From NCBI RefSeq assembly GCF_021155765.1, contig NC_060116.1, positions 11,222,001 through 11,286,000 on the forward strand: a DNA stretch of 64,000 bases, given 5' to 3'. Origin of the DNA: Diprion similis (lineage: Eukaryota > Arthropoda > Insecta > Hymenoptera > Diprionidae). The notes under the pieces are model-generated. The model made no database searches. It had not been told where the DNA came from and saw only the letters and a program-made list of their open reading frames with translations. This document shows positions 1 through 64,000 of this stretch, in pieces (position 1 is the first letter of the stretch; every line of letters starts with the position of its first letter). The translations under genes and the position numbers were made by a program.

Positions 1-503
1 GTTTCTCAATCATGAAAGAAAGACATCCGGTTGCAGATTTGTCGAGCATATCCCTCTATCCTTGCTATACGCCACTTACGAAATTTAGTCAGATGACTTC
101 ATCCCTGTCCAGAAAATTTGTCCCCCGATACGATTTTCGCCCCGATTCTACGGAGAAAAGAAAAACTAAAAAAGAATCATGAATAACAATCCGTCCGTTC
201 GCCGATGAACTGTGATAAAATATATACAACAAAGCTCAGGATATTTTCTCCGCAGCTTGCTGCAGGACTCAATATCGAAAAGGATTCAATTAGTTGGTTC
301 AGATGGCAGCTCGGATGCCAACTGAGCAGTGGAGTTGTTACAATAACCTGCACACGCGGCGGTCCGTATATCACTTGATATTGCCTCGGTATGTAAGCCA
401 TAATCCAAACCTGTTACTTACGGATAAAATTGCTGTTGACTTACTCGGTGTTATGTACCATATTTTTCTATTGGAAGCGTAACCTTCCTGCCTTGAAAAA
501 AAT

Positions 504-522
504 CACACACACACACACACAC
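504..522. repeat. CA dinucleotide microsatellite
   Basis: Uninterrupted alternating C and A over about 19 bases. No gene context is visible. Confidence 0.9.
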
Positions 523-1949
523 TTCGATGCCTCGCGTTCGAGCGATTCTCGAAGCTTTCCTCACAAATAGCTGCGTACGATATAATAGTAGGTAGAGGAA
601 AAATAATTGATAGTTATTTTTATTCTTCCCACCGTGTAAATAAACAGTCTTTTTTTCCGTGCATCACGTCGTCACCCTGCAGAAAAATTTCACTTTGTTT
701 CCGGTGACACCGACTACCAACCCCTTTTCTCCAGTGGGATTTAGAGGTGAAGTTGTATCACGTATCTCGCAATACTGTTGGGCTAAGTACAACAGATGAG
801 ACTCCCTTGCCTAGGTCCATCCGGCAGGATCATCTTGGACTACCCTGTCGTCCCTCGACTACGAAAAGCTACTTATTCTGCTTTGGTCTTTCGTATTGAT
901 TTTACGAGTTACCCCTAAGGTCAAATATTTCTTCCACGTAGCCCTTTCATGAACTTGGAATAATGGACACGAGGAAATCCGGTCAATCGCACCCAGCCGC
1001 CATTGCATAAAGCCACAAGTTTTCAGCTACAGGATACGCGAGACGCGTGAGTGATGATTTCACTAAGAGATCGCAGTTATACTTGATGAAGCTAAAGTTG
1101 AGATTGCAAGGCAATAGAAGCCTGCCAACCAACGTTTGCAAGTAGGTATCTATTCAACATCTGGATTGCTAGCCAACATGTCTGAAAAAAAATGCATGAT
1201 TTACATAATTTCCCGTCAATGTGCAATTGCACATATGACTGAATTTCGACTGCTCGTCAAGCACTTCGTCGAGACTCTGGTCCGAGACTCGAGTTACATA
1301 GGGTAAAAAGCGAACGATATATCGTGAAACCTTTCCGGGTAATGTATTGGTTCGAGAAGCCAAAGTTCGAAAAATCACATGTCCAATGACTCGTCCGGTT
1401 TTTCCCAAAATAAACGATCCTCGTTCAAGCTCTACCGATGGACTGAGACATCGTCTTGGATTGTGGATTGAATTGAACTATGTCGGATAAGATTTATGGC
1501 GTTAAATGAATATTCGAATAATCCTAGAGCGTGTACTATACAGCCAGCTTGAAATAGACCGATATTTCACGTCAGAGACAGATGACTTTCGTACTTGTTT
1601 CGTACATAAATTGTTTATCCGAAATCCCATTTCACCCGAAAGCTCGGGCTCGTGAAATTTCTCGAAAACGCTTTACGAGAATTGGAGGAAAGGACTGAAT
1701 GAACGCTGAAATCTCTACCAAGTTCCTGCTCAATTATTAACCCTGTATTCAGCCCAACAATAAGCTTCTTACCCTTACTTTGATGGCCTCTCCGTTTATC
1801 GAAGTTCGTATCAATCTTGCCGTTGCGATCGATTGAAACCCTCAGGTTTCCAACTATGCCAGGGTCTTCTCTTCTTTTCCCAAACCCTGAAATGAATCCT
1901 GGTGTCCGTCCGTGGATTCACACAACTCTATTACAGCATGAGCGAATTG

Positions 1950-1976
1950 TTTTTTTTTTTTTTTTTTTTTTTTTTT
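1950..1976. repeat. T homopolymer run of 27
   Basis: Uninterrupted T tract. Similar tracts occur at 12473-12496, 13501-13523, 26781-26800 and 26971-26988. Each could be the poly(A) end of a degraded minus-strand retroposon, but I see no retroposon body next to them. Confidence 0.85.
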
Positions 1977-4900
1977 CTTCAAGTGAGACTAAACAGACAT
2001 GAAAATTTGATGAGGAAAATGGATAAAATGTTACCGCGAGGTGGGGTGAAAACTTCAGGTCTAAACGTAGCTATTCAACGTAGCTATTTACCGGCCGGCG
2101 TAATGAACTGTGGATACGCATAACTGGAGTCCTAAAGATAATGGCGGTAATTAGGAAAATCACGGTAGCCGGAATAAGGCCGCCATCATGAGCCCGCACG
2201 AATTCGTGAGATGGAGTGTCTTTTACGTGAGGAAATCTGCAAGAAGGCAGGCTCTTATCCCTCGTCTACTCAGTTTCTTCATTGATTCGCAATACAGGGA
2301 CTATCGAGCCATGCCGCAGAGCTTTTAAGCAGGCTGAACCCGCAGTCAGACCGAATTCTCAAACAAGTGCTGCATTTTTCAACGTCCGACGATAAATTAT
2401 TGTTCTTGAATCGATCCTGTTTCCCCAACTTGCAAAAACTGCGATTTCCCATTTTTCAACTCACAACCCCTCCAAGGAACTGGATCGATTCTCTGGATCT
2501 GCGAAGATCTTAAATAAATCCGTGATAAAAAGCTTGGTGAAAACGTCATTGCATTTCTCTTGGATAATACGTGATATTGTAATTATAAGTAGATCCTAAT
2601 TGCATGGACTTCTAGGAGACCCGGTCTAATTAAGGAAAGTTAGTTTGTTAGTAGGGATGAAGTTGACGCTCTCAACGGTAATCAACGCATTAAGCCAGTC
2701 TAAATGCATGTTTTAGGCACGATTATGATCTGTTTGAAGCCGTTGATAGTGCAGCCACGTCAATGTCCGTGTGACCGCCAACTGCGGTTTACAGATTACA
2801 CTGATAAGGATTGCAATTGGTAGTAGAGCCATTGTTATGCATCAACGCGACACTCTATCGCCCCAATGATTCGCCCTACGGGGGGGAAATTCATCCCCGT
2901 CGTTACCGCACGATTGATCGCGATCGATTCAGAATAATTCTTTTCCGTCCATTAACACGCATTCCGTTTTCGAGTTCGGAGCTTTTCAAACGACGGTTAA
3001 AACCGATGCAACTATTTTACTACGCGTCGATGCCGAAGAGAGGAGAGCGAAAAAGTGGCACATCGTCAGTCACTAAGCGAGATACAAGGGGTGAATTTTC
3101 TGGATGACTGTACGTCTTGAATAAGAGACGTTAACGAGTCCATTCGAGGACCGAAGGGTCTTTGATGATTGTCACGACACGTTTTCAACCTCGAACTGAT
3201 TACGTCTTGCGATTTAGGCTGTCGTCGATTGCAAAATATGACGTTGAAGCGTGTCATACGGAGAGCAAAGATACGCTATTACGCGCGGGGAAGAGAATAA
3301 GACTTTTCACTGCAGGTGTTGGACATTAATAGGGCAGCAAAAATTTCCCAAATCCTAATCCACTTGATGGACTCGAAGTTTTACAGAGTAAAGCTCATAG
3401 CATGCGTGACGAGTGTGAAGGAAACCTTTTTGGTTATAGGGCAAAAAGCAAAAAATCGTCTCTCGTGTCCATTTATTAACACCTTTTTAGCTCGAACAGT
3501 GGGACTTTTTATTCACACAGACATGCGCTGGGTCGTTTCAAGAGACAAATTATGACTGGGATACGAACTCGCGAGCGTAACGGGAAAGCCGAAAGTTCTA
3601 CTTGAGAGACCGACCCGAAGAAGCCGTGTGATTAATTGAATAAGAAAACGATAAAATTGAGATACCGTCGGTTGTATGAACCAGCGTTCCTTTCGGAATG
3701 CTTTCAACTTTTTCCCTTCGACAGGTAGAAGGCATCACGGGGAAGATCGAACAAGGAGATATGATTGTCTTTTGTTATCGTTCTTTTTTTTCCTTCCTTC
3801 GTGTGTAATTTTTTTCTTTTTCATGTATAGGAAAGGAATAAAGGAAATTGACTATTGTCTCGAGATAATCTAATTCCTACTAACATTGGAGGAAAATTGC
3901 TTCGCAAAGTGTAATTCTATATAGAGAGATCCCTCGGCTATTGCTTTTTTTGAACCTGTAAAAATCATATTCTGATAATATATTTAGGAGACGGAATATA
4001 TGGGAGGAGAAAAAAAAATTCGATCATAATTTCTCTCAAAATCATCACGTTGTTGTTGTATTACGTTTTAAGTATAGAAAAGATAACGAGAAGAAGACAT
4101 ATGAATTGCAGGGGTGAAAATATCAAATGATAAACTAATTGCAGCGTCAGAAGTTTCCTCATCACATGTATACATATGTATACATAAAATAGTACGCTCT
4201 AAATTCCTACTTCCTATATATATATATATATTATATTACCCAGCCTGAGATTCACACTTTAAAACTTACTACTGCAAAAGTACAAAGTTTATGCATCAAT
4301 CTGAAAAGCGGGCTCTTTACTTTGCTCACGGATTTCGAAGTTTATAGCTTTTTAAAAAGATTTCCCATCACCGCATTAATCTCTCTGCGTCCAAAGATTT
4401 TTCTCAGATTTATCAAGAGAATCGAGATTAACCCTCTCTCCTTCGATCATAGCTCAGGAGACGATGCACAAGATACAAATCCGATCGTCCGATGCAATAA
4501 CCTTGATTAACGATGTGATAAGCTGTGATCAAGTATATTTATCATTATACGTGTTATATGTATACCTGAGTAGAAGCAAGTCACCCTTGACCACCAGCCG
4601 AATGCTGGACTCTGCGACCCTCCTTCGATGCTGTGGAATCAATTATCCTCGAGGAACTCGCCTTATCGACGCGGAGATAAGCTCGTAATCCAAGGAACCG
4701 CTCTGTGCACGATGCATGTTGCGTTTCACCTGACCCTCGGTAGCAACCGAGGCCAGCTTACCACCCCATTATGCATGACAAACCACCACAGAGTCGGAGG
4801 TACTCGCGCCGTTGCTTTAGTAATACTCCGCACTCTTGGTGTCAGCAGAACTGAAGCAGTTTACCCCAGCGGCGTTTCTGCCCGAAGAACAATGGACGCA

Positions 4901-7900
4901 TGCATAGTTATACTACACACGTTGTTGTCACCGAAGGTATTTTTCCGTACAAGTGAAACGAAAAGCTCCACGTTACTGTGAAACTAGCATATTTTCGTTC
5001 GTTCGTTGGAATTAGCGCGATGGATTTTCGCTATACAAAGCTCACAGGTTTTCAAGATTCGCAAGTTTGCAGTTCGTTAGCTATAGATAAGCGGAAATAA
5101 CTTGGTCTGAGAACGATGAAAATTAATAGCACCGAAAAGTAATGTCAGTTGTTAATTATCATTCGTATACTATTATGGGAACTAGAGCTGAAGAGCACAT
5201 TTTTCTCTCTCTTATTTCTCTGTCAAAGCTCTATGAGAATATCGTTCTTTGAAAGGTTGAAAAACATCCGAGAGTCGTTCTCGGGGACAGAAAATACAAT
5301 TTCCCCCCAATAAATCGGGGGCGGTTTGATGCTAACGTGATATCGTCGAACTCGACGAGAATCGATTTCGCCGGTCGAATAGTCAAGATATTTACATTAG
5401 AGAAGCTGGCAATGCGCGTGGCGGTGGAAAGCTGGAAATTGCTTTGTGCAACCCAATGGTTGGGCATCAACCAAACGACCTGACGAGCTCCAGAATAGCG
5501 AGGCCGTTGCTACGATGATCGCACTAGAATAAAGGAGCCATTCGTGCGCTAACGCCTCTCGACTGATCCTTCAGATGTTATGTTTGCGCCGCGAATTTGA
5601 ATGTGCAAAAAAAATAGATGTTGACCGCGTATAGTAATTGAATCTGTTATAATTATTTTGGTGAATGGAAAAATTTTTTGTAACCCACCAATCAACGCAC
5701 TTCCGTTTAATAACCCTCGCGCGCAGATAGGAAAAGACACAAGTCGGTGAGTTCCAGGGGTAGAAAACTTTTTACGCTCGTACCAAAGTCCACAAGGCGA
5801 TGAGCGAGCTTTGGCAGTACCATGACCCGAAAGAACCGAGAAAGAAGTAAGAGGCCGTCTTATAGCCTAAGCTAAGTAACTCCTATTCAGAAAATTGCCA
5901 TCGCAACACTTCCTCGCAGTTTCTTGTGAAGTGTGGCACGGTGGCGGTGAAGGAAGAGGGACCGTTGCGAAAAAAAAATTGAGAAACAAACAAACAAACA
6001 AAAAAAAAAAAAAAAAAAAGTAAAAATAAATTAAAGAAAAGTCAAAGAACGAAGAGGAAAAAACGAGTCGCGAAAAGTATACGCACAAGTCTACTCAAAG
6101 CATAATACAGAAAATTATATGAAAATTGTATGGAAAAAGGGGGGGAGGGGGAAGGGAATAAAATATATGAAAGAAAACTTAACGAGAGATAAAAATATAA
6201 AGAAACATAACCAAACCGAGGAAGGAACAGGGATTTCAAAGTAAGCAGTGGCGGAGACACGGAGAAACGAAACGAGCCAACGAACGAAAGTGTAAGATTG
6301 AAGTGAACTGTAGTCCAGGCGGAATATAAGGCCGCTAAAAGAAGTATAAGAAACGTAGCTTTACAGGCCAAAGGGAAGTCAGTACGGCAAAAGCGTTCCA
6401 AGCCAAGTCTAGTGCGCCGCTCGAGCTTTTGCCGCCTCCAGCCTCCGGTTGCCCCCTTGCCCCCCTTGTCCCCCTTGCCTTGGCAGTGTACCCGGGTGAT
6501 ATTTTACATCCCAGTAGACGCCCTCCTCCGAGCCCCCCGCAGACCTCTTACCGCCTTTGCCCTCGGCCGCGTGCCCGTGATGCTGTAACGTAAAACACTG
6601 AAACAAAATGTATAAAGTGTGCGTTGAAAGTATGAGAAAAGTAGAAAACTCTGCGGAGCTGATGGCACCTAATTAAAACCGAGCGAATTGCGGCCGCATT
6701 ACGCTACCCCCGGGCCTTCGCGATGGTCAGGCTTGAATTTTTCTGCTAATTCAACTTTTGCCTCATTCTGAATGAAATTCGAAACTCAGCGTGGCAAGGA
6801 AGAAAAAACTTAATTTCAAAATGAAGGGGGTGGAAAGGGGAAAGGAAAACAACGACCGAATTCCACTTCTGGCTATCCTCTGACCTTCCTGGATCACGAA
6901 AGATCGTATTTCACGCGAGGAGATGCTGCGCACTTCCGTTCGAGATGCGGATTTGGGATATTAACGCATCTCGATGATCTTGAGCTGCGGTGGCCCGAAG
7001 AGAGGAAGAAATAACACGGATCTGGATAAAACTCAGGAGGAAGCGAAGCGAACGCGCGAACGGTGAGTTTATACCGTTGTTCGAATAGAATCGCACCTAA
7101 ATCAGAACCCATGGAAACACGTACGCTGCGGTAATCCCTCGAAGCTGGTTTATCGGCCTGCAGGTGAAACTTCTGGTGGAATTTTTCCTCTGCTTCCATA
7201 ACAGGCGAGCTAATTTCCGTCTAGACTCCAGACAATGTTTAGGCTGTTTTATTTATTCAAATTTATATCGGGCGCTAGCTACTCGCCAGAAACTACACGT
7301 AAATACAACCATAACTGGGCACCGTTACAGCTCTGCAACACGAGCGACTCGAGTATCCGAAACGGCAAGACGTATCCTCCGCAGGTTCCTCGGGTCGGGA
7401 TGAAATTTGGTCCAGGAGGCGCGCTCGTCGGCTCTTAGGGCGTCTTCGGGGATTTTGAAATATGATTCCGTAACGCTGTTCCCATAAACTACTAGCAAAC
7501 GCTGGCTCGATCCGGTCGGAGCATCCCCTCCACCATAAAGCTTTTCACCCTGAGGTAGAAAGCTTTCCGCTGCATCGAAAGCTGCAGGGTGTACAGTCCG
7601 CGTAGAGGGTCACGTGAAGCTATTTGCAACGTCATTTCGAAAAAGAAAACTAAAGAAAACCGAGATGTACTGTCGGATGGAAAAGCCAGTTTTGTTTTCG
7701 TCTTTTGTTGCAGGTTTACTAGTTTTTCTCTGTTCGCGAGTTTCACTCGCACGTCTTGTTCAATGTAAGGAAGGGGGGAGCAAACTGTGTTGAATAAATT
7801 GAAAGTCTGGAATAGGAATTAATGGAGGGAAAAGGAGAAAGAACCTTTCTGCAAATAATTTATGTTCCCAATATTACCTTTTTACGTTGGGGAAGCCTGT

Positions 7901-10429
7901 TTTCTTCCACCTTTACATCTTTTTTTTTTTGTCACTTGTATTTTTCTATTTTTATGTGCCATATACAATCGTCAAACAGAGTGAGAACACCTCAGATTAT
8001 AATTGTCATCGTGGAAAACGAGTACATGGATAAAAATATTTAATCTTACTTAATTTGAACGCGTATCGATCACTTAGTCATTTCCATTTCGAATTCGATG
8101 AGAATTTCGGAAAAACTACTTCACCAATCCACAGAAAAATAATTATCGGATGTTCAAAAGCACAGTGAGTGTGCAGAATTGCACTTATTTCCCGGAAATC
8201 AGAAAAGAATCAACCGTTCCGTAATGATTTCAAATAATTTGCAAACAACCGCGCGGAAGAATGAGAAGAAGACAAAAAATCAGCAAGCCGCGAGTGTTTT
8301 CGTTCTCCTAAACAAGCACGCCGCAGCGTTGAGTGCGAACTTTGAACTTTGAATCTTGATCGTGATATTTTTAAAACTCCTTCGTCAAGTAGGAGAGCTG
8401 CCTGCTCCCTGAACCCTGAATTAGGGTGTTCGCGTTTGTAACGGCAGACCGTCGTCAAATCAGTTTATCCGATTCTCTTGAACCTTGCGGTCGTCTGGCA
8501 AAAGATTACGTCTGACGCATGATGCCCGTATCACGGATTTTCCAGAGAGCTGAAGGCTGGATTCCCGTCGCGTTTTTTTCTACCCAGGGAGAATTTCAAC
8601 CCGCGATCCTCGTCGAAGCTGTGCTTTTCCGCCCGTCTACACGTCTATAAGGGCCACTGTGTCAGAGGTTGCCCTCCAGTCCCAGCGACGCTTTAGGGCC
8701 GATGTGCACGTACCTTTACGTCCGGGATAACTGCGAACGTGACATAATTAACGCCGGTGATACTCGTCCGCAAGCTATTCAAGATTCAGGGTTTACCAAC
8801 TAGATGTATAAGTCATTCCTCTCGATAGTTCTTACACGGTCTTCACGACCCGTTCGGCGACCCTGTAACAGGAATTTGATCCAAAGTTATTTTTTGTTTT
8901 CTCGTTTGTTATCATTCAGCTTTTCAATATTCTGGGTAGGCATAAAGTATGTCAGTATTCGGGTTACTTCAATAATTCTGACGATGAGAAAGGGTCTCTG
9001 CGTCGTATCGATTAGGCTCACGCTTCGTTTCCTTCTCTTTCTTCCCCCCTTTTTTCATGCTCTTATTCCTTTTTTTTTCTTGTTTCCTTTCGACGAGGAA
9101 AACAAAATACCAGCGTGTCCTGGTATCCGGGTTCCGTGTGTGTGTTTTTTTATTATTATTTTTTGTTGTTGTTGTTATTATTATTTTTATTCTTTGTTTT
9201 TTTTTTTATGATTTATCAAAGCCCGAGCCGGTAAGTCTGTATCCGAAGAGATTTTGGAGAAGCTATCGGTTCTTGTCCCATTAGACTTTCGCAGTAGCTG
9301 ATAAATTTTCAATTGCCTTTTTTCATCCCACCCATTCAAAAAATTAGTTTCCCAAAAAAAAAAAATTAAAATATATTTACGGTGCAAATTTCTTGAAGAG
9401 ATCCTTGCCTTAATGTTTTGCTGCAATGCACTCGCCTTATTCTAGTTGACAATTCATATAGATGAGGTCTATTTAATTTGACCACGTCAAGGATGTCAAC
9501 GTGAGTAATCATGCAGAAAAAAATAAAGAATTTATAAGAACGAAAGTAAGAAATTTTGCCGGTTGAATGATTTCAAAATGATGGAATGAAATATATAAGA
9601 TTTTTTTATTAAATTAGGGAAGGTTTTTTCTCTGTGAGCGACAAACTCGTCGGCAACTGAAAAATTTCAGGCAGAGTGATCTGTAGGTAGTTTTAAAGGG
9701 CGCATTCCTTGGCGATGTAATAAAAGGGCCAACGATAAAAGGAAAGAAGCATAATCTCGGCGATTCGCGTGAAAGCCATCCCATAAAAATACGTATAATA
9801 TTGCGATTTCCCTCTACAAAAAAGTGATGAAAAAAAAAATGAATGAATGGAAAAAGAAGAGAACAATATACATGAATTCATTCGCGTAGAACCGTTTTCC
9901 GTGATATCCTACATGATTTTGCATACACATACAGTGTATGGGGGAGGCCCATTTCAGATACTGCAGAACAATTTTCGGCATTCGGAATATCATATATATC
10001 GAATACAGGATATGTGTAAATTTCCTCGATCAGAATAGGTATTCCAGTTTGAGAATTTATCCTGACTTGATTGAATTCCAATGCGTCAGATCATTCACAG
10101 CACACGGTATAGTCGCTGCCGTCGATCAGTCCCGACGACACGTTGAAGGGACCTTTTGCGTTTTCACTTTCCTTCCCTCCATCCACAGTCTCGTTTGAGA
10201 TCTGTCCGAGCTCGGAGTCAGAGAGTCTTGCCTTTACCCTCGCGACTATGCATGGCTGATAACAACGTCCTTGTAGAAAGAAACCAGAGTCAATATTTAC
10301 TGACTTGACCAAACATGCAGGTGCGGATTAAACGCGGTAAAAGCAGTGATTTCTTTCTATCAAGAGAATAAAAGTTGTCGGAACAATAACTCGTGTAATC
10401 GAATCGAGGAAACATTTCTGTCGCCATGT

Positions 10430-10870
10430 TCAATAAATTCAACAAATTTCCTCCAGCGCAGCTGGGCTCGATTTTTTTTCAACCCTTCCGTGCGGGCGGC
10501 GCTTTTTTGGAGAACAGCGTGCCCTCCGGTCGGCCAGGGCGAGCCCTGCGCGGGAAGGCTCAGGGTGCGAAAACGGCGCCGAGGACTCGGGGCGTTCGTA
10601 ACGTCGTCGGCGAAAAAGAGCGTCTGCGCGGTTTATTGATCGCGCAGACTCGACGTGGGGCGGCAGTCAGGGGCGCCAGGGTTGCTGCCCGGCGCTACCG
10701 GCACGTGGTCTGGAAGCGTCGCGACGCCCGCGTCGTCTGCGCCGGTTAGCGCTGCGTCGACTCCTCGATTCCTCGACGAAGCTCCCCCGCCGCCTCTCGC
10801 AGGGCGATGAGGGCCTGCGTTCGCATCCCGCACGTACGGACACCTCGATGTCATGTAGCGGGTTTAGGTT
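10430..10870. promoter_or_regulatory. GC-rich, CpG-rich block, probable 5' region of nAChR alpha2
   Basis: This block is conspicuously richer in G+C and in CpG than the AT-rich DNA on both sides. It lies about 0.8 kb upstream of the alpha2 start codon and just upstream of a strong splice donor at 11004. It is open on the + strand for 107 codons from 10426 and partly open on the - strand, as expected of GC-rich sequence, and I recognise no protein in either. I read it as a promoter-proximal or 5' untranslated region. It could instead be a coding exon of an unknown gene. Confidence 0.35.
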
Positions 10871-11003
10871 AGCTTTCTGCACAAGAGCTTTCACGGTTCA
10901 AACAAATGTCGAATTACTGCCCCGCGATCATCGCCCGAATCTCACGGAGATTTGAGAGTTTTTCAAGATACGGCGGAAGCTCCGAAAGGCTGAGGTACTC
11001 TCG

Positions 11004-11634
11004 GTAAGTCCAACATCTTACTGCACCCGTCGCCAGATAGCTTTTTCTCCCTTCTTTGCCCTTCTAACCCTTAAACGCAGGGTATAAAGTTCATTCATTT
11101 TTACGTTCTGGTCGTATTTTCCCTCCGATCGTTCCTCGATCTCTAGAGATTTCATATTCAGCACGCGCGATGCTCGCTAATTTGTATTCGGGTAGTTTGG
11201 AAGTCTATACCTGCGGCATCGCGTTTCATACTCCAGCATGGTTCGAGGTGTTGAATGTCAACTCGGTGGTGCCTCTCAGTTTCGCGATATTCATCCCTCG
11301 CTTATATCCGCTTGAGATATTCTAGTTTCATCAGCGAATAGCGTTGATTCAGAAACCGATATTTTTTGCATCAGAATAGGTTCGGTTTTCGTACTTTCTA
11401 CGTTTTAGTTCGGTGTGATGATTCGTGACTTAGTGTAGAGCTTCGCTCTGTAGACGTCTGTGTATAAATTATATAGCGTCGAAAAAGTTTGATGAAAATT
11501 GTAACGCCATATCGACTCATTGTCAGTTTTTCTGACATCAGCTGAAAAAGAATTTCCACGAGTGTACCGCAGTACTATTTTAAGAAAACGCGATTTTACC
11601 TAATTTTGAATTTCATTCTCTTCTTCTTCCCCAG
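11004..11634 (+). other. Predicted intron in the 5' leader of nAChR alpha2
   Basis: A near-consensus donor (CTCG|GTAAGT, intron starting at 11004) is followed by a long pyrimidine tract and acceptor (TTCTTCTTCCCCAG, ending at 11634), 41 bases before the alpha2 start codon. Together they suggest a non-coding first exon ending at 11003 and a second exon starting at 11635 that carries the start codon. This rests on splice-site quality and position only; no transcript evidence is available. Confidence 0.5.
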
Positions 11635-11659
11635 AAAGTGATCCGTTACGCGACGATTG

Positions 11660-11728
11660 ATGCCAGTCGTCCAAGATGCTGGGTCATTCGATGCTGTTAT
11701 TCCTGACGGTTGGCGCGTGCTGGTGTAA
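11660..11728 (+). other. Upstream ORF overlapping the alpha2 start codon
   Basis: An ATG lies 16 bases upstream of the alpha2 start in another frame and runs 22 codons to a TAA at 11726-11728, inside the alpha2 coding region. Its context (TTGATGC) is weaker than that of the main start (CAAGATGC). If the leader starts at 11635 or earlier, ribosomes must bypass this ATG, which could dampen alpha2 translation. The ORF is seen directly; the effect is inferred. Confidence 0.4.
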
Positions 11729-14700
11729 CCCGGACGCTAAGCGCCTCTACGACGATCTTCTGTCAAATTACAACCGTCTGATTCGTCCTGTAACGAACAA
11801 TACTGACACGGTAGTCGTGAAGCTTGGCTTGAGGTTGTCGCAGCTCATAGACTTGGTAAGTGGATTATGCTAAGACGGTATCGAATCCCTGATATCCACA
11901 TCCACCCGCCAACGTCATCCCTTGATACTCCAACCTCCCGACGCCGCGACGCTTCGTCGATTAGTCAATTAATGACGATTCAGCCTTGGCCTGCTAAGCT
12001 TCATTTAAGTTTGTTTCCGTTGTTTTCCGAACCGATAGTCGAACAAGAAGACCGATGTATACGCGCGTCTATAAGAATACATCATATATCGAAACGCAGT
12101 AAGAACGAAAGGAGATTTGTTACCCACGTCCACGTCTGACAATCGAGTTGAGCGACGCTAATATTATACCATCTATAACAAGGAAACACCCTGCCATGTG
12201 ACAACTGCGATTAGTTAATTGACAATAGCCGCGGTTCTGTTCCAGTCTTCTCTTGTCCAAATTTCACCCTCCGGTATTCGGATCCACCCCGTCCCCGTTT
12301 CTGGATGACACCGGCATTGTCAGGCTTTTTACAAGTGTCGACCCCACTTGATCGGGGAATCTCAAGTTTCCACAAGCCTCCGATCAGGGGTGACAGGTCG
12401 AGACGTATTCGGGCCTAATTGGAATAGCTCGCGTCCCGACTTGCCTTCGGGAAATGAATACGGGGAGTTGAATTTTTTTTTTTTTTTTTTTTTTTTGTAC
12501 AAGGTTATCCACTCGGCGTTATATTGTGTCTAGGGCTCGGGTTTTCCACTCAGCGTATTCTACATTCCCTGTGAAGCTCATAAATCGCGAGGACGCGGGG
12601 CAAGCAGCCAGGAAAGCCTTCGAATTTCTGGAAAAAGTGTCGCCATTCGAGATGCAGACGGGTTGGAATGAACCTCGGGATCAAAATACCTCCGCTCTAC
12701 TTTACAAAACATTTGAATAAAATCTTACACCCCTATTCAAACTGGCGCGTCACTGTTGCCGTGTTTTACGCGACATTTCCTCTCCGCCTCATTTGTCTTC
12801 CGAGCAACGTAAGCCCGCTTTTATCCTCTTCCATTCACCAAAATCTTCCAGGACTTGTCGTTCTCCTCGGCTAAGACTGGCCATGGAATGATCGTTTGAA
12901 CGGGAATCGGTCAACCGCGAGTCTCGAGGGTGTCGCCGGTGAAACGAGCACACGTGAAAGGAACATTCAACCTCGAGTACTCAGTCGCGGACCTCAATAC
13001 ACGAAAGCAGCACATTTTAAGAATGATGTTCCTCAATGTTCCCCTCAATTTTTAACCGCGGGAAATGATTGAGTGGCATCGATAACCCTCAGCCACCCTC
13101 GCTCTCTGCGGAGTCCATATATTTTTCGGTGACATTGATGAGAATCCCGGAAATGTCCGTTCAAGACGTGTGAGGATACTGTCCCTGGGGATCTCCGCAG
13201 TCTCACGCTAGTCGAGGGATGCCTCGAAGATGTTTCGAAGGCCTCCGATAGCCTCGAGTCCATCTTTCTGGTCCGCAGTGTACAAGCTTCCAGTAAGAAA
13301 CGTACCCTCGATTTTTCACCGTTAGTTCAAGATTATGGATATTATTCGAAGAGCAATAACCCTGGGATCAAAGTTGCCTCTAACTCACATCATTCGCCCA
13401 AGTCTACGTAGATCGATGTGCAGCAAGTTTTGTTCATGCATGAGGAGGGGAATTATCTTGCTCGGCTCGAAAATAAATCCTCAAGGGATTCTGGTTTCTG
13501 TTTTTTTTTTTTTTTTTTTTTTTCTTTCTTTTTTGTTTTCTGAATTATCATTTTTAATATCGAGGCACGTTAACGACTCTCGTTTTTCCAACCGGTTTAG
13601 GGAGTAACTTCTATGGACGATTCCGATATATGGATTGATTGATGGATGACCTCAGGTGTTCGGAGGATTGATAGCTTGTCAACGGCATTCTTGAGCTTGT
13701 TTGTGAAAACCGAAGGTGCGGTTTTGCTACACGCGACTACTCAAGCGTGTCGTCCTGTTGCTCCGTAGTCCTTTGGGGGTTTCAATATTGTCGGGGACAA
13801 ACAAAGATCCCGGTACGAAAGAGGCTCGAGAATTTAAAGCCGAGCAATTGATAAGATCGAGAAGTTTTAAGTCTCTTTCAAACGCCAGAACAAAGACAAG
13901 GCCGGTTATTCTTTAGGCATTTTTCTTGCTTCGTGTTTTTTTGATCGCTTCTTCGAAAGAAGAGAAAATTTTTTAAAACACTTGAGTTGTATGAAAATTA
14001 TTAAATACCGGTGGACGATTATTTGCTAGATGAAGAATTCACATCGGGGAATTCGCGCGTCGAGAATCTACCATAACTCTGAGATTTTGTTTGCTCAATT
14101 CCCATTTACCTTCTGCACAGCCCGATATTTATGCGGGGACATAATTCATCGCCACAATTCGGGAATAAAGATACGCTCTAGTACAGTAATATATTTTATA
14201 TACATGCACATATACATGCAGAAACGAAATATTTTAGACAAAATATCACGCCGGTTTCGGAGCAGTAAATTCAAACAAAATAAGATGAAAATACCCTCGT
14301 GCAAAACGACAGCAGCTGCTTATCGCGGAAATGGTAAATGCTGCGTATCTTTTGTACCAACAATGTGCATTATCATCCGACCGTTTTCAGGAAACCCATA
14401 ACCGTAATCGCATTCATGCAGTGACACCGTTTGCTCACTGCCTCGTGACTGAGACGATTTGTTCACAAAGCGGGGAAAAAGGTTGCATTCTCTGCTACCC
14501 GAATTCAGAAAAATCAAAGTCGAACATCCTTCTTTCGGATTATCCTCTCCCTGATTGAACTTGGTCTAAATTTTTACGATTCTTCTACTTCGTCGCGGAA
14601 AAAAGCATGTAAAAACTGCTCTGAGCCGATCCTTGCGCGAGGCTACTAAAAAGTAGTTTTTACGAAAACAGAAACTGCCGATACTGGGTACATTCTGAGA

Positions 14701-17700
14701 GAGACGTTTAATTAGTGGGTTGTGGGCAGTAATTCGAGTCTGCAATGAAGGCTTCCTGTTCACCCTGCAACCCCTTTGTGTCTGGACTCTGCAAGCGTTG
14801 ATTTGACTCGGGAAATGTCAACTTTTGCAATCTCCGATCCTCGTGATCATGCGGCTTCCGGTTTCAGCATCCGAAGAGACGAATAGACAAATGTGAGGGT
14901 CAATTCTCTGGATCACTGTCTAAAAATTTGATAGAGCATCGCGTCACTCGCTCCAGCGATACCATTATTTTCCTGGTTTTATACCTTATGTAGCTGCGTG
15001 TGTCCGCATTCGTCCGGAAGTGGCTTCGCCACCTCAAATCTCTGTTTCATTTTCGTTGTTGGACTATGAATAACGCCTCGCAAAGAGTCATACTCCGCAT
15101 TCTATTACAATTATGTAATTTAGTTTACTCTTGTTTATTCTGATTGCCCTTTGTTCTGTTTTATAGTTTATTTTTTTTTTATATTACTTTCAATGCTTCA
15201 GACTATTTATACACCATGTAGAGGGGATGGGACAAAATGGGCCCCTTAAGAAAATAATGCCTAAAATCAGAATAAAATGTTTAGTTTTCATATGAACAAT
15301 TATGTGAAATTATTATCTAGCTTTCTCGAGAAAAAGTAATCAAAAATTCAAGTTCAGAAAATTATTTGACTCTGACGAGTTGAGAGTAAAGCAGAAGTTC
15401 AAACGTTTCGCGTTATGAGGTGTGCAATTACTCGAGTAAACGATTTCCGAATAATTCATATTTAATAAAAAGTTGTTGCCCTCCCTGGGTTCGTCTGTTC
15501 GGTATTTTTTTTTGTCCTTAAATAAATAAACAAACAAATTAGACGGGTAACACATTTCTATGCCACTTGGTAAGATCCCTCTTTCGAACTGAAAAGTGCT
15601 GACAGGGATCAGATACACCGCGTCAGATCAACCCAGAGATATCATTTTCCAAGTTTAGTTGGCTGAGCGCTGCGGTCGAAAAGTTTCATCCCCAATCCTT
15701 ATCGATACACGTTTCTGTATTCAGACACTCACGCACGCACACATGTATGCATAATATTACAGTGAAAACGATAATTTTCATTTTTCATTTCTACCACTGC
15801 GTCGGGCGATAAATTTTACCGTGAGCATCGACGCGGAGTTCCTGGCACTCCATGCATCATCGCTCGATCGGTTTTTTCCTCCATTCTGTTTTCTTTTTTT
15901 CTTTTTTTTTGTCGTTTTATAAGCCGTGACTTCGTAATATAAGGGGTATATTCGCGATTCTCTCCAATTACGGCACTCGTGAATCCGTTGCTTTTGCCAG
16001 TTACTGCAGGCCTCTTCACATTTTCAGATATATTTCGCTAAAGTGTGCATATAATTGAAAAATCTAAATCCCATAAATTTTGCCCAATATTATTGAAAAT
16101 GATCTATCGCATTTCCGATTGTACATCTCCTGGGGGTTGAAATCGCGGTTTTTTTTCACGTTTTTATAAAAGCTCACATCGTTGCGTCGAGGTAAAACAG
16201 CTGCATTCTTTATTGCTGGACAATTTTCACTGTCTCAAAAACAATGTGGGATATTTAGATGAATTGTAATAATCACTGCGTTACACTGAAACGTTTATAC
16301 CATCCTCGCAGTATTTACTCTATAACATCATTATTCTCGGAAGTGAGATGCACGTGCGCAGTGAATTCTGCAAGCGGAAATCCCGACGCTGTAACGATGT
16401 TACCATTAATCGTGTGAAGGCCTTACTTTCACCTCGGTTAACCAATCTTGACATTATAGCTCAACGCCACTTTACGGGCCGCTGCATCAGTGACCTAAAA
16501 AAGAAGGCGGACGTCGCTTAGCTCCGTATTCTCGTAGGTATACTATACTCTATAGGTATAACACAAGTAGATACGTGTAAGTTACACAGCATGGAAGCAG
16601 AGATCCGTTATCCGGTCCATCCAGTAGCTTCTCGACTGCACGTCTTGGCACCGGTAACTCAGCCAATCTCTATCAATTACAATCTAATATACCCTCAGCA
16701 TCGGTTATGTGCTTAAGCAGGGATCCGCAACTCTGTTCCTGCCGATCTTCCTCCCTGCTTCATCCCCTTTCCTACTTGAGAACCGACGCCCGGGGAGAAC
16801 GATTGCGAAGCCTCGATAGCTGCCAGTTAATTCAATTTATTGCTTTCCAATAAAAATCATTTGGATTCCATTTGCCTTCCGGTAATTGCAATTTGCAATT
16901 CAATGCACGGAACAATAAACCGCGCCTACTTAACTGCGCCCCATTGTCCCCCGCCTTTCTCCCACCATATTTTCCACCCCCGTAGAAGCCCGTGGCATTT
17001 ACCAAGTTCCAATTTAATTACACCGTGGGCTCCCCGTAGTGCGTACTCATGGTACGTTTAGGCACTTTCAAAAGTCTTGGGTGCCAGAGTGGGCTGGTCT
17101 GTTTCCTCGAAGTCCGATCGTTCGAAACGTGAATTCAATCTCGAAGCGAATGCTCATTCGCGATTCGATCTTATCGTCGACGGCGTGTTGTTTCCCTTTT
17201 TGAGGGAAAGAAAATTGAAAAAAAGAAATTGTCACGGAGTCGCGGGTTTCAAAGCGTTCGACTGACCGGTTGCCAAGCTGGCACGACGCGATTAAACGCC
17301 GAACAAAACTACAGGCAAAACCCACGGGCTTGCGATACGGAAAGCGAGAGTATAATGGAAAAAGAAAAACGAGGGAGAAAAAAGACGGGAAGAAAAGAAA
17401 AATAAACACGGAATACAGGCTTGCCAAAGCGATTGTCAATGGGTGAGGGACCTGGAGAGCCATGCCATGCCACCGAGATAGCGGGTCCGCATCTTTCTCC
17501 TTTGAACCTTACGCTCCGGTACTTTGATTAAAATTCTCGCTTCGTGAAATCAAAAAGGCCCACCATCCGTGAAAGCTTTTTTCTCTTTCCGCTATTATTA
17601 TTCCGCTAAACGATTCGATTACACCCTTCATACGCCGCGGTACCGACGCGCATTAGCCTCTGTGGGGTCTCGTTACTCCGTGCACAAAATTTCACACTCT

Positions 17701-20700
17701 TACGTGTACGAGTATACGCTTCTTTCAATCTTTGTATACCAATGCTCACGTTCACCGCCATCATCCTCGCCGTCTAACCAAAGGTTAACCCTTTGACCAC
17801 GGAAGTAATCTGATAACATGGGCTACCGCAACCGGGTCTTCTTTGACCGCGATCACGAGTAGCTTTCTCTCCTAGTTTCTCTCTCAGTTTTACTTTTAAC
17901 ATCCAGATTTCTATTCTCTACAATCTTTGACAAGCCTTTTTTCGATACACACATGACGAAAAATTCTGGTTGAACCAATCAGAATTAAATGCAATTAATT
18001 ATTTTTCCACCGATTCAAAAGGGCGACGAAATGTTTAATCGTAGTAACTGATATTTGTCGATGTGACGAAACCATACTTTTTTCTCTGTGTCACGTTAAT
18101 TCGATACAAGAAAAGACAGATTCAAGATTACACATAATGTAGTTAAAGAAGTTTACGGAACTTTTTATAGTGGAAGGATTTTACCCGCAGCATGAATTAT
18201 TTCCACAGGAGAGTAATCGTTTTCAGGATTGTATCAGTCAAAGCGACCCGACACGACGGTTTTACACCAGGCAATAGTTCATTACAAACATTGGTCTTGC
18301 AGCGAGCGGTATGAAATTCATAACTTTTACAAGAACAATAAAATTCCACTTTACCCGCCCCGGGTTAGGGTATGGAAGCCTGGTTACCCCCGTAGGCAAC
18401 AGTTTTAAAGTTGAAACTTTCACGCCGCGCAGTATCGCGGTGCAAAGTATGAGAAACACGATATTTCAGAATTTTTTTCTTTCATCCCACCTCCGAGAGT
18501 CACACAAGTAGGAATATAATTGAAGTTAAACAACGCCATTGCTCACGGAGTGGTGGAGAAGTTGAGATTGAAGAAAAAAAAAGAAAAATAAAACTATTAG
18601 TCGAGGAGAACTTTTTTATAAACTCGGGCACAATCCGTTCGCCGGTGAACAATTACTAAAACCGGGAATTGGAACCCCATGACAAAGCGTAACAACCATC
18701 GTCTACACTGCTGATAAAAAATAATAAAAAATGTAAAAGGCTTCGGTTCCAAGTATTATTCACAACATAGTAACCCGCCTTAATAATAATTAATTGTTTT
18801 GGAAATAAGACGAGTTAAATAATCTGCATGGAACCACAGATTTTTTAAACACGATTCTGCTCGTCGAAGGGTTGCAATTCGTGCAGCGTCGCAGCGCCCC
18901 AGGAACGCCTGCATGGCGTCGAGAGGACTTGACCCAGTGACAGACGTTCAAAGCTCTGCAGGCGTCGAGAGCCGCTGGCGAAGAATTATCCACGTCAACG
19001 GGGACAAACGGGCACATGCTGCACCAGACAAGAGCCGCACTCGAGGTGCAAGCTTAACCCAAAAATTGCCGGGGTGACCGCCGGTTTCGGGGATGATGAT
19101 GATGATGATGATGACGATGATGACGAGAGGTCGTCTCGGGCGAAGGTCGCGCTGGTAATTCCCTTCTAATCGCAATGGGAGTCGTAAGAGGAAGAACTTA
19201 TCTCTCCGGATATCGCGGGCGTAATTCAGAGGGTGGCGGCAAGTCGCCTGTAGAATTAGACTTGGGACTCTTTCCTTAAATTTTTAAATAAAGGAATTCG
19301 CACCACGCCTCTTCCCTCGCCGTTCGCTTCGGTTCGCTTCGCTTCGCGACCGGGACTCTGCTTATTTCATCCAAGTTTAACGGGCCCTTCCCCCGGTGGC
19401 CCCTTTCTTTCGATCCAATTTTACGTTAACCAAATTCCCCGCGTCCAGAAGGGGCTCGTGTTGCCGGGATGCGACGCCGCTCGTATTTTACCGCGTTACT
19501 ACGTCACGGTTCGCGATTCCATTCCTGCTGACGCGTTTAATTCGAGTTCCTTAGGGACGTGGCTCGGTCGTGGCTCGCTTTCTTCTTACCTGTGATATTT
19601 ACCTGCGGATACACTCAGGCTACCAGCCTTTGTATTGCCCAAAGCATTTCTGGAGATTTTCCATCTTCCGCTGGTCTTTTAATTCTCTTGACAAACTGCC
19701 TGGTCGAATTTGAAAAAAGTTTTATGTAAGGATTCTACAAATTGCTGCAGCGTTGCTGAACCAGTATAAACTGTAACCACTGATTTTACATATCTTAGAA
19801 GGTAACAAATGATTTACCAAAATCATTTTTTTTTTTTTTTTGTTCTGTTTCAGAATCTCAAGGACCAGATTCTGACGACCAATGTCTGGCTGGAACACGT
19901 AAGTTGAAGGAAAATGAATCATATCTGTGGTTACACTTTACGCATCGTCTGTGACTGAATGTTTTATTATTCACAATTTTCTTATAGAAATTGCAAGTAC
20001 GGGTAGAAAAGTAATATTGACTTCAAACGTCAGAGGCCACAAAATATTGTTAGCTTTAATATTCGACACTTCTATATAGTAGACACGAGATGTAAGAATA
20101 GCGCTCAACTATTCGATTGTCTAATCGATTAATAACTTTGTATCCGTTAAAGACAGCTAGCCTCAAACTTTCAGTTGTAATAATATTATTCGTACGAGTA
20201 TCGCAAACGAAATTAAGTAGTGAATGAAGAAAATGAAATAGTGACGTTTTCTTGTTTCGTGTTACCCTCCGCCGTAAACTCGGGACATTTAACTAGACGA
20301 TCTCTTAATCTGTAGCTATCAAATGCGACACTCAACTCGTATATATATATATATATTCCGCCTTTCTCTTTCGGTGAAAAGTAAAGAAACTTGTCGGCAG
20401 AAGGAGAAGACGAACGGTCGACCGGAATGGTGGATTATGGGGGTTGTAGCGCTGCCTACCTCCTGCGGAATGTTTCATCTAATTTATATTTCTTAGCGAA
20501 GAGAGGCGAAGCTCAGCGACTAGCAGCTTTCGCGAAAACGCTGGGTGGCAAATTTTTCATATCCAAGCATGCAGAAAAGAGATTAACGACGCTGCAGGAC
20601 ACTTTTATGTCACCGCGAGTTTCACGAGTAGCCGCGTCGCTCTATAGGAATAATTAGTCGTACTTAAAAGTGGGGTAATTTTTTCACGATTTACGTAAGC

Positions 20701-23700
20701 CATTTATTTCACGAAGATTTCTGCTCCTGTGTTCGAATTGAAAAACGTTCATAGATAATTTCAGGTACTTTAAACAATCTTTAACTTTATTTCGCGGAAA
20801 AAATAACTTTTCTTTATACGCAAACCGAACTTCTTTTGGTTAACTTACAGCTGATCATAAATAATTTTCTAATTTATAGATAGAAAATTCGTAGTCTGAA
20901 ATGAAATAAAGTTCAGCGGTATAAAATCTCTTCGTTTACGAGCGGCTTAGTTACTTCTGGTTGTGCGTGGCCGCCGGCGGTCTTAAGTAGTAAAGTCAGT
21001 GAATGGTCAGCGGACGGAAACGTTCCGATCGAGCCGACATGACACGCGAAATAATCAAGGTGGCGGACGGAGATGAGTTTATTGCCAATTGCGAAACATG
21101 GGATACCGTGTGCGATAGAATTTACAGAACAGCAATCTGCAGTTCGGCCATTAAGTTAAGCGGTGATGGTAAAAAAGTTCTGATTCACCACCGCTCGCGA
21201 CCCTTTAACTTGACCCCATTCGTGTGAATCTCATACAAGAACGCTGTTTCCGGTGGTATTATCTCTTTTGAAAATTAATACGGTTGAATACGAGGCACGA
21301 ATACGAAACCGGATCAAACTTGTCGTTATCGAAATTCTCCCCATTCACTCCAAAATACCGCGGACTAGATGATGAACGAAATTCAAGTAGTGCGGCAGAA
21401 ATATGGTCAGCCAGTTCTCGCTAGCGCCTCAACGAGTCACCGATACTCTGTGCGTGTTTAAATACGGATTTATAACAAAGAAAAAAGTTAAAGAATTCCA
21501 GACGTGTAGTCTGGTCACATTTTTTAAATGTAGTAAATCCGAGCGAAAGAGTGACTCTCGAAGCGCGGCGAACCAAAGGAGGAATCTGCACTTTATCGTC
21601 AAGGATTTACAATGCAAATAAATTCAAATTGATTAAGAATACCGAAGTTTGTATGGAACTGGGTTAAAATATGCTCAATTTCGCCATGAACTCGGGTTGC
21701 CGGACGTCGCGAGTGCATAGATCAGGGATTATCTAGGAGAGTACTTCGTTAAGCCTGCACGGAGGCTGACTAATTCAAAGCTCCAAACGACCGAAACGGA
21801 GAATTAGACGCACGGACGATTTACTTCAACGTGCATTATCTCTACACGTGTCCATGACTGTAGGTTACAACGTTTTTCAGGAATGGCAGGACCACAAGTT
21901 CCAGTGGGATCCATCGGAATATGGCGGTGTGACGGAGTTGTATGTTCCAAGTGAACACATTTGGCTCCCAGACATCGTTTTGTATAACAAGTAAGTCTAC
22001 AGCTTCAGCTATTATTCGTTTCTTTCTTTTCACCCCCAATTCCACTAGTCCTCGTGTCGAGTGTTCGTCGACCGCCTCCTCGACCAGGCACCGATGCTTA
22101 GACGAGAGGGGAGAATTAAACTTTTACAACTCACAAAGCTATGACCTATTTTTGGCAAGACTCACTTCAGACATCATCGTACGACTGTGATAATTACTTG
22201 GAACCCGAAGACTGCGGGGGTTTTCGATAAAAAATATCAGGTGCAACATACAGTTGACAAATGTGAGCGGTAAACTTGCGTTAGAACTCTCATACCACGA
22301 AAAAGTTCACAATTCTCTTGAACGTCAACGGTTGGTAGGATCTTAACGGACCACGAACGAGATCTGCCGAATGCCGTGCGAACTCGGTTGATTATTCAGT
22401 GAATAAAACCATTAGCCCGATGACGCAAGGTGGACGGTTGGAACCAGCGCCTTGGCGGGAATAATTAAATTTGTCTTACCATATGGCGTGCGCAACTTGA
22501 GAGTGAGTTACCGGCAATTAAAGGTCCGTATATCCATATATATATATATACATAATATGCATGAGGGTAATTCGAAAATTAACTACCAACCTTCCGCGGA
22601 ACCGTAATCCCCGAATGAAACTTTGCTAATCGTGAAACTATTGCTTCTAAAAAGAGGAAGAAAGCTAGAAAAAGAAAATAGAGATATTCGCGAACTCGTT
22701 TATGATTGCGGTTGCCTAAACCCGATTTAACTTCCTGAAACGAATGTAACGCTGTTCGCACAAACGCGTAACGAGTCACGACGATAATTATCGTCGCCCA
22801 TAACTCGTGTAATTCGCATACAGTCATTAGCGTATTTGCAAAAGTAATCGCACTGCAGCAATCTCATAGTTTATTCCGGTACTGATGAAACGTGGAATTC
22901 ATCAACACTGTTACGCATATTCTGACTGACGATACGGAAATTTGTTTGTTCGAGCTGGAATTACATCCACGAAACTTAGCTCTACACTTGTTAAAGTACC
23001 AACGTTCATTGTTACCCTTCGGTGAGCTGAGCTAAAATAGTCCTATTGGCTATCAAAATCGAGATGAAAGGAGAATAGCTGTCAGAAAGTTTTCCTCCGA
23101 GCACCTTCGCCTCGGTTATTCAACCCCTCCTCACACCGAAACAGTATCGACTTATTGTTGTCACATTATTCTCCAATTTCCTTTGTACCCGAAACTCGCT
23201 GTGCCAACTAACCATCTTAGGAACACGAAGGCACCAATTCGTGTCGCGATTCAGAGGTAGATTACCATTGGAAAGGAAATGAGAAATAAACAGACGTTGA
23301 GAAGTTCAGATCCAACGTAAAAAATAAAACGTTGAACCTGACTTCGGAAGGAACCACATCAACTTCAACCACTACGGAGAAATTTTATTACCAGCTTAAT
23401 TATACCCGGGTATATATATTTTTTGTCGGTTTTGACGAGGGTTAGAGTTGCTTTTTGCAGTTTTCGAGAGAGTCTGGTGAAGGCGGAGTGAAAAACGGCA
23501 ATGCGAACTGTGCTACTTTTTCAGGTGTAGATGGAAAATTTTTGGAATAACGGTAATCTGATATTACGGTTAATCCCTCTTGGCGAAAAACGAAGCAGTG
23601 GATGACTTCGGGTAAAAGAGTTTTTAGTAGACCATTAAAGACCTGCCTCTCACTCTCTCTCTCTCTCTCTCGTCGAGTAATATTTTAATTGCCCGCGGCG

Positions 23701-26452
23701 GTTTCCAGGTCATATTATACCTTCCTCTCTTCCCTTCTATCCTCGCCTTCTCTGCTGCCTGCCTCGTTCCTCACCTACACGAGAGCATCCTTCACCCAGT
23801 CGATAAACTACAGCCAACCGGCTGGTTAAATCTGCAGCAGTCTACCGAAATACCAGCGTATGAGCAAACTGACTCTATACTGTACGGTATAGGCCATGCC
23901 AGAATGTTGATTGATCATTATTTCTGTTTGCCCTACGAGATATGTACCTGCTGCTAACTGATTTATATACGAACATCGCTGGGTGTCGTCAGGGTAAATT
24001 TACACTGTCGAGTCGACTCAAATATTGAGGTTAATCACGATAATTATTCCCCAGACTTGATCAACTTCCAACTCCTATTGAGGCTCGATATCCGCATCCC
24101 TTTTTCAGCGCCGACGGAGAGTACGGAGTGACGACGATGACCAAAGCGGTGCTTCATCACACCGGCAAAGTGCTATGGACCCCACCGGCGATATTCAAAT
24201 CCTCGTGCGAAATCGACGTCAGATATTTCCCGTTCGATCAACAAACTTGCTTCATGAAGTTCGGTTCCTGGACGTACGACGGATTCCAGGTAAGAATTCT
24301 ACGATTCGCGGCTTCGTGGCTGGTTCAAACTAATTACGCCTCAAGGCCCAACAACCTTCGTATATCCTCATTCCCCCGTTGTTAACGACATGCCGCAGAT
24401 CGATCTGAAACACATTAATCAAAATATGAGCAACAACGTCCAGGTGGGTATCGACTTACGAGAGTACTATCCGAGCGTCGAGTGGGACATCCTGGGGGTG
24501 CCGGCGGAGCGTCACGAGAAATATTATCCCTGCTGCGACGAGCCGTATCCAGACATCTTTTTCAACATCACCCTCAGACGCAAGACGCTGTTTTACACGG
24601 TGAACCTGATTGTACCCTGCGTCAGCATCTCCTACCTCTCGGTCCTCGTCTTCTACCTGCCCGCCGACTCCGGGGAAAAAATAGCTCTATGTATCAGTAT
24701 CCTTCTGTCCCAGACGATGTTCTTTCTCCTGATATCCGAGATCATACCTTCGACATCCCTCGCCTTACCGCTCCTCGGGAAGTACCTTTTGTTCACCATG
24801 CTACTCGTCGGACTATCCGTTGTCATAACGATTATAATACTAAACGTTCACTACCGTAAACCGAGTACTCACAAAATGGCGCCTTGGGTGAGAAAGGTTT
24901 TCATACGGAGACTACCTAAGTTGCTACTCATGAGAGTGCCTGATGATCTTTTGAATGATCTTGCCGCCCACAAGATACAAGGCCGTGGTCGGAGTAGCAA
25001 GAAGAACAAATTCAACGCTGCTGTTGCTGCCGCTGCCCAAGCATCCTCTAGAGTGTCTTCTCCGGACTCGATGCGTCATCAGAGACCAGGTGGTGAGTAA
25101 GACGATGAACTTGTTCATTTTAATACATCCGATTCACGTATACTACCAAGATTCGTTAGACGGTAGACGGTTGTTGGTGGTGTTCCGAAGTTTCGTCTTC
25201 CCCTATCGGCAAGTCAGGATCACTCGGTGAAATGCTATGTTGTATGGAAGATTAACGATACAAGGAGATTGCCCGATCAGTCTTCAAAGGGCATGATAGA
25301 CGACAGACTGTTTGGGGGAACTAATCCACCGAGCAATTGCCCGAATGAAATTCTAAACACCGCTTTAACAACTGGATAATGCGGGAACTCACCTCGTAAA
25401 GTTAACTAAAACTTTGCTCGCCATTAAACAACGTGCGTAGTCTGATGTGACTTCATAAGGAAGTTCACTGTCTCTCTGGTTCCCCTGTCTGCCTGTCGTG
25501 CGCATCAATCATGAAAATGAGCACCGTATCAAGATTAGCTCCGCGTTGAACACTCCGAGCTTTGTATATATGTATATGTATATATATTCTTCCACATAGT
25601 ATACATATTTATGCGTATTATACAGGTATACATACTTATAATATAAGCGGAACGTAGGGTTCTGCGGGGACCTTGTCAAGTTAGCTTCGGTAAGATATCA
25701 CTTCTTGTCTTCTCGTAACAAATGGATCTTCTCTCCCTGACTTCGGTCCCTCGGCAGGTTGTACCGACCTTAGTCTATCGCAAAGTTGAAACAGAACTCG
25801 AGGTTGATGACGATCTTGATAGTTGTCTGCAGAGGACGACCGATTCCGAACGTCGAGCCGTCCGCCTGTTTCCATAACCCTTGAGAATATATCCATGGGA
25901 TGTGTTTGAGAATCGATTTTCAAACAGGGTGCAACGGGCTCCACACCACGACGGCGCACAACAGATTCTCCGGGCTAGTCGGTGCTTTCGGAGGTGCCAT
26001 CGGCGGCTACAACGGGCTGCCCTCGGTCATGTCCGGTCTGGACGAGAGCATGAGCGATGTCACTCCGCGGAAAAAGTATCCCTTCGAACTCGAGAAGGCT
26101 CTGCACAACGTCATGTTCATACAGCATCACATTCAACGACAGGACGAGTTCAACGCTGTAAGAAACACCCGGTCTGCGAACCCTACGTGGTTGACACCAG
26201 CGTCTTGTTAGCTTCGTAAGTTGATTTAAGTGACGTTATATATTACAGGAAGACCAGGATTGGGGCTTCGTCGCTATGGTGCTTGACCGGCTCTTTCTTT
26301 GGATTTTCATCATCGCCTCGATTGTTGGTACCTTTGCTATATTGTGCGAGGCACCAGCTTTGTACGACGACACTAAACCGATAGATATGGTTTTATCGTC
26401 CGTTGCTCAGCAGCAATTCCTACCACCGGACCAGGAACTCGTTCCAGTCTAG
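11676..26452 (+). CDS. nAChRalpha2: Nicotinic acetylcholine receptor subunit alpha2
   Basis: Cys-loop ligand-gated cation channel subunit of the neuronal plasma membrane that binds acetylcholine at cholinergic synapses. Coding exons: 11676-11855, 19854-19898, 21881-21990, 24109-24289, 24399-25092, 25928-26157 and 26249-26452; all joins keep frame, giving 547 aa. Visible features: signal peptide about 1-17; mature start [20 protein letters not shown]; loop [11 protein letters not shown]; Cys-loop C145-C159 with 13 residues between; loop B region GSWTYDG; vicinal cysteines C217-C218 (YYPCCDE), which make it an alpha subunit; TM1 about 236-258, TM2 about 267-289 with the preceding GEK, TM3 about 300-322; a long cytoplasmic loop; TM4 about 490-512. 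The [20 protein letters not shown] segment and the loop ending [10 protein letters not shown] match Drosophila alpha2 (SAD) as I know it, not alpha1. The fifth exon carries loop C and TM1-TM3 without introns, unlike the neighbouring alpha8. Confidence 0.97.
11856..19853 (+). other. Intron 1 of nAChR alpha2 (8.0 kb)
   Basis: GT at 11856 and CAG ending at 19853, with a T-rich tract before the acceptor. It contains T runs at 12473-12496 and 13501-13523 and a GAT run near 19092-19124. Open frames up to 131 codons (for example 17068-17463 on the - strand) are low-complexity and match no family I know. I see no nested gene. Confidence 0.8.
19092..19124. repeat. GAT trinucleotide microsatellite
   Basis: About eleven GAT/GAC units within alpha2 intron 1. 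Confidence 0.9.
19899..21880 (+). other. Intron 2 of nAChR alpha2
   Basis: Starts GTAAGT and ends TTTTTCAG. It holds a short AT run near 20340-20356. Nothing else was recognised. Confidence 0.85.
21991..24108 (+). other. Intron 3 of nAChR alpha2
   Basis: Starts GTAAGT and ends TTTTTCAG. It contains a short TA run near 22538-22551 and a CT microsatellite at 23653-23671. No nested gene is visible. Confidence 0.85.
25093..25927 (+). other. Intron 5 of nAChR alpha2
   Basis: Starts GTGAGT after a phase-1 codon and ends AAACAG. It has a TA/TG-rich patch near 25563-25640. Nothing else was recognised. Confidence 0.8.
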
Positions 26453-26832
26453 CCGGAAGAACTGTACTTTCGCGATTTTAAAACGCGCCTCAATCACGGC
26501 GAAATTATCATTCCTGACCTCGTTATGTCACCCATGTTACTATTCACCATTCGTAGAGAAAAAAAAAAATTTTCAATTTAGTGCCAACAATTTTGTCGAA
26601 AATAATTCTCAGACATATTTATAATAATTTGTCGAGTCGACGAAATAACTTTTAGAAGGTGAATCATGATGCCTCTGTATTTTTTTCGTGCTATTTATTT
26701 CCGACATTTTTGCTACATTCACACCTTTCGCATGTCTAAATTATATTGTTTAACTCCAGCTTCGGTATAATCAAGCACAATTTTTTTTTTTTTTTTTTTT
26801 AGGCTAAGGTTATCGCTTTGAAGGTCATGTAA

Positions 26833-26838
26833 AATAAA
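26833..26838 (+). terminator. Candidate proximal poly(A) signal of nAChR alpha2
   Basis: AATAAA about 380 bases after the alpha2 stop codon, within an A-rich stretch that makes a chance match likely. A second AATAAA lies at 27631-27636. Confidence 0.35.
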
Positions 26839-27630
26839 AAAAACCAACTTAGCGATCAATTAACTAAATAGACAAACTTGTGATTACCTTTATCTAGTCG
26901 TTTTCGCAGTTGATACACTCCCAGTCTCAAAAAGGCACGAGATTGAGATGTATGATGCTAGGAAACGAGGTTTTTTTTTTTTTTTTTTGAAAATAGGTTG
27001 AACTACACAAATGCTTACTGTAATGTGCAGATAGGATGAAAGTCGATCAATGGAAAATTTGAGCCATCGAATCATGAGCTCTTCGTTTGATCTGTGTATG
27101 GAAAATTACCCAAAGACACATCGGTACATAAAGAACGTTTATCGAGCCTTAACATTGACGGTGATAAATCGACAGTAGAATTATGTACGGGTTTATAAAT
27201 TTTGAATATTTATTCATTTCCAACGATACGGTTGTACGAAAAAAATCGAATGTCAGAATGAAACGGTGCCAATTACTTCAAAAGTATTATTAATTAGAAG
27301 AGAAAAAAAAAAAAAATAACGATTTCTGTGCATGTAACGTTAGAAGATATTCAATCAAATATCCACTAAATATGTACTCTTCGATGACCTAAAACGACTT
27401 ACAGACTGGGCTCAATTAGCGTAGCTGTAAATCTTGTACCTGCAGAGTCGCAGGACGAACGATGGTAAGAATGTGAGCGGAAAATTGTAACGATAAATAT
27501 TACAGTCTAACAAATGATGAATCAAATCTTTTCTATTTAAGCGTGTACCTACTTAGTTAAGAATTCATTTTAAAACTGTAATTTATTTAACATGTAATTA
27601 TTGTTATCAAAATGATATCGTCTAAGAAAG

Positions 27631-27636
27631 AATAAA
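27631..27636 (+). terminator. Candidate distal poly(A) signal of nAChR alpha2
   Basis: AATAAA in AT-rich DNA about 1.2 kb after the alpha2 stop codon. Use of this site would bring the alpha2 transcript to within about 400 bases of the alpha8 stop codon. Confidence 0.35.
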
Positions 27637-27990
27637 CATTATTCGTAATTAGCTTTCGTAAATACCTCGAGTTTTCGATTTTCGACTTATACACTGTTTA
27701 TTATCGAAATTGAGAAATAATTCAACTCTCTTAAATGTGCGTATATACATATTATACTAACACGCAGGTTGAATTTCGTTCATCGAAAGAATTTGATAAT
27801 CAATAATAAGATTAGGCGTGATTGAAAAACTAATCGGTTTTCAGTGAAATTAAATCTGCAGATAATCCAATGATTGATAATTCAATAAAAAAAATTACAC
27901 TGAAATTCGTTTAAGATAATATTGTAAACGTGTTTTCCGCATGAGTGAGGAGGGAAAAAATCCAACAATTTGGTTATTTTTTTAAATTTT

Positions 27991-27996
27991 TTTATT
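27991..27996 (-). terminator. Candidate poly(A) signal of nAChR alpha8
   Basis: AATAAA on the - strand, about 70 bases downstream of the alpha8 stop codon: a typical distance for a short insect 3' UTR. Confidence 0.5.
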
Positions 27997-28065
27997 GGCA
28001 TTGATTTCGTTGCAGTTTTTTAAGAATACAGTGATATTCGTTGATTACATTATGGGTAAAATTAA

Positions 28066-31000
28066 TTACTCGTCTGGCAAGAAGACTTCGGGCGGAAATA
28101 TGTAATTCCCTTTACGCAGGGGAATCCCGGAAAGCAATTGGTCCACTGGTTTCCGCGTATCGTAGAGGCTGGGTGCCTGAAAAATTATACCCATGGTGCC
28201 GCCGATACAGGCCAGGGTAAACACCCAGAGGAAGAATCTGTCCAAAACCATAGCAACAAACTTCCAGTCCTCGATCACCTAAAAACACACATTTTTATGC
28301 CGTGATATTATAAATATGGAACTCATCAGAGTTTCGTTTCCGGTTTCAATCAATCCCGAAAAGTAATTCAAAGATTCCTAATTAGTTGTCAGAGTCTTTA
28401 CTAAAAATTGCACTAAAAGCAGTTTTTCAATGAAAGTGGAAGCATCGCGTAGTTACAATTTGTTTTTCAGATTTGCGATCGGTTTCGTTGAATCGGTAAT
28501 CGATCCTGGAGGCGGGAACTACGTTAAACGGGCCCCAACAGTGAGCATATAAACGACGTTACACACGGAGGAAATGAGCCGTTAGCTAAAGTGATAGCCT
28601 AGGTGTTAGGTTTAACACGCTTTAATAACCTCGCGAGTAAACAGCGCAAGAGAAAAGTGCCGAATGTAACTGACAGGCAATTTATAATGAGGGTTAGAAG
28701 CCGAAAACTTGAACGACCCTGCAAACGCGTCGTCGAACATTTTAATAATTAATGTCCACCCCCTCCTCAGCATCCCGAAGTTTGAACGAGAATTTTTTTT
28801 CATCCCTATTTAACCAGACGGTGGAATTCAGTTTTGGCAGTCAAACGCTAACACGGAATACCTTCAACTTGCGTTCTCACCTCGTTGTCCTTGTCAGCGT
28901 CCTTTATGTGCTGGGCGATGAATCGGACTCCCTGAAGGGCGGATATTACGTCAGGAGATAAGTGCCGCGGCATCGTGTTCTCGCTGTCGGTTACTGAAAA
29001 GAGAACACATGGCACCTGATGGATCGCTCAAAAAGTGAAAAATCTTGGAAAAATCCATCATGCGAAGAATAACCGAAGATCCTCCGACTCGACGTTGGAT
29101 ATGAGACTCCTCGACCGAGTTTCCGTCTCGACCGTTTGAGCTCTCTCCTGGGATCGCACGCCTCGGTTCTATCCGATCGGCTTTTTCGGGGCTATTTAAA
29201 TTTGTCGAACAAGTATTGGCCCTCATCTGAACCCTCGACTCGCACTCCTGGTCCTCTTCACTCTAGGGGGTGCTAAGACAAGGGTGGCCAACTTTTTCTT
29301 CCATTCATTAGATCGAAGCCCCCGACGATTTTGAGAGGTTTCGCACCCTCAACCCCTTTTCCCGTCGTCCCCCTCCAGCAACACACCGTCAGCGCAGAGG
29401 CTATATTAGGCATCCCTTCGAACATGAAAGGAGCGGGGAGGGCTGATAAAATATTGAAGTTACCTTCCCTTTAACCGACGGTATCTTTATTAGCTACACA
29501 GTCTTATCCCGGCCTCTATATATATTTCATTTCCCTGCTAATGCAGCTCGTGTGATTATTTATTCACCACACATCGCAGAGCTATCCTAATTCCAGTATC
29601 TTTCCAGGTCCATATCTACAACGTTTCCGAGAATGAGACTTTATTCGCGGTTATTTCGACTATCGGAATACCCTTGAGTGTTTTTTATCACGGTATAAAA
29701 TTGATGTAAACCGACCTATGCAGATGTTCGAATAAACAGGATCTTGCTACCCAGATACGAAGGGGTGGGCGGAAATAGGGTTTCGCTCCTACCTAGAGGC
29801 TGGCCTAACGGTGTCGGGATAGTGACCCCCGTCCGTTTCCTATCATCCACTTTGTCGCAGGACTACCGTATACATCAATCCCCGAGATCTTTTACGACCG
29901 ATGTCGAGGTGACCAAGTTCAACACCCATGGGATGCGAGCGCGGCGCGGGTGGATTTTCAAGAGGGAGGTTTTAACGCCGGAGAGTCTTTATTTTATCCC
30001 TACTCTTTCCTTGTCGCTGCTGTTACTTCTGCTCCTTCTTATTCTTCTTTTTCCGCTGGTACGCTTTCGACCCTCGTTCAAGGGACGACGACGACGACGC
30101 TTCGCTAATACGTCAGAAAAATATCGTCCCCAAGAGATCCGGAGACAATTGCTTACATACCTGCTCTGTTTTAAAACCGTCTCCTTCTCTTCCTTCCTTC
30201 GTGAAACTTGGAGGTGAAAAAGTCTTCCCAAATATGCTACGCGGTTACGGTATATTCCATTTTAATTCCGCTTCAGGTTCCTTGAGACAAAAACTTGACA
30301 GACTCTTTCGCAGTATCATAACGCATTTTGAATTATGTCTCAATAAATTCGAGCCAAAGTTATTTTACGAATCAGTCTGCTAAACCGACCGTCAGTTTTT
30401 ATCCTTTACGAATATCGTGGCAAAGTAAAATACGATACCTAACAATCGTAATGGCAATTAGAACAGCATCAAACGTTACTTTTACCCAACCTATTAGTCG
30501 ATCGTACTAAATTTGCTCTCGATAAAACGTTTGACTCGCGTGTGTAGTTTTAACGGTCCGTGAAAATTTGACGTTTCGCAATAGCTGCGTGCGTTGATTA
30601 AAGTGGTCGACAACCACAGTCAAGCGAATAAGTGACGCTGCTATTGCAATTGATACATAAACCACGTGTGCACGCAAAGCCGCGATGAAATTCAGTTTTT
30701 CAATCACGACGATCAGCGCATGAAACGGCGGAAACGAATAGAGGGATGATTTTCACGGCGAGTCGTACGTAGCTCAGCCCCGAGTGACATGGCCGTGTCG
30801 ACGAGAAGGTGGGGACGGGGGTGAATTAAAGGGCTAGGAAATCAGGGGGTGGAATAAAAGCGGGTGGCTCGTACACGCGAGGCTAATTCAATTCGCATTC
30901 ATTGTTTTCCCCGCTGCAAGTACACAGACGCCGCCTCATTGTGCGAATTAAACCCAATGTTATTCCTAGCCCGCGTAGAAAATACGATTACGCCACCCGC

Positions 31001-34000
31001 TATTTGCCTACCTTTTCACCGAGTGTATAGATACCCTATATGTATATGCGTATGTATGTTCATGCATTATAAATATACGTAAGAGTTTGGGGTGAGAAAC
31101 AATTGCGAGGAACTAGTGCAAGCTGGAGTCGTAAAATAATTGGCACAACGCGATAACTCGAAATAAAATGCTGCGAAATTAGAGGCCTAGGTGAAATGAA
31201 AACCGCCCCCTCTTACCGGAAGCGTGAGGAACGTGTCGACCCTCTTCGTCGAGGGCGTTCTTGTAGGCTGCGGCCACGCTCTCGAAACCCTCGGGACTAC
31301 CCTTCAGCTCCGACGGATAGTCGCTGATGCTATCGCGGAAGCTGTAAGCAAACAATACACGGAAGTTGGAAAATGATACAAAGTTTGGTGGGTATATAGG
31401 TAGCCGGGGGTAGCCGCTGCACCCAGGATACCGATGCCAAAGCTGCACCGACGGCCAATTTGCCAGGATTACTTCGGATGATAAATCGTGTTTGGTAAAG
31501 GCCAACAAACCGGGCCTTCGCGAAACCTTTTCCCGGAGCTTTCCTTGCCTCCGTTTTCTCTACAGATGGCGAAAACTTTACTCGCCGCTGCCCCCCGATC
31601 TTCCCCGGGATCAAACTGATGTTACGGTTTTTCACCCACCGAACATTGATCTCAAAGCTGAACCAGCTAGCTTCTTTTTTCCCGGTTCATTTAACACCTT
31701 CAGCTTCCGCACCTACCCCAAAACAGATAGCCGTGCCCACATAACTCAAACTGAGTTGACGGATGGACTGAAGCTTGAACCCGGTGAGGTCGAAGAAAAT
31801 CCATCCGCAGGTGAGGATGAAAAAATTTAGAAATTTATAGGCAGCCGTACAGATTTGTAGCTCATCGGTTAAAATTTGAATACTTTGTAAAAATACTTTC
31901 AATAACAATTTTTAACGCGTTCACTAATAGTTTCAATGCCTTCGAAACTGATTTGCGTGTCCATTTCTAAGAAATGAGAAAAAACGGAGCCCCATATTTT
32001 CGGTATTATTTTCATCTCGTTTCAAAAGAATACCCATCGATTCGTACAAATCCATGAAAACTAGAAGTTTCAATACGTCTTGTAACGATTCCATGCGATT
32101 TTTATTTTTCATCTGACTAATTGTGCTTTTCTAACGTAATTAACACAAGATAGTTTTGAGTTTGTACAGATCTAGACTAAGCCATGAGAAACCTGGCGGT
32201 TTTACACTGAGAATGGCCGCTTGAATGTGCCATGCAGGACAATACAAAAAACTTCACCTTTACAAAGCTATGAAAATACATTCAGAGCAATTTTACATTC
32301 CTTGATCTACCTGTCTAAAAACGGTGTTGGCGGGCAGAAAAAGGAGATTTCTAATACAAACTAAATGCCCCGAACAGTAACTGATGCATTCATAAAATCC
32401 CCGCAACTTTAATCGTAATTAATTAGGAAAAGATCACGTCGCCTGCAGCCATAAGAAGAGGGGTAAGTTTTTTTCCCGCCGTTCAGCGGAACGTTGGAAA
32501 TCGATGCCTTCGGTAAACTCAACCGAAAGAAGACGGCGGGGCGAACAGATCACCGGGGAACTATTTTCTAGCAAGACAACTCTTGGGACTCACTTTTCGG
32601 ACTTGAGGAGCGAGCCTCCCGCGTGGGGTGGAAAAACAGCGAATGAAGAAAATCTATCGGGCCAATCAACCGCTCTCCCTCTTTTTCCGAGAACGATTCA
32701 AGCTGGTTCTGCACCACAAGGAGCAGAGATTAACCTCCGAGCCGTTTAATCGTTTCGACATGAAAAACATTCTGTCATCTGCGCTTTCGAAACTATCCTC
32801 TGAAACGTCTTACTATCCTTGCTCTATGAGAATTCATACGGTTGACGCAAAAATAGAATAGTAAAACTTTTTGACAAAACGCAAAAATCAGTTCAAACTG
32901 CGGGGCCAATGAACCAGGACTCGAAATTTCCAACGAAACCCTTTCCAAGATTTGGAAAATGGGATGGAAAACCGAGTGTCAAGATGCACGATGCGAGAGT
33001 GATTTAAACGATAAACGCTCCTCTTTCCGCCTTGATTAATTTCCCGCACTTAATTCCGCCTTTTGAGCATGCTCGGCTTCTCGTCTCAAGGATTTTCCTC
33101 AAAGCTACAGACCGTTATCCGAAAAATTAACAAATTATCACCGAGGGCCTGAGGCTAGAGGGTATCGCGACGTTTTCAACTTTTGGGTTTCTTTCTTTTT
33201 TCCTTCTTCATTTTCTTTTTTCTCACACCCACCTGAAGTCAATTTCGTTAGTGTATCCGTTGTCGATATAGGTGTCGTCGTACTCCGGGGTCGAATAGGG
33301 GGTCCGACGCATCATGAGAACGCGGGGCATCCAGTTGAGAAAAACTCGCTGAACCCAGGGCGACATGTTGTGGGTCGACGGTGACCTGCGGATCAGAGAA
33401 ATGGCCGGTTATCCCCGTGCGCGAAATAACCAAAGAAAGAGAGAGAAGGAGAGAGAGAGGGAGAGGAAATACCAGCAATACCCGTGGTTATATAATATCC
33501 GTCGGTTCATAATATCCAGCAAACTTTGAATATTATTCGCCTCACAAAGGCGTGCCTCATATCTACGTTTGACAAGCTTAACCCGGATCAAGGATATAGT
33601 TGAACGACACTGAACGGGGAGGAAAGTTTTTTTATTCATGAAGCTAGTTCGACTATACTGAAGAATCGTGCGTGCACCGTTACCTTGCAGAACCATAGAT
33701 TCACTATTCCTATTATATCTAGTCTGCAAAACTCAAGCTCAACTTTTTCTGCATCGAAAATAATTCCTCTATCTATCTCCATGTCTCTCTTATTTTTCGT
33801 TCAGAGAGGAATTTTCTCTTCCAGTTTCATTATCCCGGTTGAATATAAACAGCTTACACACATGTGATTCATATATTATTACATACATGTATATACACAC
33901 ACATATGGGCAGAATACGCGTCGGAACGGTAAACGGTGGAAAAACTTCCTTTTTCTCTTACCGGGAATCGCGGTATCAGGTGATTTCCCAAGTAAGAAAT

Positions 34001-37000
34001 GGTCCCAATACGCTGCGAGCAGCGCCTCAAAAGTTACAGCCGAAAAACTGGAGATTTTCGTCGTCATTTCTCTGCTGTTGGTCCTACGCTCTTTTCCATG
34101 TGTTTTTTGCGTTCCTGGTGGTCGAATTACTCTAGAAAGGGTCATACTAATCGATTCCGAGATGAAAAATTTCCGGCTCCAAAAATCGAAAAAAAACTAA
34201 GGCTAACCCCTTCGGATTTTTGGCGAAAATTTTGGCGATTCTGGAAAGTGCTGCAATTCATTTTTGCAGGCCCTATTCCGACGTAATTTTGCGAGAGGAA
34301 TCGATTACGCACAGTCCCAATACGCTGCGAGCAGCGCCTCAAAAGTTACAGCCGAAAAACTGGAGATTTTCGTCGTCATTTCTCTGCTGTTGGTCCTACG
34401 CTCTTTTGCATGTGTTTTTCGCGTTCCTGGTGGTCGAATTACTCTAGAAAGGGTCATACTAATCGATTCCGAGATGAAAAATTCCCGACTCCAAAAATCG
34501 AAAGAAAAATAAGGCTAACCCCTTCGGATTTTTGGCGAAAATTTTGGCGATTCTGGAAAGTGCTGCAATTCATTTTTGCAGGCCCTATTCCGACGTAATT
34601 TTGCGAGAGGAATCGATTACGCGCAGTCCCAATACGCTGCAAGCAGCGTCTTAAAAGTTACAGCCGAAAAACTGGAGATTTTCGTCGTCATTTCTCTGCT
34701 GTTGGTCCCACGCTCTTTTGCATGTGTTTTCTGAGTTCCTGATGGTCGATTTACTCCAGGAAAGGTCATACTAATTGATTCCGAGATGAAAAATTCTCGA
34801 CTCCGAAAATCGAAAAAAAACTGAGGCCAAAATTGGGCAAAACTCTGTAACTCGACGCGTTTGGCCCTGGAGGGCGAAGACCGGCGCCAGGTCAAGCTCG
34901 AAACTAACCGTCCGCGAATTTACAACTCCATAAAGAATCACCTGCCCCGTCTCCTCAGTTCCCTTCCTTCCCCCTTTTGGAGGAGCAGCTTTTGCAGGAT
35001 TCCGGGATTCGCAATCCTGGGGTGTCACACGGGGCCACTTTCCGGTCTCCGCCATCTTATTTCCGTCACACGTTACCTCGATATCCACTCATCTGATTCG
35101 GGGTGATATTCAACACCGAATATAGCTACGCCGCAGCGGCTAATCTAACGGAACAGATCAACCCCCAGAACCACCCCCTATTATAACGTCGAATTTCCTC
35201 CGCGCGGATCGAAGCAATTTACGCAAAATTGCATCTGTATGAGTTAATACATAATACAAAATTCTATTTTTACCTCGAGGGGATATTAAAATTCAATTCA
35301 AAATAATGCGCGGAAAAATTGTATTCGCACATAATCCCCTGGCAGGTTGAAACGTTCGAATTTTTAATAACCCTGGAATATAATCGGTGGAAAAAAATCA
35401 AGTCACGAAACTCGCACTCGAAATTTTATGCACCTCAGTGGTGTAGGCAACCGTAAATACTACGGCTTTTACTCGGAAACACCCTGTATATTCAAAGGAA
35501 AAATGCGCTGTCGTATATTCTCGAATTTGCCGCTCGATTCAAAGCCGAAATCCGGTCCCAGTGCGGTTGAATCGTTAGTGGAGCGTCTTAAGCTTCGGAA
35601 TCTACTTCATCCCCCCTCGAGCGGCGCACCTCCCATCGGATAATAAATTACAGGCAGTATAACGTGTGCTGAGTGACCCCACGGGACTCGTAAGAACAAC
35701 CGGGATCCCAGCTGGGTTTTCAGCTATGCCGATTCGGAGATTCGCCTGCAACGTCACGGACTCTTTACATCTACGTGGCCGAGGGTGAGAGCTGATCTTG
35801 CTCCCCGGAACCTTATACATTCCGCGATCCCACGCCCAATCTTACGCTGCACTTTGCGGTGCTGTGATTTACGAAGCACGGACGAAGGGACGTTAAGGGC
35901 TCGGCCGTTTCGTGACTCGATCCGAAATCACGAACCTCCGAGTTGATACGCGAGATACTTTCAAGAGCTGGGCTTGAAGTACCGTCAAAGTACTCACTGC
36001 TGTAAATTTGCCAACTTTGTTACAGGCACTAACAATGACCGAATGAGTTTGCTCTCGTATAGTGCCTAGGATCGTCACCAAAGCTGCTAGTTGATTTCTA
36101 ATTCATTGCCGCTTGTCGTTAACGACCCTCGTCATGATACCGCCAATTTTCAAGTCTTGACAACTCTCTCTCTCTCTCTCTACAATATACATATCATTAC
36201 GTAGACATGTATACGCTCACCAACCCCCGTTGTGTCTTACGTTCAAGCGAGAAACAGTGTTAGTGCGATGCTTCCGGTTCGTAAACTTCGGTACCAAAAG
36301 ATAGGGTTATACTTCGTTACGGTTTTCGAGGTGCCTCGGCTGCGCGGTACTTTGCTGTGATGAAAATTTACGAGCAGCCGAGATGCCTTCGTGGCGAGCC
36401 TTTGTGGCTCACCTAAAATGGACCTGATGGTGAAACGGAGTTAACGTCGTGCCAATGAGGTTCACGTCCGCAGCGATAAACCGCCTCGGTACCCCCACAT
36501 ACCTATACGCATCACATCGGCATACGTGTATGTAGCACGACGTAGGTATACAACGATTCAATTACAACTGTAAACGTGTTGGAGACAGATATCGTATCGT
36601 CTTTGATGTAAAGTCTCACATGCCAGTGAAACGTTCCATTTAGACCCGAAAACGATACACTGTACCTTGAAATTCGTCCGACAAGCCTCGGACAATTTAA
36701 TTTCTATGTCTCCGTATATTTTGATGTCTCTGACATTCACCTTAGTGGTCAGTTGCGTTTAATAGGTGTGAAAAATAATTATGCTTTTGACCCCCGGGAC
36801 ACATCGGCGAAATCTCACGGAATGCTGAAACAGGGCTGACCGGCCAACGTTGCCCGTGATTAACAAAGGGGTGGCCAACCCCGTTCTGCCCCCAGTGCCG
36901 TTATCCTAACAACTATCACACCCCTCCGGTATACCCGGACACCGGGAAAGGCTGGTTAACCACCCTCGGTTCTAGCGAGAACCTACGTCATCTGCAAGCA

Positions 37001-40000
37001 ACCCCTTTTCATCTCGTAGAGTTGTGATTTACAGGACTATCGATGGGTATAACACCAAAATGCCCTGCCTATATCGTACCGTATCAGCAATTTCAGGCTC
37101 ATCCTCTTATCCGCACGCCCAGAAAATATTCTCTCGCAATATTTCGTTCGGGTTCGGTTAGTAGCTGTATAAGCAGGGAATCCGAAGACCCGCGAATATA
37201 AAATTGCAACCCAACCATGACTCAGAGGAAATGATAAGCTGCTCACGAATCGTGAGGAATTATACTTGGAAATAATTTGAAAATTTTTCAATATCTTCAA
37301 CACTTCCTTTTTTTCTCTATTGGAATGTATACGATGCATTTATATTATTTTCATGGACGATATTTAGAAGCAATAACGGTTAAGCGGACCGTACGTCAAA
37401 CACTACAAAGGGCGCCTGTCTCGCGATAAAAAGTCTTAAAATCCATTGTGAAAGCACTATAACGTGAAAGCGCGAGCCAGACGCTCATTCTTCGATTCGT
37501 TTATACTACGAACGGCTCTCCGTTATCTCTTCATTCGTCATCCTTCACTATGGTCGGTGTCTAGACTTTTCTCGTTGCGTCAACTATATACAAATTTTGA
37601 ACGGTACGTCTATAAATCCTCGTGGTTATGTTTTATTTCAAATTCTTCAAGGACTTTGATTTCTATTCATTTTCCAGCTTAATTTTTTATTTTTCAATAA
37701 TCAATGACGGGGTGTAAAAATAATTATTTCCAATTATGTCGTGAACTTACCTGAAGTGGACGTTCAGTACGCAGACGGTGACCCAAATTGACAAGGTGAC
37801 GAGTATCATGGTGAAGAGCAAGTACTTCCCGAGCAAAGGTACGGCCAGTGATGTCGGTGGTATGATTTCGGCGAGAAGTAGAAAGAACACCGTCAATGAT
37901 AGGAGGATCGAGGCGCAGAGGGCGACCTGTGCATACGAAAGTTTTTTCAAATTTAACCCGTTCACGAAGTACAAAGATCGCTTTCTTTCAAACTGTTATT
38001 GGCCACACGTGCCTTTTCCCCGGAGTCACTTGGCAGGTAGAATACGAGAACGGTCAGGAACGTGATCCCCACACACGGAATTATCAGATTTACCGTATAG
38101 AAAAGGGTTTTCCTCCTCATGGTGATGTTGAAGGTGATATCTGAAACACAAACAGTTACCAAATCGATCGTTGGCCATACTCGGGATAGCAGAATTTAGC
38201 AGAACCATTTTCGCATAAACATTCCAAACCTCAGCTTACAAACCTCAGTTCCACACACAAAAATACTGTATTTTCGCTCTGAAAGCTCTGTTTCCAGTTC
38301 TCACCATCGAATTTTCACCACCGCGATAGAATAAAATCTAAAATAATAGTAGTAGTAGTAGTAGTATAATAACGATAATGATCCGCCAAACTGCCCCTGA
38401 AACCGTTTGAGCACTACAGGAACGATGCTGCATTACTCACACGTATAATCGGCTAATGTGATGACATTAGTTAGCCTATAATGACGCCATGGTTATCAGA
38501 AATCAGGGGGCAAAGACCGGCGTTGCATTGTATCCGCCAGCTTATTGTTGGCCAAGAGAGATTGATCGAAGTTAAATAGACTCGGACGATGTACTGTAGG
38601 CCAAACCTCATCATCGGATGGTCGGGTCACTTGGACCCGAGGTCTTAGAGCTTTGGCAAATCGATCGCTATTCACGTGAGACCCATTGACTACAACCAGC
38701 AGTCGAGCCTCCGGACAAATAGTGGCTTGATCATCCGTAACTCAAACATTTATCTTAATTAACCCAGCCGAAGTCAGAAACAGTTTACTAAACATCCAGT
38801 CTGCGATGAATAATCAAATGAATGAAAAGGTGCACGTTATCCAAATTAGTACCAACATTTTTCCGAAACTCATAGCGAACGATGGGACATACTTAAAGGT
38901 ACAACACATTAGGAATAAGAAACCTTAGAGTGAGTTCCCTTCTTTTATGGTTTTGGATAACTAAAGATGAAAGTATGTTGACCATTCTTGGATGAGAAAG
39001 AGACTCGTGGGTTAAGCTTGGCATCTGTTCTGTATACTTAGAATCTGCTTCGGTCGGTACGTCTGCTTTGCAACTTTTCTGCAACTGCATTTATAGTACA
39101 ACAATACTCTACCCGAAGAGCTTGCGGACTCACTTGACCTCTTCCATGGGTTTTGAACATTGTCCAAAGGGACCAGACTTTGCTACGGCCGGTATTACCG
39201 ACCCGTAGTATCTCACGCAAGGAAACCCGGATGGAGTTGAATACCCACCAGAGTAGGGTTCGGTACAGCAAGGGTAATACTCTTCGTTGCGAGCTGCTGG
39301 TACCTCGAGAATGTCCCATTCCACCGAAAGGTAAAACTCGGATAGGTCGATACCAACGTGGACCAAGTTGCTGCCAGAAACTTGTTCCATGTGCTTCAAA
39401 TCCACCTGAAAGGAACAAAAATGCAAGAATGGAATGTTACTTTTTCGTGGATAAAGTATGGAATGAAACCTTCGACGCTTTTGATCGATCTGGTGTTGTC
39501 TCACCTGCACACCGTTGTAGGTCCATGAACCGAATTTCATGATGCATGACTGTTCATCGAAGGGAAAATACTCTACGTTGATCTCGCAGGAAGACTTGTA
39601 TATGGCTGGTGGCTTCCAAAATACTTCACCGGTGTACTTCAGGGTCGCCTTTGTCATCAACGTCACTTCATAATTTCCGTCTGCACTGAATTCAGAATGC
39701 AGAGCTTTAGAAATTGCTCCAGAAGCATTATCATCTTGTACATCAAGGTAACACTGACAGAATCTATAGAGCAGTCTGCACTGTTTACTGACTAATTTCA
39801 CGATCAGGGTTCAATGACTATCGGATTTGCGCAGCGTTGAATTGAAAGTGACGTAAAATGAAGAAACGCAAGATTATACACTTTGTAAAGACTTACTTGT
39901 TGTAAAGAACGATGTCAGGTAACCAGATGTTTTCTGAAGGTACATAAAGCATTTCTACGCCGCCGTATTCGTCCGGATCCCACCGCAGCTTGTAGTCGAA

Positions 40001-40872
40001 CCATTTCTACACAACCGTGAAACAACGTCATGATAAAAACGGGTTATTAGATCAGTGGAACATCGTAGCGTAAGTAATTCTTTGTTCGAGCATTCAAACT
40101 CAAACTATATTATTGCAAAGACTCTGATATCCGCTCACTTCAAGAATTGTAATTGTTCAGCGATTGGAACTTCGTTAAAATTCTTTCTAATCCAGTCTTA
40201 TTTCAAAACACTTTCCCGCTCACCTGCTCGACCCATACGTTTGTAGTCATCACCTGGTTCTTCAGATTCTGCAAAAAGGTAGTAAAAATATCACTGTAAT
40301 GTCTTGACTAGTAACGACCATAATTCCGCCTAGATCATCATATTAACGAAAAAACACTCACCATTTCTATAAGCTGTGACAACTTCAATCCTAGCCAGAC
40401 GGTGAGAGTTTCAGTGTTATTATTAACTGGCCGAATAAGTCGGTTGTAATTAGACAACAAGTCATCGTACAGCCGTTTGGTATCAGGATTAGCTTCGAAA
40501 GTTTTCACCACGGATTTCCCTAAGAAGAAAAAGTTAGTAGTTCAGTTATATGGACAGACTCACGTGGATAAAATGACGGTTGAAATGGAGAACAAAAATT
40601 GAAGTAATTGAAGCCGAGCCATGCAGATCATCATACTTGACAAAACCAGGTGTTTAACTATCCACTTCAAATCAGATGATTTAATTAACAATCAATCGAA
40701 AAGTTTTGAGTAAGCTCGCGGATCAAAACAAGCCATTCGCAATTGATAACGTCAACCATGATCACGTTAAGCAATATACTTTGAGCAAATTCTCTGAGAT
40801 TTCACGTGTGTCTTACTCACCGCTTGTTACGCTCAGGGAAAAGAGCAGGACAAGAAAAAGACGTTCCTTCAT
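28066..40872 (-). CDS. nAChRalpha8: Nicotinic acetylcholine receptor subunit alpha8 (orthologue of fly beta2)
   Basis: Cys-loop acetylcholine-gated cation channel subunit. Coding exons in transcript order: 40872-40821, 40519-40362, 40268-40224, 40006-39897, 39685-39505, 39405-39249, 38140-38013, 37926-37751, 33385-33233, 31341-31217, 28993-28881 and 28278-28066; all phases agree, giving 536 aa. Visible: signal peptide about 1-18; [20 protein letters not shown]; Cys-loop C155-C169; vicinal cysteines C228-C229 (YYPCCTE); TM1 about 247-270, TM2 about 278-300, TM3 about 311-333; a cytoplasmic loop beginning [12 protein letters not shown]4 about 474-497. [13 protein letters not shown] and the ending [11 protein letters not shown] are typical of Drosophila beta2 (SBD), but fly beta2 lacks the vicinal cysteines; bee and beetle orthologues that keep them are called alpha8. 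Odd point: exon 7 ends AAG|GC, so intron 7 is GC-AG. The gene is tail to tail with alpha2. Confidence 0.96.
28994..31216 (-). other. Intron 10 of nAChR alpha8
   Basis: Canonical GT-AG. A long open frame at 29744-30217 (+ strand) runs through a CT-rich tract and has no recognisable domain. No nested gene is supported. Confidence 0.75.
31342..33232 (-). other. Intron 9 of nAChR alpha8
   Basis: Canonical GT-AG; the donor is GTGGGT just below 33233. Nothing else was recognised. Confidence 0.75.
33386..37750 (-). other. Intron 8 of nAChR alpha8 (4.4 kb)
   Basis: Canonical GT-AG. It contains the 312-bp tandem repeat at 34003-34838, followed by a GC-richer, repeat-like segment to about 35110, and a CT run near 36165-36182. 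No gene was recognised. Confidence 0.8.
34003..34838. repeat. 312-bp tandem repeat, about 2.7 copies
   Basis: Three consecutive copies start at 34003, 34315 and 34627, each opening TCCCAATACGCTGC. The spacing is exactly 312 bases both times, and the copies differ by scattered substitutions. The third copy stops after about 210 bases at a short A run and passes into unrelated sequence. Open frames inside the unit repeat with it and carry no recognisable domain, so the unit looks non-coding. It lies in alpha8 intron 8 and could be a piece of a dispersed repeat or satellite family. Confidence 0.92.
37927..38012 (-). other. GC-AG intron 7 of nAChR alpha8 (86 bases)
   Basis: Exon 7 must end ...GGGGAAAAG and exon 8 begin GTCGCCCTCTGC to join the conserved DSGEK to [11 protein letters not shown]. 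The first intron bases are therefore GCACGT, a minor-class GC donor with an otherwise consensus AAG exon end; the acceptor is GCACAG. The only nearby GT (GTGTGG, four bases into the intron) would shift the frame. Confidence 0.85.
38141..39248 (-). other. Intron 6 of nAChR alpha8
   Basis: Donor GTGGGT, acceptor TTTCAG. It contains a TAG microsatellite at 38346-38365. Nothing else was recognised. Confidence 0.8.
38346..38365. repeat. TAG trinucleotide microsatellite
   Basis: Six to seven TAG units in alpha8 intron 6. Confidence 0.85.
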
Positions 40873-41563
40873 CGTTAGCGTCGAGGATACCAAATCACGA
40901 GAGCATTTCAACGTGCAGCCAGGATACGGCGGCCATTAGGGGCGCAGCATCCCTTCGAGACGCAAGGTCGATAGCCGACGCTGGCGCCGCAAAACTTTCC
41001 GACTGATAAACTGACTCGCATCTTTACGGCTTCACCTTGCAGCACATGCGCTGCCCCTTTTCAACCCTTGCTTGAATTTCGAATTACCCATTTCACACCC
41101 CTAGACTGCAAGCTGCGGCTCACCTGCCGGTCAAGTTGCGGTCTTAAAACGTCCCTGACGGTTGTTGAGAAGAATGAGTTCTGCAGTATTCAACTTTTCA
41201 ATGTTATGGAAAAAAAGCTTCATCTTGTTTAATGTTACGGCTGACAGTTTCCAGCTCATGCAATCAGACGCAATATTGCATCGCGAGTTGTGAGAAATTT
41301 CGTTGATCAAATTCTTTTAACTACCAATTATTACACTTGTCTTTGTATATTATCGTAATTCACAATATTCCGGTATCATTATTTTAATGCTGTTAAGATT
41401 GCTCGTATCATTCATCCCTTATATTACACCTATTTCAATACTTCGGAATGTTCAAATTTCTTAACGATATTCTAGAAGCAGAGGTTCGTTTTTCCTGCAC
41501 AGCATATTTATTGCAAAATAATGAAAATCAAATCTACAGACATGTCTTCAAATAAATAATTTT
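40873..41563 (-). promoter_or_regulatory. Promoter and 5' leader interval of nAChR alpha8
   Basis: Only about 0.7 kb separates the alpha8 start codon from the poly(A) signal of the gene upstream on the same strand, so the alpha8 core promoter probably lies here unless there is a remote 5' exon. The proximal part (to about 41030) is GC-richer and has two TCAGT initiator-like motifs near 41000-41015 on the - strand. I could not find a downstream promoter element at the right spacing, so the start site is not fixed. Confidence 0.35.
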
Positions 41564-41569
41564 TTTATT
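41564..41569 (-). terminator. Poly(A) signal of the secreted peptide gene
   Basis: AATAAA on the - strand, about 70 bases after the stop codon of the predicted peptide gene. Confidence 0.5.
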
Positions 41570-41637
41570 TCGGATATATACAGAGGAAATATAAGTATAG
41601 TAATGAGAATATCGGCTGCGATACGATATCGGTAAGT

Positions 41638-44600
41638 TTATCGTGACATGCCAAAGCGTAGAGCGCGGTTTCGGGGCACAAGGAAACGCTCCTTCGTCAA
41701 CAGGGATAAAAGCTCAGCGGCGGTCATAGGAGGCCTCGAAATACCTGAAATTAACGAAACATATTTGTTAAATACTGCAAATTTGTTTATCGTACACAAG
41801 TTTTATATGTAGCTCTTTTTTAGGGGTCAAAATGCCCATAAAATTTCTTACAGTTACAAATTAGCAGGCAATAGCGAAGGTGTCAACTCTCTTTTACACG
41901 TATACTGTTATTGCCAGTCTCCACCCACGCGGGACTGCTTTTATGCGTTAATAATTACGAGTGAACAACAATGATAGTTCAATGTCGGACGGAGGCTCGG
42001 TGTTTGGATCATCCGATCATTATAAAGTTTCTTTTCTGTCTCAGCTTTATTGTCGGTTTCCTCTTTCGACGCCATTTTCGTCTCTCATTAGGTACTGTTA
42101 CCGGATATTTGGCATCGAGGATAACCCTCGCAGCGATTAATCATTTTATTAATTGGCTACGAAATTAGAGTTTGAAAATTAGGCAGCTGAGATGTACCAT
42201 CAATCTACGGTCACATGTAAAATCCTTAATGCCGCATGACTTTGTTCCATATATATCACATCACTTCCGTACCTTGGACAATATGATGTAATATATAGAT
42301 TTAACCGTTGTAACAAATGAGTGTAATATTTGTTACGCGGACGGTAATTTTTTACGTGCTAATTTAATTCCACAAAAGATGACGTAATAATATTTAATCT
42401 GAACGGATATATGATCTCTTTTGCTATTCGGCCACAGCGAAAACTCTATTCAATTTATTCGCTGTTGACGCGCGCTCGCTAAATCTCCACCAAATTTTAC
42501 ACGCAAACGCACGTGGTGAACAATTATTCACGTAATGCGCACTGTACGTATGAGTATCGATTTCTATTATTGACGGTAAGCGCAACGCGTAATACATACT
42601 TTGTTTGTTTCGATAGGAGAGTCTTCGCGGTGCCGAAAATCCTGAACGGGTATCCGGAGGGCTGACTCCTCGGAATCGGGCCACCGGATGATAGGGCAAA
42701 TAACGTTTCGTCGAAGGCCTAGACGGAGGAGAACTCGGCCACATACGAAGCATAAATCGGCCAGTCGGCGACTCCTGTAACCGCTTCACAATAACATCCT
42801 CCGTTGGAACTTCCCAAATGATCTGCGGTGGTGAGTCTGAAAATGCAAAGTCAATATTTGATAAGATTAACAGTTCGGAATTGATGAGCAATTGGTGTTT
42901 CGCACTTTCTCATTTTTCTTCAAAAAAAAATACACGTCAGTTGTTTTTCACAAATATCAATATTGCGAAACATATATTTTTTCCGCCATTTTTATCGAGT
43001 CCTGTATTTTTATGAATTTTCTCATAAAATCTTATACATTTCCACCGATCGACTCCGGCCGTATTTTACGAGAGTCAGTTTTATTTCAACTCTCCAGTGA
43101 CGGCTTCGAAGGCCTGGAATGCCATCTGCGTGTATTTGAAAAGGGAGGTGAACTGTGACAGTAAAACCGTATCATCAAACACTCTCTGAAGACGCACAAG
43201 GAATTCGTGAAAAGCTCCTAAAAATAGACCCTATAAAAGAATTATTGAAGATTCTTCATAGGCGTAGGACTCTATCCAGGTTGTTTGAACTATCGAGCGT
43301 AAAATTTCAAATTTGGCAAACGATTGAATCGACACCTTCGGCACACCTCCATTTCTACACAACCTGCATTACAAAGTACATTAGAATTGCAACACACATC
43401 ATGATTTTCAAATTTCTCTTCCTGCGAGAAATTTCGACTTTTCACCCCCCCTTAAGTTCAACCCCGCTTATTTGCCTTAACGTTCCTTGCCCTGTTTCCA
43501 CACGCAGGACTTCACAAATGAGATAAAGTTGGTATCGGCACGGTCAGACCAAACAACAATACGTTTCCCGAACACTATCTGTCGCCCATTCAACACCTCG
43601 GAGAAGTGTCCATAGTGAAACTGGAGCGCATTTTATACGCGGCAAGTCGTGTCCGCAGGGGTCAAGAAGAGCGATGTTGTCAGTACGTTTTAAATTATTA
43701 TAGAGGATGAGAGAGCGAGGTTGTGGTTACACGCTAATGCAAGTCGAGACTATAAATAATCGACTAATTTACCCATCCTACACGATACGTACCTACGTTG
43801 GCACAAGAGTCAGTCAGCGACGAACTTACGGCGAACGGATAAATCTTAATAGATTGCGCGCACGGGACAAACTTACTTACTTACTTAGCTCGTATTACAC
43901 GTTGTACTTTCATCCCATTATATCCCGTCGCCGAATAAAGAGACGCGCGTGTTTGACTCTTTGGGAGTCGAAGATTGAGAAAGAATTTTTCGTAATATCT
44001 CCCTTCTTCCCCTACATTTCTTTTCGCCGCGGACACTTAGCTTAAAAGCGTCGTCACGGCGGTATATCAACAGCAGGAGTTTCGATTGATATCGAAAAGA
44101 CAGAGTGTTTATATTGCAATGAAAACAAGGGAAAGAATTTAATTGAAAGTTAATTTTAGACGCTAATATTTGTACTGGCTTTGATTTCTATTCGCTTGGT
44201 TCGACGAGGAATTGAAAAAAGTCCTTCTTTCTTGATCAGGCGGAAAATAATTAATGATTTTGTGGTTGCCAGTGAATATATTAGTGACAAGAGAAGTGGA
44301 AGTCAGCTTCACCGAATAATATTTCATTACAAGTTCAGCAAAAATAAATAAATAAATAAATATAATGTGCAAAGTATTATACGTGAGAATTAAGGCGGCG
44401 CGAAATTCGACCGATTATAACTCAGTTCCTAGCCACTTTCCACCGGGTCTACAACAACTGTATAAAACTATTATGGAAAATCTCAAGTTACACTCGTCCT
44501 CTTATAATCATTCCTTCCGGCGAGACAATTGGAGTACCCAAATTGCGCGTCGTGGTACAGAAATGCAGGAAATTTTGATTAGAGAATGCACCGCCTGCGC

Positions 44601-44849
44601 TGAGTCTATTTTCATCTTCATCGCCGATATATATTAACGGGTAAAATATGCACTCGGTGCATCTCAAGTGGACCAAATTCGTTCTACTCCCAATGATAAA
44701 CTTGCAGGCAAAATTTTGCACAAGAAATAAAACTTTTTCGAGCTATTCAATGAGCAGGACTCACCGTAAGGTACGTAGTACGGTTGGACGAATTCAAAGA
44801 CGTGGCAAAAGACGAGGACTCCGAGGACGGGTATCAGGGCGTTCCGCAT
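41638..44849 (-). CDS. Unrecognised secreted Pro/Arg-rich peptide precursor
   Basis: Three coding exons, 44849-44765, 42836-42600 and 41744-41638, with good GT-AG sites and matching phases (1 and 1), give 142 aa. The first about 22 residues (MRNALIPVLGVLVFCHVFEF) form a signal peptide. The rest has no cysteine, about 16 prolines and an excess of basic residues (roughly 21 K/R against 8 D/E). KR pairs after DVIV and PST and an RR after SAP are possible convertase sites that would release QPYYVPYDSPP..., LQESPTGRF... and YLPYHPVARFRGV... pieces. No Gly-Lys/Arg amidation signal follows any of them; RFG near the C-terminus is followed by MSR and the stop. I know no family with this sequence. Alternatives are a neuropeptide-like precursor, a proline-rich antimicrobial-type peptide, or a small secreted or cuticular protein. 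Confidence 0.75.
41745..42599 (-). other. Intron 2 of the secreted peptide gene
   Basis: GTATGT donor, TTTCAG acceptor. Nothing else was recognised. Confidence 0.7.
42837..44764 (-). other. Intron 1 of the secreted peptide gene
   Basis: GTGAGT donor, ATTTTCAG acceptor. It contains an ACTT run near 43873-43888. Short coding-like patches near 43061-43350 have no recognisable similarity. Confidence 0.7.
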
Positions 44850-45045
44850 CTTGAATCGGCCCGAAGAAGCTCGAGGAATCCAAGAGGGAACTGCGTCCAG
44901 ACTGACAACGAGCAACTGGTCTACAGAGGTCGAATTGGACGAGAGAAGAGATACGTTTTTGGTCCGCTGAGGACGAGGACCGGTAAACTTGTGATGCGAT
45001 GATTCAGAGCGCGGAGGCTGCGACTATCTCGCACGTATGCCCGAA

Positions 45046-45052
45046 TTATATA
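45046..45052 (-). promoter_or_regulatory. TATA-like box of the secreted peptide gene
   Basis: TATATAA on the - strand about 200 bases upstream of the predicted start codon. Transcription would start near 45015-45025 and leave a leader of about 170 bases. AT-rich motifs are common in this DNA, so the support is only position. Confidence 0.3.
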
Positions 45053-45059
45053 TCAGAGC

Positions 45060-47662
45060 GCACAGTCTTGCAGACAAAAGCGGGCAGCGCGCGCCGCCGT
45101 CCGGAAAACTGCCCCGCGTTCGCAATTTCCACCCCACTCCTTTCTCTGCGGTGGTGGCCCACCTCATCCCCCCAAACTTATCCTTTTTACAACAATGGTC
45201 AAGACCCTCGGAATCGGCTATCTTCAAGTCAGGAGCTGGTATTTTCTGATCGCACTAAAAGCTCTCACCGAGAGATTTTTGCATATGAAATCGACTTTCC
45301 AAACCCTGTTTACCCCGCACTGATACCCTCGCAGATTTTCTTTCGAAAGCAAGTGCCTCTTTGGGGAATATCACCTTTTTATACCGTCACTGAGAGGCCA
45401 GACTATAAGAAGAACGCTATTTACCTGTCTGTAATGCCTTGACCCTGAGAATGCTGATCGGAATTTCAAGTGTGCAGAATTCAGATTGATTGTTGGATCA
45501 TAGCTAGTGAGTCAACGAACGGTTGGAAATTTGGAGAAATTTTTTTTTTAGGTAAATTATTTCAACTCTTTGTTAAATAAATTTACAATCAGTTAGACTT
45601 GTTGGAAATTTTAAAGCATATCCAGTTATGGGTTTGAGAATTTTTCAGAAGCTGGAGGAAAATTTTTCTGTCGTGAAGCCACTCACAGGATTTTTTTTTT
45701 TTTTTATTATATTAGGAAACCAAAGAAGAAAGATTGTCTCAGATTTGTTTTTTTTTCTTCTTCTTCTTTTTTGAAAATCACTGTACTTGCACATTTCCGA
45801 ATTTGAGAAGACTCTGTGGGAAGTCTTTCCGCAGAATCAATACAGAATCTTCCCTGACAGTGACTTTTTACCACCTGACAAGAGACTCAAATGCGAGATT
45901 TCGTCTGTTTCAAATGTGGAAATAGACGCATCGTGTCTGCAGTTGCAGCATGTAGGCAGACTTACCTCAGAATGCTACTGAAACGGTAATCGAAGTATTC
46001 TCTAATAATTTGCTCGAATGTGTGAAATTTTTTAGAAGCCAGTGTAACTTAGCTTGAGTAAAACTCAACAAAACATCAACGTTTTTTCAATTCATGTCGT
46101 TAGCTTGTCCTTTTCATTTGACGGTAAAATCACGTAGAAGACAGGTAATCCGATTGTGAGATCAGTCGATTTCGAGAACGGTGTGTTCGTCGAAAAATGG
46201 TCAAAGTAGCGAATTACGTTCCGCTATACTTCGCAGCGGTAGAAGTTTAAATGGATCGTCATTTCTGTACTTCCCTTTGAATAGATGAAAGTAACTCTTT
46301 GGTGAATACACAGCAGGCTGTAGATTATATCATGCGCTTGAATTGATAAGCCGAATTACAAACGGATTGTATCAGATCAGTTTCGTACCATCGAAACTGA
46401 GTATCCAGTAAGACAGTTCTATAAAAATCTGAAAAACGTACTTTCAAATGCGGCAGTACTTTACATTACTGCAGTAATCAGCAAAGACCGCGGTAAGAAA
46501 TTAGCACCAATGCAAATTTTTCAATTCGTCAATTACCCTCCTTCGACATTTCTTTCGCGAATTTTTCCGAAAGGGAAAAACTTTGGAAGTAAGTTAAGCC
46601 AGGTTTGAGAATACTGATCTATAAGAACCGGACGTGCTGATCTATCCCAACGGCGTAAATTTATAAGCTTTCTCAACGTTTAACAATGGCGACATTCTGA
46701 CAGGGTTGTTAATTAATTACCCGGTTCAAAGTTTTTGCTCGATGAGCATGACGCTTGTGTATTATACGCAAGTACGCGTTTCGTAAGAAGTTGAGCACAT
46801 AATTCGAGGAACTTATGCTCATTCATACTGTGAATGGCCAAGGTTATTCCGCGTGGTTGTATACTTGGAACACCTGCCCAAGAATAATTACCCATGCATA
46901 TTCTCGGTTTTCGTTATTTATCGCCCGACAAGAGCCCCGAAATCAACATCGAATTAGCTGGAGACGATTTCTGCGAAATCTATTCAAGGCAGACTTCACC
47001 AAGCTTACGCTATCACGTCTATTCGTTCAGCGATCGATCTTGTCTTGAAACTGATATAACTGAGGACTCTTGAAGAAAACTTATTTAGGATAAAGTTTTC
47101 TCCCGCAATATGAAAGCCAATTTGTTGTAGTTAACTTCGATAAATTGAGTCGGCTGTTTGCTTGAAATCAAAAATCATTCGCTATTGTCATCCAATCTCG
47201 GGATAACTCTTGATACCCGAAATCTGGAGGATGGCGTTCCTGGCTAAAGGCTAAGCTTTTCCCAGTTACTAAGGCAACAGGTACAGCGCACAGTAAATGT
47301 TCTAATAATTCGAATGCGAATTATATCCACAACCCCAAGTTTATCCAGCTGAGCAGATATTCCAAGCAGTGTGTAATATGCGTTACTAAATTAATCCGTG
47401 AGATTACACGAGTTCTATTCGAACCTCGCGATGTTATAACCTGGCGAATGTCTAATTTCTGGTAAACGAGGAAAAGGATTCGGCGTAAGGTACGAAGAGA
47501 AACAAGCTGCGAATAGATGAGAGAATAAAATTCAATAACCAGACAAATTTATTCAAAATTACTTTTCCCACGGTATCTGGGACGCGCATATATTTACAAA
47601 TTTTATTAACACAAGCTGACCATTCACTGTACAATACATCTGGAAATTTGCATTGAATTTTT
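45060..47662. other. Intergenic region between the peptide gene and COG1
   Basis: Mostly AT-rich DNA with T runs near 45541-45549 and 45692-45705. One open stretch on the + strand at 45787-45981 has a protein-like composition but no recognisable family. The 3' UTR of COG1 occupies its right end. Confidence 0.6.
47548..47553 (-). terminator. Poly(A) signal of COG1
   Basis: AATAAA on the - strand about 110 bases after the COG1 stop codon. Confidence 0.5.
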
Positions 47663-50600
47663 CTATCCGGTACCAAACCAGTCGGAACCCATAGCTCCGA
47701 AGAAGGCGGCAGCGCCTGACTTGATACTGGCTCCAGCAGAATCGGTCCTTGCGTGAGTCTTGGTCGGCGTTTTCTTCCGCTAAAATAACGAATTTTTACA
47801 TTAGGTACACAGAGAACTTGGACCAGATATGGATAGTCGGTAGATGGGCGGGGTTTCAAACGTTAATTATACAAAGCACACACAGTGATTATAATAAACG
47901 GTTCAAAGTCGTTGGGAATTAAAAATTCAAATAGCAAAAGCGTGCGGTCGTGTTATGTACTCGCAGAGAGATTATTATCGCTCCGCGGTGACGGTTAATG
48001 AGGCGTAGATATAGGTATTTGCAATGTACATACAGTACATTGTGCATAACTGTAATTAATCCACTATAATCAATAGGACAATCGGATTGCGAATTAGACT
48101 TATTGTTGGTGTTTTTGTTGTCGTCATCGTTATTGTTATTGTTATATTTGCAGAGAAACGTTTCTGTCTTTCGTTAGTGAGGTCCAAACAGGCTGGAGAG
48201 GAGGTACCGACTCCCGTTGCAATTGGTTAACTAACAACAGACAACCGTGGGCGAGCATTAAATTCTCAGTTTCACGAGCTGGTTTCTACCTTGTCCACGC
48301 AGCGCCCTTCCCTTTGTTCATCACCCTATAAACGCCGCCGTTAAGCCAAGTTTACGAAGGCAACGGGACTCGCAATGCGGTGCTCTATAAACGCGAAATT
48401 ATCTGTTTAGCTCGAGTTCCGGTTCGGCGTACTTCGTCTCACGTACAATCAGCCGTCGTAACGTGATCGACGGAAATTCACCCCTAATTTTCCATTTCAG
48501 GAAAACCAGACCTGGCAAAAGCCCAGTTTTTTCATCACGTTTTTTCATGCCTACCATCGACGTGTCCTGCAACGAGGCGATCGAGACTATTGGCACTGTT
48601 CTTGCCGGCGCTGTGACAGTCAAAGGAGGAAACCATGGGGCTCCTGAGCAAACGGCCAGGACTCCGGGAGTTTCCGTTGCACCCTTTGCGCCCTCACCAG
48701 CTGCAGGGTTCATCCGGGCACCGAGAACTGAAAGCAGCTGCTCCGAGTGAGGCACGAGGTTTCCGAATATCAACTGCAAGCACAAGGTGTTCAATGGTGA
48801 ATACATACCAGATTTTCAACTTTACAGATACTTTCTTAGCGCGTGTTTAACGCTAATTGCGACTATACCGAAGCCATTTATCGCGCGTGCAAAAGCTTTG
48901 CAAATTTTCCATTGTGCGTATCTACCCGATTAACACGGGGGAATGGAGATATATAATTCAGGGTCACGACTTGGGATCCTGATAGGAGTGCCGGTGTCCC
49001 TTTCAAACTTATCCATCCGAGGTGGTTGATTAATTGATTATGAGTTTTGAATGCGCTGACACGGTGTAAATGAGGCAAAAAAAAAAAAAACTGTTAGCAT
49101 TATTAATTTTAAACCATCTCCTTTTCGAGTGATTTAGCATCGACGTTGCATTTCGGGCTTTGATTAATCAGTTGAAAAATAAACAATAGTCGAAAACGTT
49201 TTCGATGAATTTCGTGAAAAAATTTTATCGCAATAAATTACCTGCGTCCTCTGGGCGCTCTTCTTGACATTCGCGTGTAGGAACGGATAAAACACGTCCA
49301 AATCGAAGGGATCGATTTTTGACTGAATATCGTCGCATATCTGGGATGACTTGTCGACAAATTTCTTACTCTCTCGAGGAATCATCAATAGTGTAACGTA
49401 TTTTGTGTCCAGCAACGTTTGCAGGGCTTGTTTCTGCTTCAGCTCGTCATTCTTCGATAACTCCGCGTAATATTCAAACAATTCCGTCACTACCGTGTCG
49501 ACTATTTCGTGTAGTATTTTCCTGAAATTAATCCAGTTTAAGAAAAACGATGTTTTTCCTTTCAAATTCATCCACAACTCAAACAAAAGGTGACATTGGG
49601 ACGAAATATCTCACGATTAAAAATCTCTTCTGCCTAGCCTGAACTGAATCTGACCCTTCGTGTAATCCAATTTTACTATTCATCCGGTGAGACATGTGTA
49701 AAAAGTCGTCCATCGATTTTAAGCGTAATCGTTTTTATCAATGTATTCACAAAATTTTGCGTTGAAAAAGTTGAAATTTTAATACGAAAGAAGACGTGGT
49801 ATGAATTATGCTTACGTGAATATTTCTTTGATATTATTTATAAGTTTTTCGTACAATCTTTACGTTTTTAAATACCGATATTTGATACGAAGTTCAAAAT
49901 TCTTCAATCACGATGCAACCGAAACGAATAGCTGTAAGAAATGATTTTCAAACGTGGAACAAAGCGCTTGCCAAGTGTGCAAAAGTACTCACTTTGGCAA
50001 CGTGTGAGGAATGATCGCATTCAAATCTTTGCTAACAGCAGCCAGGAACTTCTGCACGGATATGGAAGGTTGGTAGGGTACCAGAATTTCAGACTTCATT
50101 CTCTTTCCTTCCTCGGCCTCCTCCTCGATAGTGACTTTCTCCCAGTCACAAATCATTGTTTGCATTTTCAAAACGTTCAGAGACCTTGGCATAATTCGCT
50201 CCTTGTGATCGTGAATTTTCCTTTTTAAAATCTTGGCCCAAACTGACCAAGCGGCGAGGCTATCATCCCTCAAAGTGTCGCAAATCGACTGCCACTTCGT
50301 GTTGGGTATAACAATACCGGAGACTTTCGAAAGGGTAAAGCACTTGTTCAAACTTGGGCAAAGTATAGTCAGGGCTTGGAAAAACCTCGCAGCCAGGATC
50401 GCGTTCACCTCCCGCTTCCCCACCTTCGCATCTTCGACGAGGCATTTATCCCTGATAAACTGTGACAATTCGTTAACTTTCTGTGTGCTTATTACTTGGA
50501 GTTGTTCCTGCACGATTTCACGGTCTACGAACTTATTCAGAGTGCTCGATATTTTAACAGCCAAGAGATCGGTCGTCGTCGTTGTCGACTTTTGACTTTC

Positions 50601-52704
50601 GTAAAGATAAAGGTGAAGATCTTGCAGCAGGGTGAGCAAATTTCTATCAAAAATCTCGCAGAGTTTAGCCAAATTCGGAGAAAAGCCCCTCGTCTTCATC
50701 AGCAGAAGCCGCTCGTTGTCGGCCCCGTTCTTATTCAATTTTTGCGGTATGTCTGATGGGGAATCTTTCCAAATGTACCACCTCAGATCGTGCTCGGGAT
50801 ACTCGCATTTATCGTGGGCCACCTTGTTCAGGGTATCGAAGAGGTCAGTCTTCAAATTAGAAAGAGTTTCGTCCCACTTGATGTTCACGATTCCTTTTAC
50901 ACGCTCGGTCAGCAGCAGCTGAAAGTAATCCCCCCAGAAATTTACCGTTCTGTTCAGAGACAATTTCTTGCACATGATTTCCCAATTCTGAGGGACTTCC
51001 AGGGCCAGAACCTCTTCTCTGATATTGTGTATCCCTTTGACCGACGTCACTAAGTCAAGCAGCTTTGAGACCTCACGTTTTACAAAACCCTCCACCCAGC
51101 TGAGCCAGTTCGTCAAATTATTTTTCAACTCTGCTTCCGGAACTGGTTCAATCTCGCTCCGAGTCGACGGTTTGTGGCTCTTTGCGAATGGTGACAAGAA
51201 TTTATCTGTTAAATCTCTGTCTACCTTTAGCAGGGACAAAGTTGTTGGCGCGTTCGAACCAGCTACTTCCTCTATACATTGCAACACAAGGCCTTGTTCC
51301 TTGCCATTCGTCTCTGAAATCACATGGTCAAGATTCGCAGAAATTGTGATTACTCAGCATGAATATTTATCAGTGATATACTCGCGTAAATTTCACAGTC
51401 AGATGACTTTTCTTACCCACAAAACAGGAATAAAGCAGATCGATCACGTGTGTCAGCATTTTAACGCTCAAACTAATTCTATTCCTCACACTAAGATGGC
51501 TCTCGTCTTTTATTACCGCTTCGACGGCCTGGCTTCGAAGGGTAATCAATTTCTTCAACAACTCTGTAGATGACATGCCATCCAAAAGAACCAGCGAAGC
51601 TAAACAATTAGCTGCTGACTGTAAGCCGAGAGATAAAATCCGGAAATTTTATTCTTCGTACTTAAATTTACTTTACATGTAATAATAATATATCAAATTT
51701 ACCGCATACCTCGACTGGAAGCTCAAGTGACTGTAGAACCTTATTACACCCAGTTAAAATTACATTTCTAAAATGGCTTATGACGCCCCACTGTTTAAGT
51801 ATTATTGGATACTTGGTAGCCAGATCCGAATTGCCAACTTCAATCCTTAGACTGTAATTGATGTGCTGAGCAAACAGAAACAGTTGCGTGGCCAGTAAAA
51901 AATTCTCCGTATCCACCGCCGACCATATTTGCTCCGGTATGTCCATCAGAATTTTAATTTGCATTACTATCGAGTCGTAAGCTTCGTTTGACTTATTGCT
52001 ACAAATGTTATAAACTTGTAATGTAATTGGCATTCGATTTCACATTAGGGTACAACAATTGCGGTATTGGTGTCAACCTGAATATCCAACAATGATTTTG
52101 CACTGTTGTTACCTTTCCAATGTCTGTTCCGGTGGATCCATTTTAAACCCAATGAGGTATTTCTGTTGCAACTTGTGACAAGTCTCCTCCATGTTACAGA
52201 TCCTGGCTATAACGCACTCGGAAGTTTGCTTCATCTCTGCTATGGTATCCGCAGCTTCTATCAAGTCTCGATATCGTTCTCTGTTAAAATAATACTGGTA
52301 TTTTGTTGTCTATTTGTTTTCAAAAATGGATAATTCTCTTAGCTGAATATTCACTGATGGGACGAAACATTCTGATCGTAATTAGTTGTTATATTATCAG
52401 AAAAAGAATATTAAAAAGAAAAACAAAGTGTCAGGAATAAACCGATGGTTTTCTTTATTCATTGTGAATATCGAGTGAAATTTTGTTTGCATATTTACAT
52501 ACAAAAATCAGCATAAAACTACTATAATTATGAATTAAAATACGCTTCTTAACCTAAAAAATCTTACCCAACAAGCGTGCGGAGCTCGACTTTTTTACGT
52601 TCGCTTTCATTTTGAATTTTTTTCTGTATCTGTTCGACTTCTTTAATCGTATGATCTTCAAAAACTTTTTTTATATCCAACTCCAAAAGATTGACAACTG
52701 GCAT
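47663..52704 (-). CDS. COG1: Conserved oligomeric Golgi complex subunit 1
   Basis: COG1 belongs to the eight-subunit COG tether that captures retrograde vesicles at the Golgi; with COG8 it bridges the two lobes. Coding exons in transcript order: 52704-52568, 52280-52113, 51998-51710, 51618-51417, 51313-49993, 49521-49242, 48773-48555 and 47779-47663; every phase agrees, giving 910 aa against 980 in human COG1. The diagnostic feature is LVGERYRDLIEAADTI at about 44-59, nearly identical to the human segment as I know it and preceded by a charged coiled-coil-like stretch. The large fifth exon (about 440 codons) carries the helical middle; the protein ends in a small AAAFFGAMGSDWF motif. The start at 52704 fits the family's short N-terminus; an in-frame upstream ATG at 52779 would add 25 residues. 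Soluble: no signal peptide or membrane segment. Confidence 0.95.
47780..48554 (-). other. Intron 7 of COG1
   Basis: GTAGGC donor, TTTTAG acceptor, phase 0. The open frame continuing past the exon end at 48555 is read-through into the intron. Nothing else was recognised. Confidence 0.75.
48774..49241 (-). other. Intron 6 of COG1
   Basis: GTAATT donor, CTTGCAG acceptor, phase 0. It contains an A run near 49078-49090. Nothing else was recognised. Confidence 0.8.
49522..49992 (-). other. Intron 5 of COG1
   Basis: GTGAGT donor, TTTCAG acceptor, phase 2. AT-rich; nothing else was recognised. Confidence 0.8.
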
Positions 52705-53418
52705 TTTAAATTTTAAATACCGAACCCTAATTTTTGATTTTGACACATCAACACAGTCCCAGCTGATATCCGTAAGCATAAAACATGCGTTCCGGAGACT
52801 CGCGCACCTCGCATCGTTCTTGCACTATCTAGCGGACATTATGCGTCAGCGTCTTTATAACACTGGGGATCGATATGTAATTTCACTTTTCACATTTCCC
52901 ACCATCCAAGCATTCTGAATGGTTGAACTAACTTTGCAAACAAATCAGAATGCTCAAATGCTGGGAAATGTGAAAAGTAAAATTACGTAATCGACCCCAG
53001 ATCACTATTGTCAGTATCTCAGTCAGCCATGTCGGTACTACAGATCGCGTACCGATCTGCTACAACAGCAAATTCAGATAATAATCGCTTTGAAATAATA
53101 CCACACTCGAGAACTCATTTGAATTTAACTCGGTTGGCTTAACTTCATCCGAAATGAATAAACACGAAAAAAGCTTAAAATCTTCGTCGACATAGCGCAT
53201 TATTTGACCCAACATGTGGCGCCAATAGGGGCTGGCGGGAGTTTCTCGAACTTTCAATCGAACAAGGATTTACACTGCGAGTCACGCTTCTACGTTTTCT
53301 TCATTCTCCAGCGCGGCGCGGATTCTGCACAATATCTCTATTGGTAGTGTGGCGTTCGGTCTGCAGTGGGAGCTAGTCGCCGTTGGTGGTTGTGTTCTGT
53401 GTTCAGTGTCAAGCCAAC
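52705..53418. promoter_or_regulatory. Divergent promoter region between COG1 and the gene starting at 53419
   Basis: Two start codons on opposite strands lie about 0.7 kb apart. CCAAT-like motifs occur for both directions (CCAATAG near 53221, ATTGG near 53340). The + strand leader just before 53419 is GC-richer and has a TCAGTG initiator-like motif near 53403. The left half carries the inverted repeat at 52863-53000. A shared, bidirectional housekeeping-type promoter is plausible; this is inferred from arrangement. Confidence 0.4.
52863..53000. repeat. Perfectly framed inverted repeat, MITE-like hairpin
   Basis: Two 56-base arms (52863-52918 and 52945-53000), each opening CTGGGG at the outer end and ending CATTCTGA at the inner end, are inverted copies at roughly 85% identity around a 26-base loop. 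The block ACTTTTCACATTTCCCA is identical in both. Flanks show no clear target-site duplication. It resembles a small foldback transposon remnant. It has no coding capacity. Confidence 0.85.
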
Positions 53419-53451
53419 ATGGCGGCCGCGTTGACCGTCGAGCAGGAACAA
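53419..53451 (+). CDS. First coding exon of an unidentified gene (partial)
   Basis: ATGGCGGCCGCG... encodes MAAALTVEQEQ and then meets a strong donor (CAA|GTAAGT) at 53452, phase 0. The start context (CCAACATGG) is good for an insect, and the preceding leader is GC-richer than its surroundings and lies head to head with COG1. Eleven residues are too few to name the gene. I find no matching downstream exon in the remaining 10.5 kb, so the rest probably lies to the right of the window. If the exon is not real, the motif would be a chance ATG plus donor. Confidence 0.5.
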
Positions 53452-55901
53452 GTAAGTGAATTGCGAATTGTTATTTGCGGAAGAAAAATCCATCGCGGAG
53501 CGATATTTCATCGAAATCTATGAGCCTCCACGCGCTTTCCCCACTGCCATAGGTATTTTCAAACCGCTATTCAACGTGTATAAATAACACCTCGAGTACC
53601 GAATGTAAACATCTCAACACCTCTTCCGCACGTCGGCGGGTTCCGTCAGGTTTGCTTGACAGCGGGGACCGTAATTTTCGTTCATCTTTTTGTCGTGAGG
53701 TGTATAAATACCCCCCGCGTATTTTATCGTCGTTGAATCGTCTGCAAAGAGGCGGAATCCGCAATTCCAAGAGACACATCGCGTCCGTCTCTCTCGGAGG
53801 ATATTTATTATTTGTTTACCTTTACAAATTAAATTCCCTGCTCGAGACTTCCGCATCTTCTGCATCTCACGTTGTGTATTAGATAGGCTCGATAAATCTA
53901 GAGACGAAAAGACGGTTTTCTATCTCGGATCGTCAGTCTGCATTTTTCCATTACACACCTGCGTATTTTGTTTTTATTTATATGCCCGTCCGCACGCCGC
54001 AACGTAAAAGCTACATTCGTTTGCCACGTGTAAACACACTTCGTATTTATAAATCTATAATATTTTCGTCTCCGTTTTTCACATTTCCTATATATGTAAT
54101 AAATATTTCATACTTGGAAAAAAAAATTAACAAAAACGCGCAATACGTACGCCTGACTCCCAACCAGACACGCCTCGAATCTTCAACGAATAAAAAGAAG
54201 CACAGGATCGAGCCAAAATCTAGAGCGTTTCAACGACGTAACTGCATTCCATTATACATACTCCGGCTGTTTCATCTGATATCAGATGAGATCTTGATCA
54301 ACCTTCAACCGCTTTTCGAGGCATTAAATTCCACCGCACATTCCAGTTTTATTGGAGCATTCGAAATCCTTGACTTTGACACTATTTTCACTGAATAAGA
54401 AGTCTGGAATTGAATCGGGGAAAGATTTATTAACTTCTCGACATTCGTACAAGCACAAATTCTATTTATACTCTCATGTACCCTTTCTGTATGATTTACT
54501 CCATATCACTGGACACGCAACTGGTTGTTCCGTTTCAATTCTAACTTTTTCATCTCTATTTTAACGATTATAATGAATACTTTTTTCTTCTCCTTATCAT
54601 TAACTCTTACACAAAGTCCGTGTGTTAATAACGTATATACTCTTGAATTGAACGCCACGTTTCATCCGGATATACTCTTGGCTTGACGTATTACTCACAT
54701 CCGTGTGAATGTGTTCGTGTAAAGGGTATAACAGTATAAACACACATGCACACACATACACATCCATACGCCTATTTACACGTTTTTCAATTCACGGCCG
54801 CAATGTCAGGCGAATTTCTCGAAGCAATAATATTGCGTCTACATCAGTCGTCGTATTACATTTTCTTTTTCCCATTATTTTTCCTTCGTTTCGCGTGAAT
54901 ATGTAAAGAAAAAAAGAAAATAAAATATATGTAATCTCATGCTTTTCACAGACATCACACGCATTAGAAATCAACCTTGAAACAAATATAATCCAGCCGA
55001 ACAGACGCAATCCTAAAAAAAATATAACGAATCGGCGGAAACTTATTTCGTTCACGTTAACTCCTCGCTTTGTCGGCGTTTCGCTTCGTACCCTTCACCT
55101 CGCAATTACGCACGTTAGGTTTCACGGCAAGAGATCAGCGGGACCGAATAGTTGGGCGAATTATGACTAATTGTTATTCCGCGGAGGACTGAGAAGTTCT
55201 CTCTGTGGACAGAGAGTCGGTGGAAAATTGAAATCATACCAATCGTAGGCACCTCGAAATTGCAAATAAAGACTTATTGTTAGTGGTTGGCTGGTTCCAG
55301 AGACTTTATTGTCACTATCGTTATTTATTTCATTTCTTTACCAAGAAGTAAGGAGGATAAGGAGAAAGTATCTTCGTACCGGTCATTGGAATTACCGCAT
55401 TTCTTATCTCCGTTTGAATTATCTTCGCCGTATTATAATGGAATCTTGATGATGATTATGAAATTATGTATAATTTGTATTATACGTTTTATTCAGACCC
55501 AGAGGTGGTGGGTCGAACAACTGCTTATAGGTAAACGTATGTAAGTGAGACGACTAATTCTAACGATTAACTGATATATACAAACTTGCGCAATATTATA
55601 TTACACATAAGCGATAATATCCTCGTATTACGAAATCTGCAACGACGCGTAATACAATTTAAATGTATTTTTTAATTCTCTTCCACTACAGAAATATATC
55701 AACTCGGTTATCGCTTAAAGTTTCAAGTTAATCATACCTCAGATTTCAATTCCATTTCATTTACTTCGGTTAAAAGACCCTTGTTATCGTTGAGGAAAAA
55801 ATTTCCTTCCATTTCGTCGTACATAAATTAATATTACCGTATACATACTTGGAAAGGAGAAACAGTTCGTACGATTTATCCATAAATAACTACAGTATTA
55901 T

Positions 55902-55930
55902 ATAATAATAGTAATAATAATAATAATAAT
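55902..55930. repeat. TAA trinucleotide microsatellite
   Basis: About nine TAA units with one G interruption. Confidence 0.8.
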
Positions 55931-57542
55931 GATCATACGATTCAATCATTCGAACCTGAATATGTAAATCAATCAATTTCACTCGTACATAAATATCTAT
56001 TATCGGAATTTCTTTGATGAAAAATAGTCCACCTGTGCCTTATAACAATCATCCGTCGAGTTATAAAATTAATTAAATAGTTAAAGAGATCAACTTGTAC
56101 GAACGAGTCTGCGTGTTATTAAGAATCGTCACGATGTACAATACATTTTGTCGCGAGTTGAACGGAGTAAACCTTTCTCGTCTCTTCCTCCTTGCTTCAA
56201 TGAATTGAATTGTGAATGCATTGAAAATACCGGTTCGTAAATATTGTGCAAGGTTTGGCCGCAACGAGACGTACATGATGCGCCTCTTGATTAACGAATG
56301 CAGCAGCGAGGGCATTGTGCCCTGAACAAGTCTGCTGATGTAGTGGTGGCCAATCATCGACGTAGATCAAGATTCGATGACAAAAGTGAAAACATCCTTT
56401 TGATAAAAGCGAGTCTTGTCTTATCGCCTTTTACACATATGTGTGTGTGTGTTTATATGTATATACACACATACGTACACGTATTTAAGTATAGTCACGC
56501 ACGTAGCGATAATATGAAATTTGTTGCGGTTGTTATTTAATTATAATACACAATCTCTCTCTACGTATATATTATACACGTAGGTTCGCATGCAGCTAGT
56601 TAGCTAGCAGCTCTCAGGGATTCGGTATAATATATACCGACGCACATGTATTATACAGCTATTCATTCATTCCTCTAATTTAAGGTCACTCGGGGATCTT
56701 GTAGCATCACGAAAAAAAGCAATTATCACGCAAGTCGTAATAGCTGTTGTATTAAAAAACAATAAAAAAAAAATTACCCCAGACATCGTGGGATGTAATA
56801 TTGTTATTACAATTACTATGTAAATGCGGAACGAAGAGAATTTTTTATTTATCTTGCTATCATAATTTCGCTATCGAATTTAATTATTTAGTTGAAATTT
56901 AACCAATTTAAAATTGAATTTATAAAATTGCAGAATTATTTGACGGGTTGTAAACTTTCACCCGTAACGCTTAACGGGGAAGGAATTGAAACGGTATCCG
57001 AAGCGTTGACCCTTCCTTTGACTGATCGAATTATCGTACAATGGCTTCGCGCACCGTTTCGGAGAAATTAATCAACCGTATAACGCACGCACCATAGGTT
57101 ACGTGTACCTATCTTAATTCGTAGGACACTCAAATGCCACGGGATCGAGATTCAAGCAATTCTCACCCGCCTCGCTCTTCGCAGCTATTACTTAATGAAG
57201 TCTGATTACGAAGAATAAACCGGACATTGTCTACTGGATACAGGAAATGAATACAGACGTGCCTCCGGTGTCACGCGAGTTTACTTACACATTTGACGAA
57301 CGCACACAACATATATATATATATGCAGCGTGGATGGCGACGTACTCACTTATACAAATATATATATATATATATTAGGGTGTCCCTTATTTAGGGTGTT
57401 GACGAATTTTTGCCTCCCCATCACCCAAATCAACTTCAAATAATTAGAAAGCAATTACCTGATTTTTTTCAGAATTTTACCTCAACTCTAAGACATTAGG
57501 AATAACTTTTTATCTCAGTATGTATTTTATTATAAAAGTAAT

Positions 57543-57790
57543 GATGATAGAAAAAAATTTGGAACTTTGAGATTTTAGTCGGCAATAGTGTTACTGTCTG
57601 GGAAAAAATTCACATAATCATACCACGCAATCTCGACAAATTGCACATCTTCGAAATCTGACTTTTTTCTCATTTAGAGGAAATCCAATTCGTCTAGATT
57701 TCATGGTATCGTGATGTAAATTTTTTTTTACAGATAGTAACACTAATGTCCACTAAAACGTCGCAGTTACAGATTTTTTTAAATATTGTT
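57543..57790. repeat. Imperfect foldback repeat, MITE-like
   Basis: A left arm (57573-57643) and a right arm (about 57684-57757) are inverted copies around a loop of about 40 bases; both include AGTGTTACT(A/G)TCTG in the same relative orientation. A weaker match carries the arms outward to about 57543 and 57790. About 150 bases to the left is a TAGGGTGTCCCTTATTTAGG motif of the kind often found at ends of insect repeats, but I found no inverted partner for it. Confidence 0.7.
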
Positions 57791-59251
57791 ACTCTTGCAA
57801 GAAAATATATATATATCGAGGAAACTATTTTTTCCCATGTTATTTCCATAAGAAACTTCGATCACGAAGCGGACTTTTATTTAACGATATATTAAATCCG
57901 TGTGTAATGTTCACCGTGGAGCTAAATCGAAGGAATCCCTAAGAGATTTGAAAAAATTTTGAAGTGCATATTTTATTTTAGATAAAATATTGACATTATG
58001 TTTAGACTACAGTTTATAATTTCCTTTTTTCTTTCTTTCTTTTAACTCCCATTTCCAGATAAATATTCATCCTGCCTGCGAATATGTGAATTTTATGAAT
58101 TCTCAATGTACATACGTGACTGTAGCTCGTAATGAAGTAAACGAGAAAGTGTAGATTCTTGACTCATCGATCTACGCCTTAATTAATTGAATGTATAGAT
58201 TGTAACTCGTTCTGGCAAAGAAGTGGACGTCTTTTATGTAGAGATTCTGCTTAGATTGTGATTTTGAAAATTCGAATCTACGTTAATGGAAATTATACTA
58301 CATATTTGAAAAAAAGCAAAGTAGGCCATCTACGCGTTGAAACTAAGTTGCAAACACATGCGAGTACCTATAAAGTCTTCCTTTGAAAAATATTATACCA
58401 ATTGCCTTGCACAACGCTCCACTCAACTCGCGTGAATCATTTATTTCAACGCGTGCAGTAAATATAAGTCGACTTTTTATTTGATGGATATTATCTCACG
58501 AATAGGTTGCAGAACAGCTGCATGGAGTTTGGAATGTCGGTTATTCGGATTTCCCTCGCGGAATAGCAATTCGCCCGTTACAGGATGAATGTGAAAAAAC
58601 ATATCATGCTTATTGCGTGAGCCAGTTTTCGCAGAAGAGAATAATGACGAATCGCACTACACCCATCGTCGGCTATAGACACTGGCAATCTCAACGATTC
58701 ACGCGTTAATATTTATTATATATATAGATATATATGTGACACACTGGCAACTATAGCTGTATAAATAATATTTATACCGTTTGTTTATACCTAGGCGTGT
58801 CGGTAGACTTATAACCTATTTCGTAAAGCGCGTCAGGTGAAAAGAATTTGATGAAGGTGATATTCGAAGAATCGAAATGTGAAATGCCGGCACCACGTGG
58901 TGTCGATCCCAAGTCGAACCGACCTTGTATGATTGTTCAGTAAATCGCATCTCGGATCGCGGAGGATTAGTCATATTATTGCAAAAATGAAAAATACACC
59001 TCGTTCACTTCTTAACCATAGATCTTGAGGCTTAGATAATCGAAGAATAAGAATAACAACGTCGAGGAGTTATAATAGTGATAATTCACGAGTATAAGTA
59101 TAGGTACATAATTATTTTGCAACGTTTATTTATTTTAATCAAGGGAATTCTGACTCACCCACAAATGTCTCGAAAGTTAAACAAACCGAGATCGATTTTG
59201 TCCTCACTCCCGCAGTTGTACTTGAAATAGATCGTCATAGTTGATCTTTCG

Positions 59252-59257
<6 letters not shown>

Positions 59258-59290
<33 letters not shown>
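59258..59290. repeat. AT dinucleotide microsatellite
   Basis: About 33 bases of alternating A and T, the longest such run in the window. Shorter ones occur near 57363-57375 and 59967-59980. Confidence 0.9.
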
Positions 59291-59291
<1 letters not shown>

Positions 59292-61716
59292 GCGTTATTC
59301 GGTTAATCTTAATTTTTGTCTTAATTTTCTCAAACCAAAAAACGTTCTAATTTTCAGCCAATCATTTTTCTCCTCGTCTTCTCTTCTTAATTTCATGGTT
59401 TTACAGTGTAGTCAATGAATTTACGGACAAGCGTAGAATAAAAGATTAAAAATTGTTTTTTTGATTTTAATGATTCTTCGAAATTTATTAATTATATATA
59501 TATACGGACGGGAGAAAGAAGAAGTTAACCTAATTCCGACGTGACTAACGTTTCCGGAAAGTTGTACTTGTGCAAGTAGTATTCAGAAATCAGCTTAAAT
59601 ATGGAAAGCGGAAAGTGGTATAGGAAGTAGAATTGTTGACTAATAATGTAAACTTGGACTTATGCATAAACTGATGTAACGTTACGCGGCTCAATTATTA
59701 CAGCAACCAATATTTTTCCCACTTCGAAATCAATTGTGAACTCAATTCTTTTATTTCCGGCCATTGTACATAAATAAACATTCCGACGTACACAAAATAA
59801 AAACCGAGTCGCTTTTTAATTATTATAATTATAAATATAGCAAATGCCTGACCTGTAAACGAGATAATTTTAGCTACCTTTCCGTATTACCAAAGTTAAT
59901 AAAAATAAGCAATTTGGAATTTAATTTTATCGAAGATTAACTGCAGGTGATGAAATGCGTACAATATATATATATATATAGGTATATAAGGTTTTAATTT
60001 GACCAAATTACGTTCATTGTCAAGGAGGCTGAAGTTAGTAACGTTAATGTATCGAAACGTTGAAACAAAAATTACTATTTAGCACCTTTAGACTACCCAA
60101 AGAAATTGAATCTACAAAATCTGAGTTTATTGAAGTAATCCTAAAGTTGCAAAATAACGACTTTTTCCAAAAATGCATCGTTACCACAAGGTTAAAAACT
60201 TCAGCCTGATCATTGCCAGGCATTTTGAATAATTCACGTTGGAATTATTTTTCGCCGACTCGCAGACGCCCTACTTGCTATATTATCCAGCTAATAATAC
60301 CGGGCGTAAAACTCCTGATTTTGCATTAACGAGGACGACAAGTGCACGTCAATTGAGACTTATTGATCTGTGCAGCGCACCCTGACATTGATCCCCTTCG
60401 TGCTGAAGTGGTTTCATTACTGCTCGCTCGTGACAGACTGCGGGTAGGTACGTTATACTATACCTATACACGTCTGCCCAAGATGTACGAAATAGATATA
60501 TCACACCTATCATACGCTGATTTTTTGCAATGGTCCAGACGCCGTGAGATTTGAATTTGAAAAGTTCCGGAAGCGCAAAATTCCGAGTTGTTTTCTGGCG
60601 AAACTTGAAGTAAAGAGATCGAACGATTTATTATAAAAAATTTGTTAAAATCGCCGGAAAATCTATAGATATATACCTAGTAGTGAAGAAGAATGAAAAC
60701 TTTGATTCGGAAAAATTTGAAACGGAAACAGAAATCAGTCGGAGAAATTGAATCTCATCTGACGTGGATTAAACTTGTACGATTAATATTGTCATTTTTC
60801 TTCGATATTTGCGGTTATTCTAGGTATAACAAGTAATTTTGTCGAATAAAAATCATTCTCCGCACGCACACACACTGTGACTATCAAGATTCTTTAGTCA
60901 CTCAGGGCAAACCGAAGATGGCGGAAGGTATAGCAAATTCCTGTTCTGTAATCGGTTTATTTGAGTAAATTCTCCCGATCCGATAATCCGGTGGTGCAAT
61001 ATAAGCTGTGCTTCACTAGGTATGTGCATATAGTGTGTACCTAGTACCTATGTAATACCGCACCAAGTGCAAAACTTCGCTTGATCCTATTTCTGAAGTA
61101 GGTTATACGCGAGTATGCATACAAGCTAGTATAAATCCTTCCAAGGATTGCAGGCCATTATTGGCGCGAATAATACAATATTGACACGTTGAATCGTTTT
61201 ATTCTCATCCTGAGCGCGTTGAGAAGTAAATCAGTCTCGCAAACAGCTGTTTAAGTGTTCACAGTGCACTTCTTTCCATTTTTGCTCAGTTATCACAATC
61301 TACTGTAGCTGAAAATGAAGCGGCACCAGCGGTTTTTAATCCACGCATGAGGATATCTGACAAAGGTGATAATTATATGGTAGCTGCGCTATTTTTCGGT
61401 ATAATTCGCTTCAGAACCGCAAAGTGGCAAATTTTTTTTTTTCTTTTTCTCTCTTCTTCTTTCCGTGTTATGCGCATGAGTTTAAGTCAGTCGATTTCTT
61501 TGCTAGAAACTATCAGTGACATCCGGTTATATAAGTTACGTAGAAATAAAATTTTCGGTGGTACGCGATGTTTACTGTTTTGTCGCAAAATAATTTTCAG
61601 ACCAGCAACAGTGCAATTTGAAAAACACTCGTGCAAATCGCATTATCATTTTTATTAATCGATAAGAATGAATTCTGCATCAAAAAGAGACACGATCGCG
61701 GCATATTCATGCATTT

Positions 61717-61744
61717 ATGCATGCATGCATGCATGCATGAATGC
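61717..61744. repeat. ATGC tetranucleotide repeat
   Basis: About six tandem ATGC units with one substitution, followed about 100 bases later (near 61837-61855) by a short GGTGCAT tandem. Confidence 0.85.
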
Positions 61745-61990
61745 TATATGTACATATTCAATTGTTGATAATTGGTCAAATTCACTTTGGTTAATTAAGT
61801 TATAACCGAGGCAGCGACCGGCGATTGGCGTTCGGTGCATGGTGCATGGTGCATACGATTCATCTAGACGGTGCAACGCGTTTGATGTGCAATCAGCGGA
61901 ACGCCGCGATGATGGCCATCGCGTTAGCCTATAGCCGAGGTGATCTTCTATCGCATCTACGTGGGTAGGATAGGAACTCGAAGGTGGGTA

Positions 61991-62010
61991 GGTTGGTTGG
62001 TTGGTTGGTT
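61991..62010. repeat. GGTT tetranucleotide repeat
   Basis: Five tandem GGTT units. Confidence 0.85.
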
Positions 62011-63074
62011 TACAATACGGAAACTGTACGCGTCATGAAACGTGATCATCGACGGTGTCACTATATTGCAAACTATTGCATTTATACTGCAACTATGTTG
62101 ATGATTCACGTGTAATCGGAAGACAAAGGTACATAAGATTCTTTACCGATTTATTACGCAAATCTGTGGTTATCATTGTTGGGGGAAATTATTGTCTGCA
62201 TGGAAGACGTGGGGCTGAAGGTGGCAATGTTAACGCAACGAAACTTTTACTTGAGGGAAAAAATCATTATCGAGCAAATTATAAGAATGACGTTCAAGAA
62301 ATCGACTTTTCAAAATAAGAGTATTTTTTTTTCCTTTCCGAAAGGTTCGAAGTAACGATTTTCTCCGAAACATGCTTTGTTGTAGTAACGTCACTGACTT
62401 CATTTGAAGATACATTCGAATATTTGGTTGGTATGTACGGACTGTAACGAAATATAGTCGGATTAAACCGTGATAAACATTTGTGACAATATATCAAAAT
62501 AATATGACTGCCGATTCGATCCATGGCTGCAGTTGTTTATCTATAATAGTACGAACAATATTTCGTCATGTTGATGCAGAACACTTCGGCTGCAGAGCTT
62601 TTCCCTGCGTGGAAGTTTGAAGATATTTAAAACGTCCCTTTCTCGTCGACGGACGACGACGAAATCAATTTGAAAACGTCACGAGGTCGAAGTTAGTAAT
62701 TTTCTAGTTTTGGAATGACTTTGAAGGAGAGTAGTTTTCATACTTCGCTTCATTACGGTTCACGAAATTTTAGACAATCGACATGTTTCATTACAATATC
62801 GTTACTAACTTTAACCTCCCAAAACGTCGACGTATGCATGAAGCTGTGCAACCGAGGTGCATATATGGTCCGTTCACGTTTTCTTTTGAAAAGTGTTCGC
62901 GGTGAGCGACTCCTCGTCCCATCGTAACGCATCTTTCTATAACGGTAGTGGGTGGGTGTTGGACGCCCACGTGAAAACAGATATCACATATTATGGGTAA
63001 ATATCTCTCTCTCTCGTTCACGAGGCTAACGCCTTCCTTCTTAATTATTCCGTTCTATCCAGCATGTGCTCCAA

Positions 63075-63123
63075 GATGAAGATGAGGAAGAAGAAGAAGA
63101 AAAAGTAGAAGAAGTAGAAGAAA
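63075..63123. repeat. GAA-rich simple repeat
   Basis: Imperfect GAA/GTAGAA purine tract of about 50 bases. It would read as an acidic or lysine-rich string if translated, but no gene structure surrounds it. Confidence 0.7.
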
Positions 63124-64000
63124 TAGACAGGAAACTTCTTAAACCACGCCTCAAGTGAAAAATCTTCTTTTTCACCATGGATCCGATCACCACGGATCCG
63201 AAATCGATGCCATTATCGTTGCAATGATTTGCATTTCAAAAATTTGAGATCACAACGTACCAAGTGATTTTCATTGATTTTTCACCGTTCCAAATAGTTT
63301 CCAGTGATTTTCCTGTGACGAGATTGTAAAACGAGAAAAATCAGTAGAAATCAGTCTAAATCAACGTTAATGAAATTTCGATTTCCACGCGAATCCCACT
63401 TTCATTCAAATAGCATCTTCATTTTAATTTGATGAATTTGATGAAAAGTGCAACCCCTCTGGTGTTAAGTTCGTTGCGAAAAGCTCGCGCCATATCTACT
63501 CGATAATCCACGTAATGTAGGATAATCTATAAATCCAAAAGCGAATCGGCATAATCCTCTCTCACCATAATCTTATCCTGAAACCTGAGAACCCCGTGTG
63601 CTCTGCAGTCCTATATAAGCTTTCAGAGTCTCTGACTGCGACGCCGAATATCGCCGAGGGTGAATTAGGGGAGAAGCTTTCAGAGCGTGGACAGCACCTC
63701 GGGGATCGAAAAGCTGCCTGGCTGGCTTCGCCATGTGACGACTGCAATCTAGCTAGTCGGTGACCCAATTGAAAACAATGGGCCGATGTCATACTTTCAT
63801 TATTCTTTCCTCCTCCGCTCGGATCCTAACAACGCATTCAGTCTGCTTGCGGTAATTATCACGTGCCTGTAATGCATGCATACTAATGTATAGCTAAATC
63901 TATTTTCCATATAAAATGTCCGCTGATCACCGATGATATTATATATGAGGCATTCCACCGCAAACCGACCTGCGTCTGATCCTCACCCCACTGAATTTTA

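Follow-up and report, generated by a model that had tools for sequence, protein, structure and literature searches.

Introduction

Insect neuropeptide catalogues have been built mostly by homology (PMC7596734), so an orphan precursor devoid of classic amidation sites would be missed. The same source lists the NVP-like putative neuropeptide of Hymenoptera, a precursor for which no receptor is known, a description that would also suit the candidate gene reported here. PMC6585902 gives the proctolin pentapeptide as RYLPT. Our candidate carries RYLP at residues 73-76, but the fifth residue is Tyr instead of Thr (RYLPY, residues 73-77) and the motif is located inside the precursor. In the proctolin precursor, RYLPT lies directly behind the signal peptide. 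Membership in this family was ruled out, as no RYLPT directly follows the signal peptide of the candidate.

Neuropeptide F (NPF) has a short secreted precursor, as is predicted for the candidate, and the E-L to R-F spacing, compared by eye, is equal in exon 3. In contrast, the RFG of the candidate is unamidated, its parts are ordered differently, and its intron position differs. The profile PF00159 gave three matches in the genome under study, one of which exceeded the cut-off (51.1 bits) and is the proper NPF gene on contig 3, which resembles honey bee NPF, but it had no match at the candidate locus. In this genome the NPF exon closes with RF, which is not so for the candidate exon. NPF membership was ruled out by the unmatched profile, and the C-terminal RxRF/Y-amide was not found.

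Abaecin and the other insect proline-rich antimicrobial peptides are small, basic, Pro-rich and secreted, with a mature part free of cysteine, as is predicted for the candidate. The candidate is longer, however, carries neither the PRP nor the PFNP motif, and has no match to PF08026 (bee antimicrobial peptide), to which an abaecin-like gene of the same genome scored 23.2 bits, just below the cut-off of 25. Abaecin membership was also ruled out, as the candidate matched no Pfam family at E values up to 10 and the abaecin-like gene sits on contig 10.

A three-exon gene model between COG1 and an nAChR subunit gene

We analyzed a window of 64 kb, comprising bases 11222001-11286000 of contig 12, in a genome of 269 Mb assembled in 60 contigs. 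The NPF gene and the abaecin-like gene of this genome indicate a hymenopteran. The order of genes on the minus strand is COG1, the candidate and an nAChR subunit. The first exon of COG1 is located at 52704-52568 (-); the long COG1 exon alone matched no Pfam family, but with the joined first exons PF08700 was matched at an E value of 1e-16. The minus-strand nAChR subunit is coding from 40872 and contains the ligand-binding domain PF02931. We take this subunit to be alpha8 and the plus-strand subunit near 24 kb to be beta1.

The original prediction placed three phase-matched exons with coding lengths of 85, 237 and 107 bases in this interval, and these were confirmed on the minus strand (Table 1). 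The spliced product comprises 142 residues followed by TAA, both introns are in phase 1, and the AATAAA noted about 70 bases past the stop is present. Without exon 2 the frame is preserved, and the computed product has 63 residues. We also considered the candidate as a 5′ exon of nAChR alpha8 and rejected this assignment, as the signal peptide of the latter gene is encoded by a separate exon (40872-40821) and the candidate possesses its own stop and AATAAA. Candidate exons 1-2 could in theory be spliced in frame to nAChR exon 2, as both are in phase 1, but this was unsupported.

Table 1. Features of the candidate gene and of the two genes compared with it. Positions are those of the window unless a segment is named.
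Feature	Position	Strand	Description
TATATAA, candidate TATA box	45046..45052	-	~30 bases upstream of the putative transcription start
Putative 5′ leader	44850..45022	-	173 bases, no ATG, GC 0.54
Exon 1	44765..44849	-	hydrophobic N-terminus MRNALIPVLGVLVFCHVF..., encoded in 85 bases; donor GTGAGT in phase 1
Intron 1	42837..44764	-	1928 bases, GC ~0.40
Exon 2	42600..42836	-	237 coding bases, phase 1-1, in-frame skippable, Pro/Arg-rich
Intron 2	41745..42599	-	855 bases, GC ~0.38
Exon 3	41638..41744	-	107 coding bases including TAA stop; ...MTAAELLSLLTKERFLVPRNRALRFGMSR; short predicted helix
AATAAA	41564..41569	-	69 bases past the candidate stop
Second AATAAA	41512-41507	-	further past the candidate stop
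Neuropeptide F first exon	1390-1611 of segment L004, contig 3	+	ends at RF, ...EPDPMARPTRPKVFTSADELRRYLDLVKDYYSLNGKARF
Abaecin-like gene	1462-1782 of segment L025, contig 10	-	MKTALVLFFLILGSVMLTQAYIDRTSIGRPRPGGTGGTFPTFPGTGPFNPRPRWPDAYV...

For the splice-site matrices, 14 donors and as many acceptors were picked by eye in the neighboring COG1 and nAChR alpha8 genes; the donor matrix omits one nAChR intron that seemingly starts with GC. The candidate donors, GTGAGT and GTATGT, scored 9.2 and 5.7, compared with 4.6 to 11.7 for the real neighbor donors in leave-one-out scoring, and the candidate acceptors, TTTTCAG and AATTTCAG, scored 11.8 and 8.6, compared with -0.4 to 10.6 for the real neighbor acceptors. 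Among all GT sites of the window the donors rank in the top 0.5% and 3.8%, and among all AG sites the acceptors rank in the top 0.07% and 0.9%. In strength, the candidate splice sites match those of the neighboring genes.

Upstream of exon 1, transcription would start near 45022, with the candidate TATA box about 30 bases upstream. The window has 11 minus-strand copies of TATATAA, corresponding to a chance of ~4% per 250 bases; the looser TATAWAW has 111 such copies and would be unremarkable. At the length of the putative leader, 8.5% of minus-strand windows are free of ATG. TATATAA and the ATG-less leader of 173 bases are compatible with a promoter, and scans of the window or the promoter for Rfam families, tRNAs and bacterial promoters gave nothing useful. 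The GC content is 0.53-0.54 in the candidate exons versus 0.38-0.40 in the introns, an excess that is weak for each exon, as 4 to 8% of non-coding segments reach the same level.

Similar gene models in shuffled and genomic DNA

We scanned DNA for all models in which an ATG precedes a hydrophobic first exon, the second exon stays open over at least 150 bases and a third exon holds the stop, amounting to at least 120 residues in total. The hydrophobicity threshold was 2.2 (candidate value, 2.9), and the splice thresholds of the strict setting were fixed post hoc just below the candidate's own scores. At this setting, only the candidate and nAChR alpha8 emerged as start loci in the 64 kb window, and no model was found in 60 whole-window shuffles or in 150 local-composition shuffles. 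With the acceptor threshold at 5.7, the same two loci were obtained, and 15 of the 150 shuffles had at least one model (2 of 150 with AATAAA). Loose thresholds gave eight start loci in the window and at least one model in 98 of 150 shuffles (34 of 150 with AATAAA).

The scan was also applied to 15 stretches of 10 kb, taken from seven contigs of this genome. Both the strict and the middle setting matched one place with two start codons, and the loose setting matched nine start codons in 3 of the 15 stretches. The sole strict match in this 150 kb of other genomic DNA is located inside an SLC12-like transporter gene, which was assigned by sub-cut-off Pfam matches of its pieces (AA_permease, SLC12) and by neighboring frames judged by eye. 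The strict scan caught this gene but missed its true start because the model begins at an inner Met. Since models are common in shuffles at loose thresholds, the case for the candidate rests on splice-site strength: it stands far above chance when sites as strong as its own are demanded, and the margin narrows when the splice sites carry less weight.

Codon usage gives no confirmation of coding and is not decisive. Exon 1 scored within the top 0.7% relative to non-coding windows; roughly one in three non-coding windows scored as high as exons 2 and 3, which are thus indistinguishable from non-coding DNA. The training set for these exon-level scores had a slight flaw in that it included 17 intronic codons ahead of an nAChR exon, and the set used for the whole-frame and per-codon scores was free of them. 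The synonymous codon score of the whole frame was -0.5 bits, above 94% of non-coding segments and under all 17 control segments (overlapping segments of one exon each of COG1 and nAChR); frame +1, at 8.0, scored above frame 0. Per codon, the candidate scored -0.01, the NPF exon -0.05 and the abaecin-like exon 0.04, the range of the training exons being 0.02 to 0.21. As the NPF and abaecin-like exons are equally low, the codon score does not discriminate short secreted genes here.

Searches for relatives

The candidate appears to match no family in the collections searched, namely Pfam, PDB, the viral and prokaryote collections and the text of open papers. Pfam gave no family for the whole protein, exon 2 or exon 3 at E values up to 10, in line with the earlier view that no known insect neuropeptide or antimicrobial family is represented and with the absence of an NPF profile match at the locus. 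PDB returned two matches for the candidate, which were not meaningful (best E 1.6, one of them a kinase), and no chain matching residues 66-100. None of 23 pattern matches in viral contigs and none of 108 in prokaryote genomes was confirmed, and these negatives say little because neither collection is expected to contain insect genes. Fourteen candidate peptide strings were absent from the text of open papers, and topic searches of literature listings retrieved no description of the candidate gene, which by these searches would be undescribed.

In its own genome (E up to 0.001), the candidate matched itself alone, and both exon 3 (E up to 10) and the whole locus searched as DNA gave the self-match only. 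A second match of exon 2 on contig 4 (E 0.018), which has stops inside, was taken as chance, since only an Arg/Ser-rich stretch aligned. The candidate gene is single-copy. Its locus is unique in the 269 Mb and is therefore no repeated element, which rules out a mobile element.

Predicted product

Residues 4-18 are strongly hydrophobic, with a Kyte-Doolittle value of 2.9 over the 11 residues of the core, and this N-terminus suggests that the product probably enters the secretory pathway. The signal peptide had been called clear, which holds for its hydrophobic core but not for its cleavage site. By the -3/-1 rule for signal-peptide cleavage sites, the only good site falls after Cys15, and the site ahead of the QPYY region is poor. 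Cys15, in the signal region, is the sole cysteine of the protein, and the mature part is indeed cysteine-free. The protein is rich in Pro, Arg and Ser, containing 18 Arg and 4 Lys, and residues 23-142 have a pI of 11.2 and a charge of +13.

Three dibasic pairs, KR46-47, KR72-73 and RR99-100, are all encoded by exon 2. The KR/RR sites of the original prediction are thus present, but they are not enriched, as 3.5 pairs are expected from shuffles of equal composition (P = 0.73); KR alone occurs twice versus 0.58 expected (P = 0.095). Internal repeats or paracopies were not found above shuffles (P = 0.76), the repeat score lying under the shuffle mean. The dibasic count is at the level of composition and therefore lends no statistical support to processing into peptides, a claim that was not borne out.

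Amidation had been denied altogether. No Gly stands ahead of a dibasic pair, and for dibasic sites the statement is true, but it missed the Gly-Arg at residues 54-55 (exon 2), a possible, weak monobasic amidation site. RFG at residues 137-139 is followed by MSR and the stop (RALRFGMSR-stop) and is not amidated because no basic processing site comes directly after the Gly. AlphaFold, run on exon 3 alone as a single sequence of 34 residues, predicted a helix at residues 8-16 with a mean pLDDT of 69.

Possible functions of the candidate

The candidate is very probably a real gene, and its likeliest functional reading is that of a secreted peptide precursor, to which we assign a probability of about 0.45. 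A three-exon hymenopteran gene between COG1 and nAChR alpha8 would be transcribed from its own promoter, and the signal peptide would be taken off in the ER, leaving a strongly basic, cysteine-free product of ~120 to 127 residues. Furin or prohormone convertases might then cleave at KR46-47, KR72-73 and RR99-100. Cuts at these pairs would yield basic peptides of 24, 25 and 42 residues and an N-terminal piece of ~30, which may act extracellularly. In the earlier interpretation, the part concerning a real secreted gene without a family match agrees with the splice sites, promoter-like features, shuffles and family searches; peptide processing and a neuropeptide or antimicrobial function did not gain such agreement.

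The exons could also be chance frames in non-coding DNA or parts of a long non-coding RNA transcribed from a promoter of its own. This would fit the codon usage of exons 2 and 3, which is no higher than that of non-coding DNA, the whole frame that beats just 94% of non-coding segments, the frequency of such models in shuffles at loose thresholds and the absence of a homologue among the searches. However, none of the 150 shuffles gave a model at the candidate's splice strength, the strict setting fell only within genes in real DNA elsewhere, the GC content is raised in all three exons, and TATATAA and AATAAA are suitably placed, all of which make a non-coding origin improbable. If the gene is real and its product secreted, the protein might work uncut as a basic disordered component of a cuticle, silk, egg, seminal or salivary matrix, the dibasic pairs being just a by-product of the 18 Arg and 4 Lys. 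The compositional level of the pairs, the lack of paracopies, the richness in Pro, Arg and Ser, the confinement of the single Cys to the signal region and the failure to match any family all point this way. Structural secreted proteins usually contain repeated motifs, but here no repeated motif was found and the internal repeat score lies under the shuffle mean; we consider an intact protein the next likeliest functional reading after the precursor, if on the unlikely side.

A proline-rich antimicrobial precursor, from which furin would free a basic peptide such as YLPYHPVARFRGVSPPDTRSGFSAP that enters bacteria, is suggested by residues 61-92, which are basic, cysteine-free and Pro-rich (8 Pro in 32 residues), by the KR immediately ahead of YLP and by the existence of an abaecin-like gene in the same genome. 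The YLPxxP start is reminiscent of YLPRP, which forms the core of pyrrhocoricin and oncocin. Nevertheless, such a role is hardly probable, as the whole protein lacks PRP, no Pfam family including that of abaecin and no PDB chain for residues 66-100 was matched, and the abaecin-like gene is a different one located elsewhere. A derived NPF/NPY family member, with AEL...ALRFG as its C-terminal part, would fit the E-L to R-F spacing of exon 3, which is identical by eye to that of the NPF in this genome. This is very improbable: the profile finds the NPF gene on contig 3 but not the candidate locus, exon 3 has no Pfam family, the Gly of RFG is without a following basic residue and hence not amidated, the segment closes the precursor rather than trailing the signal peptide, and the genome's NPF exon stops at RF while that of the candidate does not.

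Within the favored reading of a secreted peptide precursor, the candidate could be the first-seen member of a family of largely non-amidated hymenopteran or insect peptide hormones. The conserved ligand would be the helix peptide of exon 3, ISRPPMTAAELLSLLTKERFLVPRNRALRFGMSR, and skipping of exon 2 would produce a 63-residue precursor containing it alone; we judge this version unlikely. If orthologues exist, the candidate would readily supply a putative ligand for orphan receptors. If there are none, it would be another lineage-specific secreted gene, such genes being common.

Other features of the window

The two nAChR subunit genes in the window are convergent (24294-40872), one on the plus strand near 24 kb and the other on the minus strand from 40.9 kb down, and this pair may be an old subunit cluster. 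In nAChR alpha8, the intron at 37927-38012 seems to start with GC, not GT (GAAAAG|GCACGT), and by eye is apparently a GC-AG intron. A tandem array at 34002-34827 consists of 2.6 copies of a 312-base unit with 95% matches. The same unit is also arrayed on contig 13, among the two scored of 3007 candidate matches, and may represent a dispersed satellite family.
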